This document shows, piece after piece, positions 1-64,000 of a stretch of 64,000 nucleotides of DNA. A program made the translations under genes and the position numbers. Source of the DNA: Thermotoga neapolitana DSM 4359. GTDB taxonomy: Bacteria > Thermotogota > Thermotogae > Thermotogales > Thermotogaceae. How positions within the stretch are numbered: position 1 is the stretch's first letter; each line of letters begins with the position of its first letter. Where the stretch lies: assembly GCF_000018945.1 (NCBI RefSeq), contig NC_011978.1:248001-312000 (forward strand), in the 5' to 3' direction. The notes beneath the pieces are model-generated. The model was given only the letters and a program-made list of their open reading frames with translations. It searched no databases and had not been told where the DNA came from.

Positions 1-81
1 AGGTTGATTTTTACTCCCACAACTAAAGAGTATGAGCAATCGTCCTGTTTATCATTAATCAAGACTGCCCTCATTGTGTTA

Positions 82-894
82 CTACAAGTTAACAATTAGT
101 TCTTTTAGAGTCCTGAAGGCAACCTCCGCAGCCTTTTCCATCCCTCCCGGAAGAGGAAGACACTCAACGGAGATGTATCCATCGTAGCCAATCTCTTTCA
201 GGGTTTTGAAAGTGCTTTCAAAATCAAAGTGTCCGCATCCCGGTGCCCATCGGTTGCTGTCTGCCACATGGAAGTGGTACAGTTTCTTTCCCGCTACTTT
301 CAGACTCTCTGAAATGTTTACCTCCTCTATGTTCATGTGGAAGGTGTCTGCGAGAATTCCCACCCTGTCAGAGTTGATTTTTTCAATCACCCTCAGTGCC
401 TCTTCAACGGTGTTTATGAAATCTGACTCGTACCTGTTGAGAGGCTCTATGACGAATCTCACTTCTTTTGTATCGCTCAGTAAAGAGTTCATACTTTCAA
501 GGAAGAGTTTTTCTACCTCTCGATATGGCCTTCCTTCCCTTTTTCCACGAACAAGGCCGATAATAACAAATGCTCCGAATGACTCTGCAACTTCCGCATG
601 TTTCTTGACCCTCTCGATCGACTTTTTTCTGATCTTCTCATCCGGATGTGTTAGAGAAAGCCCATCAGCGAGGAAGGCCTGACCGGTTCCTATGGCACAG
701 ATGGGAAGTCCCAGATCTTTTGAAAGCCTGCCCGCCTCGTCCCAGTCCACAACGGATGGGTCTCTGACAGCGATCTCCACCGCCTGATAGCCGATTCTTT
801 TTGCAAGTTCCATTCCTTTTTTCAGGTCTCCTTTGAAAGCCAGTGCGTCAAAGGCAGCATCAGAGGTGCTGATTACCAGAGAGAGTTTCAACAT
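82..894 (-). CDS. iolO: 5-keto-L-gluconate epimerase, IolO type
   Basis: A 270-residue TIM-barrel protein of the xylose isomerase-like/IolE family. Candidate metal and catalytic residues, counted from the upstream ATG, are E151 (EPLNRYES), D184 and H187 (DTFHMN), H210 (FHVADS) and E245 (VECLP). In T. maritima the homologous gene of the inositol cluster epimerises 5-keto-L-gluconate to D-tagaturonate, the last dedicated step before uronate catabolism. Two ATGs are adjacent (897 and 894). The second sits four bases after GGAGG and is preferred. It is the last gene of the operon and overlaps the preceding kinase gene by about 35 nt. No clear terminator is visible in the 81 bases after it. Confidence 0.85.
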
Positions 895-1717
895 CATCCC
901 TCCTCAAAGGTCCTGGATGTCTCATCTTAACAGAAGTAACCCTTGCTGCAAACCGTGTGGCCTCATCCACACTCATTCCTTTGAAGAGAAAAGCAACGAG
1001 AAACGCGGCTGTACACGTGTCGCCTCTTCCTGTTCGCCCCTCCAGAGTCCATCCTTCAAAGGGTGCTTCATGAAACTCTCCATCGAACACAAGAACACCG
1101 GCGGAGTGAGTTGCAAGTACAATCCTGGTCCCGAAGGAGCCGATGATTCTACACGCATCTTTTAGATCCTTTGTTCCTGTCAGAACCGCTGCTTCTTTGA
1201 TATCGACCTTGAAGAGATCAAAAAATCTCAGGTGTTCTTTTTTTCTCCAGTCTCTGTAGACGAGTTTTCCGTTTTCTGGGGCTCTGACAAAACCCTGTGC
1301 GTCTCCAGATAGAAAATCCACCTTTTCGCGCAATTTTGTTATGAGCTCTTCTGGAAACTCACCGTACCACAGGGGATTCACGTGGCAAACCTTTCCTTCA
1401 ACGTGCAGAAGATCCTCCTCTGTGAACGGATCAGCTGCCGAAATCAGAAAACTTTCCCTTTCGTCTGGACTGGTTCCATACCTGTTCTCTATGCTGGTTG
1501 TCCTGGTACTTTCCAGAAAGACCACTTCAACTCCGTTTTCACGTAAAAACTCAAAGTGTACGATATCTTCCCTTGCACACTTTGTAACCACCTTCGCTTT
1601 CACCCCAAGAAGAGCTGCGGTGATAGAACCAGCCACCACTCCTCCACCGTACGCTGTTTCCTCTTTTCCATGTATCACGTTGATGTCCTTCGACACGTGT
1701 CCAATGAAGGTGATCAT
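860..1717 (-). CDS. PfkB-family sugar kinase of the inositol cluster
   Basis: A 285-residue ribokinase/PfkB-fold kinase. The family C-terminal signature is present in the form [10 protein letters not shown], with the catalytic Asp at 233; the more usual sequence is GAGD. The N-terminal glycine-rich region ([10 protein letters not shown]) fits substrate binding. The ATG overlaps the stop of iolG in a 4-nt ATGA, behind GAGGTGATT. Position between iolG and iolO argues for an inositol-related substrate. Family homologues in archaea include myo-inositol 3-kinase, but the substrate cannot be read from sequence alone. Confidence 0.8.
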
Positions 1718-2718
1718 GGAATCACCTCTTCCAATCTCACGGCCCTTTTTTCTTCCAGAGATTTCTTTGCAGCGTATCCCAGCAGAAGAGCCATTCTCCC
1801 GTCCTCTCCACTCACGGCCGGTGGTTCGTTCTCTGCTACGTTTTTAACGAACGTTTTCAACTCTTCCAGATACGACTCTCTGTACCTTTCCAGGAAGAAG
1901 TAGAGATACTTCGAACCGTGGTCACCCTGTTCATCTGTGAGCATGGTGGTGTCTTCTCTGATGTTGTCGACGGTGATTTTCCCTTTTGTTCCAAAGACCT
2001 CCAGTCTCTGATCGTAACCATAAACAGCCTTTCTGGAGTTGTCTATCACCCCGAGAGCCCCGCTTCTGAAACGCAGAACGACCACGGCTGTGTCCACGTC
2101 CCCTGCTTTTCCTATCTCCTCGTCCACAAGCACAGATCCACTGGCGTAGACCTCTTCCACTTCCTCACCCATTATGTAGCGCGCCATATCGAAGTCGTGT
2201 ATGGTCATGTCGAGGAATATTCCTCCTGAGACCTTCACGTACTCTATCGGGGGTGGCTCAGGATCCCGGCTCGTTATCTTCAAAACATGGGGTGTCCCTA
2301 TCTTTCCTTCCTCTACTGCTTCTTTTACCTTTTTGAAATTCCTGTCGAATCTTCTGTTGAATCCAACAAAGAGGATCCTTCCAGCCTCTTTCATTGCCTC
2401 TATCATCCTGTCCACTTCCACCAGATCCAGGGAGAGGGGTTTCTCGCAGAACACGTGTTTTCTTGCTCTGGCACATTCAAGGACAAGTGGTGCGTGCGTG
2501 TTGGTACTGGAACAGATCATCACCGCTTCCACTTCTGGATCACGTATGAGGTCCTCCGGGCTGGCAAAGACCTTTTTCACCTTCAACTTCTCGGCCACTT
2601 CCTTTGCTCTTTCAATCCTTATATCGGACACCGCCACCAGTTCCACGTCTTCCAGGAGTTTTGCGTTTTCGGCGTGTATCGTCCCTATGCGCCCCAGACC
2701 GATTATTCCAAGTTTCAC
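1714..2718 (-). CDS. iolG: myo-inositol 2-dehydrogenase, Gfo/Idh/MocA family
   Basis: A 334-residue NAD(P)-dependent dehydrogenase that would oxidise myo-inositol to 2-keto-myo-inositol. It has an N-terminal Rossmann motif (GLGRIGTIHAEN), the family EKP motif (CEKPLSLD) and the downstream D-x-x-x-H pattern (DMTIHDFDMA) used in catalysis. I chose the GTG at 2718 because it lies four bases after the stop of the upstream hydrolase gene and gives the usual family length; longer readings would run into that gene. It overlaps the next gene by ATGA. It performs the first step of the pathway with iolM, iolN and iolO. Confidence 0.88.
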   Translation of the reverse strand: MKLGIIGLGRIGTIHAENAKLLEDVELVAVSDIRIERAKEVAEKLKVKKVFASPEDLIRDPEVEAVMICSSTNTHAPLVLECARARKHVFCEKPLSLDLVEVDRMIEAMKEAGRILFVGFNRRFDRNFKKVKEAVEEGKIGTPHVLKITSRDPEPPPIEYVKVSGGIFLDMTIHDFDMARYIMGEEVEEVYASGSVLVDEEIGKAGDVDTAVVVLRFRSGALGVIDNSRKAVYGYDQRLEVFGTKGKITVDNIREDTTMLTDEQGDHGSKYLYFFLERYRESYLEELKTFVKNVAENEPPAVSGEDGRMALLLGYAAKKSLEEKRAVRLEEVIP

Positions 2719-2722
2719 GGTC

Positions 2723-3694
2723 TCATCCCCACAGGTTCCCAGCCGTGTACAGGTTCCTCCAGCCTTCCGTAAGTGGCTCTTTTGTGAGTGCATCGAGTTC
2801 TTCCTTTGGCCTCTGAGACAGCATCTCCGCAGGTGGCAGTTTCCCCGGCGGGAACCTTTCCATGATGTCCCTCACGAGTTTTTCCAGGTAATCCAGAAGG
2901 GCTTCAACTCCTTCCTTGGCCTTGTCCGCAGACGCAAGGGTTGCCTTTCCCACAACTCCCTCAGGATACGCCACAACCTCTATGGGACCTCCCCCTACGT
3001 GTCCGTACCATGCAATGGGTCTGTGAAGGAGATTTCCCGCCTTGTCTATGTGTCCTTCCGGTAGGAACCCTTTCGGCTCTGTGTCGACAGCCCATTCCTG
3101 GTGCATGAGTTCCGGAAAGAGCGCAAGGCTCCATGACGTCTCCACTTCGTCTGCGTGAATGAACGGTGTTTCGTAGGGGCCGCCTTCTTCCTTCGTCTTG
3201 AACTTGTCCTGTATGGCGTGATACCAGTTCAGATTGATGATGATGGCAGGAACCTGGAAAATCTTTGCGAACTTGTGAATGGCTACAGGAATCACGAACT
3301 CCTGGCCATGGCCGTTCAGAAGGATCTGCTTTCTGAAACCAGTGTTCCAGAATCCTGCTATGACGCTCACAAGATAGTCTATGAACGCCTCATCTTTTAC
3401 TGGAACCGTTCCTGGCATTCCTATGTGGTGGTACGGATGGTATCCATACCAGATGGGCTCTGCGACTGTACAACCTGTTTTCAATGCGACCTGCTCGGCC
3501 ATCCTCGTGACGAGGAAGGTATCTTCTCCTGTTGGTGCATTTGGTCCGTGGTTTTCCGTGCTTCCCACAGGGATTATTATGAGGTCACACTCCTTTAGTC
3601 TTTCCCTTATCTGTTTCATCGTCATCGTCTGATAATAGACACCCGTTGGTCTTTCCATGTGACCTCCCTCAGGTGGTATCTGCCACTTACCCAT
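2723..3694 (-). CDS. iolN: creatininase-family hydrolase, IolN type
   Basis: A creatininase-family metal amidohydrolase fold. It has the GSTENHGP motif (Glu and His ligands), a downstream Asp (GEDTF), NGHG, and HADEVETS, matching the family HAxEVETS motif. In the T. maritima pathway this protein hydrolyses the product of IolM to 5-keto-L-gluconate. Three starts are possible: GTG 3703, ATG 3694 (after GAGGTGAGAG) and ATG 3658 (after GGGAGGTCAC, short spacing). The family core begins just after the last of these, so the first residues may be an extension or untranslated. The gap to iolG is four bases. Confidence 0.82.
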   Translation of the reverse strand: MGKWQIPPEGGHMERPTGVYYQTMTMKQIRERLKECDLIIIPVGSTENHGPNAPTGEDTFLVTRMAEQVALKTGCTVAEPIWYGYHPYHHIGMPGTVPVKDEAFIDYLVSVIAGFWNTGFRKQILLNGHGQEFVIPVAIHKFAKIFQVPAIIINLNWYHAIQDKFKTKEEGGPYETPFIHADEVETSWSLALFPELMHQEWAVDTEPKGFLPEGHIDKAGNLLHRPIAWYGHVGGGPIEVVAYPEGVVGKATLASADKAKEGVEALLDYLEKLVRDIMERFPPGKLPPAEMLSQRPKEELDALTKEPLTEGWRNLYTAGNLWG

Positions 3695-3704
3695 AACTCT
3701 CACC

Positions 3705-4889
3705 TCACTCGTTCACCATGGTAACCTTCACCAGGGACTTGTCGGTTTGAAGCCTCTTTATGTACTCAGGTATTTCCTCCATGGTAACGGTCTTGGAGAT
3801 GATTTTGGTCATGTCCATCCCGGAGGCCATGAGACTGATCACCCTCGGGAAGGTACCATGACCAGAGTGTCCCTGAGATCCCACGATCTGTGCCCTTCTG
3901 ACCTGAAACACTTCCCCAGTGAGAGGTATCTTCGCGTCGGCTCTTGCCACGATCACCACGGTGGCGTTTATACCGCGGGCTCTCCAGATTACCTCTTCTA
4001 TCTGTGGCCAGACGATCTGAGGAACACCTGTCGCTTCGAGGAAAAGCTTTGCTCCAAGACCGTTCGTGTAATCAAGCACCGCTTCCACGAAGTTCTCCTT
4101 TGTGGGATCTATCACGTGATCTGCTCCCAGCTCTATGGCAAGGTTTCTTCTAGTTTCGGAAGGCTCTGACAGGATCACTTTCGCTGCTCCTGCGTGTTTC
4201 AAAATCGCAACGGCTGCAAGTCCTATAGGACCTCCTCCGAGTATCACCACGTTGTCTCCAGGCCTGATTCCACCTCCTCTCACAATTACAGCGTTGTAAG
4301 CAACGGAGGTGGGTTCCACGAGACTTCCTGCAAGAAAGAGTCTGTCACCGTACCTGTCCTCCAGTTCTCTGAGGCTCCAGGCGTATTTGGCATCGACCTT
4401 CACGTACTCTGCGAAAGCTCCATCGACGTTGAATCCCAGTTCGTTCAGGTTTTCGCAGTGGTTTGGGAAGCCTTCAGCACAGGGCCTGCAGTGACCACAC
4501 CAGAGCATTTCCTCTACACAGACGGGCTCTCCGATCTCGAATCTTCTGTTTGTTCTTCTGTTGATGGCCTCCGGTCCTGCCTCCACCACAACTCCGGAAA
4601 ACTCGTGGCCCAAAGTGACGGGAAAACCAGTAAGACCAGGGTAAAGAATGTAGCCTTCATCATCGGTCTGGGCCATATGAACGTCACTGCCACAGATCCC
4701 GCAGGCCTTCACTTTGATGATGATCTCTGTGGGCTTTTCGATCTTTGGCTCCGGGACTTCTTCAACTCGCACCTCCGGATATCTCCACACCTTGCTTCCA
4801 AGCCAGGTAAGTTTTCCTTCAACATCCTTGGGCCCCAGTTTGAAATCAGGCCTTGGATCCCACTTTGCATGAAGCCTCACCGCCTTCAT
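3705..4889 (-). CDS. iolM: zinc-dependent inositol-pathway dehydrogenase, IolM type
   Basis: A 394-residue medium-chain zinc alcohol dehydrogenase. The catalytic zinc signature is GHEFSGVVVEAG. The structural zinc ligands form a Cys cluster (CGHCRPCAEGFPNHC). The nucleotide-binding glycine motif is GGGPIGLAAV. In T. maritima IolM oxidises 2-keto-myo-inositol with NAD, a step absent from the Bacillus-type inositol pathway. The N-terminus is longer than usual for the family: about 50 residues precede the catalytic Cys (CGICGSD). The ATG at 4889 follows GGGGGTGATTCT. The 13-base gap after the iolR stop places it second in the operon. Confidence 0.86.
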   Translation of the reverse strand: MKAVRLHAKWDPRPDFKLGPKDVEGKLTWLGSKVWRYPEVRVEEVPEPKIEKPTEIIIKVKACGICGSDVHMAQTDDEGYILYPGLTGFPVTLGHEFSGVVVEAGPEAINRRTNRRFEIGEPVCVEEMLWCGHCRPCAEGFPNHCENLNELGFNVDGAFAEYVKVDAKYAWSLRELEDRYGDRLFLAGSLVEPTSVAYNAVIVRGGGIRPGDNVVILGGGPIGLAAVAILKHAGAAKVILSEPSETRRNLAIELGADHVIDPTKENFVEAVLDYTNGLGAKLFLEATGVPQIVWPQIEEVIWRARGINATVVIVARADAKIPLTGEVFQVRRAQIVGSQGHSGHGTFPRVISLMASGMDMTKIISKTVTMEEIPEYIKRLQTDKSLVKVTMVNE

Positions 4890-4902
4890 AGAATCACCCC
4901 CT

Positions 4903-5994
4903 TCATTTCAATCCCAGAACATTTTCGATCACATACAGGGCTCCACCGATTGCAACTCCATACTCTTCTATTTCTCCTCTTTTAATGACGATATCTTCCA
5001 GGATATCTTTTGGAACTGTTCGCTCTACGATCGATTTCACAATGGGTGCTATCCTGTCGAACTGGTGAAACCCTATCCCTCCCTTTATGATCACCACGTC
5101 CGGATCGAGTATCACAGTGGTATTTGCTATCGCAACTCCAAGGTGTTCCAGACTTTCTCTCAATTCCTCTGGATTCTGCTCAAACACCGTCTCAATGGGT
5201 TTTCTAAATTTCTTCTTCAGAGAGTAACCGGAGAACCACTCTTCGAGATGACCAAAACCTTTCTCTGGCACTACGGTTTTGTCCACCGTCCAGTCTGTTA
5301 TCATGTGGCCGAACTCACCTGCTTTTCCCCGCGCTCCCCTGAAGATCCTTCCCTCGTAAACGATCCCAGAGCCGATACCCCAGCCTATGGATATGAGAAA
5401 CACACATCTGTAACCCTTCCCTGCACCCACTCTGGTCTCTGCGAAGGCATCGAGATTTGCGTTGTTTTCGATGAAGACAGGATATCCAGCAAAACTTTCC
5501 AGTTCCTTTTTCAGATTCCAGTTTGTGATGTTGAATGCAGGTATGCGCTTTATCAACTGGCTTTCATCGACCGTTCCCGGGATTCCTATTCCGATTCCCA
5601 AAATTTTGTCGTATTTGAGAAGTGGTTTCATAACCCTTTTTATCTCCTCAAAAAGCTTTTCCTTGTCCAGGTCAGAAGGAAGAACGACGTGTTCTTTCTT
5701 CAGGATGCTACCATTCAGATCGGTGAGAACGGCATCGATCTTCGTGCCTCCAACGTCCACTCCCACAACGTATCTGCTTTCAGGAACAAAAGAAAGCAAA
5801 ACAGGTCTTCTACCACCTCTTGAAGAGCTTTCTTTTTTACCTGTTTCTTTCACAAATCCCAGTTCGATCAACCTGCTCACAGCCTGAGATACCACGGGTT
5901 TGCTGATGTTCAGAATCTTGCTTATCTCCACCCTCGATATTTGCCCTCTGTCTTTGATCGTCTGAAGAATCCTTCTTTCGACCTCGCCCAGCAT
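4903..5994 (-). CDS. iolR: ROK-family repressor of the inositol operon
   Basis: A 363-residue ROK-family transcription factor. The N-terminal winged HTH spans about residues 5-60 (SRVEISKILNISKPVVSQAV) and is followed by a sugar-kinase-like ROK domain with VGVDVGGTKID and GEFGHMITDW. The usual ROK zinc motif CxCGxxGCxE after GHM is missing and replaced by a Cys-free stretch. This differs from the second ROK protein in this window at 20822. It is the first gene of the iol operon, so it probably autoregulates. Its effector is presumably an inositol pathway compound, by context only. Confidence 0.86.
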   Translation of the reverse strand: MLGEVERRILQTIKDRGQISRVEISKILNISKPVVSQAVSRLIELGFVKETGKKESSSRGGRRPVLLSFVPESRYVVGVDVGGTKIDAVLTDLNGSILKKEHVVLPSDLDKEKLFEEIKRVMKPLLKYDKILGIGIGIPGTVDESQLIKRIPAFNITNWNLKKELESFAGYPVFIENNANLDAFAETRVGAGKGYRCVFLISIGWGIGSGIVYEGRIFRGARGKAGEFGHMITDWTVDKTVVPEKGFGHLEEWFSGYSLKKKFRKPIETVFEQNPEELRESLEHLGVAIANTTVILDPDVVIIKGGIGFHQFDRIAPIVKSIVERTVPKDILEDIVIKRGEIEEYGVAIGGALYVIENVLGLK

Positions 5995-6037
5995 TGGAAT
6001 CCCCCAGTAGGTTTGTTTTCATTTACTAACCAACCAT

Positions 6038-6066
6038 ATTATAATCAATTTGTCAATACAAAGAAA
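6038..6066 (-). promoter_or_regulatory. probable iol operon promoter
   Basis: On the minus strand a consensus TATAAT occupies 6038-6043, about 44 bases before the iolR ATG. At 17-bp spacing the -35 position is only TTTCTT (6061-6066). A perfect TTGACA (6051-6056) is present but only 7 bp from the -10, so it cannot serve this box. The rest of 5995-6136 is A+T rich and holds no gene. Confidence 0.5.
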
Positions 6067-6136
6067 AATAAGAAAAGAGTAAGAAACAAACGTTTCCTTT
6101 CATCAAAAGAAAACAATCGCCTGAAAGGGACTATTT

Positions 6137-6598
6137 TCAAAGAAGATCATTGTTATTCACGAATACTTCGTTTTCCTCGAAGACTTTCAACCCGTTTTTT
6201 TCCAGCAGAAAGGCTGTGACACCTTTTCCTGGAACAAGCCTTCCAGAAAAAGATCCATCGTAGACAAAGTTTTTCCCGCAGGAGGGACTCTTTGATTTCA
6301 AAATGGCAAGATCCACGTTTAAAAGGCGGGCGATCTGGAGGGTGATCTCCGCTCCCCTGAGGAAATTTTCCGTCCTGTCGTTTCCGAGTTCGTCAACAAC
6401 ACGCTCATTTCCAGTCCAGCCGTGTCCTCCGAGGATCTCACATCGAGGACGTGGCGTGGGAAGGCCACCCAGTTGCTCCGGGCACACGGGAATGATGATG
6501 TGTTTTTCCAGAAGTTTCAGAACTTTCTTGTTTTCCTTAGAACGGGCGTCGTATCGGGTAGGAAGACCGAGAAGACATGCACTGACCAGTATCTTCAT
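6137..6598 (-). CDS. DUF523 family protein
   Basis: A 153-residue protein matching the DUF523 family, small cysteine-rich proteins of unknown biochemical role. Conserved positions include SACLLG near the N-terminus, CPEQLGGL, a Cys in PRCEILGG and SPSCG. The spacing of four conserved Cys suggests metal or Fe-S binding, but this is inference. The ATG overlaps the stop of the upstream peptidase gene (ATGA) behind GGTGGAGA. It is the last gene of a seven-gene overlapping chain. Confidence 0.8.
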   Translation of the reverse strand: MKILVSACLLGLPTRYDARSKENKKVLKLLEKHIIIPVCPEQLGGLPTPRPRCEILGGHGWTGNERVVDELGNDRTENFLRGAEITLQIARLLNVDLAILKSKSPSCGKNFVYDGSFSGRLVPGKGVTAFLLEKNGLKVFEENEVFVNNNDLL

Positions 6599-7413
6599 TC
6601 TCCACCTACACCTATGAGTTCTTTCTTCAGCACCCAGATCCTGCTTGGCAGATAGTTCATGGGATTTGTGGCTTTTTGATTCACCCTGACTTCAAAGTGA
6701 AGATGTGGTCCAGTACTCAAACCCGTGTTTCCAACCCGTCCTATGATCTGACCCTTCTTCACAAACTGGCCTTCATAAACATCTATCTGAGAAAGATGTC
6801 CGTACACGTGCTCGTACGAGGAAGACTTTATCTTTATCATGAGACCGTATCCACTGTTTTCTCCGGCAAATTCAACTATTCCGCTCTCTGCAGCAAAGAT
6901 GGGTGTTCCCTCCGGTGCCGCTATGTCAATTCCCGAGTGAAATGAGTACTTTCCAGTGATGGGATGTATCCTCCAGCCAAATCCAGAGGAAATGGTACCG
7001 TAGACGGGCCATATGAAAAACTTTTCATCGTTGAATGCCGTTCCTATGATACTCTCGGGTATGAAAAGTTTCTGCCCTGTGTAGATGATGTCTGATTCTA
7101 AATTATTTGCTTTTTTTATCAAAGAGGCCACGGTGAAAAACCTCTTTGCAATCAAGTCTAGAGTGTCTCCCTTCTTCACTGTATACAGATAACCGGGAGG
7201 CTGGGGTATAACGATCTCCTGTCCCACTCTGAGACTTGCAGGAGTGACCCCAGGGTTCCAATCAAGGATGAGAGAGGGTGAAACACCGAAATTTAAAGAG
7301 ATACTGTACAGTGTATCGTTTTTCTGAACTCTATAGTGCACTAAAAAATAAGACGAAAACCCACAGGCAGCAAGCGTTAAAGCAAGAAGAAAAAGAATGA
7401 CTCTCCTTTTCAT
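6595..7413 (-). CDS. LysM/M23 peptidoglycan endopeptidase, probable lipoprotein
   Basis: A 272-residue envelope protein. A basic N-terminus and hydrophobic segment end in LAAC, a plausible lipobox with Cys17. Two LysM repeats follow (starting YRVQKNDTL and YTVKKGDTL), which bind peptidoglycan. A LytM/M23 zinc endopeptidase domain is next, with HSGIDIA (His and Asp ligands), HVYGHL and HLHFEV. All expected ligands are present, so it should be catalytically active in cell-wall remodelling rather than a degenerate activator. An alternative ATG lies at 7422. Four to thirteen bases separate it from cheB. Confidence 0.85.
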   Translation of the reverse strand: MKRRVILFLLALTLAACGFSSYFLVHYRVQKNDTLYSISLNFGVSPSLILDWNPGVTPASLRVGQEIVIPQPPGYLYTVKKGDTLDLIAKRFFTVASLIKKANNLESDIIYTGQKLFIPESIIGTAFNDEKFFIWPVYGTISSGFGWRIHPITGKYSFHSGIDIAAPEGTPIFAAESGIVEFAGENSGYGLMIKIKSSSYEHVYGHLSQIDVYEGQFVKKGQIIGRVGNTGLSTGPHLHFEVRVNQKATNPMNYLPSRIWVLKKELIGVGGE

Positions 7414-7426
7414 TCTCCCCATCCTT

Positions 7427-8461
7427 TCACACGAGTTCTATCAATTTTTCCGGGATCTTGTACGCTGGAAGGACGTAATCTGCGTATCCCTCCTCTATCA
7501 CCGACTTTGGCATCCCAAAAACAACACACGTTTCTTTATCTTCCGCTATCACCTTTCCACCGTAGAATTTGACTTTGAAGGCACCCTTGGTTCCATCTTT
7601 TCCCATCCCCGTGAGAATGACCGCTATTGTTTTGGATTTGTAGATCTCCGCTGCCTTGTCGAGGGTGAAGTCCACTGACGGTCTCACGTTGTTTATTTTA
7701 TCAGACCTGTCTAGGTAAAAAGAAACCCTGCCGTTTTGAACTTTCAATCCAAGATGGTAATCTCCAGGAGCAATGTAGACGTAGCCTGGCTTTGGTTCTT
7801 CGCCCTCTTCTGCTTCCTTCACAGAAAGTTCTGAAGAACTGTCGAGTCTCATTGCAAGCGATTTTGTAAAACCAGGTGGCATGTGCTGTACAACAACGAT
7901 CGGAGCAGGAAAGTTCTTTGGGAGGTTAGGAATGATCATGTCCAGTGATCTGGGTCCCCCCGTTGAAGAGCCAATGACAACAATCTTTCCACTCACGGTA
8001 GGTTTGTTTATGGTGAGGCGTGAAACCTTCGGCCTGAAAAGAAGCGTTCGTGGATCCACATTCATGGCCTGTCTGATCTTCTCCAAAAGTTCCGGTGCAA
8101 CCTGTCTGAAGGTCATAGAAACTGATCCATGAGGCTTGGTGATGAAGTCAACTGCACCGTTTCTGAGGGCCTCGATTGTGATAGCGGCACCCTCTTCGGT
8201 GAGACTGCTCACCATTATGACACGGGTCGGTGCCTTTCTCATTATGAGTTTCAGGGCCTCTATACCGTTCAGGTTTGGCATCTCAACGTCCATAGTTATC
8301 ACATCTGGTTTCAACTCGATGGCTTTTTCGACGGCTTCAAGCCCGTCTTTGGCAAATCCCACCACCTTCATGTCGGGCTGAGAATCTATGATATCCTTCA
8401 AAACCATCCTCATGAAGGCGGAATCATCTACCACCAGAACTCTTATCGTTTTTTCCGACAT
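7427..8461 (-). CDS. cheB: chemotaxis methylesterase/glutamine deamidase CheB
   Basis: A 344-residue response regulator that demethylates chemoreceptors. The receiver domain (about 1-125) has acidic residues VVDDS (D12, D13), phospho-acceptor D58 (TMDVEMP) and FITKP. The C-terminal methylesterase carries the catalytic triad: Ser in GSSTGGP (about 165-166), H193 (VQHMPPGF) and D289 (LTGMGKDG). The start follows GGAGGTATAGGA. It overlaps dgkA by 38 nt. No other chemotaxis gene is near, so it is separated from its partners. Confidence 0.93.
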   Translation of the reverse strand: MSEKTIRVLVVDDSAFMRMVLKDIIDSQPDMKVVGFAKDGLEAVEKAIELKPDVITMDVEMPNLNGIEALKLIMRKAPTRVIMVSSLTEEGAAITIEALRNGAVDFITKPHGSVSMTFRQVAPELLEKIRQAMNVDPRTLLFRPKVSRLTINKPTVSGKIVVIGSSTGGPRSLDMIIPNLPKNFPAPIVVVQHMPPGFTKSLAMRLDSSSELSVKEAEEGEEPKPGYVYIAPGDYHLGLKVQNGRVSFYLDRSDKINNVRPSVDFTLDKAAEIYKSKTIAVILTGMGKDGTKGAFKVKFYGGKVIAEDKETCVVFGMPKSVIEEGYADYVLPAYKIPEKLIELV

Positions 8462-8906
8462 TCCTATACCTCCTCACAAAAACGGAGAATAATGGGAAGA
8501 ATATCAGAACTCCAGAGACAAAGAACTTAGCAAAGGATGGAGACCACGAAAAAAGAGCCCTTCCCAGTATCAAAATTCCCACGACCACGGAAAACAGAGA
8601 GTACCAGAGAACGAATCCGGCCGCTATATCCTTCACCAGTTTCACAGATTCACTGTAGTCCTCGAAGAACAGATCGAGAAACTTCTCGATAACCGTGTTC
8701 AGAAGTTCTGCACCTATGACCGAAAAGATAGCAAAATACACCCACAGCAGGTCTTTCTCACTCAAGGGCAAAAAAAGAGAAAAAACGGCCACAGCGATTC
8801 CTATGAAGAAATGTATCTTGAGATTCCTCTCAAGTCTTAAGGCACTTTCTATACCTTCGAAGGCATTTCTGAAGGACTTCAGGATATTATTCGAATCCCG
8901 CCGCAA
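8424..8906 (-). CDS. dgkA: diacylglycerol/undecaprenol kinase family protein
   Basis: A 160-residue DgkA-family integral membrane kinase. The family motifs are RNAFEGIESAL, the active-site ELLNTVIEKFLDL (E-x-N-T-x-I-E) and VKDIAAGFVLW, with three hydrophobic segments plus an additional C-terminal one. In Gram-positive-type bacteria such enzymes phosphorylate undecaprenol, so either substrate is possible. The start is a TTG behind AGAGGGTG. The gene overlaps its upstream neighbour by 20 nt and cheB by 38 nt, so it is translationally coupled. The C-terminal tail (about residues 130-160) is longer than in typical members. Confidence 0.82.
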   Translation of the reverse strand: MRRDSNNILKSFRNAFEGIESALRLERNLKIHFFIGIAVAVFSLFLPLSEKDLLWVYFAIFSVIGAELLNTVIEKFLDLFFEDYSESVKLVKDIAAGFVLWYSLFSVVVGILILGRALFSWSPSFAKFFVSGVLIFFPLFSVFVRRYRNVGKNDKSSGGR

Positions 8907-9489
8907 GTCTTTTCCACACCCTCTCTGTCTTTACTTTGAACTGTTTGTCAAACATGCTGTAACCCATCTCCAAGGCTTTCAAATTCATCTCCCAAAGGGG
9001 TCTTTTCACATAGTCTCTCAACGATCTTTTCAGAGATTCCAATTTCACTATGTTGCAAACCTTCGCAAGAACTCCCACCATTATCATGTTGGAAACCAGA
9101 GGGGTTTTGAAATTCGATATGGATTTCTCTGTTGCAGGAACAAACAGTATCTTTCGGGTGATTCGTTTCACAAAATCTGGGATGTTCTTCACCAGTGTTT
9201 GATCCAGAATCAGTACCCCGTTCACCTTGAGCGAGCGATGAAGTTCGTCCATCGCCTTCTGGTGCATCACACACAGAACATCGAAGTATTCGGCCTCCGG
9301 GTAATCTATGGGATTGTCGTCGAAAAGGACGTCGCAATGACTCACATCGCCCCTCACCTGGGCGGTGTAGGACTGCGTCTGAACAACCCACTTTCCTTCA
9401 TAAACGAGGGCCTTTGAGAGAATCAAACCAGCGAGGATGTTTCCCTGCCCACTGATTCCCGCTATTCTGATAGAAACAGGCTCTGTCAT
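8887..9489 (-). CDS. 2-oxoacid:ferredoxin oxidoreductase gamma-type subunit
   Basis: A 200-residue protein of the pyruvate/ketoisovalerate ferredoxin oxidoreductase gamma domain (also found as IorB). The glycine motif near the N-terminus is GISGQGN, a variant of the usual GxGGQG. The sequence that follows (TQSYTAQVRGD) is typical of the family. It overlaps the TPP-binding beta subunit gene by ATGA. The alpha subunit that would complete the enzyme is not in the window, so the substrate cannot be assigned; 2-oxoglutarate or an aromatic 2-oxoacid are possible. Confidence 0.82.
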   Translation of the reverse strand: MTEPVSIRIAGISGQGNILAGLILSKALVYEGKWVVQTQSYTAQVRGDVSHCDVLFDDNPIDYPEAEYFDVLCVMHQKAMDELHRSLKVNGVLILDQTLVKNIPDFVKRITRKILFVPATEKSISNFKTPLVSNMIMVGVLAKVCNIVKLESLKRSLRDYVKRPLWEMNLKALEMGYSMFDKQFKVKTERVWKRLAAGFE

Positions 9490-10286
9490 TCCATCGCACC
9501 CTCTCGCCTTGTCAACCGCCTGTAAACCGTCAGGAAATCCTCTTTTTCCTCGTCCCGGAAGACTCCTATCTTTATTTTACCCTCCTGAGGTCGCTCGAGG
9601 AAACAGGTGTTGTTCTTGAAGTATTCCATCATCTGGTAGGGTTCTGGCATTCCGTTGTACCTTCCAAAATAAGTGTGACAGTTCGTCAGAACATCGACCA
9701 CGGATATTCCTCTGTGCCTGAGGGCTCTTTTCAGGATCTCGACGAGGTGATCATAATGGTACACGGTGCTTCTTGCAACGAAAGTGGCTCCGGCTGAAAG
9801 GGCCAGTTCAACCACATCGAGTGGTTCCACAAACGATCCCATTGGTGTGGTGGAAGTCTGGTGATAGATGGGAGTGGTGGAGGAGACCTGACCTCCCGTC
9901 ATACCGTAGATCATATTGTTGAAGACGATGACGGTTATATCTATGTTTCTTCTGCAGGCGTGTATGAAATGGTTCCCTCCTATGGATACGATGTCTCCGT
10001 CTCCCCCCATGACCACCACTTCGAAATCCGGTTTTGCCAGTTTCACACCGGTTGCGAATGCAATCGCCCTTCCGTGGAGGGTGTGCAATGTGTTGAAATC
10101 AAGATACCCTGTTGCCCTGGAGGAACAACCGATCCCTGAGACAACGGCAACTTTTTCTTTTGGAAGAGAAAGGGCGTCAACCGCTTCGAGGAAGGCTCTC
10201 AGAACGATCCCGTTTCCACAACCCGGGCACCAGACACTGGGCCATCTGCCGGGTCTCAAATAGGAAATGAGCCTATTGGTTTTCAC
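9486..10286 (-). CDS. 2-oxoacid:ferredoxin oxidoreductase beta subunit (TPP-binding)
   Basis: A 266-residue thiamine-pyrophosphate subunit. It has the WCPGCGNG motif and the TPP/Mg motif [17 protein letters not shown] followed by NN. Family members decarboxylate a 2-oxoacid and pass electrons to ferredoxin. The GTG start overlaps the stop of the deaminase gene (GTGA) behind AAGGTGATCAGAG. It is paired with a gamma-type subunit directly downstream. Length is close to KorB-type subunits. An alpha subunit is missing from the operon. Confidence 0.84.
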
Positions 10287-10792
10287 CTCTGATCACCTTC
10301 GAAGCGAACACTTTCCACACCCGTGAATTTGAAGAAGAAATCCGTCAAAGGGTCCGGGTAGTCTTTCTCATAGACTACACGCTTTATTCCAGCGTTCACT
10401 AGAAGTCTTGCGCAGATGGAACATGGCTTGTGCGTTACGTAGATGGTGGCACCGTTCACAGCAATTCCGAACTTTGCAGCCTGCATGAGGGCGTTTTGCT
10501 CTGCATGGAGTGCGTAGCATATCTCCTGGTGCTCTCCGGAATTTATTCCAAGATCATCACGAATACATCCCACTTCGTTGCAGTGAGGAAATTTTGAGGG
10601 AGGCTGGTTGTATCCTGTGGCGAGGATTCGATGGTCTTTCACAATCACAGCTCCCACTTTTCTGTGGAAGCATGTGGATCTTTCGCTGACCATCCTGGCG
10701 ATTCTCATGAAGTAAGAGTCCCAGGACTCTCTATCGTCGGGCTTTTTCTCCACTTTCAGGTTGTTCAGGTACTCTTCCAGTCTGCCTTTCAC
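10283..10792 (-). CDS. dCMP deaminase-like zinc deaminase
   Basis: A 169-residue cytidine/deoxycytidylate deaminase fold. The zinc site is HAE (H96, E98) with PCSIC (C124, C127). The insertion with CNEVGC (C71, C76) is typical of dCMP deaminases that bind a second zinc. It would produce dUMP for thymidylate synthesis. I chose GTG 10792 because AAGGGTGAG precedes it at good spacing. A longer reading from 10882 would run through a hairpin and a promoter-like box and is rejected. It is the first gene of the chain running down to DUF523. Confidence 0.85.
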
Positions 10793-10822
10793 ACGCTCAC
10801 CCTTATGAGATTGTATCACAGC

Positions 10823-10850
10823 AAAAGCGAGGGCTTTACATGCCCTCGCT
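10823..10850 (-). terminator. hairpin upstream of the dCMP deaminase gene
   Basis: On the minus strand, AGCGAGGGC and GCCCTCGCT form a 9-bp stem with a 7-base loop followed by TTTT. It lies between the glnB terminator and the deaminase start. It may be a second terminator catching read-through from amt-glnB. If transcription starts at the TATACT box (10857-10862) instead, it is an attenuator-like leader hairpin. A TACAAT box at 10810-10815 could give a very short leader. Confidence 0.55.
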
Positions 10851-10896
10851 CTCTGTAGTATAATTTCAGTCCCGGACATCATACGAGGAGGACGGG

Positions 10897-10921
10897 AAAA
10901 AGGGAGGAGGTGTCTCCTCCC
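10897..10921 (-). terminator. rho-independent terminator of amt-glnB
   Basis: On the minus strand an 8-bp perfect stem (GGGAGGAG / CTCCTCCC) with a 4-base loop is followed by TTTTT. It lies 12 bases after the glnB stop. Confidence 0.85.
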
Positions 10922-10932
10922 GAAAAGAAACC

Positions 10933-11274
10933 TTACCCTATGGCCTCCCGTCCTCTCTCCCCCGTTCTGATTCTGATACAGTCCAGAAGGTCCAGAACGA
11001 AAATCTTCCCGTCTCCTATGTTTCCCGTTCTTGCTCCCTTTTGAATCGCCTCAATGGTTGGTTCAACAAAACCTTCGTTGACCGCTATGAGAAGCATCAC
11101 TTTCTTGAGAAGGTTCACTTCTTCTATTTCACCTCTGTATGTCTCTGTGTAGCCCTTTTGCTGCCCGCATCCAAGAACGTTCATCACGGTCATCTTGTAG
11201 ACCTGAGCGTCGAAGAGTGCCTTTTTCACATCCGGTAACTTGTGGGGCTGTATAACGGCTATGATCAGTTTCAT
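10933..11274 (-). CDS. glnB: PII nitrogen-regulatory protein
   Basis: A 113-residue PII signalling protein that senses 2-oxoglutarate and adenylates and would gate the adjacent ammonium transporter. The C-terminal signature ([20 protein letters not shown]) and Q39/K58-type residues are present. In the T-loop position 51, the uridylylated Tyr of enteric PII, is Glu (YRGEIEEVN), so uridylylation at this site is impossible. The ATG at 11274 follows GGAGGTGGTAGC; the longer reading is rejected. It lies 13 bases after amt in the same operon. Confidence 0.92.
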
Positions 11275-11287
11275 GCTACCACCTCCT

Positions 11288-12595
11288 TTATCTTGTGGTG
11301 AAGATTTCAAAGTCAGCGTACCCTTCCATACCGTGTTCGTCTATGTCCAGCCCCTTCAGTTCTGTGTCTCTGTCCACCCTCAAACCGATGGTCTTCTTGA
11401 TGAACCAGAACACAAGGAAACTGGTCGCAACAGTCCAGGCGAACACACTGATAACTCCCAGAAACTGCACTCCAAGTTGGTGTACTCCTCCTCCGAAGAA
11501 GAGACCTTGCACATCCCCCATCCCACTTGCGAGAGCATACTTACTCTCCGCAAAAAGCCCCACGGCGAGCGTTCCCCATGCACCGTTGACACCGTGAACG
11601 GATATGGCACCAACGGGATCGTCGATCTTCAAAACCTTGTCGAAGAATTCAACGGCGAAGACAACTATCACACCTCCGATCGCTCCTATGATCAGTGAAC
11701 TCACGGGAGACACCACAGCACACGGTGCGGTGATGGCGACAAGACCAGCCAGAGCACCGTTCATCGTCATACTCGCATCTGGCTTTCCATATCTCATCCA
11801 CACGGTGATCATCGCGGCGAGCGCACCGGCAGCAGCAGCGAGGTTGGTGTTCAGTATGATCATCCCTATTGCACCGTTCGTTCCGGCAAGGGTACTTCCT
11901 CCATTGAACCCGAACCATCCAAACCAGAGGATGAAGGTTCCGAGTGCCGCAAGGGGAATGTTGTGACCAGGAATGGGCCTGGGATTTCCCTGACTGTCGT
12001 ATTTTCCAAACCTGGGGCCAAGAAGGGCAGCACCTATCATGGCAGCCCAGCCACCGACAGAGTGAACAACGGTAGAACCCGCAAAATCGATGAAGCCTCT
12101 CTGGGCAAGCCATCCACCACCCCATATCCACCTTCCAACGACCGAGTAGATGATACCCGTTATGAAACCCGTGTAGGCAAGGTATGCGGAAAATTTGGTG
12201 CGCTCCGCCATCGCTCCTGACACGATCGTTGCTGCCGTTCCAGCGAAGGCCATCTGAAACATCCACATGGCAAATTCCCACAAACCCTCTTTCATGGAAG
12301 GGTCAAAGGTGAGAGGATGTGTGCCGAACATGATCCAGTAACCAAACAAAAAGTAAACCACAGACCCGATCGAAAAATCCATGAGGTTCTTCATGACGAT
12401 GTTCACCGTGTTCTTTGCACGAGTGAAACCTGACTCTACCATGGCGAAACCTGCCTGCATGAAAAAGACCAGTGCTGCAGAGACAAGAAGCCAGACCATG
12501 TCCAGAGACCAACCAACATCCACACTGCCGTCCTGAGCGAAACCAAGGGAGAGCAGAACAAAGGCGAGCATCAAAAAGAGAAACTTCCTCCGCAT
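11288..12595 (-). CDS. amt: ammonium transporter
   Basis: A 435-residue Amt/MEP/Rh channel with about 11 transmembrane helices, preceded by a cleavable-looking signal ([12 protein letters not shown]). Family motifs include the conserved Asp region in [23 protein letters not shown] and [15 protein letters not shown] with the pore His. It would import ammonium under nitrogen limitation and be blocked by the PII protein encoded next. The ATG at 12595 follows GGAGGAGGTGTTCTC. A leader of about 165 nt with a strong hairpin and U-run precedes it. Confidence 0.93.
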
Positions 12596-12666
12596 GAGAA
12601 CACCTCCTCCTAATAGTGTTGATTTATATATCAATGTGAATATAAATAACTTCTTTTTAGAAACGC

Positions 12667-12731
12667 AAAAAACAAATACCCTATGAGGTCCGCCTTCTGA
12701 GGGCACGAACCCCATATATGGTTGGATATTT
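12667..12731 (-). promoter_or_regulatory. structured, attenuator-like leader of amt-glnB
   Basis: On the minus strand this leader can fold into a long nested hairpin. P1 is AAATATCC (12724-12731) with GGGTATTT (12674-12681). P2 is TATGGGG (12710-12716) with CCTCATA (12682-12688). P3 is GCC (12702-12704) with GGC (12692-12694), closing a 7-base loop CTCAGAA. P1 and P2 3' strands are contiguous, leaving a 7-base one-sided bulge AACCATA. Six U residues follow at 12667-12672. The shape is that of an intrinsic terminator between the promoter and amt. I do not recognise a known riboswitch class. Confidence 0.55.
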
Positions 12732-12767
12732 TGTTGTGGATTTCCGGGAAAAATTCTCTGGATGTCT

Positions 12768-12796
12768 TTTATATGCTTTAATAGTATCAGCCTCAA
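12768..12796 (-). promoter_or_regulatory. amt-glnB promoter
   Basis: Minus strand TTGAGG (12791-12796), a 17-bp spacer and TATAAA (12768-12773). Transcription would start near 12761, upstream of the structured leader. A second A+T-rich box (TATAAA near 12620-12630) could be an additional proximal promoter. Confidence 0.6.
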
Positions 12797-12847
12797 AAGG
12801 TGCCGTCAATTATGAGAATGTTTCAGTTTGGGTGGGCAGAGTGTTAA

Positions 12848-14616
<1,769 letters not shown>

Positions 14617-14636
<20 letters not shown>

Positions 14637-15288
14637 AACCAATTCCCCTCACAGTGTGGATTATCTTCTTTTTGAAGCCCCTGTCGATCTTTTTTCTCAG
14701 GTTCTTGATGTGACTTCTGAGCGTATCGGAAAAGACGGTGTCATCAAAACTCCAGAGGTGCTCCTGCAGTTCCTCCTTTGTAACCACCCTGTTTTTGTTC
14801 ATCATGAGGTACTCCAGTATCTGGTACTCTTTTTTCGTAAGATCGATCTCTTTTCCTCCTCTGAAGACCTTCCTGGTAGCCGTATCCAGAATTAGGTCTC
14901 CACAGACCAGTTTGACATTTTTGTTCTCTGCCTTCCTTCTGATCAAAGCCTTCACCCGGGCAATGAGTTCTCTGAGATCGAAGGGCTTTGGAAGATAATC
15001 GTCGGCTCCCATGTTGAGGCCTTTCACCCGGTACTCCACATCCGAAAGGGCTGTGAGCATCAGAACGGGAGTGTTTATACCCTTTTCCCTCATAGCCTTC
15101 AGGATCTCCCAGCCATCGTGAACGGGAAGCAACACATCCAGAATCACCACATCGAAGTCTTCGTTTAGAGCCATGTACATTCCCTCTTCACCGTCGTAGC
15201 AGACATCAACGGTGAACATCTCTTTTTTCAGAGCCTCGGCGATCAGATCTGCAAGATCCTTTTCGTCTTCCACAAGGAGAACTCTCAT
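14617..15288 (-). CDS. OmpR/PhoB-family response regulator
   Basis: A 223-residue response regulator partnered with the downstream kinase. The receiver domain has VEDE, phospho-acceptor D51 (VVILDVLLP), T79 and K101 (LPKPFD). The C-terminal winged helix (about 125-223) has the OmpR-type LTKKEYQILEYLM and RSHIKNLRKKID, with the final VRGIGYVV. The ATG at 15288 follows GGGGTGATAGA; a longer reading is rejected. The targets are unknown. Confidence 0.93.
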
Positions 15289-15352
15289 TCTATCACCCCG
15301 ATATGAAGATTTTATCAATTTGAACGTGAAAAAGTCGTGGAAATTCCCTCCC

Positions 15353-15381
15353 TTGAAATCTCATTACCTCTGGTGTATAAT
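15353..15381 (+). promoter_or_regulatory. tRNA-Gln promoter
   Basis: TTGAAA (15353-15358), a 17-bp spacer and TATAAT (15376-15381). This is 15 bases upstream of the tRNA 5' end, a strong housekeeping promoter. Confidence 0.8.
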
Positions 15382-15396
15382 AAGAAAGCAGGAGTT

Positions 15397-15470
15397 TGGG
15401 AGGTCGTCTAACGGTAGGACGGCGGACTCTGGATCCGCTGGTGGAGGTTCGAGTCCTCCCCTCCCAGCCA
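15397..15470 (+). tRNA. tRNA-Gln (anticodon CTG)
   Basis: A complete 74-base cloverleaf. The acceptor TGGGAGG pairs with CCTCCCA, followed by discriminator G and an encoded CCA. The D stem is GTC/GAC. The anticodon stem GCGGA/TCCGC encloses loop CTCTGGA, giving anticodon CTG. The T stem GGAGG/CCTCC has loop TTCGAGT. It is monocistronic, with its own promoter and terminator. Confidence 0.97.
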
Positions 15471-15476
15471 GCCAAA

Positions 15477-15503
15477 GGGGATGCAGTAGCATCCCCTGTT
15501 TTT
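15477..15503 (+). terminator. terminator of tRNA-Gln
   Basis: GGGGATGC and GCATCCCC form an 8-bp stem with loop AGTA, followed by TGTTTTT. Confidence 0.88.
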
Positions 15504-15608
15504 GTATCCACATATCGTTTTTATTTTTATGCTGTATTTGGAATATTTACGGCCATTTTTCACAATCTCACCCTACATTTCTCAAATGAAAAATTTATGC
15601 TACGTTTA

Positions 15609-15637
15609 TTGCAAATAGAACTCCTCTATGGTATAAA
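15609..15637 (+). promoter_or_regulatory. glutamate synthase operon promoter
   Basis: TTGCAA (15609-15614), a 17-bp spacer and TATAAA (15632-15637), giving a leader of roughly 50 bases before the TTG start of the first gene. A second TATACA lies just downstream. Confidence 0.7.
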
Positions 15638-15692
15638 TGTTATACACAAGATTTCATATTCATGCCTTTCCGTTCGCTAGGAGGTGAATGCC

Positions 15693-16826
15693 TTGCCCTA
15701 TGACCTCCCTCGTTTGATACCCGACAGGGATTTTAAAGTTCCATCCGCGTGTGGTGTTTCTGGAATAATGAACACATCCGGAAAGAGATTCAGCGGAAGC
15801 ACAATTGTTGAAACAATGGCTTTGATGCGCGAAAGGGGAAACGGCCTCGGAGCAGGTTACGCCGCCTACGGCATATACCCAGAACTCAAAGATTTTTACT
15901 GCTTTCACATGCTCTACGACAGTGAACTGGACAAGAAAAATGCAGAAGAGTACATAAAATCCCACTACGAGATCATCGAAAGCGAACCCATCCCCACCAG
16001 AAAGAATCCCCATATCAAGGAAGTCCACATCCTCTGGCGATACTTCCTGAAACCAAAGAGCATACCAGAGGGTTTCACCGAAGAAGACTTTGTCGTCGAT
16101 ACGGTGATGTTCATAAACGAGAAGATCAAGGGTGCCTTTGTTATGTCCAGTGGAAAGAACATGGGAGTCTTTAAAGGTGTGGGCTTCCCTGAGGACATCG
16201 CCGACTTTTACAGAATCGATGAGTACAAGGGCTACATCTGGACTGCCCACAACAGGTTCCCCACGAACACCGTTGGATGGTGGGGTGGAGCGCATCCCTT
16301 CGGAATCCTCGACTGGACGGTTGTGCACAACGGGGAGATCTCGTCCTACGGTATAAACAGAAGATTTCTGGAAGCGTACGGTTACAAATGTACCCTCATG
16401 ACGGACACCGAAGTTGTGGCGTATCTTGTGGACCTGTTCATGAGAAGGTTCGGATACAGTCCCAAAATCACTGCAAAAATACTCGCTGCTCCTCTGTGGA
16501 AAGACATAGACCTCATGCCAGAAGAAGAGAGAAAACTCTACACTGCCCTGAGGATGAACTACGGTGGAGCCCTTCTCAACGGCCCCTTTGCCATCATTGT
16601 TGCAAACAGCAACATGATGATGGGGCTGAACGACAGGATAAAACTCAGACCCCTCGTGGCTGCCACGAAAGATGATTTCCTCTACATTGCCTCCGAAGAA
16701 TCCGCCATAAGGGTTGTTTGCCCCGAACCAGATGAGGTGTGGGCTCCCAAGGCGGGTGAACCCGTTGTGGGAGTCCTGAAATCCACCGAAAAAGTCCGGG
16801 TGGCATTGGAGGGAGAGAATGGCTAA
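15693..16826 (+). CDS. glutamate synthase, glutamine amidotransferase domain protein
   Basis: A 377-residue class II (Ntn-type) glutamine amidotransferase, the stand-alone counterpart of the N-terminal domain of large glutamate synthase subunits. The nucleophile is the Cys of ACGVSGIMN. It is preceded by about 19 residues that would need removal to expose it. [18 protein letters not shown] and [11 protein letters not shown] are family motifs. I chose TTG 15693 because GGAGGTGA lies five bases before it; a GTG at 15684 sits within the ribosome site. It is the first gene of a five-gene operon. Confidence 0.88.
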
Positions 16827-18342
16827 GAGAAAAGTCCCAGCGGAATTTGTTGTGGAACGCGATGATTACAAGTGCATAAGATGCCTTGCCTGTGTCAGAG
16901 TGTGCTCCTATGGGGCAAACTACTACGATGAGAACGCCAACAGGGTCTACACGGAAAATTACAAGTGTGTTGGATGTCACTTCTGTGAAGCCATATGCCC
17001 GACAGAGGCCATAACGGTTCGAAGGAACAATTTCGACATCAGGCCTCTTGCGCACTGGACGCCAGAACACCTGATCGGGATCATGAAACAGGCAGACACC
17101 GGCGGGGTTCTGCTCACCAGTATGGGAAACGACAGACCGTACTTCAGTTACTTCGATAGGATCGTTCTAAACGCAAGTCAGGTGACGAATCCATCGATAG
17201 ATCCTCTCAGAGAGCCAATGGAGATCAGAACCTACATAGGAAGAAAAGAGGCAAAACTGGAGATAGAAGAAGACGGAGAAGGAAACGTGGCCCTCAAAAC
17301 AGAGATAGCTCCCCAGTTGAAACTGGAAGTTCCCGTCATGTTCACCGCTATGTCCTACGGTTCGATCAGTTTGAACGCCCTTCTGTCTCTGGCGAGGGCA
17401 GCAAGAACGATTGGAACCTTCTTCAACACAGGTGAAGGTGGCCTTCCGAAGGAACTCAGAGAGTTCAAAGACAACATGATAGTTCAGGTTGCCTCCGGTC
17501 GTTTCGGTGTGAGTGCAGATTATCTGAACGCAGGTTCAGCCGTCGAGATAAAAATAGGACAGGGTGCAAAACCGGGAATCGGAGGACACCTTCCCGGTGA
17601 GAAGGTCACAGAACCCATCTCGGAGACCAGAATGATACCCGTTGGGACCGATGCCTTATCTCCTGCCCCACACCACGATATCTACTCCATAGAAGACCTC
17701 AGACAGCTCATCTATGCCATAAAAGAAGCCACAAGGTACGAAAAACCTGTCGGCGTCAAGATCGCGGCGGTGCACAACGTGGCCCCCATAGCGGCCGGTA
17801 TGGTCAGGGCGGGAGCAGACTACATCGTGATAGACGGTATCAGGGGAGGAACGGGTGCCGCCCCCAAGGTGACGAGGGATCATGTGGGAATCCCCATAGA
17901 GTTTGCCATCGCCGTGGTCGATCAGAGACTCAGAGAAGAGGGAATAAGACACATGGCATCGATCGTTGTGGCAGGAGGTATCAGAAACAGTGCGGATGTT
18001 ATCAAAGCAATCGCGCTTGGAGCGGATGCAGTTTACATAGGAACAGCGGCACTGGTTGCCCTCGGCTGTCATCTCTGCCAGACGTGTTACCTTGGAAAGT
18101 GTAACTGGGGTATAGCCACTCAGGATCCGAAACTCACAAAAAGGCTCAACCCGGAGATAGGAGCAAGGAGGGCGGCAAACCTTCTGAGGGCCTGGGCACA
18201 CGAAATAAAAGAAATCCTGGGTGGAATGGGAATCAACGCCATAGAATCCCTCAGGGGCAACAGAGAGGCACTCAGGGGAGTTGGACTGCACGAGTACGAA
18301 CTGAAACTCCTTGGAATCAAACCCGCGGGAGAGGCGTGGTGA
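16819..18342 (+). CDS. glutamate synthase, FMN/Fe-S catalytic domain protein
   Basis: A 507-residue protein with an N-terminal two-[4Fe-4S] ferredoxin domain ([11 protein letters not shown] and [11 protein letters not shown]). A FMN-binding glutamate synthase barrel follows, with the Cys motif for the 3Fe-4S-type cluster [12 protein letters not shown]. It converts 2-oxoglutarate and channelled ammonia to glutamate using electrons delivered by its Fe-S partners. The architecture is the archaeal-type, split glutamate synthase. The ATG lies within GGAGGGAGAGA context and overlaps the previous gene by 8 bases. Confidence 0.92.
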
Positions 18343-18347
18343 TAACT

Positions 18348-18794
18348 GTGAGGAGAATTCTCATCAGAGAAGAGTACTGTATGGGCTGTAAACTCTGTGA
18401 GATAAACTGTGTTGCCGCACAGGTGGGAACGGGAAACCTGATAAAGATTTACAGATACGTCCCGGAACTTCCTGAACCAAACGTGATCGTAGAAGAGCAC
18501 GATTACATTACTTTTGCCCTTCAATGCAGAAACTGTGATGATCCCTCCTGTTTGAAAGCCTGTATGACAGGGGCGATGCACAGAGATCCAGAGACAGGTG
18601 CCATAAAAGTGAACCAGGAAAAGTGCGTTGGATGCTGGATGTGTGTCATGGCATGTCCGTTCGGTGTGGTGAGAAGAAGCACAAAAGAAAAGAAAGTGGC
18701 TTCCAAATGTGATCTCTGCATCGACAGAGGAACTCCTGCCTGTGTCGAGGGATGCCCGAACGAAGCCCTTGTTCTTGTTGAGGTGAGAGGATGA
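18348..18794 (+). CDS. 4Fe-4S electron-transfer protein of the glutamate synthase operon
   Basis: A protein of about 148 residues of the polyferredoxin type found with oxidoreductases. It has four Cys clusters: CMGCKLCEINC, CRNCDDPSCLKAC, CVGCWMCVMAC and CDLCIDRGTPACVEGC, enough for four [4Fe-4S] centres. It probably carries electrons between the FAD-NAD protein encoded next and the FMN subunit. Starts at GTG 18336, 18339 or 18348 are possible. I prefer 18348, which follows GGTGAT. It overlaps the next gene by ATGA. Confidence 0.9.
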   Translation: MRRILIREEYCMGCKLCEINCVAAQVGTGNLIKIYRYVPELPEPNVIVEEHDYITFALQCRNCDDPSCLKACMTGAMHRDPETGAIKVNQEKCVGCWMCVMACPFGVVRRSTKEKKVASKCDLCIDRGTPACVEGCPNEALVLVEVRG

Positions 18795-20068
18795 GGTACA
18801 TTGTGGTTGGCTCAGGACCTGCCGGTTTGAATGCGATAGAGGCGATCAGAGAACTCGACAAAGACGGAGAGATTCTCCTCACCACAGCGGAAAAGTACGT
18901 TGGGTACTCCAGACCCCTCATCACCTACCTCCTTGGAAGGAAAGTGACGGAAGAAAAGATGTACTACAGAACAGAGGACTACCTGAAGGAAATGGGAGTT
19001 TCAATAAAGCCTGCCACCAGGGTAGAACGGGTGATTCCCAAAGAAAAGGTAGTTGTAACCAGCACGGGGGAAAAGATAGCATACGATAAACTCCTTCTTG
19101 CCGTCGGTGGAAAACCCTTCGTTCCGAAGATAGAGGGCCTTGAGGGAAAGGAAGGAGTTTTCACCTTCACCACCTGGGAAGACGAAGAAAGAGTAGAAAG
19201 ATACATAAAGGAAAACGACGTGAGAGAAGCCGTTGTACTCGGTGGAGGATTGATCGGTCTCAAAACAACAGAGGCTCTGATGGAACTCGGAGTGAAGGTG
19301 ACCATCGTTGAACTTGCAGACAGGATTCTCTCTGTTACGTTCGACAAAAAAGCTTCCGAGATCATCACCAACGCTTTGAAAAAAGAAGGATGCGATGTGA
19401 TCACAAACGACACCATCGTAGCGGTAAAAGGTGAAGGCTCAGTTTCTTCCGTCGTCCTGAAAAGTGGAAAAGAAATCCCCACCAGACTTCTCATCATCGC
19501 CATAGGCGTTAGACCGAACGTGGATTTTCTCAAAGATTCCGGTATAGAAATAAACAGAGGCATCGTGGTGAACGAAAAAATGGAAACAAGCGAAAAAGAT
19601 ATCTACGCCGCGGGAGATTGTACAGAGTTCTACGATCTGATCGACGGCCAGCGAAAGACGATAGCCATCTGGCCCGTTGCCGTCGCCCAGGGAAGAGTAG
19701 CAGGCTACAACATGGCAGGAGGAAATGTAAGATACCCCGGTGGTATTCCCATGAACTCTGTCGAACTTGCAGGAATTCCCACCATATCTGTTGGACACAC
19801 CAACGTCGAAGGTGATGAGTACGAAATCCTCACCTACGAGGAAGGAAACACCTACAAGAAGATGGTCATAAAAGACAATAAACTCATAGGTGCCGTCCTT
19901 GTCAACGATATAGACAGGGCAGGAATCTACACGGGACTCATTCTTCAGAAGATGGATGTGTCTTCTTTCAAGGACAAACTCCTCGACGAAAACTTCGGTC
20001 TTGTGTACCTGCCGAAGGAGTTCAGAAAGAAGATGCTGGAGGGGGAAGTAAAGATATGGTTAGAATAG
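18791..20068 (+). CDS. FAD/NAD-dependent oxidoreductase of the glutamate synthase operon
   Basis: A 425-residue pyridine nucleotide-disulfide oxidoreductase-fold flavoprotein. The FAD motif is VGSGPAGLNAIEAI, the NAD motif is VVLGGGLIGLKTTEAL, and the second FAD motif is IYAAGDC. The active-site Cys of CoA-disulfide reductases or NADH oxidases is absent (VGYSRPLITY instead of a Cys), so it is better seen as the NAD(P)H-oxidising unit feeding glutamate synthase, like GltD, than as an oxidase. The start follows GAGGTGAGAGG. Confidence 0.88.
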   Translation: MRYIVVGSGPAGLNAIEAIRELDKDGEILLTTAEKYVGYSRPLITYLLGRKVTEEKMYYRTEDYLKEMGVSIKPATRVERVIPKEKVVVTSTGEKIAYDKLLLAVGGKPFVPKIEGLEGKEGVFTFTTWEDEERVERYIKENDVREAVVLGGGLIGLKTTEALMELGVKVTIVELADRILSVTFDKKASEIITNALKKEGCDVITNDTIVAVKGEGSVSSVVLKSGKEIPTRLLIIAIGVRPNVDFLKDSGIEINRGIVVNEKMETSEKDIYAAGDCTEFYDLIDGQRKTIAIWPVAVAQGRVAGYNMAGGNVRYPGGIPMNSVELAGIPTISVGHTNVEGDEYEILTYEEGNTYKKMVIKDNKLIGAVLVNDIDRAGIYTGLILQKMDVSSFKDKLLDENFGLVYLPKEFRKKMLEGEVKIWLE

Positions 20069-20793
20069 ACGCAAAGGGACTCCACTACAAAAAGCTGAAC
20101 GACATGATATGGGAAGCGATAGAAAACGGAGAAACGGAGATCGTTCTCGATAACGTCTGTGGTCAGAGATACATAGGAGCAGGGATCAGAAAGAAGGTCC
20201 GAATAGAGATAAATGGAGTTCCCGGAAACGACCTCGGTGTTTTCATGGATGGCCCCGAAATAACCGTGAATGGAAACGCTCAGGACGGCGTGGGAAACAC
20301 CATGAACTCTGGAAAGATAGTGGTACATGGCCACGCGGGAGACATCATAGGTTACGCCATGAGGGGCGGGCACATCTACATAAAAAAAAGTGCAGGATAC
20401 CGTGTGGGAATACACATGAAGGCCTACAAGGAGAACTATCCCGTAATCGTGATTGGGGGATTTGCAAGGGATTTTCTGGGAGAATACATGGCAGGAGGCT
20501 TGCTCATAGTTCTAGGCCTGGAAAAGGATGAAGATGGAAACATCGCTGGCAACTACGTTGGAACGGGAATGCACGGTGGAGAGATCTTTCTGAGAGGGAA
20601 CATAGAAGAACACAAACTTGGAAAAGAAGTGAAGATCTTCCAGCCTTCTGAAGAGGACATGAACCGGATCAGACCTTACATCGAAGAATTCTGTAGACTC
20701 TTTGAGTACGATCCAGAAGAAATACTGAGCGAGGAGTTCATCCTTCTGAAACCGTACACCCACAGACCTTACGGAAGGTTGTACGCTTATTAA
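20056..20793 (+). CDS. glutamate synthase GXGXG-domain protein
   Basis: A 245-residue stand-alone C-terminal domain of the glutamate synthase large subunit. It is a right-handed beta-helix with repeated G-x-x-G-x-x-x-G elements (for example GGHIYIKKSAGYRVG and GTGMHGGEIFLRGN). In fused enzymes this domain is structural. The start follows GGAGGGGGAAG and overlaps the previous gene by 13 bases. It is the last gene of the operon, followed directly by a terminator. Confidence 0.92.
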   Translation: MVRIDAKGLHYKKLNDMIWEAIENGETEIVLDNVCGQRYIGAGIRKKVRIEINGVPGNDLGVFMDGPEITVNGNAQDGVGNTMNSGKIVVHGHAGDIIGYAMRGGHIYIKKSAGYRVGIHMKAYKENYPVIVIGGFARDFLGEYMAGGLLIVLGLEKDEDGNIAGNYVGTGMHGGEIFLRGNIEEHKLGKEVKIFQPSEEDMNRIRPYIEEFCRLFEYDPEEILSEEFILLKPYTHRPYGRLYAY

Positions 20794-20797
20794 AAAT

Positions 20798-20819
20798 ACT
20801 CCCGGCATCTGCCGGGAGT
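20798..20819. terminator. bidirectional terminator between glutamate synthase operon and treR
   Basis: ACTCCCGGC and GCCGGGAGT form a 9-bp stem with loop ATCT. It is flanked by TTTT on the plus strand and by a T-rich run on the minus strand (complement of TAAAAAT), serving both convergent operons. Confidence 0.85.
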
Positions 20820-20821
20820 TT

Positions 20822-21937
20822 TCATTTTAGAATATCGGAAAGGTATTCTTCAACAACCGCCCGAGCCGCGCCGAGCATCCAGTTCGCACTCGCCAGATGA
20901 AATTCCACGTCGTCCACGAATTCTTTGTTGAACCGTTCTTTAACCATCTTCTCCAGCAGTTTCGCTATGTCTTCGCTCACAGCTCCCTCTCCTGCAAGAA
21001 AGACTCGAGAAACACCAGTACTCATCACAACATCACCCACGGCAACAGAAAGATTTCTGAAGGCTTTTTCGTAGTGTTTTCTCACCGCTTCGAAGTTCTC
21101 TCTTACCTTTTTTCTCAACTCCTCGATGAAGGGTCTGTATTTTTCCTCTTCGTTTGAGATAAAATCCTCAAAATCGATTTCCGATCCAAGATAAGATTTC
21201 AAAACTGCATACTCAGACGAATGATATTCCAGACATCCTGTCTGCCCACAGTAACATTTTCCTTCGGACGACACTATCATGTGCCCCATTTCCAGGTGCT
21301 CGATCCTACCGTTTCTGAAAAGACTGGCACCTATTCCTATTCCGTAACTTATGAGGAGAAAGTCTGAGCCTATCCTTTGAGAAACCTCACGACACAGAGC
21401 ATCGGCATCGTTCATGACAACTACTCTTTCAAAATCTCCCAGAACATCTCTCAGGTTCCAGTTTCTCACGTTCATCACATGAGATACAACCACTTGATGA
21501 TCTCTCACCAGTCCAGAAGAGCAGATACCTATTCCAAGCAAGTTCTCCGAAAAAAGATTCTCAACCGTTTCTCTGAGTGCCCTCGTGTAACCCTCGTTGC
21601 TTCTCATTGGTGCAAGAATACTCACCCTGTGTTCCCTGATGGGATTCAGTGATGCGTTGAAAAGCACACCGTGCACTTCCTCTCGACCAACTTTCACTCC
21701 GATCACACTGAATCTTTCAGGATTCACACTCAAAACCTGATAAGGTCTTCCTTTTTTTGATTTGACTTCCTCGATTAAGAGAAAGTTTTCTTCATTCAAT
21801 TCATCGATGATGTAACTCAGCGTGCTTTGGGCAAGTTCCAGCTCATTTGAAAGATCACCCCGGGTAACCTTTCCATTTTCCAGTATGTGTTTTAGAACCT
21901 TCAACTTGTTCTCTTTTCGAAGCAAAGGAGACGGCAC
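20822..21937 (-). CDS. treR: ROK-family regulator of treT
   Basis: A 371-residue ROK transcription factor. The winged HTH at about 10-70 includes TRGDLSNELELAQSTLSYII. The ROK domain carries the zinc motif CYCGQTGCLE after GHM. It lies 4 bases downstream of treT in one operon. In Thermotogales a ROK regulator in this position has been proposed to control trehalose genes. The start GTG 21937 follows GGGGTGA. Confidence 0.82.
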   Translation of the reverse strand: MPSPLLRKENKLKVLKHILENGKVTRGDLSNELELAQSTLSYIIDELNEENFLLIEEVKSKKGRPYQVLSVNPERFSVIGVKVGREEVHGVLFNASLNPIREHRVSILAPMRSNEGYTRALRETVENLFSENLLGIGICSSGLVRDHQVVVSHVMNVRNWNLRDVLGDFERVVVMNDADALCREVSQRIGSDFLLISYGIGIGASLFRNGRIEHLEMGHMIVSSEGKCYCGQTGCLEYHSSEYAVLKSYLGSEIDFEDFISNEEEKYRPFIEELRKKVRENFEAVRKHYEKAFRNLSVAVGDVVMSTGVSRVFLAGEGAVSEDIAKLLEKMVKERFNKEFVDDVEFHLASANWMLGAARAVVEEYLSDILK

Positions 21938-21941
21938 ATTT

Positions 21942-23162
21942 TCACCCCAGAAGGTTCAGGAAAGTCTTCAGGTAATTCTTGAGATGTACGGTGATGATGA
22001 AGTTCTCAACGACGGTTCTTTTTCCGTTTTCTCCCATCTTCTTCCGCAAATTCTCATCTTTTATAAGCCTTATCACATATTCTGCCAGTTTTTCCTTTTC
22101 CCATGCAAGGTAACCGTTTTCTCCGTGCTTCACCTGTATCTTAACCCCTCCAACAGGTCTTGCCACAACCGGAACTTTCTTGTAAAGTGCTTCACTTATC
22201 ACAAGGCCGAACCCTTCTCTTATCGCTGTGTGAAGCGCCACGGTTGTGGCCCTTTGAATGGCATTGACCTCTTTGTTTCCAACTCCTTTCAGGTTGGTAC
22301 AGAACTTTATATCTTCGTCAACCCCTGCGTAGCGGAGCACTTTTTCGTAGAAAAACCATCCTTCCGGATCATCGGTTGCCATAGCAGACACAATGGCAAG
22401 TTGAACATCGGAAATTTCTTCTTTCACAATTCTGTACACGTCTATAGCGCTGAAAAGATCCTTCCACGGATCAAACCTTGCCACAACTGTTATGAGGGGT
22501 CTTTTTGGGTCTATCTCAAGCCTTTCAAGGGTTGTTTTTATGAAATCCTCATCGAGATCGCTGTTTTTCTCACTCAGTGGATCTATGCTCGGTGGAAATG
22601 CAACGCTTTTTTCTTTCCATCCCTCCGGGAAATACTCTTCCAGATGAAAGATCAGTTTGTCGTATCCTTCCAGGTACCGGAAAAATCTTTTCCAGACGGT
22701 CATGTTCGGTGTCGAAAGGTCAATATGACATCTCCAGAGCCATTTTCTATCGTTCAAATCCAGGTATTTCCTCACCGCCGCTGGCTGCGGGTCGTGTATC
22801 ACTAGTATTTCTTCGTCCTGAATCAACTTAGTGTTTTCCTGACATACCCTTTCGTAGAGATCCCACTCTTCTTCTGTGATTTCTATATCCGCTCCCTGAA
22901 GGGTGTTATGGAATTTCTTGGTGACATTGAAAAATTCATCCGGTGCTTCCAGAACCCTCCATCTTGCATCAAGACCAACAGATCTCATCAGAGGAACAAG
23001 ATTGTGCAGAATCTCCGCCACTCCGCCTCCATAGGCAGTTGCGTTCACATGGAGTACTTTCATTCCTTTCAGTGGTTCAGCAAGTTTTTTGATCTCGTCC
23101 ACCTCTTCACCTATCACCGGCCAGTATTCTTCTATGTTTCTCTCTCTCAACCTGGCGTCCAT
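21942..23162 (-). CDS. treT: trehalose glycosyltransferring synthase, TreT type
   Basis: A 406-residue GT4-family glycosyltransferase. TreT makes trehalose reversibly from an NDP-glucose and glucose. The N-terminal domain has HVNATAYGGGVAEIL (donor/acceptor loop) and the C-terminal domain has RFDPWKD and REGFGLVISEALYKKVPVVA (the E-x7-E motif of GT4 enzymes). No membrane segments are seen, so it is cytoplasmic. The ATG follows GGAGGAATCGAT. Trehalose synthesis fits a thermophile using compatible solutes. Confidence 0.87.
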   Translation of the reverse strand: MDARLRERNIEEYWPVIGEEVDEIKKLAEPLKGMKVLHVNATAYGGGVAEILHNLVPLMRSVGLDARWRVLEAPDEFFNVTKKFHNTLQGADIEITEEEWDLYERVCQENTKLIQDEEILVIHDPQPAAVRKYLDLNDRKWLWRCHIDLSTPNMTVWKRFFRYLEGYDKLIFHLEEYFPEGWKEKSVAFPPSIDPLSEKNSDLDEDFIKTTLERLEIDPKRPLITVVARFDPWKDLFSAIDVYRIVKEEISDVQLAIVSAMATDDPEGWFFYEKVLRYAGVDEDIKFCTNLKGVGNKEVNAIQRATTVALHTAIREGFGLVISEALYKKVPVVARPVGGVKIQVKHGENGYLAWEKEKLAEYVIRLIKDENLRKKMGENGKRTVVENFIITVHLKNYLKTFLNLLG

Positions 23163-23208
23163 ATCGATTCCTCCTTATTTATTCGTAACTTGAATTAATA
23201 CACATTTA

Positions 23209-23236
23209 ATCATAACACACCGGAGAAAAAATTCAA
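23209..23236 (-). promoter_or_regulatory. treT-treR promoter
   Basis: Minus strand TTGAAT (23231-23236), a 16-bp spacer and TATGAT (23209-23214). Just downstream, ATTAA-N7-TTAAT (23194-23210) forms an inverted repeat overlapping the -10, a candidate operator for the ROK regulator. Confidence 0.55.
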
Positions 23237-23580
23237 GGGGTGTTTTTGTTCGTTCATGTTAGAAGAAATACTGTGATAATACAACAACACAGTTTTATTC
23301 ACTAAAGTATGGTAAGTTCCATTTATTCACAAGGTGGGTAGTGATTGTAACTGGCTTCTGATGTGCGATGTAGAGTATGCAACTGTCGGTAACGAAAAAA
23401 TTCATGCGGGTTTGAGAGAGGTGATGTATGCAAGAGAAAGGGAATAATGAGCAAGAAAGTGAAACAGAATATGAGAATATGTCTTCATCTATCATCATAT
23501 ATCTATCATGAATAAAGAAACCACACACTTAGTCTCTAACCTTTTAAGGGGGACCTTTTTGAACAAACTTGTGAAAACAG
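23237..23580. other. gene-free stretch before the left CRISPR leader
   Basis: This A+T-rich stretch of 344 bases contains no convincing gene: possible short reading frames lack ribosome sites and similarity I can recognise. It contains no clear repeat, tRNA or terminator. It separates the treT promoter from the CRISPR leader. Confidence 0.6.
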
Positions 23581-23824
23581 GAACTAGACGGTTTTCCCTT
23601 GAAACACTCCAAAATGCCCTGACCTAGGTTAGGATAATTTATCTTTTGATTTTGTCTTTCTTTAGGCTTTTCATTGACTATGCAATTATTCCATTTTTCC
23701 AAACAGTACTTGACTGGATCTTTCTGTGTGTTAGAATCACCTGTGATGAAACACCCTTTGTATGTTCTCATATACTCTTGCTTTCTGACATGCTCTGTGG
23801 TATGATTCCCTTGAAATCCAACGG
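23581..23824 (+). promoter_or_regulatory. CRISPR leader (left) with promoter
   Basis: A 244-base leader immediately before the first repeat. It matches the reverse complement of 63757-64000 without gaps at roughly 90% identity. A promoter TTGCTT (23778-23783), 17-bp spacer, TATGAT (23801-23806) would start transcription about 11 bases before the first repeat. The homologous box in the other leader is the consensus TATAAT, so this copy may be weaker. Confidence 0.85.
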
Positions 23825-24247
23825 GTTTCAATACTTCCTTAGAGGTATGGAAACCAGGAATTGTTCCAGACGGAGTGGCGGTAGAGACATGTTTCAATAC
23901 TTCCTTAGAGGTATGGAAACTCCACGTCAAAGCCGTGCATTTTCAAAGCGAGTCTGGTTTCAATACTTCCTTAGAGGTATGGAAACGAAAAATTGGTTGG
24001 TGTTTCTGATGAAATAATTCTGGGTTTCAATACTTCCTTAGAGGTATGGAAACTTGTGAGTTCTGCTCTTTTTGCCTTTTTGTGATATACGTTTCAATAC
24101 TTCCTTAGAGGTATGGAAACACTGGAGGGGGTAGAGGACAGCCTTCTTTTCACCTCGTTTCAATACTTCCTTTGAGGTATGAAAACATGAATATTTCCCA
24201 CCAACCCGGCCTTGTACGCAATGTTTCAATACTTGAGGTATGGAAAC
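23825..24247 (+). CRISPR. CRISPR array, 7 repeats and 6 spacers (left)
   Basis: 30-base repeats begin at 23825, 23891, 23957, 24024, 24091 and 24157, with a seventh truncated 25-base copy at 24223-24247. Spacers are 36-37 bases and all different. Repeats 1-5 are identical and carry CTTAGAGG in the middle. Repeat 6 instead has CTTTGAGG plus a G-to-A change near its 3' end. Repeat 7 lacks five internal bases. The leader lies on the left, so crRNA runs on the plus strand. Repeat ends GTTTC and GGAAAC are partly palindromic, as in Thermotoga CRISPRs. No cas gene is in the window. Confidence 0.97.
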
Positions 24248-24320
24248 GGTAAGAAAATCCTCACAATCAGATGGGAATGCTCTTGTGGGGAAAATTCATC
24301 AGGAAGGTTCGGTTTGTTTA

Positions 24321-24351
24321 AAAGCCCCTGCACCCATGTTGAGTGCAGGGG
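24321..24351 (-). terminator. terminator of the ABC exporter operon
   Basis: On the minus strand CCCCTGCAC and GTGCAGGGG form a 9-bp stem followed by CTTTT, immediately after the permease gene and facing the CRISPR array. The remaining bases of 24248-24356 hold nothing recognisable. Confidence 0.75.
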
Positions 24352-24356
24352 GAGGT

Positions 24357-25571
24357 TCATTCGTACCTCAAAGCCTCTATTGGGCTCAGTCTGGAGGCCC
24401 TGTATGCAGGATAGAACCCGAAGAACAACCCAACGCTCGCGGAGACACCAAAAGCGATGATCACAGAAAAGGGATCAACGAAGGCTTTCAATCCGTAGGA
24501 GCTTCCAAAGGTGTTGACGATCGTGTTTGATCCAAGTATTCCCAGGGCAACTCCTATAGCACCGGCAACGAAGGTGATAACAACGCTTTCCACAAGAAAT
24601 TCCATGAGAATTCTGATCCTTGAGGCACCTATTGCCATCTTTATGCCTATTTCCCTTGTTCTTTCAACAACGGATACCAGCATGATGTTCATGATGCCTA
24701 TTCCACCAACAACCAGTGATACGGCAGCGATTGCAACAAGAACGAGGTTGATGATGGAAACACTTTCGGACACAACGTTGAGGATGGCTTGCTGACTGAT
24801 GATGTTGTAGTAACTTTCTTCTTCATGGAATTTGGTGTAAAGCAGATGGTCTATTTCCATAACGGCCCTTTGAGCAACCTGCGGTGATTTACTCGTTGCA
24901 AGGATCATCGAGATGTTTCCGTGGGTCTGGAAAACCCTGAACTTTCCAGTTTCATAAGGAATGAGAATCATGTTGTCCGGGTTGAACATGAGGATACTAC
25001 CGGTTCTCTCGAAGACACCGATGATCTCAAAGACGAGTTTTCTGTTTCCCTGAACAAGGTAGATCTTTTTCCCCACCGGGTTTTCATTTTCAAAGAGGTT
25101 GTAGGCTATTTCCTGACCGATGATGGCCACGTTGGCAGCACTGTCTTCCTCTGTAAACGTTCTGCCCGAGGACACCTTGAGATTCAGTATCTGAAATATC
25201 TCATAAGGTGCCGCATAGACGTTTGCCCTTGAATTTGTTTCTCTGTACTGGACGAGGAAATTTCCATTCACAAGACCGATCGCCCTGTCAACACTTGGAC
25301 ACATGCTCAGAATATCTGAAACATCCTCTTCACTGAGAGATTCCACGGACTGGGCTATTGTTCCTCCTCTTCCTCCAATAAAACCTGGTGTGACCATGAT
25401 GATGTTCGAACCCAGTGATGTGAGTCTTTCGGTCACACTTTCTCTCATCCCGGCACCGAGGGACATGACCATGATGACGGCGGTCACACCGATCACGATA
25501 CCGAGCATGGAAAGAAACGTTCTCATTTTGTTGGCAAGCAGCGATCTCAGAACCTCTTTAAGTATCTCCAT
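24357..25571 (-). CDS. MacB/FtsX-type ABC transporter permease
   Basis: A 404-residue permease. One N-terminal transmembrane helix (about 18-40) is followed by a large MacB-type periplasmic domain (about 45-270) and three C-terminal transmembrane helices with the FtsX signature region (RTREIGIKMAIGASRIRILMEF). Such proteins act as mechanotransmission exporters with an adaptor and an outer-membrane channel. I chose ATG 25571 after GAGGTGTTGTGT. It overlaps the ATPase gene by 14 bases and is the last gene of a five-gene exporter operon. Confidence 0.9.
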   Translation of the reverse strand: MEILKEVLRSLLANKMRTFLSMLGIVIGVTAVIMVMSLGAGMRESVTERLTSLGSNIIMVTPGFIGGRGGTIAQSVESLSEEDVSDILSMCPSVDRAIGLVNGNFLVQYRETNSRANVYAAPYEIFQILNLKVSSGRTFTEEDSAANVAIIGQEIAYNLFENENPVGKKIYLVQGNRKLVFEIIGVFERTGSILMFNPDNMILIPYETGKFRVFQTHGNISMILATSKSPQVAQRAVMEIDHLLYTKFHEEESYYNIISQQAILNVVSESVSIINLVLVAIAAVSLVVGGIGIMNIMLVSVVERTREIGIKMAIGASRIRILMEFLVESVVITFVAGAIGVALGILGSNTIVNTFGSSYGLKAFVDPFSVIIAFGVSASVGLFFGFYPAYRASRLSPIEALRYE

Positions 25572-26262
25572 ACACAACACCTCGGCGCTCTACATCTTCT
25601 ATTCTTCCGTCCCTTATTCTCACGATACACGTTCCTTCGTCTACCATCTCAAGATTGTGAGTGACAACAACCAGGGTCTTGCCCATCTCGTGAAGTTTTC
25701 TGAAGAGTTCCAGGATTTCCTCTCCTGTTTTTGTGTCGAGATTTCCTGTTGGCTCGTCTGCAAGAATGAAAACGGGATCGTTTGCCAGAGCTCTTGCTAT
25801 CGCCACTCTTTGCTGCTGACCACCTGAGAGCTGGTTTGGACGGTGATGGAGTCGATCACCAAGTCCGACAAGTTCCAGAAGTTCTTTTGCCCGTTTTCTC
25901 CTTTCTCTTGCCGGAACTCCCGCGTATATCATGGGAAGTTCCACATTCTCCAGGGCGTTGAGACGAGGAAGAAGGTTGTAACTTTGAAAGACAAATCCAA
26001 TTTTTCTGTTTCGAACCTGGGCGAGTTTTCTGTCACTCATTTTTGATACGTCTTCACCCTCGATGAGAACCTTTCCCTTCGTCGGTCGATCGAGACAGCC
26101 CAGTATGTGAAGGAGTGTGGACTTTCCACTTCCAGAAGGCCCTATTATGATCACGTACTCTCCCTGAAAGACCTCGAAAGAAACTCCCCGAAGGGCTTCA
26201 ACCTTCACTTCTCCAAGGTCGTAGACCTTCCATACGTCGACGAGTTCCATCACCTTCTTCAT
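25558..26262 (-). CDS. LolD/MacB-type ABC transporter ATPase
   Basis: A 234-residue ATPase with Walker A GPSGSGKST, Q-loop FVFQSYNLLPRLNALENVELP, signature LSGGQQQRVAIARAL, Walker B FILADEPTGNLD and H-loop VVVTHN. This pattern is characteristic of the MacB/LolD/FtsE subgroup partnering FtsX-like permeases. ATGA overlap with the adaptor gene upstream. Confidence 0.94.
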   Translation of the reverse strand: MKKVMELVDVWKVYDLGEVKVEALRGVSFEVFQGEYVIIIGPSGSGKSTLLHILGCLDRPTKGKVLIEGEDVSKMSDRKLAQVRNRKIGFVFQSYNLLPRLNALENVELPMIYAGVPARERRKRAKELLELVGLGDRLHHRPNQLSGGQQQRVAIARALANDPVFILADEPTGNLDTKTGEEILELFRKLHEMGKTLVVVTHNLEMVDEGTCIVRIRDGRIEDVERRGVVYGDT

Positions 26263-27266
26263 CTTGCTCGGCCTCCTCCGGGGCCAAACACCGGAAGTCC
26301 TTGTCTTGTCCTCAGCCTTTGAATCTCCTCCTGAGATGGAACAAGAAGGAGAACATCTCCCTCAGATACACCTTTTTTGATCTCTATTTTTTCGTTCACT
26401 TCCTCTCCGATCTCCACGTACACCTTCTGTGGTCCCTCGGATGTTTGTTTCATCACGTAGTATCCGTTTTGATCTTGTCTTACTGCTTCTTTGGGAACAA
26501 AGAAAGAACTGGTGGCTTCTCTTATGATGATCTCCACGTTGCAGGTGAGTCCCGGGATCACAATTTCAGGTGGTGTTTGATCGAAAGAAAACTCAACGGG
26601 TATCACAGTGACACCACCTGAGGTTTCCGCAACGGGACTGATTCTCTTCACCTTTCCGGTCAAGGTGAGTCCAAGTTGTTCGAAGGTGAAAACAGCTTTC
26701 ATTCCTTCTTTGACGTTCTTCAAATCGTATTCATCTATAGAACCTTCCACTCTCAAAGTGTCGGTTTCCACAATTTCGACAATGGCTGTTCCAACAGAGA
26801 CCCTATCACCTTCGGATACATCGACGGACTGGACCACACCGTTCACAGGAGAAGTCACGATGGTGTTTTCAAGGTTCTTTTTTGCTACTTCCAGATTCAA
26901 CCTGTTGATCTCGGTGGGAGATGTTTTGTAGTTGTTCAGGGCAGAAAGGTACTCGATCTGATAATCTGTGTCGTCTATCTTTGCTATCCTCTGGCCAGAC
27001 TGAACGTAATCTCCTTCCTGAACGTAGAGTTCCAGAACATCCCCAGAGACCTTGGAAGCAACGCTTCTGGTATCGGCTGTGACCTGTCCTACGATCTCAA
27101 CGGTTTCATTTTCCTTCGTCACGGTGTAGGTGAGATAGACAGGAAGTTGTGTGGAAGTGGCTGTTCTTTCGGAGACACTCTGGGCACTGGCTCTGTTCAG
27201 GAAGATCACAACTATTAGAAGAACCACCAGTATCGCTATGATCAGGAGCGTTATCCACTTTTTCAA
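26259..27266 (-). CDS. HlyD-family membrane-fusion adaptor of the ABC exporter
   Basis: A 335-residue adaptor anchored by an N-terminal helix (about 5-24). It has the biotinyl/lipoyl-like halves SKVSGDVLELYVQEGDYVQSG and NTIVTSPVNGVVQSVDVSEGD flanking a short hairpin, then beta-barrel and membrane-proximal domains. The coiled-coil hairpin is short compared with MacA. The C-terminus is Gly/Arg-rich (FGPGGGRAR). The start is a TTG behind AAGGTGATC, overlapping the previous gene by 4 bases. Confidence 0.9.
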   Translation of the reverse strand: MKKWITLLIIAILVVLLIVVIFLNRASAQSVSERTATSTQLPVYLTYTVTKENETVEIVGQVTADTRSVASKVSGDVLELYVQEGDYVQSGQRIAKIDDTDYQIEYLSALNNYKTSPTEINRLNLEVAKKNLENTIVTSPVNGVVQSVDVSEGDRVSVGTAIVEIVETDTLRVEGSIDEYDLKNVKEGMKAVFTFEQLGLTLTGKVKRISPVAETSGGVTVIPVEFSFDQTPPEIVIPGLTCNVEIIIREATSSFFVPKEAVRQDQNGYYVMKQTSEGPQKVYVEIGEEVNEKIEIKKGVSEGDVLLLVPSQEEIQRLRTRQGLPVFGPGGGRAR

Positions 27267-28522
27267 TTCAGATCACCTTCCTTGAGAAATTTCTCAAGAT
27301 CGTATCCCAGGGTGCTTATGTATTTCAGTTTTTCCAGAATCAGCGAATTTTCCAGGTTTTCCATGGTGAGTTTTCCTTCCGTGTAATCGAGTTCTGAAAG
27401 GATGAAATCTTCTTCACTCAAAAAGCCTTTCTCAAACAGTTGCCTGTTCGTTTCGTAAACCTCTCTGAGATCGTTCAACTCGATATCTTCCTGTTTCATC
27501 TGAGATCGGAGGTTGTCAATGCTTGTCAGTGACTTGTTTATCGAATCGTTTATTTCCTTAATTTTCTCTTCGTACTCCAGCGAAACAATCTGAAATTTCC
27601 TTTTTTCTGCCTCCAGTTTTCTTTCTCCAAAATCCCAGAGGGTGAGTTGTAGGCCGATTCCTATCGACCAGGTGCTTTTTTCAAAATCGTAGTTGAAGGA
27701 AAAGGTCAGATCTGGAAGATACGGTAAAAACCATGTCTTTTTTTTGATTTCTTCTGCCTTTTTCTGTATCTCAAGTGCCTTCAGATCCTCTCTGTGTTCT
27801 AATGTAGTGGCAGGGAGTGTGATGTTTGACAAAAGTTCTTTTGTCTCTCTGTAGATCTCTTCGTTTATACCTTCGTGAATGGCCTCCAGATTCAGTTTTG
27901 TGTTTCTCAGAGTTTGCTCGACTGAGAGGATCTGCTTTTCCAGGGATTCTTTTTCATCTTCATCGACTGTCTTGCTGAGTTTTTCTCTCAGTACCTGAAG
28001 CCTCTGTGAGAGGATCTCTATCTTTCTTGTGTAGTAGTACCAGTCAAACACATCCTGGATCGTCTGGATGAAGATGCTGTTTTTCACAGATTTCAGAGAG
28101 TACAGTGCAGAAAGGTAACTTGCCTCAGCCTGCAACCTGCTCACCATGTAGTCTTCTTTGAGGCCTCTTGAAACACTCAACTGCGTTCCTTCAAAATTGG
28201 CTGACCAATCCTTCATGTTCACCGAGATTGGAAAGGAAAGTCCGAGTTTAAATCCATATATGTTCACAAAGTTTACTCTGGGAATCACGGAGAAATTCTG
28301 AACACCATCCTCTGTTATGATGATTCCATTTGTTCCAAGCGAAACAGAAACCTCCGGATTCCAGAAACTCGTGTACTGCCTGTAGGAGAGATCTTTCTCT
28401 TTGAAAGATTCAACGGCGGACCAGTAGTCTGATGATCTGTTCATGTTTTCTTCAAACAGATCGAACACGTTTCCTGCAAGAAAAACAGGAAAAACAAGAA
28501 ACAACAGAAGGAACCTTTTCAT
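27263..28522 (-). CDS. TolC-like outer-membrane efflux protein (upstream gene product 2)
   Basis: A 419-residue secreted protein with signal peptide (MKRFLLLFLVFPVFLAG) and long heptad-rich helices in two halves. Beta-strand segments lie between (FWNPEVSVSLGTNG and LPDLTFSFNYDF), as in the outer membrane efflux protein family. It would form the channel of the exporter across the toga/outer membrane. The start follows GAGGGTGAGAGATA. It is adjacent to a second, shorter TolC-like gene. Confidence 0.8.
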   Translation of the reverse strand: MKRFLLLFLVFPVFLAGNVFDLFEENMNRSSDYWSAVESFKEKDLSYRQYTSFWNPEVSVSLGTNGIIITEDGVQNFSVIPRVNFVNIYGFKLGLSFPISVNMKDWSANFEGTQLSVSRGLKEDYMVSRLQAEASYLSALYSLKSVKNSIFIQTIQDVFDWYYYTRKIEILSQRLQVLREKLSKTVDEDEKESLEKQILSVEQTLRNTKLNLEAIHEGINEEIYRETKELLSNITLPATTLEHREDLKALEIQKKAEEIKKKTWFLPYLPDLTFSFNYDFEKSTWSIGIGLQLTLWDFGERKLEAEKRKFQIVSLEYEEKIKEINDSINKSLTSIDNLRSQMKQEDIELNDLREVYETNRQLFEKGFLSEEDFILSELDYTEGKLTMENLENSLILEKLKYISTLGYDLEKFLKEGDLN

Positions 28523-28537
28523 TATCTCTCACCCTCT

Positions 28538-29524
28538 TCAGAAAGAGACGTCTTTTCCAGCATCTATGAGGAGAGTTATGATCGTGTTGTAGTAGTTTTG
28601 AAGCGAATTCAGGTAATTTTTTCTTGCATTGAGAAGATTGATCTTTTGAGCGTTCAGTTCTTTCTTCGAGATAAGGCCCTTTTCGTACCTGTCCTGGTAG
28701 TCTTTCAAAATGGATTCGTTGAGATCTATCCTCTCCTTCAGAACTTTGAGATTTGAAAGCATAACTTCAAGAGAGTTGATGGTGCTTCTGTAGGTATCTT
28801 TTGCCTCTTTCAACGTCTTTTCGTAGTTCATCTTTGCCTTCTGGTAAGCCAGTTCTGCAGTTCTTCTTTCATACTTAGAAGCGGCGGCGGAGAGGTTGTT
28901 GAGGTCGTACTCTGCGATCTTCATGTTCGTCTCTGCGATCTTTACAGAAAGAAGGTTGTCCAGATATTCATCTTCGCTCACAAGATCGTGGAAGTCTACC
29001 AGTGGAAGTTCTATCTCGCTTGCCTCCACGCTGAAGAGCTCTTCGTAGTTTTTCTTTGCCTCGTCGAGATCATACTTTGCAGAAAGAAGGTTGTTACTTG
29101 CTTCCTCAAGGGTGAGTTCGGAGTCTTTCAGATCGTTCTCCGAAATGAGGTTCTTTTTGAAGAGTTCCTGGTTCGTTCTGTGATCTTCCTGGGCATTTTC
29201 GAAGTTTATCTGTGCGCTCTCATAGGAAACTTCGGCGATCAGAAGATCGAAGATTCTTCCAAGGACATCCTGGTAAACTGATTTCAACGAGCTTCTGTAG
29301 TTCTGCAGGTTGTTGTAGTAGCTGAGTTCTGCGGAAAGTTCTGATTTCCTATTTGTTGCTTCAAGTTTGGCTTTTTCATAATCCATTGTTGCTGTTTCCA
29401 GATCGATCTGGGCGATTTGATAGTCTGTGCTACTTGCAAGTGCAGTTTGAAGAACATCGTTCAGGGAAGCAGAAAAACCAGCCACGGAAACAACCAGCAC
29501 CAGGGCAACAAAGAGATTTTTCAT
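28538..29524 (-). CDS. TolC-like helical envelope protein (first gene of exporter operon)
   Basis: A 328-residue protein with signal peptide (MKNLFVALVLVVSVAGFSAS) and almost continuous amphipathic helix, with repeated patterns such as DYEKAKLEATNRKSEL and NDLKDSELTLEEASNNL. It resembles the helical halves of outer membrane efflux proteins but lacks obvious beta-strand segments. It may be a periplasmic tunnel-like partner or a divergent TolC. The start follows AAGGAGGTATCCAC. It is the first gene of the operon. Confidence 0.7.
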   Translation of the reverse strand: MKNLFVALVLVVSVAGFSASLNDVLQTALASSTDYQIAQIDLETATMDYEKAKLEATNRKSELSAELSYYNNLQNYRSSLKSVYQDVLGRIFDLLIAEVSYESAQINFENAQEDHRTNQELFKKNLISENDLKDSELTLEEASNNLLSAKYDLDEAKKNYEELFSVEASEIELPLVDFHDLVSEDEYLDNLLSVKIAETNMKIAEYDLNNLSAAASKYERRTAELAYQKAKMNYEKTLKEAKDTYRSTINSLEVMLSNLKVLKERIDLNESILKDYQDRYEKGLISKKELNAQKINLLNARKNYLNSLQNYYNTIITLLIDAGKDVSF

Positions 29525-29640
29525 GTGGATACCTCCTTTTTAAAATGTTTGTCAGTGAAATTCTATATCACCCTCTGTGAAAAAATCGTGAATTCTTTTC
29601 TGCGGTGTACAATTCAATGGGGTTGAAAGGAGGTGTTTCT

Positions 29641-30847
29641 GTGGTCGCTCTGAGGGATATCAGGGAAGCACAGGAGATTTTGAAGGGTGTCGTGCACAGA
29701 ACAGCCCTCACTTACAGTTCCGTTCTGAGTGAGATCAGTGGTGGCGAGATATATCTGAAGATGGAAAATCTTCAAAAGACAGGAGCTTTCAAAATAAGAG
29801 GAGCTTACAACAAAATAGCACATCTGGGTGAAGAGGAGAGAAAGAAGGGTGTGGTAGCAGCATCAGCTGGAAATCACGCTCAGGGGGTGGCACTCGCTGC
29901 CAAGATTTTCGGTATTCCTGCAACAATTGTGATGCCCAGGTACGCACCGCTTTCAAAGGTCACAAGAACGAAAAAACTCGGTGCACAGGTGATCCTGGAA
30001 GGTGATGTGTTCGATGAGGCGTACGAGGCGGCGCTGAGGATTCAGGAAAGAACGGGTGCAGTCTTTGTTCATCCGTTCAACGATCCTCATGTGATAGCGG
30101 GGCAGGGGACCATAGGCCTTGAGATAATGGAGGACCTGCCCGATGTGGATATGATTGTTGTTCCGGTGGGTGGAGGAGGTCTGATTTCCGGTATTTCCAT
30201 TGCTGTCAAGTCCATAAATCCGAACGTTCGAATAGTAGGTGTCCAGACGGAAAACATGCCCTCCATGATCGCATCGTTGAAGAGGGGAAGGATAGAAAAG
30301 ATAGAGGGAAAACCCACCCTGGCCGATGGAATTGCGGTGAAAAAACCCGGAGAGATAACCTTCGAGATCATAAAAAAGTACGTCGACGATATGGTCATGG
30401 TGAACGAAGAGGAGATAGCGGATGCCATTCTGTTTTCTTCTTGAACAGGCAAAGGTGGTAGCCGAGGGGGCGGGAGCGGTGGGGGTTGCTGCACTTTTGA
30501 ACAGACTGGATGTGAATGGAAAGAAAGCGGTGGTTGTTGTGAGTGGAGGAAACATTGATGTGAACATGATAGACAGGATTATAAACAAAGGGCTTGTGAA
30601 AAGTGGAAGAAAGGTGTTCATCGAAACGTTTGTGATGGACAGACCCGGTGCTCTCAAGGAACTTCTTGGAGTTGTGGCGGAACTCGGGGCGAACGTGCTT
30701 TCCGTCTTTCACAACCGGTCTGCAAAGGACGTTCCCATTGGATTTGCAAAGATAGAACTCGAACTCGAAACAGTCGATGAAAAACACGTTGAAGAGATAG
30801 AAAGGGTCCTCATCGCAAAGGGGTATGAGGTGAGAATAGGGAGATGA
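29641..30847 (+). pseudogene. ilvA: threonine dehydratase with a single-base frameshift
   Basis: Threonine ammonia-lyase would convert threonine to 2-oxobutyrate for isoleucine synthesis. The first frame (from GTG 29641 after AAAGGAGGTG) has the PLP Lys in FKIRGAYNK, SAGNHAQG and GGGGLISG. It stops at 30442-30444. The second frame continues as LLEQAKVVAEGAGAVG and an ACT-type regulatory domain (METFVMDRPGALKELLGVV begins as IETFVMDRP) up to 30847. Removing one T from the TTTT at 30433-30436 restores a 401-residue protein. As read, the last catalytic helices and the ACT domain are lost. Confidence 0.88.
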
Positions 30848-30874
30848 TAGAATATCCTCTGCGGAGGTGGAAGG

Positions 30875-31081
30875 TTGAGAATTATCTCAGATCTTTTTTT
30901 CTTTACAGGCTTTGGGACCCTTTTTGTTTCGATCGTCTTTTTCGACCTTGGAACAAGAGCCATCAAGAAAAAGCAACCCCGAAAGAAAAAGTTCTATGAC
31001 AAAAGAGGATGGCAGTTTCTCACTGCAAGTCTTGCTTCCTTTGCAGTATCAATAATACTTGCACTTTTTGGAAGGGGATAG
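30875..31081 (+). CDS. small two-helix membrane protein
   Basis: A 68-residue protein with two hydrophobic segments (about 4-24 and 47-66) joined by a basic loop (KKKQPRKKKFYDKRG). Start TTG 30875 follows CGGAGGTGG. I do not recognise the family. It lies between ilvA and a lipid kinase and is followed by two bases before the next start. Confidence 0.65.
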   Translation: MRIISDLFFFTGFGTLFVSIVFFDLGTRAIKKKQPRKKKFYDKRGWQFLTASLASFAVSIILALFGRG

Positions 31082-31083
31082 GT

Positions 31084-31989
31084 GTGTTTTTGGTATACAA
31101 CCCGGCGGCAGGCGGAGGAAAAGCCAGAAAACTCTGGATGAAGGTAAAAGACCTCCTGGAAAGGTATGAAATAGATTGCGAAGTTGCCTTTACGGAAAAA
31201 CCGGGACACGCAATGGAACTTTCAAGGAAAGCCTTTGAAAGCGGCCACAGAAAGATCGTGGCGTTCGGTGGCGATGGAACGATGAACGAAGTGGTGAACG
31301 GAATCTTTCTTGGTGGATTCAATCTCGAAGAGGTCACGTTCGGCTGGATCCCATTCGGCAGTGGAAAAGACTGGGCAAGAACGATCGGTGTTCCTCTAAT
31401 GATCGAAGAGGCAGTAAAGACCCTGAAAGATGGAAGAGTCTTCGTTCAAGATCTTGGTGTTGCCGAGTACGAATCGTCCAATGGGGAAATGAAGAAGCGA
31501 GTGTTCGTCAACGTTGCCGGACTCTTCTTCGACGGTTTTGTAACCCACAGAACAAATCTGCTAAGGAAGAAAAACCGTGTTTCATACTTTTCAAGGATAT
31601 TCTCTTCAATCATCAAGTACAAACCGCCCGTTGCCAGAATCCAGGTAGACGAAAGAGTGTGGGAAAAGAAGATCTTTTCCATGAACGTTGGAATTTGCAA
31701 GTACAACGGTGGAGGCATGAATCAACTCCCACACGCCGTTCCGGACGATGGACTTCTGGCCGTTACTGTGATAAACGATATAGGAAAGATCAGAATTCTT
31801 GCGAATTTGTACAGGGTGTTCAACGGCACACTTCTGGAGCATCCAGGGGTAGAAGGATACCAGGCAAAAAAAGTGACGGTGGAGTTTCAAAAGAAAGAAC
31901 CTGTGGAACTGGATGGAGAATCTTTCTGGACGAGGAAGATATCATTTTCTGTCGTTCCCAGAGTACTGAGGGTTCTGGTGAAAAAGTGA
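31084..31989 (+). CDS. DAG kinase-family lipid kinase
   Basis: A 301-residue protein of the diacylglycerol/sphingosine kinase catalytic family (YegS/DgkB type). Nucleotide-binding motifs are NPAAGGGKA near the N-terminus, FGGDGTMNEVVNGI and PFGSGKDWAR. It would phosphorylate a lipid at the membrane using ATP. I chose GTG 31084; longer readings overlap the previous gene and lack a ribosome site. AAGGGGAT precedes the start. Confidence 0.85.
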   Translation: MFLVYNPAAGGGKARKLWMKVKDLLERYEIDCEVAFTEKPGHAMELSRKAFESGHRKIVAFGGDGTMNEVVNGIFLGGFNLEEVTFGWIPFGSGKDWARTIGVPLMIEEAVKTLKDGRVFVQDLGVAEYESSNGEMKKRVFVNVAGLFFDGFVTHRTNLLRKKNRVSYFSRIFSSIIKYKPPVARIQVDERVWEKKIFSMNVGICKYNGGGMNQLPHAVPDDGLLAVTVINDIGKIRILANLYRVFNGTLLEHPGVEGYQAKKVTVEFQKKEPVELDGESFWTRKISFSVVPRVLRVLVKK

Positions 31990-32007
31990 GGGGATACCCC
32001 CTCACTT
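31981..32007 (-). terminator. terminator of the glycosyltransferase gene
   Basis: A 10-bp stem (AAGTGAGGGG / CCCCTCACTT) with loop of 4 overlaps the 3' end of the convergent lipid kinase gene. On the minus strand it is followed by TTTTT. Confidence 0.78.
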
Positions 32008-33072
32008 GTTGATGGATTTTGCAAGTTCAAGAAATTCCCGGGCAACTTTTTCACCGCTGTACTTTTCCACAAAGATCCTTGCCTCTTTCTTTATGTCTTC
32101 CACCAGTTCGCTGTCCAGCATCAGAAGTTCCAGTTTGTGTGCCAGATCGTGTATGTTTCTGTACTTCACTATGGGACCAAATCCGTAAGCATCGGTTTCA
32201 ATGGTTTCAACGAATCTGCTGTCTCTGATGACGATGGGAGTCTCACTTGCTATGACCTGATAGAGGGTGGAAGAGACCACAACGTTCGGTGTGTTTCCCT
32301 TTGGAAGCAGGTGTACGTTCGATCCTTTCAGATAACTGTAGAGCTTTTCAACGGTCGGCCTTTTCTGCCACTGTGTGATCCATTCCGCTTCGTACTCGAT
32401 CTTTCCATCAGATCTGATGATCCAGTAGTGAACGTTGTCGAATCTCTTTTTCAGTTTTTTCAGAACGTTCAAGAAATCGCAGTACTCTTCAACGGGCTGT
32501 CTTCCGAAAGAGAAGAAGAGGAATTTGTCCTCACCAACAGGTCTTTCCGGTTCTACTTCGTAGGGTTTCATCACAGGATAACTGATCACTTCCACCTTTT
32601 CTCTTGGGATACCGTAAAACTCGAGGATCTCATCGTAGAACCTTCTGTCGAACACAACGATTTTATCGCAGGGCAGTTTCACAACTTCCCTTGCTTTGAA
32701 TATGTTCGCTTCATGAAAGACGGAAATGACAGGAATCTTCAGTTTTTCTATGAGTTTTGTGAGAGGCTTCACCGGAACCCTCCAGAAGGTCTCTACTATG
32801 AGCAGGTCCAGGTTTTCCTTTAAAATCTCTTCTTCTTTCACCCAGCCTTCTTCGGTCACGTTGTCCACTTCCGTGTAAATTTCCCTCTTGACGAAATCCG
32901 GGTCCGTGGCTTCGGTTCTCTTGTAGTATTTGACCTCCTTTTTGGCACTTTCTTCGGTCGGGGCGAAAACCACCACTTCGTGTCCCATGTTGACAAACTC
33001 TCTGGCGAGTATCTCTGCGTGCATGCCAACACCGCATGTGGCACCCCATCTGCTGAGAAAGCCGATTTTCAT
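32002..33072 (-). CDS. GT4-type glycosyltransferase
   Basis: A 356-residue glycosyltransferase. The N-terminal domain starts with MKIGFLSRWGATCGVGMHAEILA, the sugar-binding loop pattern of GT-B enzymes. The C-terminal region has SSTLYQVIASETPIVI in place of the usual E-x7-E loop. The sugar and acceptor cannot be read from the sequence. Start ATG 33072 follows AAAGGAGGTGATCAC; a longer reading into the divergent promoter is rejected. It is a single-gene unit with its own terminator. Confidence 0.78.
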   Translation of the reverse strand: MKIGFLSRWGATCGVGMHAEILAREFVNMGHEVVVFAPTEESAKKEVKYYKRTEATDPDFVKREIYTEVDNVTEEGWVKEEEILKENLDLLIVETFWRVPVKPLTKLIEKLKIPVISVFHEANIFKAREVVKLPCDKIVVFDRRFYDEILEFYGIPREKVEVISYPVMKPYEVEPERPVGEDKFLFFSFGRQPVEEYCDFLNVLKKLKKRFDNVHYWIIRSDGKIEYEAEWITQWQKRPTVEKLYSYLKGSNVHLLPKGNTPNVVVSSTLYQVIASETPIVIRDSRFVETIETDAYGFGPIVKYRNIHDLAHKLELLMLDSELVEDIKKEARIFVEKYSGEKVAREFLELAKSINK

Positions 33073-33125
33073 GTGATCACCTCCTTTTTCAGTTTGTTTT
33101 GTGGTTGTGAATTGTGCAAAGAACC

Positions 33126-33131
33126 TATAAT
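33126..33131 (+). promoter_or_regulatory. -10 box of the bioB-mazG unit
   Basis: TATAAT lies about 39 bases before the TTG start. The -35 is weak (TTGTGA at 33105-33110, 15 bp away). The complementary strand of the same stretch carries TATACT and TATATT, so divergent promoters for the glycosyltransferase gene probably overlap here. Confidence 0.5.
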
Positions 33132-33169
33132 ATAGTATAGAACTTGTCCAATACAGGAGGTTGAAGATT

Positions 33170-34063
33170 TTGAAAGAAATTTTGAGTATGGAAACAAGAG
33201 AACTGATTCTTAAAGCCAGCACGATGGTTCGCAATTCCAGACTGGATATTTGCAGCATCGTGAATGCAAAATCCGGTATCTGTGATCAGGACTGTAAATT
33301 CTGCGCTCAGAGCTCTCTCTACAATACTGGAGTGAAGAGATATCCTCTTCTAGATGAAGAAAGTATCCTTGAGAAAGCAAAAGAAGCTGAAAAAATGGGG
33401 GCTGTAAGATTCGGTATTGTCACCTCTGGAAAAAGACCCACCAGGGATGAACTGCTGAAAATAGCAAGTATTATAGAATTTTTGAAAGTAACCACCAGTT
33501 TGAGAATCTGTGCTTCTCTTGGAACCCTTGAGAAAGATGAACTCAGTTATCTGAAAGACCACGGTCTTGACAGATACCACCACAATCTGGAAACCTCACC
33601 GGGGTTTTTCCAAAACATCTGCACCACCCACACCTTTTATGACAGAGTGAAAACCGTGGAGAACGCGAAAAGCATCGGTCTTGAGGTTTGCAGTGGAGGG
33701 ATATTCGGCGTTGGAGAAAGTTTTGAAGATCGTCTGGAATTAGCGAGAATTTTAAAGGATCTGGAAGTAGATTCTGTTCCCATCAACTTTCTCATACCGA
33801 TAAAGGGAACTCCTTTTGAGAACTTCCCGGAGCTTGATGTTGTAGAGAGAATAAAAACGATAGCAGCGTTCAGGATCGTTCTCGGAGAAAACGTGACAAT
33901 AAAAATCGCAGCAGGAAGAGAAAAACTCGGAGATTTTCAGGCACTCGCCTTTTTTGCGGGAGCAAACGGGATGATAGTGGGGGGTTACCTGACTGTGAAG
34001 GGAAGAAGTTATGATGATGATAGAAAACTCGTTGAGGGACTGAAGGAGTTGATGGGATGGTAG
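33170..34063 (+). CDS. bioB: biotin synthase-like radical SAM protein with altered auxiliary-cluster ligands
   Basis: A 297-residue radical SAM protein closely following BioB over its length. The SAM-cluster motif is C38-x3-C42-x2-C45 (CDQDCKFCAQSS), with ASLGTL, HNLETSP, VCSGGIFGVGES and AAGRE. Of the four ligands of the classical [2Fe-2S] sulfur-donor cluster, two Cys remain (C114 and C174), the first Cys is Gly82 (RFGIVTSGK) and the Arg is Lys245 (TIKIAAGRE). An extra Cys151 occurs in NICTTHT. This suits the BioB type of obligate anaerobes reported to use a different auxiliary cluster. No other biotin genes are nearby. TTG start follows AGGAGG. Confidence 0.78.
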   Translation: MKEILSMETRELILKASTMVRNSRLDICSIVNAKSGICDQDCKFCAQSSLYNTGVKRYPLLDEESILEKAKEAEKMGAVRFGIVTSGKRPTRDELLKIASIIEFLKVTTSLRICASLGTLEKDELSYLKDHGLDRYHHNLETSPGFFQNICTTHTFYDRVKTVENAKSIGLEVCSGGIFGVGESFEDRLELARILKDLEVDSVPINFLIPIKGTPFENFPELDVVERIKTIAAFRIVLGENVTIKIAAGREKLGDFQALAFFAGANGMIVGGYLTVKGRSYDDDRKLVEGLKELMGW

Positions 34064-34407
34064 AGAAACTCCTTGAGATCATCGAGAAAAGTCTGGAAAA
34101 GTGCCCCTGGCTGGAAAGACAAAGCATCGATTCTCTTCTCGATGCACTTGCCTCTGAAGTGGAAGAGATAAGGGATGCGGTGAAGAAAAAAGACCTGACC
34201 AATCTCGAAGAAGAGATAGGCGATCTCATCTACGATGCCTTTCTTGTGGGAGCTGTGGCCCAGAGAGATTATGGTGTTGATCTAGAGCGGGCCATTCAGA
34301 GGGTTGTGGAGAAGATCTCTCACAGAAAGCCCTGGCTGTTCTGGGACGAAAAGATCTCCCTGGAAGAAGCAGAGAGAATCTGGAAGGAGCGAAAAAGCAG
34401 GGGTTAA
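34057..34407 (+). CDS. MazG-like nucleotide pyrophosphohydrolase
   Basis: A 116-residue single MazG domain of the all-alpha NTP pyrophosphatase fold. The metal-binding E-x-x-E / E-x-x-D motif is seen in ASEVEEIRDAV and NLEEEIGDLIYD. It would hydrolyse NTPs, probably non-canonical ones. Length is about half of E. coli MazG, as in single-domain forms. The ATG follows AAGGAG and overlaps the bioB stop by 7 bases. Its 3' end overlaps a convergent gene by 4 bases. Confidence 0.82.
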   Translation: MVEKLLEIIEKSLEKCPWLERQSIDSLLDALASEVEEIRDAVKKKDLTNLEEEIGDLIYDAFLVGAVAQRDYGVDLERAIQRVVEKISHRKPWLFWDEKISLEEAERIWKERKSRG

Positions 34408-34727
34408 TCCATTTTCTCCATAGGTTTTTCTCCAAAGAGTTTTGCGGCAAGGAAGAACACTGGAGAAGAGAGTTTTTTGTTGAACTTTTCAACTTCTGAG
34501 TTGTATTCTTCTTTTGCTTTCTTTAGAAGTTTCAGGATTTCGTTGTGCTTTTCTTCAACGAAACTGTTACCGGATTCTACTTCTTTTCTGAACAGTTTTT
34601 CTCTTTCTTCGAGTTCTACTATGTCTCTTTCTATGTAACCTATGATCCTTCTGTGACGAATGAGAAAAGCCCAGGTGTAGAATGAATATATGGTGAAGCC
34701 AAGAATTACGAGTGCGATGATCCACAT
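34404..34727 (-). CDS. membrane-anchored coiled-coil protein of unknown function
   Basis: A 107-residue protein with one N-terminal transmembrane helix (about 2-22) followed by a highly charged helix with coiled-coil character (IERDIVELEEREKLFRKEVE and LKKAKEEYNSEVEKFNKKL). The ATG follows CGGAGGTGAAAAC. I do not recognise the family. Similarity in outline to LemA N-termini is too weak to use. Confidence 0.7.
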   Translation of the reverse strand: MWIIALVILGFTIYSFYTWAFLIRHRRIIGYIERDIVELEEREKLFRKEVESGNSFVEEKHNEILKLLKKAKEEYNSEVEKFNKKLSSPVFFLAAKLFGEKPMEKMD

Positions 34728-34782
34728 GTTTTCACCTCCGAGAGAATAATACCACGGCGATGATCAAAAAGGGGGAAAAAGG

Positions 34783-35646
34783 ATGATAAAGATAGGCGCT
34801 CACATGCCAATTTCGAAGGGATTTGATAGGGTACCGAAGGATACGATCGATATCGGAGGAAATTCCTTCCAGATATTCCCTCACAACGCAAGGTCCTGGC
34901 AGGCCAAACTTCCCACAGACGAAATGGCCACGAAATTCAAAAGAGAGATGAAAAAGCACAGAATCGACTGGGAGAACGCCTTCTGTCACTGTGGGTACCT
35001 TGTGAATCTTGCCAGTCCAAAAGAAGACATCTGGCAAAAATCCGTAGATCTTCTGAAGACAGAAGTAGAAATCTGCAGAAAACTGGGCATAAAATATTTG
35101 AACATCCATCCAGGAAGCCACCTTGGAACGGGTGAGGAAGAGGGAATAAACAGGATCGCCCGTGGACTGAACGAAGTACTGAACAACACGGAAGATGTGA
35201 TCATTCTCCTCGAGAACGTTTCTCAAAAAGGAGGAAACATCGGCTACAGACTGGAACATCTGAAGAGAATCATCGATCTTGTTGATCAGAAAGATCGTGT
35301 TGCGATCACGTACGACACCTGTCATGGATTCGACTCAGGATACGACATAACAAAAAAAGAAGGTGTGGAATCCCTTCTGAGTGAGATCGAAAATCTTTTC
35401 GGGCTGGAAAGGCTCAAAATGATACACCTCAACGACTCGAAGTATCCACTCGGTGCGGCAAAGGACAGACACGAAAGGATAGGAAGCGGCTTCATAGGTG
35501 AGGCGGGCTTTGCTGTCTTTTTCTCGTTCAAAGAAGTACAGAGGGTTCCCTGGATACTGGAAACGCCTGGTGGAAACGAAGAGCACGCGGAGGACATAAA
35601 GAAAGTGTCTGAAATCATAGAAAAATACAGAATAGAGGTCGATTGA
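34783..35646 (+). CDS. nfo: endonuclease IV
   Basis: A 287-residue AP endonuclease of the Nfo family, acting on abasic sites and oxidised DNA ends. Trinuclear zinc ligands are in HPGSHLG, ENVSQKGGNIG, YDTCHGFDSGYD, HLNDSK, DRHERIGSGFIG and LETPGG. Length is typical. It lies two bases upstream of the rqcH start, in the same unit. DNA repair enzymes recur in this segment (endonuclease III at 39985 and the glycosylase at 58378). Confidence 0.95.
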   Translation: MIKIGAHMPISKGFDRVPKDTIDIGGNSFQIFPHNARSWQAKLPTDEMATKFKREMKKHRIDWENAFCHCGYLVNLASPKEDIWQKSVDLLKTEVEICRKLGIKYLNIHPGSHLGTGEEEGINRIARGLNEVLNNTEDVIILLENVSQKGGNIGYRLEHLKRIIDLVDQKDRVAITYDTCHGFDSGYDITKKEGVESLLSEIENLFGLERLKMIHLNDSKYPLGAAKDRHERIGSGFIGEAGFAVFFSFKEVQRVPWILETPGGNEEHAEDIKKVSEIIEKYRIEVD

Positions 35647-35647
35647 A

Positions 35648-37297
35648 GTGCCGCTGGACGGTGTTTTGCTTTACAAGGTGGTTCAAGAGTTGAAAGAGAT
35701 AGAGGGAGAGCATCTCAGGCAAATCTATCAGCCCACGTCGGTTGACTACTATTTTCTGTTTCGAAGTTCTACCGTGAGGGTGTGTTTGAAGCCGGACGTT
35801 TCTCACATCTCGCTGGCTGAGAGGGAAAAGGCATCCGAGAAGATGCCTTCTTCTTTCACGATGCTTCTGAGAAAAGAGTTGAAAGGTGCAAAACTTCTGA
35901 AGGTAGAACAGATCGGAATGGACAGGTCGATTCGATTCGTGTTCGAAAAACTAGACGAGATAGAGGGAGCCGTTCAGAAGGAACTCTTTGTCGAGATAAT
36001 GGGTATGCATTCGAACATGATTCTCGTAAAAGATGGAAAGATCGTTGATGCACACAGAAGGATTGTGACGAGAAGAAGGGAGATCCTTCCAGGAAAGGAC
36101 TTTTCAATCTTTCCTTCCGGAAAGACTTCCATTTTCGATCTCAAGGAACTTCCCGGTGAAAGTGAAAAAAGCGTTCGAAACGTTCTTCTCTCCATTCTGG
36201 AAGGCTTTTCACCGGTGTCTGTGGAAGAAGTGATCCATCGCGCCGGATACGAACCGGACGTTCCATGGAAGGATGTGGAACGTGAAAGAATTTTTGAGGT
36301 TCTCGAAGAGGTGAAACGAGAACTGGAGATCCCGGGTGTGTTCGTCTATTACGAAAAGGGACATCCTGTGGAGATATCTGCGTTCAGACTCACCATGCTG
36401 AACCTCAAAGAGCGCTACTTTGAGAGGCCCTCCGAAGGGATCAACGAATTTGTGGGCTGGAAAGAGGAAAAATCCACGTTCGAGAACACCAAAAACCGTC
36501 TTACTCGGGTGATCATGAAGAGGATAGAGGATCTTGAGGATCTGGAAGAGAAACTTATGAGAGAGATTGCCGAAGTAGAAAAAGCACAGGATTACAGAAG
36601 GATCGGAGATCTCATCGTTCAAAACCTCTGGAACATAAAGGGAAAATCTGGCGAAGTGGAACTCACAGACTGGGAAACGAACGAAAAGATCGTTGTGGAT
36701 GTGGGAAAAGATCCCGCTCAAACGGCCCAGAAACTTTACAACACTTACAAGAAACTTCAGAGAAAGAAAGAGCAGGTGGAAAAAAGACTCAAGGAGATCT
36801 CCCAGGAGAAGGAATACCTGTATCAACTCTGGCAGACGGTCGATGACGCAGAAGACATAGAAACGCTTGAGGAAATAGAAGAGGAAATGAAAGAACACGG
36901 GCTTTTGAAAGAAAAAAGCGAGAAAAAGAGAAAAGAAAAGACTTCTCGTTTCAGAGAGACAAGTTACATGGGTTTCAGGATTCTTGTGGGAAGAAACAAC
37001 AAACAAAACGACGAACTCGTGAGAACTTCCTCGAAGGAGGATCTGTGGTTTCATGCCCATGAGATGCCGGGTGCCCACGTGGTGGTGAAGACAGGGGGAA
37101 AGAAGGTGCCCTGGGAGGTGATAGAGTACGCTGCAAGTCTTGCAGCAGGCTATTCGAAAGGGAAAAACTCCGGGAAGGTACCGGTTGATTACACTCTCAT
37201 AAAGTACGTGAGAAAGCCAAAGGGTTTCAAACCAGGTATGGTCATATACACGAACTATAAAACCATCTTTGTTGAGCCAAGGAGGATAGAGGGATGA
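35648..37297 (+). CDS. rqcH: ribosome quality control protein RqcH (NFACT family)
   Basis: A 549-residue NFACT protein. The N-terminal NFACT-N domain is followed by a helix-hairpin-helix segment, a long coiled coil (about 290-410) and the C-terminal NFACT-R domain with SSKEDLWFHAHEMPGAHVVV. RqcH binds stalled 50S subunits and adds C-terminal Ala tails to nascent chains. Older annotation calls it fibronectin-binding. The GTG start follows GAGGTCGATTGAA one base after the nfo stop. Overlaps mgtA by ATGA. Confidence 0.9.
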   Translation: MPLDGVLLYKVVQELKEIEGEHLRQIYQPTSVDYYFLFRSSTVRVCLKPDVSHISLAEREKASEKMPSSFTMLLRKELKGAKLLKVEQIGMDRSIRFVFEKLDEIEGAVQKELFVEIMGMHSNMILVKDGKIVDAHRRIVTRRREILPGKDFSIFPSGKTSIFDLKELPGESEKSVRNVLLSILEGFSPVSVEEVIHRAGYEPDVPWKDVERERIFEVLEEVKRELEIPGVFVYYEKGHPVEISAFRLTMLNLKERYFERPSEGINEFVGWKEEKSTFENTKNRLTRVIMKRIEDLEDLEEKLMREIAEVEKAQDYRRIGDLIVQNLWNIKGKSGEVELTDWETNEKIVVDVGKDPAQTAQKLYNTYKKLQRKKEQVEKRLKEISQEKEYLYQLWQTVDDAEDIETLEEIEEEMKEHGLLKEKSEKKRKEKTSRFRETSYMGFRILVGRNNKQNDELVRTSSKEDLWFHAHEMPGAHVVVKTGGKKVPWEVIEYAASLAAGYSKGKNSGKVPVDYTLIKYVRKPKGFKPGMVIYTNYKTIFVEPRRIEG

Positions 37298-38619
37298 TAG
37301 GCTACCAGATCTACGTGAGATCATTCAGGGATGGAAACTTCGATGGTGTGGGGGATTTCAAAGGATTGAAAGGTGCGATTTCCTACCTGAAAGAACTGGG
37401 TGTTGATTTTGTCTGGCTCATGCCCGTCTTTTCCTCCATTTCCTTCCACGGGTATGACGTGGTGGATTTTTATTCTTTCAAAGCCGAGTACGGAGACGAG
37501 AAAGACTTTAGAGAGATGATCGAGGCGTTCCACGACAACGGTATAAAAGTCGTTCTCGATCTTCCCATCCATCATACTGGTTTCCTCCATGTGTGGTTTC
37601 AGAAAGCCCTGAAAGGAGATCCACACTACAGGGATTATTACGTATGGGCGAGTGAAAAAACGGATCTGGACGAAAGAAGAGAGTGGGACAACGAAAGGAT
37701 CTGGCATCCTCTGGAGGACGGAAGGTTCTACAGAGGACTTTTCGGTCCCCTCTCACCCGATCTGAACTACGATAACCCGCAGGTTTTTGAAGAGATGAAG
37801 AAGGTGGTTTATCACCTTCTTGAAATGGGAGTGGACGGATTCAGATTCGACGCAGCAAAGCACATGAGAGATACTCTGGAACAGAACGTTCGCTTTTGGA
37901 GGTATTTCCTCTCCGATATTGAGGGAATATTCCTTGCGGAAATCTGGGCAGAATCCAAAGTTGTGGATGAACACGGCAGGATATTCGGCTACATGCTAAA
38001 TTTCGATACCTCACACTGTATTAAGGAAGCGGTGTGGAAGGAAAACTTCAAAGTGTTGATCGAGTCGATCGAAAGGGCCCTGGTTGGAAAAGATTATCTG
38101 CCGGTGAACTTCACATCGAACCATGATATGTCAAGGCTTGCGAGTTTCGAAGGAGGGTTGAGTGAAGAGAAGGTGAAACTCTCACTTTCCATTCTGTTCA
38201 CGCTTCCCGGGGTTCCTCTCATATTCTACGGAGACGAACTGGGAATGAAAGGAATCTATCGAAAACCGAACACGGAAGTCGTGCTGGATCCGTTCCCCTG
38301 GAGCGAAAACATGTGTGTTGAAGGCCAGACATTTTGGAAATGGCCCGCGTATAACGATCCATTCTCCGGTGTTTCTGTTGAGTATCAGAGGAGAAATCGT
38401 GATTCGATTCTCTCACACACGATGAGGTGGGCAGGATTCAGAGGGGAAAATCACTGGCTGGACAGGGCAAACATCGAATTTCTGTGCAAAGAAGAAAAAC
38501 TGCTCGTGTACAGACTGGTCGATGAAGGGCGTTCTCTGAAAGTGATACACAACCTGTCGAATGGTGAAATGGTGTTTGAGGGAGTGCGCGTACAACCCTA
38601 CAGCACGGAGGTGGTTTGA
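37294..38619 (+). CDS. mgtA: 4-alpha-glucanotransferase MgtA, GH13 family
   Basis: A 441-residue cytoplasmic GH13 enzyme without signal peptide. Catalytic residues are D186 (GFRFDAAKH), E216 (LAEIWAE) and D278 (FTSNHDMS), at the same numbers as the crystallised T. maritima enzyme, as far as I remember. It transfers maltodextrin segments between glucan chains and so remodels starch-derived oligosaccharides taken up by the cell. Coupled to rqcH by ATGA. Confidence 0.93.
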   Translation: MIGYQIYVRSFRDGNFDGVGDFKGLKGAISYLKELGVDFVWLMPVFSSISFHGYDVVDFYSFKAEYGDEKDFREMIEAFHDNGIKVVLDLPIHHTGFLHVWFQKALKGDPHYRDYYVWASEKTDLDERREWDNERIWHPLEDGRFYRGLFGPLSPDLNYDNPQVFEEMKKVVYHLLEMGVDGFRFDAAKHMRDTLEQNVRFWRYFLSDIEGIFLAEIWAESKVVDEHGRIFGYMLNFDTSHCIKEAVWKENFKVLIESIERALVGKDYLPVNFTSNHDMSRLASFEGGLSEEKVKLSLSILFTLPGVPLIFYGDELGMKGIYRKPNTEVVLDPFPWSENMCVEGQTFWKWPAYNDPFSGVSVEYQRRNRDSILSHTMRWAGFRGENHWLDRANIEFLCKEEKLLVYRLVDEGRSLKVIHNLSNGEMVFEGVRVQPYSTEVV

Positions 38620-39975
38620 ATGAAGATGGAAAGAAAGAACGTCTGGCATCACAGAAACAGGGAGGAGATCGAAGCCTTCTCGAAAGAATACATGGATTTC
38701 ATAGGCAGGGCAAAGACGGAGAGACTGGCAGTCGGAGAGATCAGGAAGTTCCTGGAAAAAGAAGGATTTGTTCCCATTGAAGATTTCACAGGTGATCCCA
38801 TGGATATGGCAGTCTATGCGGTGAACAGAGGAAAGGCAATAGCGGCCTTCAGGGTGGTGGACGATCTGAAAAAGGGTTTGAACCTTGTGGTCGCGCACAT
38901 AGACTCTCCCAGACTAGACTTCAAGCCTAATCCACTGGTGGAAGATGAACAGATAGCACTCTTCAAGACACACTACTACGGTGGTATTAAGAAGTATCAC
39001 TGGTTCAACATACCTCTTGAGATACACGGTGTTCTCTTCAAAGGAGATGGAGAAGAGGTAGAGATTCATGTGGGAGATAAACCGGAGGATCCCGTTTTTA
39101 CAATACCGGACCTTCTTCCACATCTCGACAAGGAAGACGCAAAGATCTCTGAAAAATTCAAAGGTGAAAATCTGATGCTCATCGCCGGTACCATTCCTCT
39201 CAGTGGAGAGGAGAAAGAAGCGGTGAAGATGAACGTTCTCAGAATCCTGAACGAAATGTACGGTATCTCAGAGGAAGATTTCGTGAGTGGTGAGATAGAG
39301 GTTGTTCCTGCCTTCCCACCCAGGGAAGTGGGAATAGATAGAAGTCTCATAGGGGCATACGGGCAGGATGACAGGATATGTGCCTACACAGCACTTCGAG
39401 CATTTCTGGAGTCAAATCCAAAGAAATCGATCGGTGTAGTCTTTCTCGATAAGGAAGAGATAGGAAGCGACGGAAACACCGGTGCGAAGGCAAGGTTCTA
39501 TCTGAGAGTTCTCAGACAGATTCTGAAGATTCAGGGTGCCAGGGATTCAGAATTTGCCCTCGATGAGGTGCTGGAAAGATCAGCCGTGATCTCTGGAGAC
39601 GTTTGTGCCGCTGTGAATCCACCTTACAAGGATGTTCACGATCTTCACAACGCACCGAGACTGGGATACGGTGTTGCCCTTGTCAAGTACACGGGCGCAA
39701 GGGGAAAGTACTCAACGAACGACGCCCACGCGGAATTCGTGGCTCGTGTGAGACAAGTCCTCAACGAAAGGAACGTTATCTGGCAGGTGGCAACGCTTGG
39801 AAAGGTCGATCAGGGTGGTGGAGGAACGATCGCCAAGTTCTTTGCCGAAAGAGGAGCAGATGTGATCGATATGGGGCCCGCTCTTCTCGGTATGCACTCT
39901 CCGTTTGAGATCTCTTCGAAGGCGGATCTGTTTGAAACATACAGAGCCTACAGGGCCTTATTGGAAGATCTGTGA
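38620..39975 (+). CDS. M18-family aminopeptidase
   Basis: A 451-residue zinc aminopeptidase of the M18 (aspartyl aminopeptidase) family. Metal and catalytic motifs are AHIDSPRLDFK, DDRICAYTALR, LDKEEIGSDGNTGA (catalytic Glu pair), HNAPRLGYG and GMHSPFEISSKAD. It forms large dodecamers in homologues and removes N-terminal residues from peptides in the cytoplasm. The ATG follows GGAGGTGGTTTGA immediately after mgtA. Confidence 0.9.
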   Translation: MKMERKNVWHHRNREEIEAFSKEYMDFIGRAKTERLAVGEIRKFLEKEGFVPIEDFTGDPMDMAVYAVNRGKAIAAFRVVDDLKKGLNLVVAHIDSPRLDFKPNPLVEDEQIALFKTHYYGGIKKYHWFNIPLEIHGVLFKGDGEEVEIHVGDKPEDPVFTIPDLLPHLDKEDAKISEKFKGENLMLIAGTIPLSGEEKEAVKMNVLRILNEMYGISEEDFVSGEIEVVPAFPPREVGIDRSLIGAYGQDDRICAYTALRAFLESNPKKSIGVVFLDKEEIGSDGNTGAKARFYLRVLRQILKIQGARDSEFALDEVLERSAVISGDVCAAVNPPYKDVHDLHNAPRLGYGVALVKYTGARGKYSTNDAHAEFVARVRQVLNERNVIWQVATLGKVDQGGGGTIAKFFAERGADVIDMGPALLGMHSPFEISSKADLFETYRAYRALLEDL

Positions 39976-39984
39976 GGTGAGAGT

Positions 39985-40611
39985 TTGATAGAAAAAATCG
40001 CAAAAGAGATCATAGAACGCTTTCCGAGAGATCACAAGGAGACAGATCCTTTCAGGGTGCTCATCTCAACTGTTCTGAGCCAGAGAACACGCGATGAAAA
40101 CACTGAAAGGGCAGCAAGGAAACTCTTCGAGGTGTACAGAACACCTGAAGATCTGGCAAAAGCAAAACCTGAGGATCTCTACGATTTGATAAAAGAGTCG
40201 GGAATGTACAGGCAGAAGGCAGAGCGAATTGTGAAGATATCGAAGATCATCGTGGAAAAATACAGTGGGAAAGTTCCTGACACCCTGGAAGAGTTGCTGA
40301 GACTACCTGGCGTTGGAAGAAAAACGGCGAACATAGTGCTCTGGGTGGGATTCAGAAAGCCTGCTCTTGCGGTTGACACCCACGTTCACAGAATCAGCAA
40401 CAGACTCGGCTGGGTGAAGACGAAAACACCTGAAGAAACAGAAAAAGCACTGAAAAGACTCCTTCCAGAGAAACTCTGGGGTCCCATCAACGGCTCCATG
40501 GTGGAGTTTGGAAGAAATGTGTGCAGGCCTGTGAATCCGAAGTGTGAGGACTGCTTTTTAAAGAAACACTGCGAGTACTATCGAAAAAGGAGGAAAGATA
40601 GTGAGGTATGA
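39985..40611 (+). CDS. nth: endonuclease III
   Basis: A 208-residue DNA glycosylase/AP lyase for oxidised pyrimidines. The helix-hairpin-helix LRLPGVGRKTAN carries the catalytic Lys, and VDTHVHR the catalytic Asp. A C-terminal [4Fe-4S] loop has spacing C-x6-C-x2-C-x5-C (CRPVNPKCEDCFLKKHC). The start is TTG behind GAGGTGAGAG. It overlaps the following AIM24-like gene by 11 bases. Confidence 0.95.
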   Translation: MIEKIAKEIIERFPRDHKETDPFRVLISTVLSQRTRDENTERAARKLFEVYRTPEDLAKAKPEDLYDLIKESGMYRQKAERIVKISKIIVEKYSGKVPDTLEELLRLPGVGRKTANIVLWVGFRKPALAVDTHVHRISNRLGWVKTKTPEETEKALKRLLPEKLWGPINGSMVEFGRNVCRPVNPKCEDCFLKKHCEYYRKRRKDSEV

Positions 40612-41279
40612 AATCGCTTTGAAGGGTAGTTATGCTCTCCTGAGGGTGTTTCTATCGGGTGGCGAAAGCGTTGTGGCAGAGCCTGGTGCGATGGTCTACA
40701 TGAGAGGACCCATCGAGGTTCAAACTTCAGTGATGGGTGGTGTGTGGAAGGCACTCAAAAGGGCTGTCCTGGGTGGAGAGAATTTCTTCATGAACACGTA
40801 CGTTTCCCGTGGAGAGGGTGAAATCGGTTTTGCACCACAACTTCCCGGAGACATCGATGTGATTCCCATGAATGGAACTCTGTATGTTCAATCAACCTCC
40901 TATCTGGCCAGTGATCCTTCGGTAGAGATGGATGTTTCTTTCGGTGGCTTCAAAACTTTCTTCGCAGGAGAGGGAATTTTTCTTTTGAAACTGCAGGGCG
41001 AAGGAGATGTGGCCGTTTCTTCTTTTGGTGGCATCAGATCGGTGACACTTCAACCGGGAGAAGAGATCACGGTTGACACAGGGCACGTTGTTGCCCTTCG
41101 ACGGTACACTGAAATGGGATGTCAGAACATTTGGAGGGTTGAAATCCAAACTTTTGGGCGGAGAGGGCCTTGTATGCACCTTCACGGGACCAGGAAGGGT
41201 GTACATCCAGACAAGGAATTACCCTGCTTTTGTTGATTGGATAAAGTCACTTGTTCCCAGACAAACAGGCAGCAGGTGA
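40601..41279 (+). pseudogene. AIM24/TIGR00266-family protein with a single-base frameshift
   Basis: The protein resembles the AIM24 family of beta-rich proteins of unknown function (EPGAMVYMRG, SFGGFKTFFAGEGIFLLKL). The first frame runs to 41236 but loses family sequence after GHVVA. The family sequence continues in the +1 frame as FDGTLKWDVRTFGGLKSK to 41279. Removing one C from CCC at 41094-41096 restores 225 residues. The GTG start follows AAAAGGAGGAAAG. As read, the last 60 residues are replaced. Confidence 0.82.
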
Positions 41280-41391
41280 TTCGACTATGGACCTTCAAGT
41301 TTTCTGGTTTTCGTTCTTCTGATATTTGATGTTTGCTGCTGTTGTGGTAAAATAATTCACACATCGAACCAAATTGCTGGAGGTCATGTGA

Positions 41392-42499
41392 ATGCTATTT
41401 CTCACCAACGTTCTTCGTTCTACGGGTACCATGAGTTTCAATCTTCTGATTCAGCTTCGCATGAAAGAGATAGGAGCAACTCTTTTCTTGATAGGTCTTC
41501 TTTCCAGCCTCAGAGGAGCGGTGAACACCTTTTCAAACGTCTTTTGGGGGAGAATTTCGGACAGAACCGGGAAAAGAAGGGTGTTCATCATATCGAGTCT
41601 TGTTCTAGCATCTGCCTTTTATCCTCTGTACGCGGTCGTAGATGTTCCCTCTGCCATTCTGATTGTCTCCATGATCATAGCTTTTTTCAATGGAATGTAT
41701 CCTCCTGCCGCGATGGCGCTCAGCAGTACCACAAAGAGAATGGCGCTTGGTTTTTCACTTTATAATTCCTCGAATTCACTTGGAATGTTTTTCAGCAGAC
41801 TCTCCATTGGTTTTCTGTTGATGTTCATGAATCTGAAACTCGCTTTTGTTTTCTTTTCGATAGTCGTAGCAATGGCAGTGATTCCTGCTCTCAGAGTGAA
41901 GGAGGAAGGTGTTCAGAAGAAAAAGGAGGATATACACTTTCGGAAGACAAATCATGAAACACGGAACATGGGCGCTATATCTGGGAAGTTTTCTGAGACA
42001 AATGGGAACCTCCGGCTCTATGTCTTTGATCGCTGTTTATTTGAACGACACGTTCCACTACAGTGCTTCGACCATCGGTTTTATCACCGCGGTCAACCCG
42101 CTCATCCAGATACCCTCTCACTTTTTCTTCGGAAAACTGGTTGAAAGGGTGGAACCGAAGTTCATAAGTGCTCTGGGGATTTTCATGTCCTCTCTGACTC
42201 CTTTTCTTATGATGGTACCGAGAGCCTGGGCACCGATACTGGCTTACGCCCTTCTGGGAGCAAGCTTTGGTGCGTTTATAAACGGCTCGAGTAACTTTCT
42301 TGGCAGAAGATTTCACTATCTTCAAAGGGGAAGAGCCCTCGGTCTTTTGAGTTCTGCAAGGTTTTTTGGAGCCACGCTGGGTCCTTTCCTGGCAGGTGTT
42401 CTCGCGGAAAAGTCGTACTCACTCATGTTCCTGGTGCTGGGAATTGCCATTCTCTCCGGAGGAGTAGTCGTTCTGTTGTTTACAAAGGGCGGGGAATGA
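41392..42499 (+). pseudogene. MFS transporter with a single-base frameshift
   Basis: A 12-helix major facilitator protein of about 368 residues if repaired. The first frame (ATG 41392 after GGAGGTCATGTGA) encodes six helices and the charged central loop (KEEGVQKKKEDIHF). The family continues in the +1 frame from about 41944 (RQIMKHGTWALYLGSF) with six more helices to 42499. One extra A in GGAAG (41943-41946) would explain it. The first half carries GRISDRTGKRR, the MFS loop 2-3 motif. A promoter TTGATG-16-TAAAAT lies at about 41325-41352. Substrate unknown. Confidence 0.8.
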
Positions 42500-42508
42500 A
42501 TCCCCGCC
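42488..42508. terminator. hairpin between convergent MFS and HTH genes
   Basis: GGCGGGGA and TCCCCGCC form an 8-bp stem with a 5-base loop. It includes the MFS stop codon. U-runs on both sides are short (TTT), so termination may be partial. Confidence 0.5.
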
Positions 42509-42943
42509 TCAGAGTTTCTGAATGACGCTTTCCAGTTTTTGTTTCACCTCTTCGAGCTCTTTTTTGATCTCCTGGAGTTTCTCATCGCCCGTGGTGGTTG
42601 CCAGAACACCCTCACCTATCAATCCTTCCACACTCAGCTTTCCTTCTTTTAAAAGTTCGTAGGTTTCGTTTACCAGTTTTCCTGCCTTGGTTTCTCCTTT
42701 CACGTGTTCTCTGATCGTTGCTTCGGTTCTTCCGAGTTCCTCTGCGATTTCAGAAGCAGTCATACCGGCTTTTGCTCTTGCAAATGCTCCCGCCGCAACC
42801 GCTAGGCTGTCCACCCAGGTGAGCCTTTCAGAGGAGTTTCTGATCTCCTCAAGCACTTCCTTTCTGAAGAGAGTACCAACAAGCAGAACCGTTTCGAGCT
42901 GGTGAATCTCCTCTTTCGTCATCGGGTTGAAGTTGAGTTTCAT
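42509..42943 (-). CDS. HTH regulator paired with a KaiC-like ATPase
   Basis: A 144-residue protein. A central HTH at about 58-90 ([21 protein letters not shown]) resembles the small regulatory domain found next to KaiC-like proteins in archaea. The C-terminal 30 residues form a coiled coil ([21 protein letters not shown]). The ATG overlaps the stop of the KaiC-like gene (ATGA), indicating coupled expression. It is a candidate DNA-binding output of the KaiC-like ATPase or an autoregulator of this operon. Confidence 0.75.
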
Positions 42944-43668
42944 TTCTCCTCACCCCCCTCCGAAGGATGTATGACGATACCTTTGTCGGTTATTTCGAAC
43001 GGGTGTCTTCTCATAGAGTGAGACGTCCCTCGCATTTTCCAGACGATCAAGCTTCTTTTGAGCTCACCATCTATTTCGTCCAGATCAAGTCTGATGATTC
43101 CATCCACACCATGTTCGACACCGGGTCCACCAAATCCCTTCTCCGTCACCGATACCTGACTCACAAGGAGTGAGGTGCAACCAAGTCCTGAAAGGATCCT
43201 CTTGAGCTGGAATATGATGCTCCTTGCCATTGCCGGTTTTGTTATGTAGAGGGTCGTGACGGAATCGATCACCACCCTTTTGGCCTGGGTTTCTCTTATT
43301 GCCCTTTTCAACACCTCGGCGAGTTCCCTGACGTCGTCTATATCTTTCACCACGTACTTTTCTTTCTCCGCGTACTCACCTATCCCTCCTGTGAATGCGT
43401 CCACTATGGCAAACTTCCCTTCCTTTTCGAAATCATCAACTTTCCAGCCGAAAACTTCCATGTTCTTTTTCACCTGTACTGGATGCTCCTCGAGAGCCAC
43501 GTAAATTCCAGGTTCCCCCATTTGAAGCCCGTTCCATATGAACTGCTGTGAAAAGATCGTCTTGCCGGTACCTGGCCCTCCAGAGATGAGGACTATGTTC
43601 CTTTCTGGAATTCCCCCATGAAGGATCTCATCCATCCCCGGTATGCCCGTTTTGACCCTCTTGATCAT
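42940..43668 (-). CDS. single-domain KaiC-like RecA-superfamily ATPase
   Basis: A 242-residue ATPase. Walker A is GGPGTGKT (30-37), followed by the KaiC-type Glu pair (YVALEEHP, about 60-61) and Walker [10 protein letters not shown]. The opening [22 protein letters not shown] is characteristic of archaeal KaiC/RadA-related proteins. It has one KaiC domain, not two as in cyanobacterial clock proteins, and no kaiA or kaiB are nearby. Start ATG 43668 follows GGGGGTGAAAAGA. The similarity to archaeal proteins suggests transfer. Confidence 0.85.
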
Positions 43669-43688
43669 TCTTTTCACCCCCTTAAGAT

Positions 43689-43716
43689 ATATTAGCACTC
43701 ATCAATATCGATTGAT
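43689..43716 (-). promoter_or_regulatory. promoter and palindromic operator candidate of the KaiC-like operon
   Basis: On the minus strand a TAATAT -10 box lies at 43689-43694. A perfect palindrome ATCAAT-ATCG-ATTGAT occupies 43701-43716 and covers the expected -35 region. Such placement suits repression. Confidence 0.5.
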
Positions 43717-43792
43717 AAAAATAAATGTTACTCTTGAGTTACCAAAACAAAAACAAATGAATTTTTCTTCCAGAGGTGTTATATTTATGCTG

Positions 43793-43798
43793 TATAAT
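43793..43798 (+). promoter_or_regulatory. argR promoter -10 box
   Basis: TATAAT 39 bases before the argR start. The -35 region is weak. Upstream AATGAATTTTT (43756-43766) resembles half an ARG box, so autoregulation is possible. Confidence 0.45.
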
Positions 43799-43836
43799 TG
43801 TATGTGTTTTCAATCTGAAAGATGGAGGTGTTCAAC

Positions 43837-44295
43837 TTGAAGGTGTCGAAAAAAAGAAGACAGGAACTCATAAAAAAGATCATACACGAAAAAAGAATAA
43901 GCAACCAGTTTCAAATCGTCGAGGAGTTGAAAAAATACGGTATAAAGGCCGTTCAACCCACCATCGCCCGGGATCTAAAAGAAATCGGAGCGGTGAAGAT
44001 AATGGACGAAAGTGGCAATTACGTTTACAGACTCCTGGATGAAACACCAGTGATCGATCCCTGGAAAGAGTTGAAGAGAAACTTCAAGTCCTTCGTTGAA
44101 AGCATAGACAGAGCCGGGAACCTCATAGTCATAAAAACGATACCAGGAACTGCCAGCGGGATCGCCCGTGTCATAGACAGGCTCGACATAGACGAGATTG
44201 TTGGAACACTGGCAGGAGATGACACCATATTCGTTGCTGTGCGAGATCCGGAAAGCTGTGAGAAAATCGTGGAAAAACTCTCGTCTATACTCTGA
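43837..44295 (+). CDS. argR: arginine repressor
   Basis: A 152-residue ArgR/AhrC. The N-terminal winged HTH (QFQIVEELKKYGIKAVQPTIARDLKEIGAVK) is followed by a C-terminal hexamerisation and arginine-binding domain (GTASGIARVIDRLDIDEIVGTLAGDDTIFV). It represses arginine biosynthesis when bound to arginine; no arg genes are in the window. I chose TTG 43837 because GGAGGTG precedes it by 6 bases; ATG 43822 would overlap the ribosome site. The 3' end overlaps the convergent RND gene by 11 bases. Confidence 0.92.
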   Translation: MKVSKKRRQELIKKIIHEKRISNQFQIVEELKKYGIKAVQPTIARDLKEIGAVKIMDESGNYVYRLLDETPVIDPWKELKRNFKSFVESIDRAGNLIVIKTIPGTASGIARVIDRLDIDEIVGTLAGDDTIFVAVRDPESCEKIVEKLSSIL

Positions 44296-47287
44296 TTCGT
44301 TTTCTCACGAGGGTGTAGATCACGGGTATTACAAAGAGTGTGAACAGCATGGATATTAACAGACCAAAGATCACAACCCACGAAATGGGTGATTCTATCT
44401 CTGCACCCTCTCCCTGGCTCAGCGCGGTGGGAAGCAGAGCCACAATGGTTGTGAAGGTGGTCATAAGAATGGGTCTCAATCTGCTCTGAGCACCCTCAAG
44501 AACGGACTCCATCAGGTCTTTTTCCTTTCTTATCTGTTCTATCCTGGTTAGCATCACGATGGCGTTGTTCACAACCGTTCCCGAGAGGGTCAAAAGCCCC
44601 ACAAGAACAGGAACATTGAGAGAATATCCGTTCACAAGTACGGCAAAAGCAACTCCGACGATCGCAAAAGGAACGGTGAGGAATATGACAAAAGGCAGCA
44701 CAAAGGATTCGAACTGAGCCGCAAGTATCATGTAGACAAGGGCTATTGCCATATAAACCACAGACCTGAGTTCCGCGAAAGCTTCATCCATGAATTCTTT
44801 CTGCCCTGAAATATCCACCTTAACACCTGAGAGGTTCATTCCACTCAGAACTTCTTCTACCTCTTTCGAAACATCACCTATCGCACCCTCTATACTCACC
44901 AGATCCACGTAAATGACTCGCTCGCCATCGGAGTGATCGATCACCGAAGGAACGGTCTTTTGAGTGACGGTTGCGATAGCTCCGAGTGGAACTTCACCTT
45001 TCAATCCCTCAAGGGGTGTTCTGGGAAGATCCTCCAGAGATAACGTCTCTGCTTTCTTAAGAACGATCGGCAGTGTTCCTTCACTTGTTTTCAAAGTTCC
45101 TATGTTCTTTCCAAGCATGTAGGTTTGCAGGTCCAGGAAAACCTGACCCGCCACCACACCGTTCATGAGGGATTTGTTTCTGTCTATCCTCACGTGCACA
45201 ACGCTCTTTTCATAAGAGTTTCGGATCTGGATCTTTTCAACCTCGGGAAGGTTCTTCAAGCGTTCGAATATCTCCTCGGCTTTTTCCTGAATGAGAGAAA
45301 GGTCTTCCCCTCTTATCTCAACCGTGATCGGATAGCCCAGAACTTCGTATAACTGCTGTGACTGCTCCAGAACCTCTATTTTTGCTTCGGGTATCTTCAG
45401 GGATGAAATGGCTTCTTTCAATTTTTCTCTGTTCTTTGCGAATTCTCTTCTGCTTCCTCCAAGGTTCACCATTATCCTTGCCTCGTTCTGCCCCCGTCCC
45501 ATTATCTGGGAATACTCACTGGTTATTCCCACTTCTGAGTAGAAAGAAGAGATGTTGTAAGTGGATCTGTGTTCGTTCAGGTATTCTTCTATTTTCTGAA
45601 CCGCTTCAGATGTCTTTTCGTAGGAAGACTGAGGCGGCAGTTTCACATCTATGACCATAAGGTTTGTCTGGAAAGAAGGGAGAAACCCCATGGGTTTTGA
45701 TAGAAGAAACACAGCTGATACGATAACTAGGGTGAAAGCCACTGCAAGAACCAGTCCTTTTCTATTCATACACCATTCTAGGGCTCTTCGATAGGACTCC
45801 TGAAGTTTTTGAGAGAGTTTTCCCTTCCTTGGTTTTATCCATCTTGTACCGGCTGGAACGATGACGGTTGAAACGAAAAGAGAGGAAGAGAGGGCAAAAA
45901 CAAAGGCGAGGGCAAAGTATTTGAACAACCTTACAACAAAACCGGTGAAGAACACTATGGGTAGAAACACAGAAACGGTGGTGAGTGTGGAGGCAAGGAT
46001 TGCCAGCCAGACTTCTCCCGTTCCTTCTCTTGCGGCGTCGGAAATGGACTTTCCCAGAGAACGATGGCGGTATATATTTTCAAAGACAACGATGGAGTTG
46101 TCCACCAACATTCCCAAAGCCATGATGAGACCACCGAGGGTCAACGTGTCAAGATTTAACCCGAACGCATACAGAAAGACAAAGGTGACGGTGAGAGAAA
46201 GCGGTATGGAAAAGGATGTAACAAATGTAGAGGTGAGATCTTTCAAGAAGATCAGAACCACCACGAACGCTGCTACGAATCCATAGAACAGATTTTTAAG
46301 CAGGTTGTCGATGGCTCTTTCGGTGTAGTAAGCCTGGTTCATAGCCTCTATATAATCTATTCCGGAATTGCTCAGTATTTTCTTTATCTCACGAACAGTC
46401 TTGACGGTGTTTGCACCGCTTCTTTTGTAGATGGCGATGAGTGATGCTTTCTTTCCGTTTACCCTGACTTCTCCCTGGACACCTTCTTCTACTATCTTCA
46501 CCTCCGCTATGTTCTTCAAGCGAACAGGAATCAAAATTTTTGGTATCTCTCCTCGAAGCAAAGACTGATACTTTACTCCTCTGAAACCCACGATGGTGTT
46601 CTTCAGATCATCGAGGTTTTCGAATCGTCCATCGACAGAGACAGAATAGATGTTCCCCTCAGAATCCTTCACGTATCCAAACGGATAGACCAGATTCCCC
46701 GAGAGGATGGTTTCTATCAGTGAAGGATCAACATCGAACTTTTTTATCTTCTCGTGATCCAGAACGATTTCAACGATTTTCTTCGGCTCTCCCATCACTT
46801 CGACGCTGGCGACATCTGGAAGCCTTCTGATCTTCGAGACAACCTCTTCGTAATCTTCCTCAGTTGAGAAGGCATACACCGGAAGCAGGGACGGATCGAA
46901 TTCCACAACGACCGGTTTGGCTTCCCCGGGGAGCTCTCGTGAGGCAAGATCCACATACCTGGACAGTCTTCCCACGGCGTCAGTTGTTTTCACGTTCCAC
47001 TCGAATTCCACGAGGATGAAAGAAACAGAATCCATGGACATGGAGGTGAACCTTCTAACACCCGGTGTAGATGAGATGTACTTTTCAAGGGGGGAGGTTA
47101 CGAGTTCCTCTACCTCTTCTGCACCCGCACCCATGTAAGTGGTCAGTACAACAGCATAAGGGTACTCGATCTGTGGAAGAAGGTCCAGTTTGAGATGTTG
47201 AAAGGAGATGAACCCAAGAAACACAATGGCAGCCAGTAGCATCAATATTGCTATGGGTCTTTTCGATGATATCTCTGCTAGTTTCAT
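44285..47287 (-). CDS. RND-family efflux transporter (AcrB/HAE1 type)
   Basis: A 1000-residue resistance-nodulation-division pump with 12 transmembrane helices in two halves and two large periplasmic loops. The proton-relay region in TM4 is GMLVDNSIVVFENIYR. The second half has LSGTVVNNAIVMLTR. Typical length is 1000-1050. No membrane-fusion gene is adjacent, so the partner must be elsewhere or the pump acts alone. The ATG follows GGGGAGGGATCC. A minus-strand TATAAT lies at 47312-47317 with a poor -35. Confidence 0.9.
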   Translation of the reverse strand: MKLAEISSKRPIAILMLLAAIVFLGFISFQHLKLDLLPQIEYPYAVVLTTYMGAGAEEVEELVTSPLEKYISSTPGVRRFTSMSMDSVSFILVEFEWNVKTTDAVGRLSRYVDLASRELPGEAKPVVVEFDPSLLPVYAFSTEEDYEEVVSKIRRLPDVASVEVMGEPKKIVEIVLDHEKIKKFDVDPSLIETILSGNLVYPFGYVKDSEGNIYSVSVDGRFENLDDLKNTIVGFRGVKYQSLLRGEIPKILIPVRLKNIAEVKIVEEGVQGEVRVNGKKASLIAIYKRSGANTVKTVREIKKILSNSGIDYIEAMNQAYYTERAIDNLLKNLFYGFVAAFVVVLIFLKDLTSTFVTSFSIPLSLTVTFVFLYAFGLNLDTLTLGGLIMALGMLVDNSIVVFENIYRHRSLGKSISDAAREGTGEVWLAILASTLTTVSVFLPIVFFTGFVVRLFKYFALAFVFALSSSLFVSTVIVPAGTRWIKPRKGKLSQKLQESYRRALEWCMNRKGLVLAVAFTLVIVSAVFLLSKPMGFLPSFQTNLMVIDVKLPPQSSYEKTSEAVQKIEEYLNEHRSTYNISSFYSEVGITSEYSQIMGRGQNEARIMVNLGGSRREFAKNREKLKEAISSLKIPEAKIEVLEQSQQLYEVLGYPITVEIRGEDLSLIQEKAEEIFERLKNLPEVEKIQIRNSYEKSVVHVRIDRNKSLMNGVVAGQVFLDLQTYMLGKNIGTLKTSEGTLPIVLKKAETLSLEDLPRTPLEGLKGEVPLGAIATVTQKTVPSVIDHSDGERVIYVDLVSIEGAIGDVSKEVEEVLSGMNLSGVKVDISGQKEFMDEAFAELRSVVYMAIALVYMILAAQFESFVLPFVIFLTVPFAIVGVAFAVLVNGYSLNVPVLVGLLTLSGTVVNNAIVMLTRIEQIRKEKDLMESVLEGAQSRLRPILMTTFTTIVALLPTALSQGEGAEIESPISWVVIFGLLISMLFTLFVIPVIYTLVRKRIRV

Positions 47288-47452
47288 CCGGATCCCTCCC
47301 CGGCTGGTTCAATTATATATCATTCCTTGAAGGAAAACTCATTATCATTCATAAGTTTCGTTTGCTATACGATATGATTACATATAAATTATGATATCTC
47401 TTTGATAGATAAAAAGAAGAATTCCAAAATTAACGAATTATCCACTGAAATC

Positions 47453-47481
47453 TTGACACATCGTTCGAGGCTTTCTATAAT
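47453..47481 (+). promoter_or_regulatory. dnaK promoter
   Basis: A fully consensus promoter: TTGACA (47453-47458), 17-bp spacer, TATAAT (47476-47481). No CIRCE inverted repeat is present in 47288-47515, so HrcA control of this operon is not indicated. The remaining part of this 228-base region is A+T rich without genes. Confidence 0.9.
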
Positions 47482-47515
47482 TTCACACGGAGAAAGAAAT
47501 TGAGGAGGTGAAACG

Positions 47516-49306
47516 ATGGCAGAAAAGAAAGAATTCGTTGTTGGTATAGACCTTGGGACAACGAACTCCGTTATTGCCTGGATGAAACCAGATGGCACGG
47601 TTGAAGTGATACCGAACGCAGAGGGAAGCAGAATAACCCCTTCTGTGGTTGCCTTCACAAAGAGTGGAGAAATACTCGTGGGAGAGCCCGCAAAGAGACA
47701 GATGATACTCAATCCCGAGAGGACAATAAAGTCCATAAAGAGAAAAATGGGAACCGACTACAAAGTCAGAATTGACGATAAAGAATACACCCCTCAGGAG
47801 ATCAGTGCCTTCATCCTGAAAAAACTCAAGAAAGATGCCGAGGCATACCTCGGAGGCGAAATAAAGAAGGCAGTCATCACCTGTCCTGCTTACTTCAACG
47901 ACGCTCAGAGGCAGGCCACAAAAGAGGCTGGAATCATAGCCGGGCTTGAGGTGTTGAGGATCATCAACGAACCCACCGCAGCAGCGCTCGCGTACGGTCT
48001 GGATAAGGCAGGAAAAGAACAGAAGGTTCTGGTTTACGACCTCGGTGGTGGTACGTTCGATGTCTCCATCCTGGAAATCGGAGATGGTGTCATTGAGGTC
48101 ATTGCAACCGCTGGTAACAACCATCTCGGAGGAGATGACTTCGATCAGAGACTCATAGACTGGATGGCAGAAGAGTTCAAAAAACAGCATGGAATAGACC
48201 TGAGAGAAGATAGACAGGCACTGCAGAGATTGAGGGACGCTGCAGAGAAAGCCAAGATAGAACTTTCAACGAAGATGGAAACAGACGTGAGTCTTCCGTT
48301 CATAGCGGTTTCTCCAAGTGGTCAGCCACTTCACCTCGAGATGAGGATCACCAGGAGTCTCTTCGAGTCGCTGACAAGGGACCTCGTCGAGATGACAAGG
48401 GGTCCGATAGAACAGGCTCTCAACGATGCGAAACTTTCACCACAGGACATAGACGAGATCATACTCGTTGGTGGAATGACCAGGGTTCCAATGGTCCAGA
48501 GGTTCATAAAAGAGTTCTTTGGAAAAGAACCGAACAAGAGTGTCAACCCGGATGAAGCAGTTGCCATTGGTGCAGCGATCCAGGCTGCCATCCTTGCAGG
48601 AACAGAGGGTGCAAAAGGAAGAGACATCGTTCTCGTGGATGTAACACCGCTCACACTCGGAATAGAGGTCAAGGGAGGCCTGTTTGAGCCGATCATACCG
48701 AGGAACACCAAGATTCCCGTGAGAAAGAGCAAGATCTTCACCACCGTTGAAGACGGACAGACCGAGGTTGAGATCAGGGTCTACCAGGGTGAAAGACCGA
48801 TCGCCAGAGAAAACATTTTCCTTGGAAGTTTCAAACTCGTCGGTATACCGCCAGCACCGAGGGGTGTTCCTCAGATAGAGGTCACGTTCGACATAGACAG
48901 CGATGGAATAGTCCATGTCTCAGCAAAAGACCTTGGTTCTGGAAAAGAGCAATCCATGGTGGTGACCGGAAGACACAAACTCTCCGAAGAAGATATAAAG
49001 AGAATGATAGAAGACGCGAAAAGATACGAAGAACAGGATAAGCGTCTCAAAGAAGAGATCGAACTCAAAAACAGGGCAGACGACCTTGCATACAGTGTGG
49101 AAAAAACCTTAAGAGAACATGGAGACAAGATACCTGCAGATCTCAAATCCAAGCTCGAGAACATGATCAAGGAACTCAGAGACGCTATCAATAGAAACGA
49201 CATACCAAGGGTGAAGATGCTCTTCGATGATCTCCAGAAAGAGAGCATGAAAATAGGAGAATACCTCTACAAGTCTGCAACAGGAGGAGAAGCCACAAAT
49301 CAGTAA
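47516..49306 (+). CDS. dnaK: chaperone DnaK (Hsp70)
   Basis: A 596-residue Hsp70. The ATPase domain has [22 protein letters not shown] and [10 protein letters not shown]. The substrate-binding domain has [10 protein letters not shown] and a shortened lid (about 510-596) compared with the 638 residues of E. coli. It folds and refolds cytoplasmic proteins with DnaJ and GrpE, which are not in the window. The ATG follows GAGGAGGTGAAACG. It is the first gene of a dnaK-hsp20 operon. Confidence 0.97.
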
Positions 49307-49321
49307 GAGGGGGGTGACACG

Positions 49322-49765
49322 ATGCTTCTTGGAAGAAGGGAAGACATCTTCAGACCGTTCAGGGAACTTCAGAGGGAGATCGACAGACTCTTCGATGAAT
49401 TCTTCAAGACTGAAATCAGACCATCCAGGGAAGTCTTCGCACCGGACATGGACGTGTACGAAACAGACGACGAAGTAGTGGTGGAAGTGGAAGTACCAGG
49501 TCTTGACAGAAAAGACATCAAAATAACGGTTGAAGAAAACATTTTGAAGATCTCTGGAGAAAAGAAGATCGAAAGAGAACAGAAAGGTAGGAACTACTAC
49601 TTCGTCGAAAGAAGTGCGGGTAAGTTCGAAAGGGCCATAAGACTTCCAGACTACGTAGATGTGGAAAAGATCAAAGCAGAGTACAAGAACGGAGTCCTCA
49701 CAGTCAGAATACCGAAGAAAGAGGAAAGGAAGAAGAAAGTGATCGAGGTGGAGGTTCAGGAGTAA
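49322..49765 (+). CDS. small heat-shock protein, Hsp20 family
   Basis: A 147-residue alpha-crystallin-type chaperone. The N-terminal arm (RPFRELQREIDRLFDEFF) is followed by the alpha-crystallin domain (VEVEVPGLDRKDIKITVEEN to YKNGVLTVRIPK) and a Lys/Glu-rich tail. It holds unfolding proteins in oligomers for refolding by DnaK, encoded 15 bases upstream. The start follows GGGGGGTGACACG. Confidence 0.93.
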   Translation: MLLGRREDIFRPFRELQREIDRLFDEFFKTEIRPSREVFAPDMDVYETDDEVVVEVEVPGLDRKDIKITVEENILKISGEKKIEREQKGRNYYFVERSAGKFERAIRLPDYVDVEKIKAEYKNGVLTVRIPKKEERKKKVIEVEVQE

Positions 49766-49789
49766 GGGGAGCGTGCGCTCCCCTTTTTT
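49766..49789 (+). terminator. terminator of dnaK-hsp20
   Basis: GGGGAGC and GCTCCCC form a 7-bp stem with loop GTGC, followed by TTTTTT. Confidence 0.9.
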
Positions 49790-49795
49790 ATTTTT

Positions 49796-50383
49796 CTAGA
49801 ACTCCACGATGTAGACGAGATCTCCTGTGTTGAGCATGGCGGCGTTTGCCTCGTCCGTGTCCACATGAAATTCCAGGGCGAAATCTTCCCTCACCCTTAT
49901 GAGAACATCGTCGAATATCAGCCTTCTGTCTCCGCTTTCAACGATCACCTTCACTATGTCCTTGTCTTTCACACCGTAGTGTTCTGCGTCTTTTGGGTGC
50001 ATGTGTATGTGTCTTTTCGCTATGATGACTCCCTTTTCCTTCACCAGGATCCCGTTTGGACCTATGATGACGATTCCCGGGGTTCCCTCGAGGTCCCCCG
50101 AGTCTCTTACAGGGGGTCTTACACCGAGCCTGAATGCATCCGTTCTGGAGATCTCCACCTGGGTCTCTTTCCTGACGGGTCCAAGCACACGGACGTTTTC
50201 AATGGCACCTTTTGGACCAACTATGGTGACGGTTTCCTTCGCAGCGTACTGGCCGGGCTGTCTGAGTTCTTTCACCGGTGTGAGTTCGTAACCTTTCCCA
50301 AAAAGTGTCTCCAGGTCTTCTCTGGAAAGATGAACGTGCCTGTTGCTCACTCCAACGATTATCCCGGGTTCTTTCTTGAGCAA
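49796..50383 (-). CDS. pduL: phosphate acyltransferase, PduL family
   Basis: A 195-residue PduL-type phosphotransacylase, which interconverts acyl-CoA and acyl-phosphate. Zinc-binding His motifs of the two beta-barrel halves are SNRHVHLS and AKRHIHMHPKDA. No microcompartment genes are nearby, so it probably serves acetate (or propionate) formation from acetyl-CoA in energy metabolism. I chose TTG 50383 because GGGAGGTG precedes it at 6 bases. ATG 50428 would give 15 more residues without a good ribosome site. Confidence 0.85.
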   Translation of the reverse strand: MLKKEPGIIVGVSNRHVHLSREDLETLFGKGYELTPVKELRQPGQYAAKETVTIVGPKGAIENVRVLGPVRKETQVEISRTDAFRLGVRPPVRDSGDLEGTPGIVIIGPNGILVKEKGVIIAKRHIHMHPKDAEHYGVKDKDIVKVIVESGDRRLIFDDVLIRVREDFALEFHVDTDEANAAMLNTGDLVYIVEF

Positions 50384-50462
50384 TTGATGCACCTCCCTAA
50401 CTTTATGCATTATTCCATCTGTTATCATCTCACTTTTCTATTTCTTTCCGGTTGAAAGTTAA

Positions 50463-51188
50463 TTAAAAAACGTATCTTATTCCAACGACGATCACCGCTG
50501 CAAAGACGATCCATCTCACCCACCTTGCCCCCTTTTTAACAGAAAAACTGGCTGCGATCCAGGCCCCCGTCATGTTTCCAAAGGCAAGGACCAGGCCGTA
50601 TGGAACGTTCACCTTCCCGTTCAAAAAGAAGATGATCAGCGACACCAGGTTGTAAGATGCCACGATGAACACCTTCACAGCGTTCGTCTTGACCAGTTCG
50701 TATCCAAGAAGTAGAGCAATCGCTGGTATGAGAAGGAAACCCACTCCCGCCTGTATGAATCCACCGTATATTCCTATCAAAAAAAAGACGATGTATATGA
50801 GAATCCAGTTTCTTTTAACCTCCCTGTCTTCCACCCAGATTTTCGGCTTCCACACCAGCGAAAACGCCATGACAAGAAAGATAACACCCACGATCCTCTG
50901 AAGGACTTCCTTTTCTATCTGAACCGCTACGGAACTTCCAACCAGTGCTCCTGCGATGGTTGGTATGGAAACCAGAAGCGCCTCTTTTGCTTTCAAAACG
51001 TTTTTCGACCTGAACCTTTCGATGGCAACGAGGTTTTGGAGGATTATCGCTATTCTGTTTGTGCCATTTGCCACGTCTATTCCCAGGCCAAGTGCTGTGA
51101 GTATAGGAAGTGTTATCATGGAACCACCGCCTGCCATCACGTTCAGAAACCCAGCGAGGATTCCTCCAAGAAAAGCCAGAAACAGCAC
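50463..51188 (-). CDS. TSUP-family (DUF81) membrane transporter
   Basis: A 241-residue membrane protein of the TauE/SafE (TSUP) family with about eight hydrophobic segments. The family motif FLNVMAGGGSMITLPIL lies in the first half and IYGGFIQAGVGFLLIPAI in the second. Members export or import sulfur-containing organic acids or sulfite; the substrate is unknown here. Start GTG 51188 follows GAGGAGGTGCCTGACT. Confidence 0.85.
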   Translation of the reverse strand: MLFLAFLGGILAGFLNVMAGGGSMITLPILTALGLGIDVANGTNRIAIILQNLVAIERFRSKNVLKAKEALLVSIPTIAGALVGSSVAVQIEKEVLQRIVGVIFLVMAFSLVWKPKIWVEDREVKRNWILIYIVFFLIGIYGGFIQAGVGFLLIPAIALLLGYELVKTNAVKVFIVASYNLVSLIIFFLNGKVNVPYGLVLAFGNMTGAWIAASFSVKKGARWVRWIVFAAVIVVGIRYVF

Positions 51189-51211
51189 AGTCAGGCACCT
51201 CCTCTTTTGAT

Positions 51212-51232
51212 GTATCACAGTAGTTATGATAC
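51212..51232. promoter_or_regulatory. inverted repeat between divergent TSUP and ABC genes
   Basis: GTATCA (51212-51217) and TGATAC (51227-51232) form a perfect 6-bp inverted repeat with a 9-base spacer, in the 69-base gap between divergent starts. A TATGAT box (51225-51230) overlaps its right arm. Candidate operator shared by both genes. Confidence 0.4.
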
Positions 51233-51257
51233 CATTGTGTTCAAAGGGGGGATATAC

Positions 51258-52130
51258 TTGGAGATTCTGAAGGTTGTAAATCTCAAGAAGTACTATGGTG
51301 ATGTGAAAGCGGTGGATGGAATTAGTTTCACTGTGGAGCGCGGGACAGTTTTCTCCCTTCTTGGTCCCAACGGTGCTGGAAAGACCACAACTGTGGAAAT
51401 ACTCGAGGGTCTCAGAAAGAAAGACGAGGGGGAGATCTACTATTTCGGCGAAAAGAAAGAATCTCTGGACAGTGAAACCAAAAGGAAAATCGGTGTGTGT
51501 CTTCAGAAGAGTGCTTTTTTCGATAACCTCACCGTCTTGGAAACGCTGAAACTCTTCCGTGGCCTTTACGGAAAGGGACTGAAGCTGTCTGAGGTGGTGG
51601 ATCTATTTCAACTGGAAAAGATCGAAAGAAGGAGAGTTAAGACACTCTCTGGAGGTCAACTTCAGAGGCTGGCTGTCGCCGTCGCCTTCATCAACGATCC
51701 TGAAATCGTGTTCCTCGATGAGCCAACAACAGGGCTTGATCCACAGGCAAGAAGGCAGATCTGGAGCGTCATAGAGCACTTCAAAAATCAGGGAAAAACG
51801 ATCTTTCTCACGACTCACTATATGGAAGAAGCAGAAAAACTCTCCGATTACGTTTGCATAATGGATCACGGAAAGATCATAGCAGAAGGAACGCCGTCTT
51901 CCCTCATAAACTCTTCCGGTTTAAAAACCGTGGTTGAATTCGACAGCGATCAGAACGTGGATGTGAAGTATCTGGAGAAAAAAGACGGCCATTACGTTGT
52001 CGAGACAGACACTCCCGAAGACCTCATAAAAGAACTTTTGAGAAGATGGAACGTTTCGAACATAGTGATAAGAAAGCCCAACCTCGAAGACGTTTTTCTG
52101 AAACTCACAGGCAGGGATTTGAGAGAATGA
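51258..52130 (+). CDS. ABC-2 exporter ATPase
   Basis: A 290-residue ATPase of the DrrA/CcmA type. Walker A is GPNGAGKT (36-43), the signature LSGGQLQRLAVAVAF and Walker B IVFLDEPTTGLDP. The C-terminal extension of about 70 residues is usual for this group. It energises the two ABC-2 permeases encoded next. TTG start follows GGGGGGATATAC; a longer reading would enter the TSUP gene. Overlaps the next gene by ATGA. Confidence 0.9.
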   Translation: MEILKVVNLKKYYGDVKAVDGISFTVERGTVFSLLGPNGAGKTTTVEILEGLRKKDEGEIYYFGEKKESLDSETKRKIGVCLQKSAFFDNLTVLETLKLFRGLYGKGLKLSEVVDLFQLEKIERRRVKTLSGGQLQRLAVAVAFINDPEIVFLDEPTTGLDPQARRQIWSVIEHFKNQGKTIFLTTHYMEEAEKLSDYVCIMDHGKIIAEGTPSSLINSSGLKTVVEFDSDQNVDVKYLEKKDGHYVVETDTPEDLIKELLRRWNVSNIVIRKPNLEDVFLKLTGRDLRE

Positions 52131-53209
52131 AGGCTCTGATCGTTTCCATTTTCAAGAACGACTACCTCAGAGACAAAGGCGCTATCTTCTGGAACTTTCT
52201 GTTTCCACTGCTTCTCTATCTGATCCTTGTGTCGATTTTCGGAAACATGGGTTCGAACATGAACCTGAAAATCGGTATCGTGGGAAAGAGTGAAACGCTG
52301 GAGAGTGTCCTCAGAAGCCTCCCCTCCGGTATCGAGGTTGTCGAAGTGAAAGATGTAGAGCAGGATCTGAAGTATGGAAAGGTGGATGTGTGCGTTGTTT
52401 TGCCTGAGAATTTCGACTCCCTTTTTACAAGAGCGCTTCTGCTTTCCAGAACGAAACTTTCCATGCCGGTTGAAGTGGAGGTTTTCTACGCTCCAGAGAG
52501 AAGAGAATCTGTGATCCTTGCAAACGTTGTGGCGAACATCTTGGAGTCACTCGATCTTCACGTCAGAAAAGTAAGCAAGGTGAAGGTGGAGTACAGAAGG
52601 AAAGAAAAGCAAGATTTCAACTATTCACACTACGTGTTTCCTGCCATACTGCTTGTGGGTGTGATGTCCGTTGGACTTTTCACCGTTCCATACCAGATCG
52701 CTCTCCACAGAGAGCAGGGTGTTATGAAAAGGCTCTTCGTTTCTCCTCTGAGAAGCTATCACTATCTCATTTCGACCATGATCTGTGGCTTTTTCGCAAT
52801 GGTGATATCTTCTTCCCTTATAACTGTCTTTGCGAAGATACTGTACGGAGTTTCGGTTTCTGGTTCTTCCTTTCTGATCGGAGTAGCAGTTTCCTTTCTG
52901 ACGTTTCTAAGTATTTCTTTGCTTATGGTTTCTCTTTTTAAAAGTTTTTCTGCGCTGAACGCTGCCTCACAGGTCTTCAACCAGGTGTTCATGTTCATGG
53001 GAGGATTCTACTTCGATGTTTCAAACATTTCCTGGCCGCTGAAGGTGCTCGTTGTTGGAAATCCGGCGACTTACCTTGTGGATTACTTGAGAGGGTGTCT
53101 CGGCTACAAAACGGTTTACACAAATCACTTTCTGGTTGCCATTCTCTGGGTGGTCGTGTCTCTTGTACTCTTTTCGTTGAACTGGAGGCGGGTGATGGTA
53201 GTTGAGTGA
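52127..53209 (+). CDS. ABC-2 type exporter permease 1
   Basis: A 360-residue permease. One N-terminal transmembrane helix (about 22-42) is followed by an extracytoplasmic region (about 45-175) and five C-terminal helices. The layout is that of ABC-2 exporters such as those for drugs, lipids or polysaccharides. It is paralogous in layout to the next gene, so the two likely form a heterodimer. Substrate unknown. Confidence 0.88.
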   Translation: MKALIVSIFKNDYLRDKGAIFWNFLFPLLLYLILVSIFGNMGSNMNLKIGIVGKSETLESVLRSLPSGIEVVEVKDVEQDLKYGKVDVCVVLPENFDSLFTRALLLSRTKLSMPVEVEVFYAPERRESVILANVVANILESLDLHVRKVSKVKVEYRRKEKQDFNYSHYVFPAILLVGVMSVGLFTVPYQIALHREQGVMKRLFVSPLRSYHYLISTMICGFFAMVISSSLITVFAKILYGVSVSGSSFLIGVAVSFLTFLSISLLMVSLFKSFSALNAASQVFNQVFMFMGGFYFDVSNISWPLKVLVVGNPATYLVDYLRGCLGYKTVYTNHFLVAILWVVVSLVLFSLNWRRVMVVE

Positions 53210-54212
53210 ATTTTTCTCACTCTTTTCGGCGATGTGGAAAGAATCGTGGAGGGACAGAATCGCCACTTTTTTCAGCGTTGCCTTTCCCGTGATGTTTCTT
53301 TTGATATTTGGCTTCATCTTCGGTGGATCTGGAGAGTCGGTGAAGACGGCCGTTGTGACCGTCGAATACGACCTTTCAGACTTTGGGGATGTGTACTCCT
53401 CTCTGGAGGAAGTGGAAGGTTACTATCATGAAGTGGCTGTGGTGGAGAGAGACAGAATCGTCTTCATAAGGAACACCACGGACGAATACTACCAGTCCCT
53501 TCTTGATTCCTGGGAGATGTCACTCAAAACCAAAGTGGAACGGCTCTTCAACAGATTGAATCCCGTGATCGTGGTGAAAAAGAAACCTCTGGAGACCACA
53601 AGGCAACTCACGGCCTTCGATTATACTCTCACGGGTGTTATAGCTATCTCTTTGCTCTCCATCGGACTTTTTGGCACGGTGGATGTGTTCTCTCATTATC
53701 GGGAGAGAGGATTTCTGAAAAGACTCAGAGCAACGCCCGTTGGAAACTTTTCTTTTGTCTTTGGTCTTGTATCGGCAAGGATGGCATACGGCATCCTTAG
53801 CACGACTATCATAATGGTCCTTGGAGTGCTTCTCTTCAAAGCCAAATATGAGTTGAACGTCCTTTTATTTTTGTTGTCAGTCGTAAGTTCTGTTCTCTGT
53901 TTCATAGCGTTCGGTGCTCTGGTCTCCATTCTGTTCAAAAAATCAGAGGTTGCAACACAGGTTTCCGTTATCCTGTTCACCATAATGATGTTCCTATCAG
54001 GAGTTTATTTTCCGATCTCGTTCCTTCCCGATTATCTGAGAACAGTTGCTCTCTTTCTTCCGGTGAAGTACGGTGTGGAGGTCATCAGATACTCACTTGG
54101 CTTTGAGATCTTCACGTTCACCAGGTATCTTTTCGCCGTCTCCATCATGTTCGGTGCGGGCCTTGTCTTTGTTTTCTACACCTCTTCTCTCATCCTGAGA
54201 AAGGAGGATTAG
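53202..54212 (+). CDS. ABC-2 type exporter permease 2
   Basis: A 336-residue ABC-2 permease with an N-terminal helix (about 20-38), an extracytoplasmic region (about 45-145) and about five C-terminal helices, including the [15 protein letters not shown] loop typical of the family. Start TTG 53202 overlaps the previous gene by 8 bases. The 3' end overlaps the convergent peroxiredoxin gene by 4 bases. Probably the second half of the exporter. Confidence 0.88.
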
Positions 54213-55174
54213 AGGTTCCATCTGACAATCTCAGAAAGATCTTTTCTCACCCTTTCTGAGCGTTCAATTTCCCTGTGTTTCTCTGAAAGTTCATTTTCGT
54301 CTCCCAGGTACCCCACAGCGATCAGAGTTATGAGGACATGGTCTTCTGGTATCCCAAGAATCTCTTTTACCTTCACAGGGTCGTAGCCTGCGACGGGATG
54401 TGCCACAAGTCCCATCTGTGTTGCCTGAACAAGGAGGTTTCCCACGGCAAGACCCGTGTCGAAAAGGAAATACTCCCTGTTGTCCGAGAGAACACAGTCA
54501 AAATCTCTCTTACTGTGGACCGCTATCAAAACGGGAGCGTTTTTCATCCAGTAGTTTCCGCCTGGCAGGGCTTCGTGTAATCTTTTGAGAACGTCTTCGC
54601 TGTCCACCACGACGAATCTCCATGGCTGGTTGTTCATACAGGATGGAGCAAGATGCGCAGCCTTTATGAGTGTTTCTACCTCGTCCCTTGGTATTCTGTC
54701 TTTCTTCAGTGCCCTTCTTGCCCTTCTCCACTCTATGTGTCTGTTGAGTGAAAGATCTTCCTTTAGAAGTTGATCAAGCGCCTCTTTCACTTCCTGAACG
54801 TGTCCTTCGACCTTCACCTTCCTCCACTCTCTTCTCACAAATCCCCATCTGTCCAGGATGAACGTGGATCTCACTGTTTTCCCGTTCTCCAGAACGTCGA
54901 AGAATTCGTGGAGTTCTCCTTCTGGGTCTGAAAGAAGAACGACCTTCAGGTTATTTTTCTCTTTGAACCTTTTCAGAGACTCGACGCTATCCCTTGAAAT
55001 GCCCACAACCTGGGTTTTTTCGAAGTTTTCTCTGGAAAATTCAACGGCTTCCCTTGTACAACCACTCGTTCCTGCCTTTGGAAAGAAAAAGAGGATCGTG
55101 TACCTTCCATAAAGATCGACATGGGTGAAAGGCTTTCCTTCGTCCGTCAGAAGTTCGAAAGGTTTCACTCTCAT
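54209..55174 (-). CDS. peroxiredoxin-nitroreductase fusion protein
   Basis: A 321-residue fusion. Residues about 1-140 are a BCP-type peroxiredoxin with peroxidatic C39 ([12 protein letters not shown]) and no apparent resolving Cys in that domain. Residues about 150-321 are a flavin nitroreductase ([18 protein letters not shown] and [16 protein letters not shown] type motifs). The reductase domain presumably supplies electrons from NAD(P)H to the peroxide-reducing site, as shown for the T. maritima homologue. ATG 55174 follows GGAGGTGAGTGTC. Confidence 0.9.
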
Positions 55175-55232
55175 GACACTCACCTCCAGAAAGTTGAAAC
55201 TAATTCTCAATAACTATTGTACCACAGAAACA

Positions 55233-55249
55233 CCCCGCCGCTGGCGGGG
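55233..55249 (-). terminator. terminator of nrdG-nrdD
   Basis: CCCCGCC and GGCGGGG form a 7-bp G+C stem with a 3-base loop, 6 bases after the nrdD stop. The following minus-strand sequence is TGTTTCT, a short U-run. Confidence 0.65.
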
Positions 55250-55255
55250 CGCATT

Positions 55256-57208
55256 TCACTTTCTTACGATCGTCGAGCTGTAGAACTGCCTTCTTGGATA
55301 TTCTATTTCCCTTCTTTCCTTGTTGAAGGCTGAGACAGGAACGAGATATCCTACGATCCTCACGTACTCGTCCACTTTCTTTTTTCCACAAACGGGACAT
55401 CTTTCTCCGTAGAACGCATGGTTGTGTTCGCAGACGCTGATCTTCGTGTTAAACGCAAAGTACATCACACCCATGTCGGCGATCATCTTCACCATGTTGA
55501 AGTATTCCTCTTCCGTTTTGAAGGGTTCTCCAAGGTTGATATGAAGAATCGCGCCGCCGCTCACTTTTCTATCCCACATGCCAGAGTAGCGTATCCTGTT
55601 CAAAACATCTGTGTTTGCGGCAAGAGGCACCCACTGGTTGGAGTAGATCGTGAACGGTTGTTTCTCACCAAAGAGAAATCTATCCTTCTGTGCAAGTGTC
55701 ACCGCAGCCTTCTCTGCCGGGACCTGCTCTATGTTGAAGGTAAAGCCGTACTCGCTGTACCCTTTTTCTGCCTCTTCTTTTATCAGATCGAGGACGGTGT
55801 CCACGAATCTTTCTCCTTCTTTCGTGTATTTGAGGCCGTCAACGTCCTCTGTTGTCAAACCCATGATGGTAGCGCTCTCCCACACACCGGTGATACCGAT
55901 CGTTCCGTACTGCCTGTTCAAAAGCATGAGTTCGTTCTCGTAGAGAGGAAGAAGACCCTCCGATATCCTCTCCTTTATAATCTCCCTGATCGAGGCAAGT
56001 GACTTCTTGACAAGATCAACCCTTCGTCTCAGTATCTGAAGGAACCTGTCTCTGTCTCCGTTGCTTTCGAGGGCGATCCTTGGAAGGTTGATCGTGATGA
56101 CCTTGAAAGATCCTATGTTCAGGTCAGACCCACCGATGGAGTTCATTCTTCCTTTGAGTTTTTCGTCTTCGCTGGAGAGAGAAAATTTCTTCAGCGTCTG
56201 TGTGGAGGAGGTGAGTCTACAGCAAGAGGCCACCGCGTCGATCGAGTCAGATATGTACCAGTTCGTGTCCTGCCATTTCATGTTCACTCTGTTTATGAAG
56301 CGGGCGCTGTCTTCATCGAGGAACTTTCCATCTCTGTACAAAAGGGATGCTGTCAAAACAGGGAAGGTGAACATCTGACGCTCTCTTTCCCTCGATACCC
56401 ATTCCCAGTAGTGTTTTTGAAGCCTTATTATGTCCTCCACGTGGTCTGTGATCAGAGAACCGTCCGGGTACCTCTCACCATCGAAGATAGCCTTTATGTA
56501 GTTTCTGTCAAGGTAGGTGAAGTTCGTGTACGGAGACTGTGTTGTTCTGATCGGCTGGTTCAGAGAGTAGGTGAGTATCTGAAAGTGCTGTTCGATGTAC
56601 CAGTCCAGTTTGTCCTCTGGAATGATCCCCTCTTCAAGGTCCTTTTTGACGAAGTACCACATCCACACGAAGAAGTCAGGAAGGCCCACCGCTCCTGAAC
56701 TCTGGTTTGAGGCGAACATGACGAACTGGATAACGTGTTGAATGAACGTGGAAAGGTGTTTTGCTGGCTCGGACTTTATCGTCTTTATGAAGGGAAGCCC
56801 CCTCTCCACGATCGGTTTCAGTGTGTAGGCAAAACAGTAAGGCATGAGCGCGGCATGGTGTCTGTCGTGAAGGTATATGGCACCGTTTATCTGGGATTCG
56901 ACGAACTCGTCTGCCACGCTTTTACCGTACATCTCCTTCATCTTCTGCCAGATCCTGTAGAGCGAGTACAGGTAGGTGTGGGGTTTTGAGATCTCGATGA
57001 AATAGGTGCTAATGTTGGTGACCCTGACGTTTGCGTTGGCATCGATGGTGGATTCGATGATTCCTCGTCTCACGAAGTCTTCTGTGAATTTCACCACATC
57101 CAGTTGATCTCCAAGACCATCCATCTGAAACATTTCGTAGCCGTATCTGGAAAGAAGTTCCTTCAACAACTCTTCGAAGTCACTTTCGAACGAATAGCGA
57201 ACTACCAT
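55256..57208 (-). CDS. nrdD: anaerobic (class III) ribonucleoside triphosphate reductase
   Basis: A 650-residue glycyl radical reductase that makes deoxyribonucleotides under anaerobic conditions. The C-terminal zinc site is CEHNHAFYGERCPVC. The glycyl radical region is RIVGYLVPVS. The N-terminal ATP-cone of most NrdD proteins is absent, which removes the usual dATP shut-off. The ATG follows GGAGGGAACACC and overlaps the end of nrdG by 29 bases. Confidence 0.95.
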   Translation of the reverse strand: MVVRYSFESDFEELLKELLSRYGYEMFQMDGLGDQLDVVKFTEDFVRRGIIESTIDANANVRVTNISTYFIEISKPHTYLYSLYRIWQKMKEMYGKSVADEFVESQINGAIYLHDRHHAALMPYCFAYTLKPIVERGLPFIKTIKSEPAKHLSTFIQHVIQFVMFASNQSSGAVGLPDFFVWMWYFVKKDLEEGIIPEDKLDWYIEQHFQILTYSLNQPIRTTQSPYTNFTYLDRNYIKAIFDGERYPDGSLITDHVEDIIRLQKHYWEWVSRERERQMFTFPVLTASLLYRDGKFLDEDSARFINRVNMKWQDTNWYISDSIDAVASCCRLTSSTQTLKKFSLSSEDEKLKGRMNSIGGSDLNIGSFKVITINLPRIALESNGDRDRFLQILRRRVDLVKKSLASIREIIKERISEGLLPLYENELMLLNRQYGTIGITGVWESATIMGLTTEDVDGLKYTKEGERFVDTVLDLIKEEAEKGYSEYGFTFNIEQVPAEKAAVTLAQKDRFLFGEKQPFTIYSNQWVPLAANTDVLNRIRYSGMWDRKVSGGAILHINLGEPFKTEEEYFNMVKMIADMGVMYFAFNTKISVCEHNHAFYGERCPVCGKKKVDEYVRIVGYLVPVSAFNKERREIEYPRRQFYSSTIVRK

Positions 57209-57725
57209 GGTGTTCCCTCCTCTTCACAGCGCGGATCATCTTCTCAAAGGTTTCTCTGTTCACGTGAAGTTGATTCCGGGAGGCAGGGAAGCCTTCTCTG
57301 CGATAGGTGTGAAGGTATCTTCCCATGACGAACTCGTCCACGTACTGAACGTATTCCAGAAGGTTCTCTCTAACGATGTCTTTTGGAAGTCTCCAGGTGA
57401 AAAGAACAACGACCAGTCTGTCTTTGAACTTTTCCTTGAAGGTTTTCGAAAGAAGAAGCGTATCTTCCCTGTTGTAAGGTGCAAGGGGCTCACCACCCAG
57501 AAGAACGAGTGCAACCTTTGGAAAGTATCTCAGAAGATCTGAAAGTTTCTCGTCGATGGTTTTCACCACATCTTCTGGATCTCTTTTGAACCTTTCAGAA
57601 AGGTGCCACGTTTCTGGATTGTGGCACATGTGACACTTTGGCATTGCATCACAACCCTGAAAGTAAACAGACACCCCATAGAGATCTGGATGATCCCGGA
57701 GAGTACCGATTCTGTTTATGTACAA
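57180..57725 (-). CDS. nrdG: NrdD-activating radical SAM protein with CX5CX2C motif
   Basis: A 181-residue activase that would generate the glycyl radical on NrdD using SAM and a [4Fe-4S] cluster. The cluster motif reads C-D-A-M-P-K-C-H-M-C, i.e. CX5CX2C rather than the standard CX3CX2C; the DNA at about 57622-57651 leaves no doubt about the reading. GGEPL, the SAM-binding motif, is present. The start is TTG after GGGGGATCTTCC. It is the first gene of nrdG-nrdD, downstream of NrdR boxes. Confidence 0.9.
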   Translation of the reverse strand: MYINRIGTLRDHPDLYGVSVYFQGCDAMPKCHMCHNPETWHLSERFKRDPEDVVKTIDEKLSDLLRYFPKVALVLLGGEPLAPYNREDTLLLSKTFKEKFKDRLVVVLFTWRLPKDIVRENLLEYVQYVDEFVMGRYLHTYRREGFPASRNQLHVNRETFEKMIRAVKRREHHGSSLFVRK

Positions 57726-57757
57726 GGAAGATCCCCCTTTCGGCGGGTTCTGGTGAG

Positions 57758-57809
57758 ATTATACCACAATATGTTGTGGTATTATGAGTTACATCTCAAT
57801 AAATTGTTG
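57758..57809 (-). promoter_or_regulatory. nrdG-nrdD promoter with two NrdR boxes
   Basis: On the minus strand TATAAT occupies 57758-57763. Immediately upstream, 57764-57779 reads CCACAATATGTTGTGG, a near-perfect NrdR box within a 22-base palindrome. A second box at 57794-57809 (plus-strand TCTCAATAAATTGTTG) lies with its centre 30 bp away, close to three helical turns. Paired boxes over a promoter are the arrangement known for NrdR repression. Confidence 0.75.
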
Positions 57810-57849
57810 ATGGAGATTCTAAGATGATGGATCCGTTTGTTAATGTTTG

Positions 57850-58350
57850 TTACCATTTTTCGTAGTGGATCCTCTCGGGTTTGAACCTGTCCTCTGGAGT
57901 GGGTTGCTCTGCGGGGTATCCCATGGGAACAAGCGCAAAGGGAATCACATGCTCCGGTATTCCAAGAAGTTTCTGGAAGCTTTTCACCCTGTCCTCTCTC
58001 GGATACACACCGCACCACACAGCACCAAGACCGAGTTCTGCCGCCCTCAAAAGGAGATTTTCCACCGCAGCAGAACAGTCCTGAACCCAGAACCCTTTGC
58101 ACTTTTCAAGAGAGGGATCTCCGCAGACCAGAATGGCAACGGGTGCCTCCAGTATCATCTTTGCGTGAGGGTGTATCTCCGCCACTTTCTTTCTGGTCTC
58201 GGCATCTCTGATCACAACAAAGTGCCAGGGCTGCTGGTTGCAGGCAGAAGGTGCGTGCATGGCTGCCCTTATGACTTCTTTCACCAGTTCATCTGGTACG
58301 TCCTTTCTCTGATATTTTCTGATGCTCCTTCGTTTGTAAACGATGCTCAT
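57850..58350 (-). CDS. nitroreductase-family flavoprotein
   Basis: A 166-residue FMN nitroreductase fold. Family motifs are RRSIRKYQ (FMN phosphate binding), APSACNQQPWHFVVI and the C-terminal GYPAE. It has Cys residues in CGDPSLEKCKGFWVQDC. The physiological substrate is unknown. The ATG follows GGGGGTGATTCT. It is divergent from the glycosylase gene, and the two start codons are only 27 bases apart. Confidence 0.87.
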   Translation of the reverse strand: MSIVYKRRSIRKYQRKDVPDELVKEVIRAAMHAPSACNQQPWHFVVIRDAETRKKVAEIHPHAKMILEAPVAILVCGDPSLEKCKGFWVQDCSAAVENLLLRAAELGLGAVWCGVYPREDRVKSFQKLLGIPEHVIPFALVPMGYPAEQPTPEDRFKPERIHYEKW

Positions 58351-58364
58351 AGAATCACCCCCGT

Positions 58365-58370
58365 TATAAT
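58365..58370 (+). promoter_or_regulatory. -10 box giving a leaderless glycosylase transcript
   Basis: TATAAT ends 7 bases before the ATG at 58378, and no ribosome site precedes that ATG. Transcription would start at or next to the start codon. The -35 is weak. Confidence 0.5.
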
Positions 58371-58377
58371 TTTAAGT

Positions 58378-59037
58378 ATGAAACTGGAAGAACTCCACGA
58401 GGAACTGAGATCGATCCACGGTCCGGTCGGTAAGTGGTGGCCAGGAACACCCGAAGAAATCATGGTGACCGCCATTCTCACCCAGAACACGAACTGGAAG
58501 AACGTTGAGCGTGCCATGAGAAACATAGAAGAAGCGCTCGGGAAAGACGATATTCTGGAAAAGCTGTCCTCCCTCTCCACTGAAAGGATAGCACATCTAA
58601 TAAGACCAGCGGGTTTTTTCAACATAAAGGCCAAAAGGTTAAAAGCTCTGCTTGAGTTTTTGAGGGAGTACAACTTCAATCTGAAACTTCTGAAGAGAAT
58701 GCCACTGGGGGCTCTTCGAGAGTTGCTTTTAAAAATAAAAGGCATCGGCAAAGAAACGGCCGATGCCATACTGCTCTATGCCCTTGAGAAACCCATTTTC
58801 GTTGTCGACAGTTACACAAAAAGGCTCCTGGCGCGTATTTTCAACATCGAATTGAAAGACTACGATGAAATCCAGAAACTCTTCATGTCGTGCTATCCAC
58901 ACGATGTTCGTCTCTATCAGGAACTGCACGGCCTCATAGTGGAACACGCCAAAAGGTTCTGTAGCAAAAATCCAAAGTGCAGAGAGTGTCCGTTGAAGAA
59001 AAAGTGCTTTTATTCACAGATGAATGGGCTTTCCTGA
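58378..59037 (+). CDS. EndoIII-like methylpurine DNA glycosylase (MpgII/MagIII type)
   Basis: A 219-residue helix-hairpin-helix glycosylase. The N-terminal GPVGKWWPGTPEEIMVTAIL and TQNTNWKN match the MagIII/MpgII group, which removes 3-methyladenine and related bases. In the hairpin (IKGIGKETAD) the position of the EndoIII catalytic Lys is Glu, while the catalytic Asp remains (VVDSYTKR); so a glycosylase without lyase activity is expected. A C-terminal Cys cluster (C-x5-C-x2-C-x5-C) can hold [4Fe-4S]. It overlaps the convergent lpd gene by 24 bases. Confidence 0.87.
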   Translation: MKLEELHEELRSIHGPVGKWWPGTPEEIMVTAILTQNTNWKNVERAMRNIEEALGKDDILEKLSSLSTERIAHLIRPAGFFNIKAKRLKALLEFLREYNFNLKLLKRMPLGALRELLLKIKGIGKETADAILLYALEKPIFVVDSYTKRLLARIFNIELKDYDEIQKLFMSCYPHDVRLYQELHGLIVEHAKRFCSKNPKCRECPLKKKCFYSQMNGLS

Positions 59038-60360
59038 GACTCCTTCCAGAGCCCCAAGGATCGTTTCGGTGAGTGTTGGATGAGGATGAATAGCCTTTTC
59101 CAGGTCTTCTGCCTTCATTCTGTGTTTCACCGCTATGACTCCTTCCATGATCATATCCGTTGCCGATGGGGAAACGATGCTCATTCCAAGGACAACCCCG
59201 TTTTTGTCGGCAACGACTTTGACAAACCCGATGTTTTCCAGCATCGTTCTTGCTCTACCGTTTGCCGAAACAGGGAATTTGGAGATCACAACTTCTTCTG
59301 GATTCACATCTTTTTCCTTCAAGCCAACTGAGGCCACTTCTGGTGAGGAAAATATTATGTTCGGAACTGCCGAGTAATCCATCTCTTCTTCCATTCCCGC
59401 TATGTTCTTTGCGGCCACTATTCCTTCGTACATGGCAACGTGTGCCAGCATGATCTCTCCACGGATGTCCCCGATCGCATAGACCCCCTCGATGTTCGTT
59501 CTCATCTTCCTGTCAGTCACAACGCCTCTTTTTATTTCCACTCCAAGGGCCTTCACGTCTTCTGGGATGTTCGGTTTTCTTCCCACAGCGAGCAGAACCT
59601 TTTCTGCCCTCAATGTCTCTCCCGTTTCCAGAGTTGCTTCAAAGCCATTCTCTATCTTGTTAAGGGAAGTTATTTTTGCTTTTTCGAGGATTTTCACGCC
59701 TTTTCGTTTCAGGGATTTTTTCACCTCTTCGGCCACGTCTTCGTCTTCGTAGGGAAGAATGTGATTGGCAACTTCCACTATGGTGACGTTCACTCCAAAA
59801 CTGCTGAAGAACGTTGCAAACTCCACACCTATGACACCACCACCCACTATGAGGAGAGATTCGGGAAATTCTTTCAACCTGAACACATCGTCGCTCGTCC
59901 AGACACCCTCCACATCGAAGGGAGGAAAGACACTGGGGATGGAGCCGTGGGCGAGAACGAGGTTCTTTGTCTCCAGTTTTGTCCCTGTCTCTTCAACAAC
60001 GACGGTGTTTCTGTTTTCAACTATGCCCGTTCCTATGAACACGTCTACGTTGTTTTTCTTCATTAGGTATTCTATTCCCTTTCTGGACATCAGAACGCTC
60101 TTTTCTACGTGTTTCATAATGGAGGAGACATCGAACTCCACACCGGAGACCTTCAGCCCGTACTTCGAAGATTTATCCTTTATTTCACTCATCAGGTGAG
60201 ATACCGTGAGCATCGCTTTCGTTGGAATACACCCTTTGTTGGTGCACGTTCCACCGAGTGCTTCTTTCTCCACAAGAGCCACTCTCTTTCCAAGTTGGGC
60301 AAGTTTTATGGCACAGACGTATCCTCCAGGGCCACCACCGATGATCACAGCATCGTACAT
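59014..60360 (-). CDS. lpdA: dihydrolipoamide dehydrogenase
   Basis: A 448-residue FAD disulfide oxidoreductase. The FAD motif is IIGGGPGGYVCAIKLAQLG, the redox disulfide GGTCTNKGCIPTK, the NAD motif GGGVIGVEFATFF, and the C-terminal catalytic His-Glu region AIHPHPTLTETI. It reoxidises dihydrolipoamide with NAD. No 2-oxoacid dehydrogenase complex is encoded nearby; partners could be the glycine cleavage H protein or the AhpD-like protein upstream. ATG 60360 follows AGGAGGGAAAAG. Confidence 0.92.
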   Translation of the reverse strand: MYDAVIIGGGPGGYVCAIKLAQLGKRVALVEKEALGGTCTNKGCIPTKAMLTVSHLMSEIKDKSSKYGLKVSGVEFDVSSIMKHVEKSVLMSRKGIEYLMKKNNVDVFIGTGIVENRNTVVVEETGTKLETKNLVLAHGSIPSVFPPFDVEGVWTSDDVFRLKEFPESLLIVGGGVIGVEFATFFSSFGVNVTIVEVANHILPYEDEDVAEEVKKSLKRKGVKILEKAKITSLNKIENGFEATLETGETLRAEKVLLAVGRKPNIPEDVKALGVEIKRGVVTDRKMRTNIEGVYAIGDIRGEIMLAHVAMYEGIVAAKNIAGMEEEMDYSAVPNIIFSSPEVASVGLKEKDVNPEEVVISKFPVSANGRARTMLENIGFVKVVADKNGVVLGMSIVSPSATDMIMEGVIAVKHRMKAEDLEKAIHPHPTLTETILGALEGVSGKPIHL

Positions 60361-60376
60361 GCTTTTCCCTCCTGAG

Positions 60377-60400
60377 AAAACCCCTCCCATGTGGGAGGGG
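60377..60400 (-). terminator. terminator between the AhpD-like and lpd genes
   Basis: On the minus strand CCCCTCCC and GGGAGGGG (8 bp, loop ACAT) are followed by TTTT. It lies just before the lpd ribosome site, so lpd may be expressed by read-through or its own promoter. Confidence 0.82.
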
Positions 60401-60405
60401 TGAGG

Positions 60406-60741
60406 TTATTTTCCGAGAAATTCCAGAGCCACCTCGTAAGCCTTCAGGCCGTACATCAGAGCAGGACCTCCACCCATACAAACTGCCACCTTTATCGCGT
60501 CGAGAATTTCCTCTTCCGTTGCGCCAGCCCTCACGGCTGCTTCGGTGTGCCATACGATGCAGGGTTCACATCTGACGGCTACGGCAATGCCAAGAGAGAT
60601 GAGTTCCTTTGTTTTCGTATCGAGTGCCTTTGGACTCTCTGCTGCATGGACGTACTCTGCGAACTTTCCAATCTCGGGTGCCTTGCCTATGACCTCCTGG
60701 AGTTGCTTTCTGATCTGCTCGAGTTTCTCCTTCGCTGCCAT
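60406..60741 (-). CDS. AhpD-like carboxymuconolactone decarboxylase-family protein
   Basis: A 111-residue CMD-family protein. The AhpD-type redox core is present: a Glu (TKELISLGIAV) followed by CEPCIVWH, i.e. E...CxxC-x3-H. Such proteins are thiol reductases that in mycobacteria couple dihydrolipoyl groups to peroxiredoxin. ATG 60741 follows AGGAGGTGTTTCAA. It lies 24 bases after the NADH oxidase gene in the same operon. Confidence 0.88.
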   Translation of the reverse strand: MAAKEKLEQIRKQLQEVIGKAPEIGKFAEYVHAAESPKALDTKTKELISLGIAVAVRCEPCIVWHTEAAVRAGATEEEILDAIKVAVCMGGGPALMYGLKAYEVALEFLGK

Positions 60742-60765
60742 TTGAAACACCTCCTGTGAGATTTA

Positions 60766-62097
60766 TCACAGAACCATTTCGGCCGCCTTCGCGAGTGGAT
60801 AAACCGTTGGAGCAGAAGTCAGGAGTGGATGTGTTCCTATCTGCATAGTGAACAGATCGTTCGCTGTGATTCCTTTCTGCATCCCAAGACTGAGGATGTT
60901 CACGATCTCACCAACGCTCTTTCCTCCACACACCTGAGCACCAAGCAGTATCTTACTGTCTTCTGAGAAGATCAGTTTCACGATGAGTTTGGTGGTGTCT
61001 TCGAACTTTCCAGGGTGTCTGTCTGGGGCTTCTGCTCTTCCAACAACGATTTCGAAGCCTTCTTCCTTTGCGACCCTTTCAGTTATACCAACGGAGCCGA
61101 ACGCCTTGCTTCCTATGACCGTTGAGTAAGCGTTCAATGAGCCCTTGTTCGTTCTGATGACTTTCAATCCGTAAAGATTGGATGCGGCAATTCTTGCATC
61201 AAACACAGCGGCAGAAGCGAGCATGAGCCTGGAGGGTTTCCCCGTCAGAAAGTCTCTGTGCTGCACACAATCTCCCGCGGCAAAGACATCGGGTTTTGAT
61301 GTTCTCATGTATTCGTCCGTTTCTATAAAGCCGTATTCTGTCACCTTCAATCCCAGTTTTCTTGCGAGATCTGAATTGGGCCGGTATCCCGTTGCGAGTA
61401 TGACGGCATCGGCCAGTATCGTTTCGGCGTTGTCCAGCCTGACACCCTCCACTCTTTTTGATCCGTAGATTTCCGTTACCTTTCTTCCTGTCAGAACCTT
61501 CAGGTTTTCTGCTTCGATTTCTTTTCTTGCGATCTCGCCGAAGTCGGGATCGAAGGACACAGGAAGCAGACTATCCATGATTTCAACCAGTGTGACGTTC
61601 TTTCCAGATTTCTTCAACTCGTCCGCCACTTCAACACCAATGAATCCACCACCGATGATCACAACGTTCTTCGAATCTTTGATTTTTTCGTACAACATCT
61701 TCAGGTAGTTTGCGTCTTTTGGAACCGTGAAGACACCTTCAAGGTCAACTCCTGGAATGTTCGGAACGTTCGGTGTGGATCCCGTTGCTATGATGAGTTT
61801 TTCGTAAAAGATTTCTTTTCCAGTTTTTGTGAGGAGTTTTTTCTCGTCGGTGTTTCCATCCACAACCTCGTCTATCAGAAGGTCTATGCCTGCACTTTTA
61901 AATCTCTCTTCTATACCCATGTAGTCGTTTTCCACGCCACTAAGTGTATGGAAGATGTAAGGAATTCCACACGGGACCGTTTCCTTTTCCGTTTTCTTCA
62001 CAACGAGGATCTTTTTGTCCTTGTAGAACCTTTTGGTGGTGAACGCTGCGACGAGTCCTGCGGGACCTCCTCCCACTATCACAACATCGTACTTCAT
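60766..62097 (-). CDS. NADH oxidase / CoA-disulfide reductase-family flavoprotein
   Basis: A 443-residue FAD/NAD oxidoreductase. The FAD motif is VGGGPAGLVAAF, the single redox Cys is in ETVPCGIPY, the NAD motif is IIGGGFIGVEVA and the second FAD motif is VFAAGDC. The conserved single Cys places it with NADH oxidases, CoA-disulfide reductases and NADH-dependent polysulfide reductases. It may reduce oxygen or sulfur species in this anaerobe. The ATG follows GGGAGGTGAGAAC. Confidence 0.9.
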   Translation of the reverse strand: MKYDVVIVGGGPAGLVAAFTTKRFYKDKKILVVKKTEKETVPCGIPYIFHTLSGVENDYMGIEERFKSAGIDLLIDEVVDGNTDEKKLLTKTGKEIFYEKLIIATGSTPNVPNIPGVDLEGVFTVPKDANYLKMLYEKIKDSKNVVIIGGGFIGVEVADELKKSGKNVTLVEIMDSLLPVSFDPDFGEIARKEIEAENLKVLTGRKVTEIYGSKRVEGVRLDNAETILADAVILATGYRPNSDLARKLGLKVTEYGFIETDEYMRTSKPDVFAAGDCVQHRDFLTGKPSRLMLASAAVFDARIAASNLYGLKVIRTNKGSLNAYSTVIGSKAFGSVGITERVAKEEGFEIVVGRAEAPDRHPGKFEDTTKLIVKLIFSEDSKILLGAQVCGGKSVGEIVNILSLGMQKGITANDLFTMQIGTHPLLTSAPTVYPLAKAAEMVL

Positions 62098-62115
62098 GTT
62101 CTCACCTCCCAGAAA

Positions 62116-62174
62116 GAGAAAGATTTCACAATCTGTCCATGAACAATTTTAACTCTTTTTGGGTTAAATTTCAA
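62116..62174 (-). promoter_or_regulatory. NADH oxidase operon promoter with two operator candidates
   Basis: Minus strand TTGAAA (62169-62174), 17-bp spacer, TAAAAT (62146-62151). The spacer and -10 contain TTTAAC-N9-GTTAAA, a perfect inverted repeat. Downstream, TTGTGAAATCTTTC (about 62119-62132) matches one full half and part of the other half of a Rex-type operator. A Rex (NADH/NAD) link would suit an NADH oxidase but is inference. Confidence 0.55.
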
Positions 62175-62205
62175 CTTCAAAGGTAGAAAAATTTGTGGTG
62201 GAAAA

Positions 62206-63171
62206 TCAATCGGCCCAAAATTCGTCTTTCAAACTTCTTTTCATGAGATCCTTCATCGACTGAAACGGAGATTTTCCTCCGTATATCACTCGATAGACCT
62301 CTTCAGAGATGGGCATATCTATTTCCAGTTCGTCTGCCTTCTTCACCACAGCTTTGACGGTGAAGGCCCCCTCCACAACCTGATGGGAACTTTCAAGGAG
62401 TTTTTGAGGATCGAACCCTTTTGCGATCAACTCACCAAAGCGTCTGTTTCTGCTGTACTTGCTGTTGCACGTGACCATGAGGTCTCCGATGCCTGCAAGT
62501 CCCATGAAAGTTTTCTGATCTGCCCCAAAGTGTCTGCCGAATCTTGCTATTTCGTAGATACCACGGGTTTCAAGAGCTGCCTTTGCGTTGTCCCATCCAC
62601 CAAGGCCATCAAGAATACCCGCAGCGATCGCGATGACGTTTTTTAACGCTCCGGCGATCTCTACACCCACCACATCTTCGCAGGTGTAAACTCTGAAGTA
62701 CTCGTTTGAGATTCTTCTCTGTAACTCTCTTGCGTTGTCTCCGGCAAGCGTAACGGCCGTTGGAAGTTTTCTTGCAACCTCTTCAGCGTGGGAAGGACCC
62801 GAAAGAACGGCGTAAGGACATCCGAGAATCTCTTTCACAATTTCGGATATACGTTTTCCTGTCTTTATTTCCAGTCCCTTTGAGAGATTCAGAACCATCG
62901 AAGGTTTTTTCGAAAGCCTGGAAAGATGTTCCCTTACGTGCTGCACAGGGATCGCTATCACGAGTATGTCGGTGCTTTTCAGTTCGTCGAGATTGTTCGT
63001 CGCTCTGACAGAGATTTCCATTTCATCTATGTAAGGACTGGTGTGGGAGTTGTTTATAAGATCTGCGATTTCCTTTCTTCTTGCCCACAGAATCACTTCT
63101 TCTCCGTTTTCCTTTAAAAGTTGAGCAAAGACTGTCCCCCAACTTCCAGCCCCGAGAACGAAAAATCTCAT
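62206..63171 (-). CDS. gpsA: glycerol-3-phosphate dehydrogenase [NAD(P)+]
   Basis: A 321-residue GpsA that makes sn-glycerol 3-phosphate from dihydroxyacetone phosphate for phospholipid synthesis. The Rossmann motif is GAGSWGTVFAQLL. Other family motifs are NLSKGLEIKTG, LSGPSHAEEV and the catalytic Lys region GALKNVIAIAAGI. Start ATG 63171 follows GGGAGGCTGAAAG. A minus-strand TAAAAT -10 box lies at 63204-63209, immediately followed upstream by a degenerate CRISPR repeat. Confidence 0.95.
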   Translation of the reverse strand: MRFFVLGAGSWGTVFAQLLKENGEEVILWARRKEIADLINNSHTSPYIDEMEISVRATNNLDELKSTDILVIAIPVQHVREHLSRLSKKPSMVLNLSKGLEIKTGKRISEIVKEILGCPYAVLSGPSHAEEVARKLPTAVTLAGDNARELQRRISNEYFRVYTCEDVVGVEIAGALKNVIAIAAGILDGLGGWDNAKAALETRGIYEIARFGRHFGADQKTFMGLAGIGDLMVTCNSKYSRNRRFGELIAKGFDPQKLLESSHQVVEGAFTVKAVVKKADELEIDMPISEEVYRVIYGGKSPFQSMKDLMKRSLKDEFWAD

Positions 63172-63216
63172 CTTTCAGCCTCCCTGAACACTTTCTATCT
63201 GGAATTTTAACAGATT

Positions 63217-63272
63217 GAAGTATTGAAACAGGATATCCCATACAGGGAGCAACACAAGGAGGGTATCGAAAC
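63217..63272 (-). repeat. two degenerate CRISPR repeat remnants
   Basis: Beyond the last recognisable repeat, the minus strand has GTTTCGATACCCTCCTT (63256-63272) and GTTTCAATACTTC (63217-63229), matching the 5' half of the repeat. They are 43 bases apart and lack the 3' half. They look like decayed leader-distal units. The second borders the gpsA promoter. Confidence 0.6.
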
Positions 63273-63328
63273 ATGGATTTGCAGTATGCGTGGGAAGGAT
63301 TTTCATATCTCTTTGGAGCAACAAAATC

Positions 63329-63756
63329 TTTCCTATACCTCTAAGAAAGGATTGAAACTTGACATTGTCAAAAGAACGTGGCACTAAACAACGGTTTCCA
63401 TACCTCTAAGGAAGTATTGAAACGATTAGTTTTTACCATGTATTGGTAATCTTGTCAATGTTTCCATACCTCAAAGGAAGTATTGAAACGGGAGTCCTAC
63501 GTTGGATATCCACAGACGGCAGAGTACAGTTTCCATACCTCAAAGGAAGTATTGAAACGTGGAGAAGGCTTTTATCTCAATGGATATCGTTGGTAGTTTC
63601 CATACCTCAAAGGAAGTATTGAAACCGCGAAAGCAAAACTCCACGCCCTCAAAGCGCCTTTGTTTCCATACCTCAAAGGAAGTATTGAAACTCAGTTCGA
63701 ACACAACCTGGCGACGTTTGTCTCGTGTTTCCATACCTCAAAGGAAGTATTGAAAC
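63329..63756 (-). CRISPR. CRISPR array, 7 repeats and 6 spacers (right)
   Basis: In transcription order, 30-base repeats occupy 63727-63756, 63662-63691, 63596-63625, 63529-63558, 63460-63489 and 63394-63423, with a degenerate seventh at 63329-63358 (about five mismatches). Spacers are 35-39 bases, all different and unlike those of the left array. Repeats 1-5 carry CTTTGAGG centrally; repeats 6 and 7 carry the CTTAGAGG form typical of the left array. Leader on the right, so crRNA runs on the minus strand toward gpsA. Confidence 0.97.
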
Positions 63757-64000
63757 CCGTTGGATTTCAAAGAAATTATACCACAAAGCATTTCAAAAAG
63801 CAAGAGTATATGAGAACATACAGAGGGTGTTTCATCACAGGTGATTCTAACACACAGAAAGGCTCAGTCAAGTACTGTTTGGAAAAATGGAATAATTGCA
63901 TAGTCCATAGAAAGCCTAAAGAAAGGCAAAATCGAAAGATAAATTATCCTAACCTAGGTCAGGCCATTTTGAGTTGTTTTATGGGAAAATCTACTAGTTC
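63757..64000 (-). promoter_or_regulatory. CRISPR leader (right) with promoter
   Basis: This is the inverted copy of the left leader (244 bases without gaps, about 24 mismatches by eye). It may extend past the window end. The promoter is TTGCTT (63798-63803), 17-bp spacer, TATAAT (63775-63780), with transcription starting about 11 bases before the first repeat. Confidence 0.87.

Follow-up and report, generated by a model that had tools for sequence, protein, structure and literature searches.

In plain terminators a conserved loop is unusual and is not needed for termination. Loop conservation was the first clue to the HMP-PP (thiS) riboswitch, whose discoverers found that this sign and an alternative, mutually exclusive fold betrayed an aptamer embedded in a terminator (PMC6478431), and similar remarks have been made for another candidate motif (PMC8632094). 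The guanidine-IV riboswitch has a terminator stem whose loop contains conserved nucleotides, and it exerts ON control by termination (PMC7736828). Among leaders of nitrogen genes, the glnA motif, which together with the Downstream-peptide motif makes up the glutamine motifs (RF01739, RF01704), can precede ammonium transporter and P-II genes (PMC2864571), and the gltD motif, a glutamine riboswitch candidate, lies in the leader of a nitrogen-assimilation gene (PMC8632094). In ANTAR-controlled leaders, a small hairpin competes with the terminator (PMC3369931).

The present analysis concerns the leader of amt-glnB in a 64,000-nucleotide stretch of the 1.88 Mb genome of Thermotoga neapolitana DSM 4359 (NC_011978.1, positions 248,001 to 312,000; hereafter the window). 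By analogy, this leader appears to show both signs of the HMP-PP type, the alternative fold only weakly. The two have in common a terminator-like stem with an unusually conserved loop and a single metabolic theme downstream, and an exclusive fold that uses the 5′ arm is predicted for the amt leader as well; however, the HMP-PP riboswitch precedes thiamin genes, has a pseudoknot in its alternative fold and occurs in two phyla, whereas the amt element is found in one lineage only and has no Rfam match. Guanidine-IV differs in having a pseudoknot, in its spread over seven phyla and in standing most often before sugE genes, the glutamine motifs are cyanobacterial with other conserved sequence, and the gltD motif, found among sequenced organisms in Selenomonadales and Veillonellales only, acts at the ribosome-binding site before gltD. 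Rfam covariance models, guanidine-IV and the glutamine motifs included, gave no match in the amt leader either at the gathering cut-off or at E<=10, in agreement with an earlier sequence-only reading that had recognized no known riboswitch. ANTAR leaders need an ANTAR protein and two hairpins whose six-base loops carry A1 and G4 (PMC3369931), whereas the amt leader has one hairpin only, its loop starts with U and the protein is absent from the genus. Judged from its sequence, the element is a genus-restricted candidate attenuator outside the known classes, an unusual conserved combination of ordinary parts rather than something categorically new; in the literature searched, no leader control of amt-glnB in Thermotogales was found described.

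The amt-glnB locus and its promoter

The features referred to below, all on the minus strand of the window, are as follows.

10933..11274, minus: glnB, nitrogen regulatory protein P-II (PF00543, E 1.6e-28)
11291..12595, minus: amt, ammonium transporter (PF00909, E 1.8e-131), with its ATG at 12595
12603..12613, minus: amt ribosome-binding site AGGAGGAGGTG, read from the sequence; conserved
12667..12672, minus: run of six U after the hairpin
12671..12735, minus: P1, A/U-rich outer stem of the minimum free energy fold at 37 °C (12735-12724 with 12681-12671)
12682..12716, minus: P2 hairpin of 10 conserved pairs (12716-12707 with 12691-12682), the core of the terminator-like structure
12700..12713, minus: near-invariant GGGGUUYGURCCCU, predicted to form a competing 5-bp mini-hairpin (12713-12709 with 12704-12700)
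12768..12796, minus: TTGAGG-17-TATAAA, a weaker promoter with a non-conserved -35 element
12781..12809, minus: sigma-70-type promoter TTGACG-17-TGa-TACTAT, conserved, with a predicted transcription start near 12774
12805..12824, minus: GAAACATTCTCATAATTGAC, an invariant block upstream that ends in the -35 element; identical in 7/7 genus genomes but for R at one position

The Pfam matches bear out the earlier naming of the operon as amt-glnB and also identify tdk, which lies upstream of the leader and is divergent from amt. Glutamate synthase pieces (a glutamine amidotransferase-like part and an FMN domain with 4Fe-4S) were seen on the plus strand at 15684-18342, about 3 kb from amt-glnB and beside a two-component system at 13422-15318, and the surroundings have the look of a nitrogen-assimilation neighbourhood.

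The sequence-only reading had assigned the leader to the promoter TTGAGG-17-TATAAA. That site exists, and a CATAyAAAA string in its region is itself conserved; however, its score is 6.5 compared with 10.8 for the TTGACG/TACTAT site. The latter was the top-scoring site in each of seven Thermotoga species, with the consensus TTGAC(G/A/T)-17-TGn-TAnnAT, and the minus-strand site returned by a consensus promoter scan was the same one. Since this conserved promoter is the better-scoring of the two, the leader would be approximately 179 nt long, and an attenuated RNA approximately 105 nt. The 20-base block GAAACATTCTCRTAATTGAC, which covers most of the -35 element, is essentially unique in each genome apart from matches with three mismatches. 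It is 95% identical to that of the most diverged intact species, compared with 12% for the sequence just upstream, and is kept even in the species with an amt pseudogene; it may be a site for an activator, a UP site, or a sequence that the divergent tdk promoter also uses.

The order of the parts is that of an attenuator, with the promoter upstream, then the hairpin and its U run, and then a good ribosome-binding site and the amt start codon. With tdk divergent and the conserved promoter preceding the hairpin in each of the seven species, the hairpin could stop no transcript on this strand other than that of amt itself. Alternatively, the approximately 105 nt RNA could be a separate small RNA, with amt transcribed from its own promoter between 12667 and the ribosome-binding site. 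The many 5′ untranslated regions of 26-32 nt in T. maritima (PMC3636130) and a weak promoter-like sequence, TTGCGT-18-TATATT (score 7.6), would fit such an arrangement, but the species share no promoter at a fixed position downstream of the hairpin, and we consider the arrangement the least probable of all the explanations weighed here.

The hairpin and its conservation within Thermotoga

The nested hairpin described in the sequence-only reading does exist on the minus strand (12735-12667, before the amt ribosome-binding site). The 72-nt hairpin sequence folded with a z score of -3.28, with 2/200 dinucleotide shuffles as good, and the leader with a z score of -3.0, with 0/200 as good, whereas the opposite strand was not significant against shuffles (z -0.46). 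The fold also beat shuffles in all five distinct intact sequences of the genus (z -2.5 to -3.3). A one-sided bulge of 7 nt (AACCAUA, 12723-12717) and six U residues were both present as had been noted, the U run also being six long in four further species, five long in the most diverged of the intact ones and four long in the amt-pseudogene genome. P2, previously given as 7 bp, in fact comprises 10-12 bp. The outer stem P1 occurs as described but does not hold as a conserved element, as its pairing was no better than that of shuffled A-/U-rich flanks in any species, and in the predicted fold it melts at 80 °C. Likewise, P3 (GCC/GGC) was not supported as a conserved element, since two of the five distinct intact sequences are unable to form it. 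Without P1, the six-U run sits 9 nt past P2 in the window behind a U-rich, imperfect spacer, and a simple terminator scan of the window did not list the hairpin.

A DNA search with the whole leader found relatives in the genus Thermotoga only. There are six informative sequences, five distinct intact ones and one decayed copy. Among the five, all 50 cells of P2 were paired, and with the decayed copy included 57/58 cells were paired in six species. Two pairs had changed on both sides (U-A/C-G and G-C/A-U) and no pair was broken among the intact copies, so the compensatory changes asked of the stem by the earlier reading were found, indicating that P2 is a conserved RNA structure. Its covariation score was reached by 6/500 column shuffles, and the probability that all five varied pairs would still pair after substitutions at random is 0.002-0.009. 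Most of the variation is C-to-U or A-to-G and yields G-U pairs, pointing to RNA and away from a DNA operator. The operator explanation, an inverted repeat downstream of the promoter bound by a DNA-binding repressor, draws on the near-palindromic form of P2 in some species and on weak opposite-strand matches of the covariance model described below. However, in four of the five varied pairs the difference is a G-U wobble, which keeps RNA pairing but breaks DNA symmetry, and the loop is conserved on one side only, making an operator very unlikely.

A covariance model of P2 (R1), built from five training sequences, detected the element in 6/7 genus genomes at E<=3e-13 and in the seventh at 0.002, E-values that are not independent because five of the six genomes supplied the training set and the sixth is identical to one of these in this stretch. 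The window's genome yielded no second copy by pattern, and the other match of R1 there was at chance level (16 bits, E 0.38); the element occurs as one copy per genome. In the seventh species, amt-glnB is a pseudogene (G010, contig C64, around 10000-10900) that carries frameshifts and a stop at codon 21, and in which a deletion has fused amt to glnB. The leader of this species folds no better than shuffles (z +0.78) and has lost part of the U run, and from its sequence appears to have decayed along with amt-glnB.

The conserved loop, a competing mini-hairpin and the control of amt-glnB

Conservation in the hairpin falls on the 5′ arm of P2 together with the loop, ATGGGGTTYGTRCCCTY, rather than on the stem itself. 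This segment is 81% identical to that of the most diverged intact species, compared with 25% for the sequence from the U tract to the ribosome-binding site, and its conservation appears to go beyond the needs of a plain terminator. In each of the five distinct intact sequences, GGGGU-UYGU-RCCCU within this segment can form a mini-hairpin, with -6.2 to -6.5 kcal/mol at 37 °C and -0.9 to -1.5 kcal/mol at 80 °C, at which temperature it is the predicted fold in one species. The P2 region gives -1.5 to -3.5 kcal/mol at 80 °C, with the P2 core put at about -2 to -3.5 kcal/mol; both folds are thermodynamically feasible, and by these calculations they are close in stability at this temperature. As the mini-hairpin and P2 use the same GGGGU, each excludes the other, and in simulated folds of the growing transcript the mini-hairpin formed first and was then replaced by P2. 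One intact copy has a pair-preserving U-G to U-A change in the mini-hairpin and the decayed copy has one mismatch; in this nearly invariant segment there are no two-sided changes. Shuffles folded as well in 2-5% of cases for the segment, and in 7.5% when loops were shuffled behind a fixed arm, and we put the mini-hairpin forward as a proposal for an alternative fold. Both the conserved 5′ arm with its loop and the competing mini-hairpin are new here, being absent from the sequence-only account. Base pairing between the Shine–Dalgarno sequence and either the loop or the 5′ leader was also considered by eye and rejected, as it amounts to 4-5 pairs that are not conserved.

In our best reading of these predictions, amt-glnB would be controlled by premature termination. 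More specifically, we tentatively favour, at slightly less than an even chance, a cis-acting transcription attenuator in the approximately 179-nt leader that switches ON through exchange of the mini-hairpin and P2. The polymerase would start near 12774, and GGGGUUYGURCCCU would emerge first and fold into the small hairpin. With GRACYYCAU and the U-rich tract then transcribed, GGGGUUY would change its partner to form the terminator-like P2, halting transcription after approximately 105 nt. Under nitrogen shortage, a small molecule or an RNA-binding protein that recognizes the UYGU loop and its stem may act as the signal, holding the mini-hairpin and allowing read-through into amt-glnB. That the polymerase stops at the hairpin and that the cell switches between the two folds is our inference, as is what the signal would be and in which direction it would act. 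For an ammonium transporter, the simplest arrangement would be one turned ON when nitrogen is short; an OFF switch, with P2 stabilized under nitrogen plenty, is possible.

A plainer explanation is that the hairpin is a fixed partial terminator, leaky and unregulated, that merely lowers amt expression. It is in keeping with the weakness of P2 at 80 °C, where two canonical terminator-like hairpins elsewhere in the window reach -5.7 and -7.3 kcal/mol, and with the absence of evidence for a ligand, and a temperature-dependent variant would accord with two folds that are close in energy near the growth temperature. The loop and 5′ arm are, however, conserved more than a plain terminator needs, and we regard a fixed terminator as improbable.

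The block could also be conserved as coding sequence. Read as ATG GGG TTY GTR CCC (12715-12701, minus strand), it would encode the start of a leader peptide, MGFVPS, whose translation would control the terminator; the ATG opens the conserved block in 7/7 genus genomes and the variable sites fall mostly at third codon positions. However, no Shine–Dalgarno sequence precedes this ATG, although ribosome-binding sites are unusually conserved in T. maritima (PMC3636130), single-base differences in loop length leave the frame unconserved past codon 6, and in the window the frame runs into amt, in frame. Control by such a peptide is therefore highly improbable.

Somewhat unlikely, and still the most probable of the rivals considered, is an attenuator controlled by protein, in which an RNA-binding regulator (for example a P-II partner) would bind the conserved loop and the P2 arm and so stabilize or block the terminator, the mini-hairpin being incidental. 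A short stem with a conserved single-stranded loop is like many protein-bound leaders, and the narrow phylogenetic range fits a lineage-specific protein. Against this, an ANTAR protein was found in 0/7 genus genomes by a search that detects ANTAR in three other genomes, a CAT-type antiterminator (CAT_RBD; LicT/SacY) was found in 0/7 with four positive controls, and the explanation names no candidate protein.

Quite unlikely, and the boldest form of the mini-hairpin/P2 attenuator, is that the 14-nt GGGGUUYGURCCCU is itself a new, very small riboswitch embedded in a terminator, sensing a metabolite of nitrogen status (for example glutamine, 2-oxoglutarate or an ammonium-related one) near 80 °C. 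T. maritima has been reported to have short leaders and little room for control by transcription factors (PMC3636130). If the attenuator is real, the long conserved leader and its two mutually exclusive hairpins would constitute a rare case of an RNA switch in a hyperthermophile; it would also provide a minimal sensor embedded in a terminator and a concrete way into nitrogen sensing in the Thermotoga lineage.

Leaders outside the genus

Elsewhere in Thermotogota, R1 gave weak matches only (E 6e-4 and above), with no convincing match in another genus and no second gene context for the element; the six matches inspected all lay in or across unrelated open reading frames. A pattern search of the genome contigs with GGGTTYGTGCCCT-N4..12-GRACYYC returned 63 stretches compared with approximately 67 expected by chance (a hand estimate), none of which carries amt or glnB. 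The amt leaders of other Thermotogota families do not carry the element. In a sister genus, reading by eye revealed a hairpin in syntenic position, AGGGUUCCGCCCGGAGAGGGAGGAACCU, which is preceded by a similar promoter, is followed by a T7 run and shares the order GGGUU..CCC..GAACC with the Thermotoga element. R1 does not find this hairpin and its fold is no better than shuffles, and on sequence likeness it is only a possible homologue.

In another Thermotogota family, a well-formed ribosome-binding site and a short open reading frame (MFPRKINVSHKNMYS or MFPRRINVSHENIYS) were seen approximately 100 nt before amt, and GGAGGTGA-like strings were also present upstream of amt in other families. The sequences of these other leaders suggest a different type of control, through a leader peptide.
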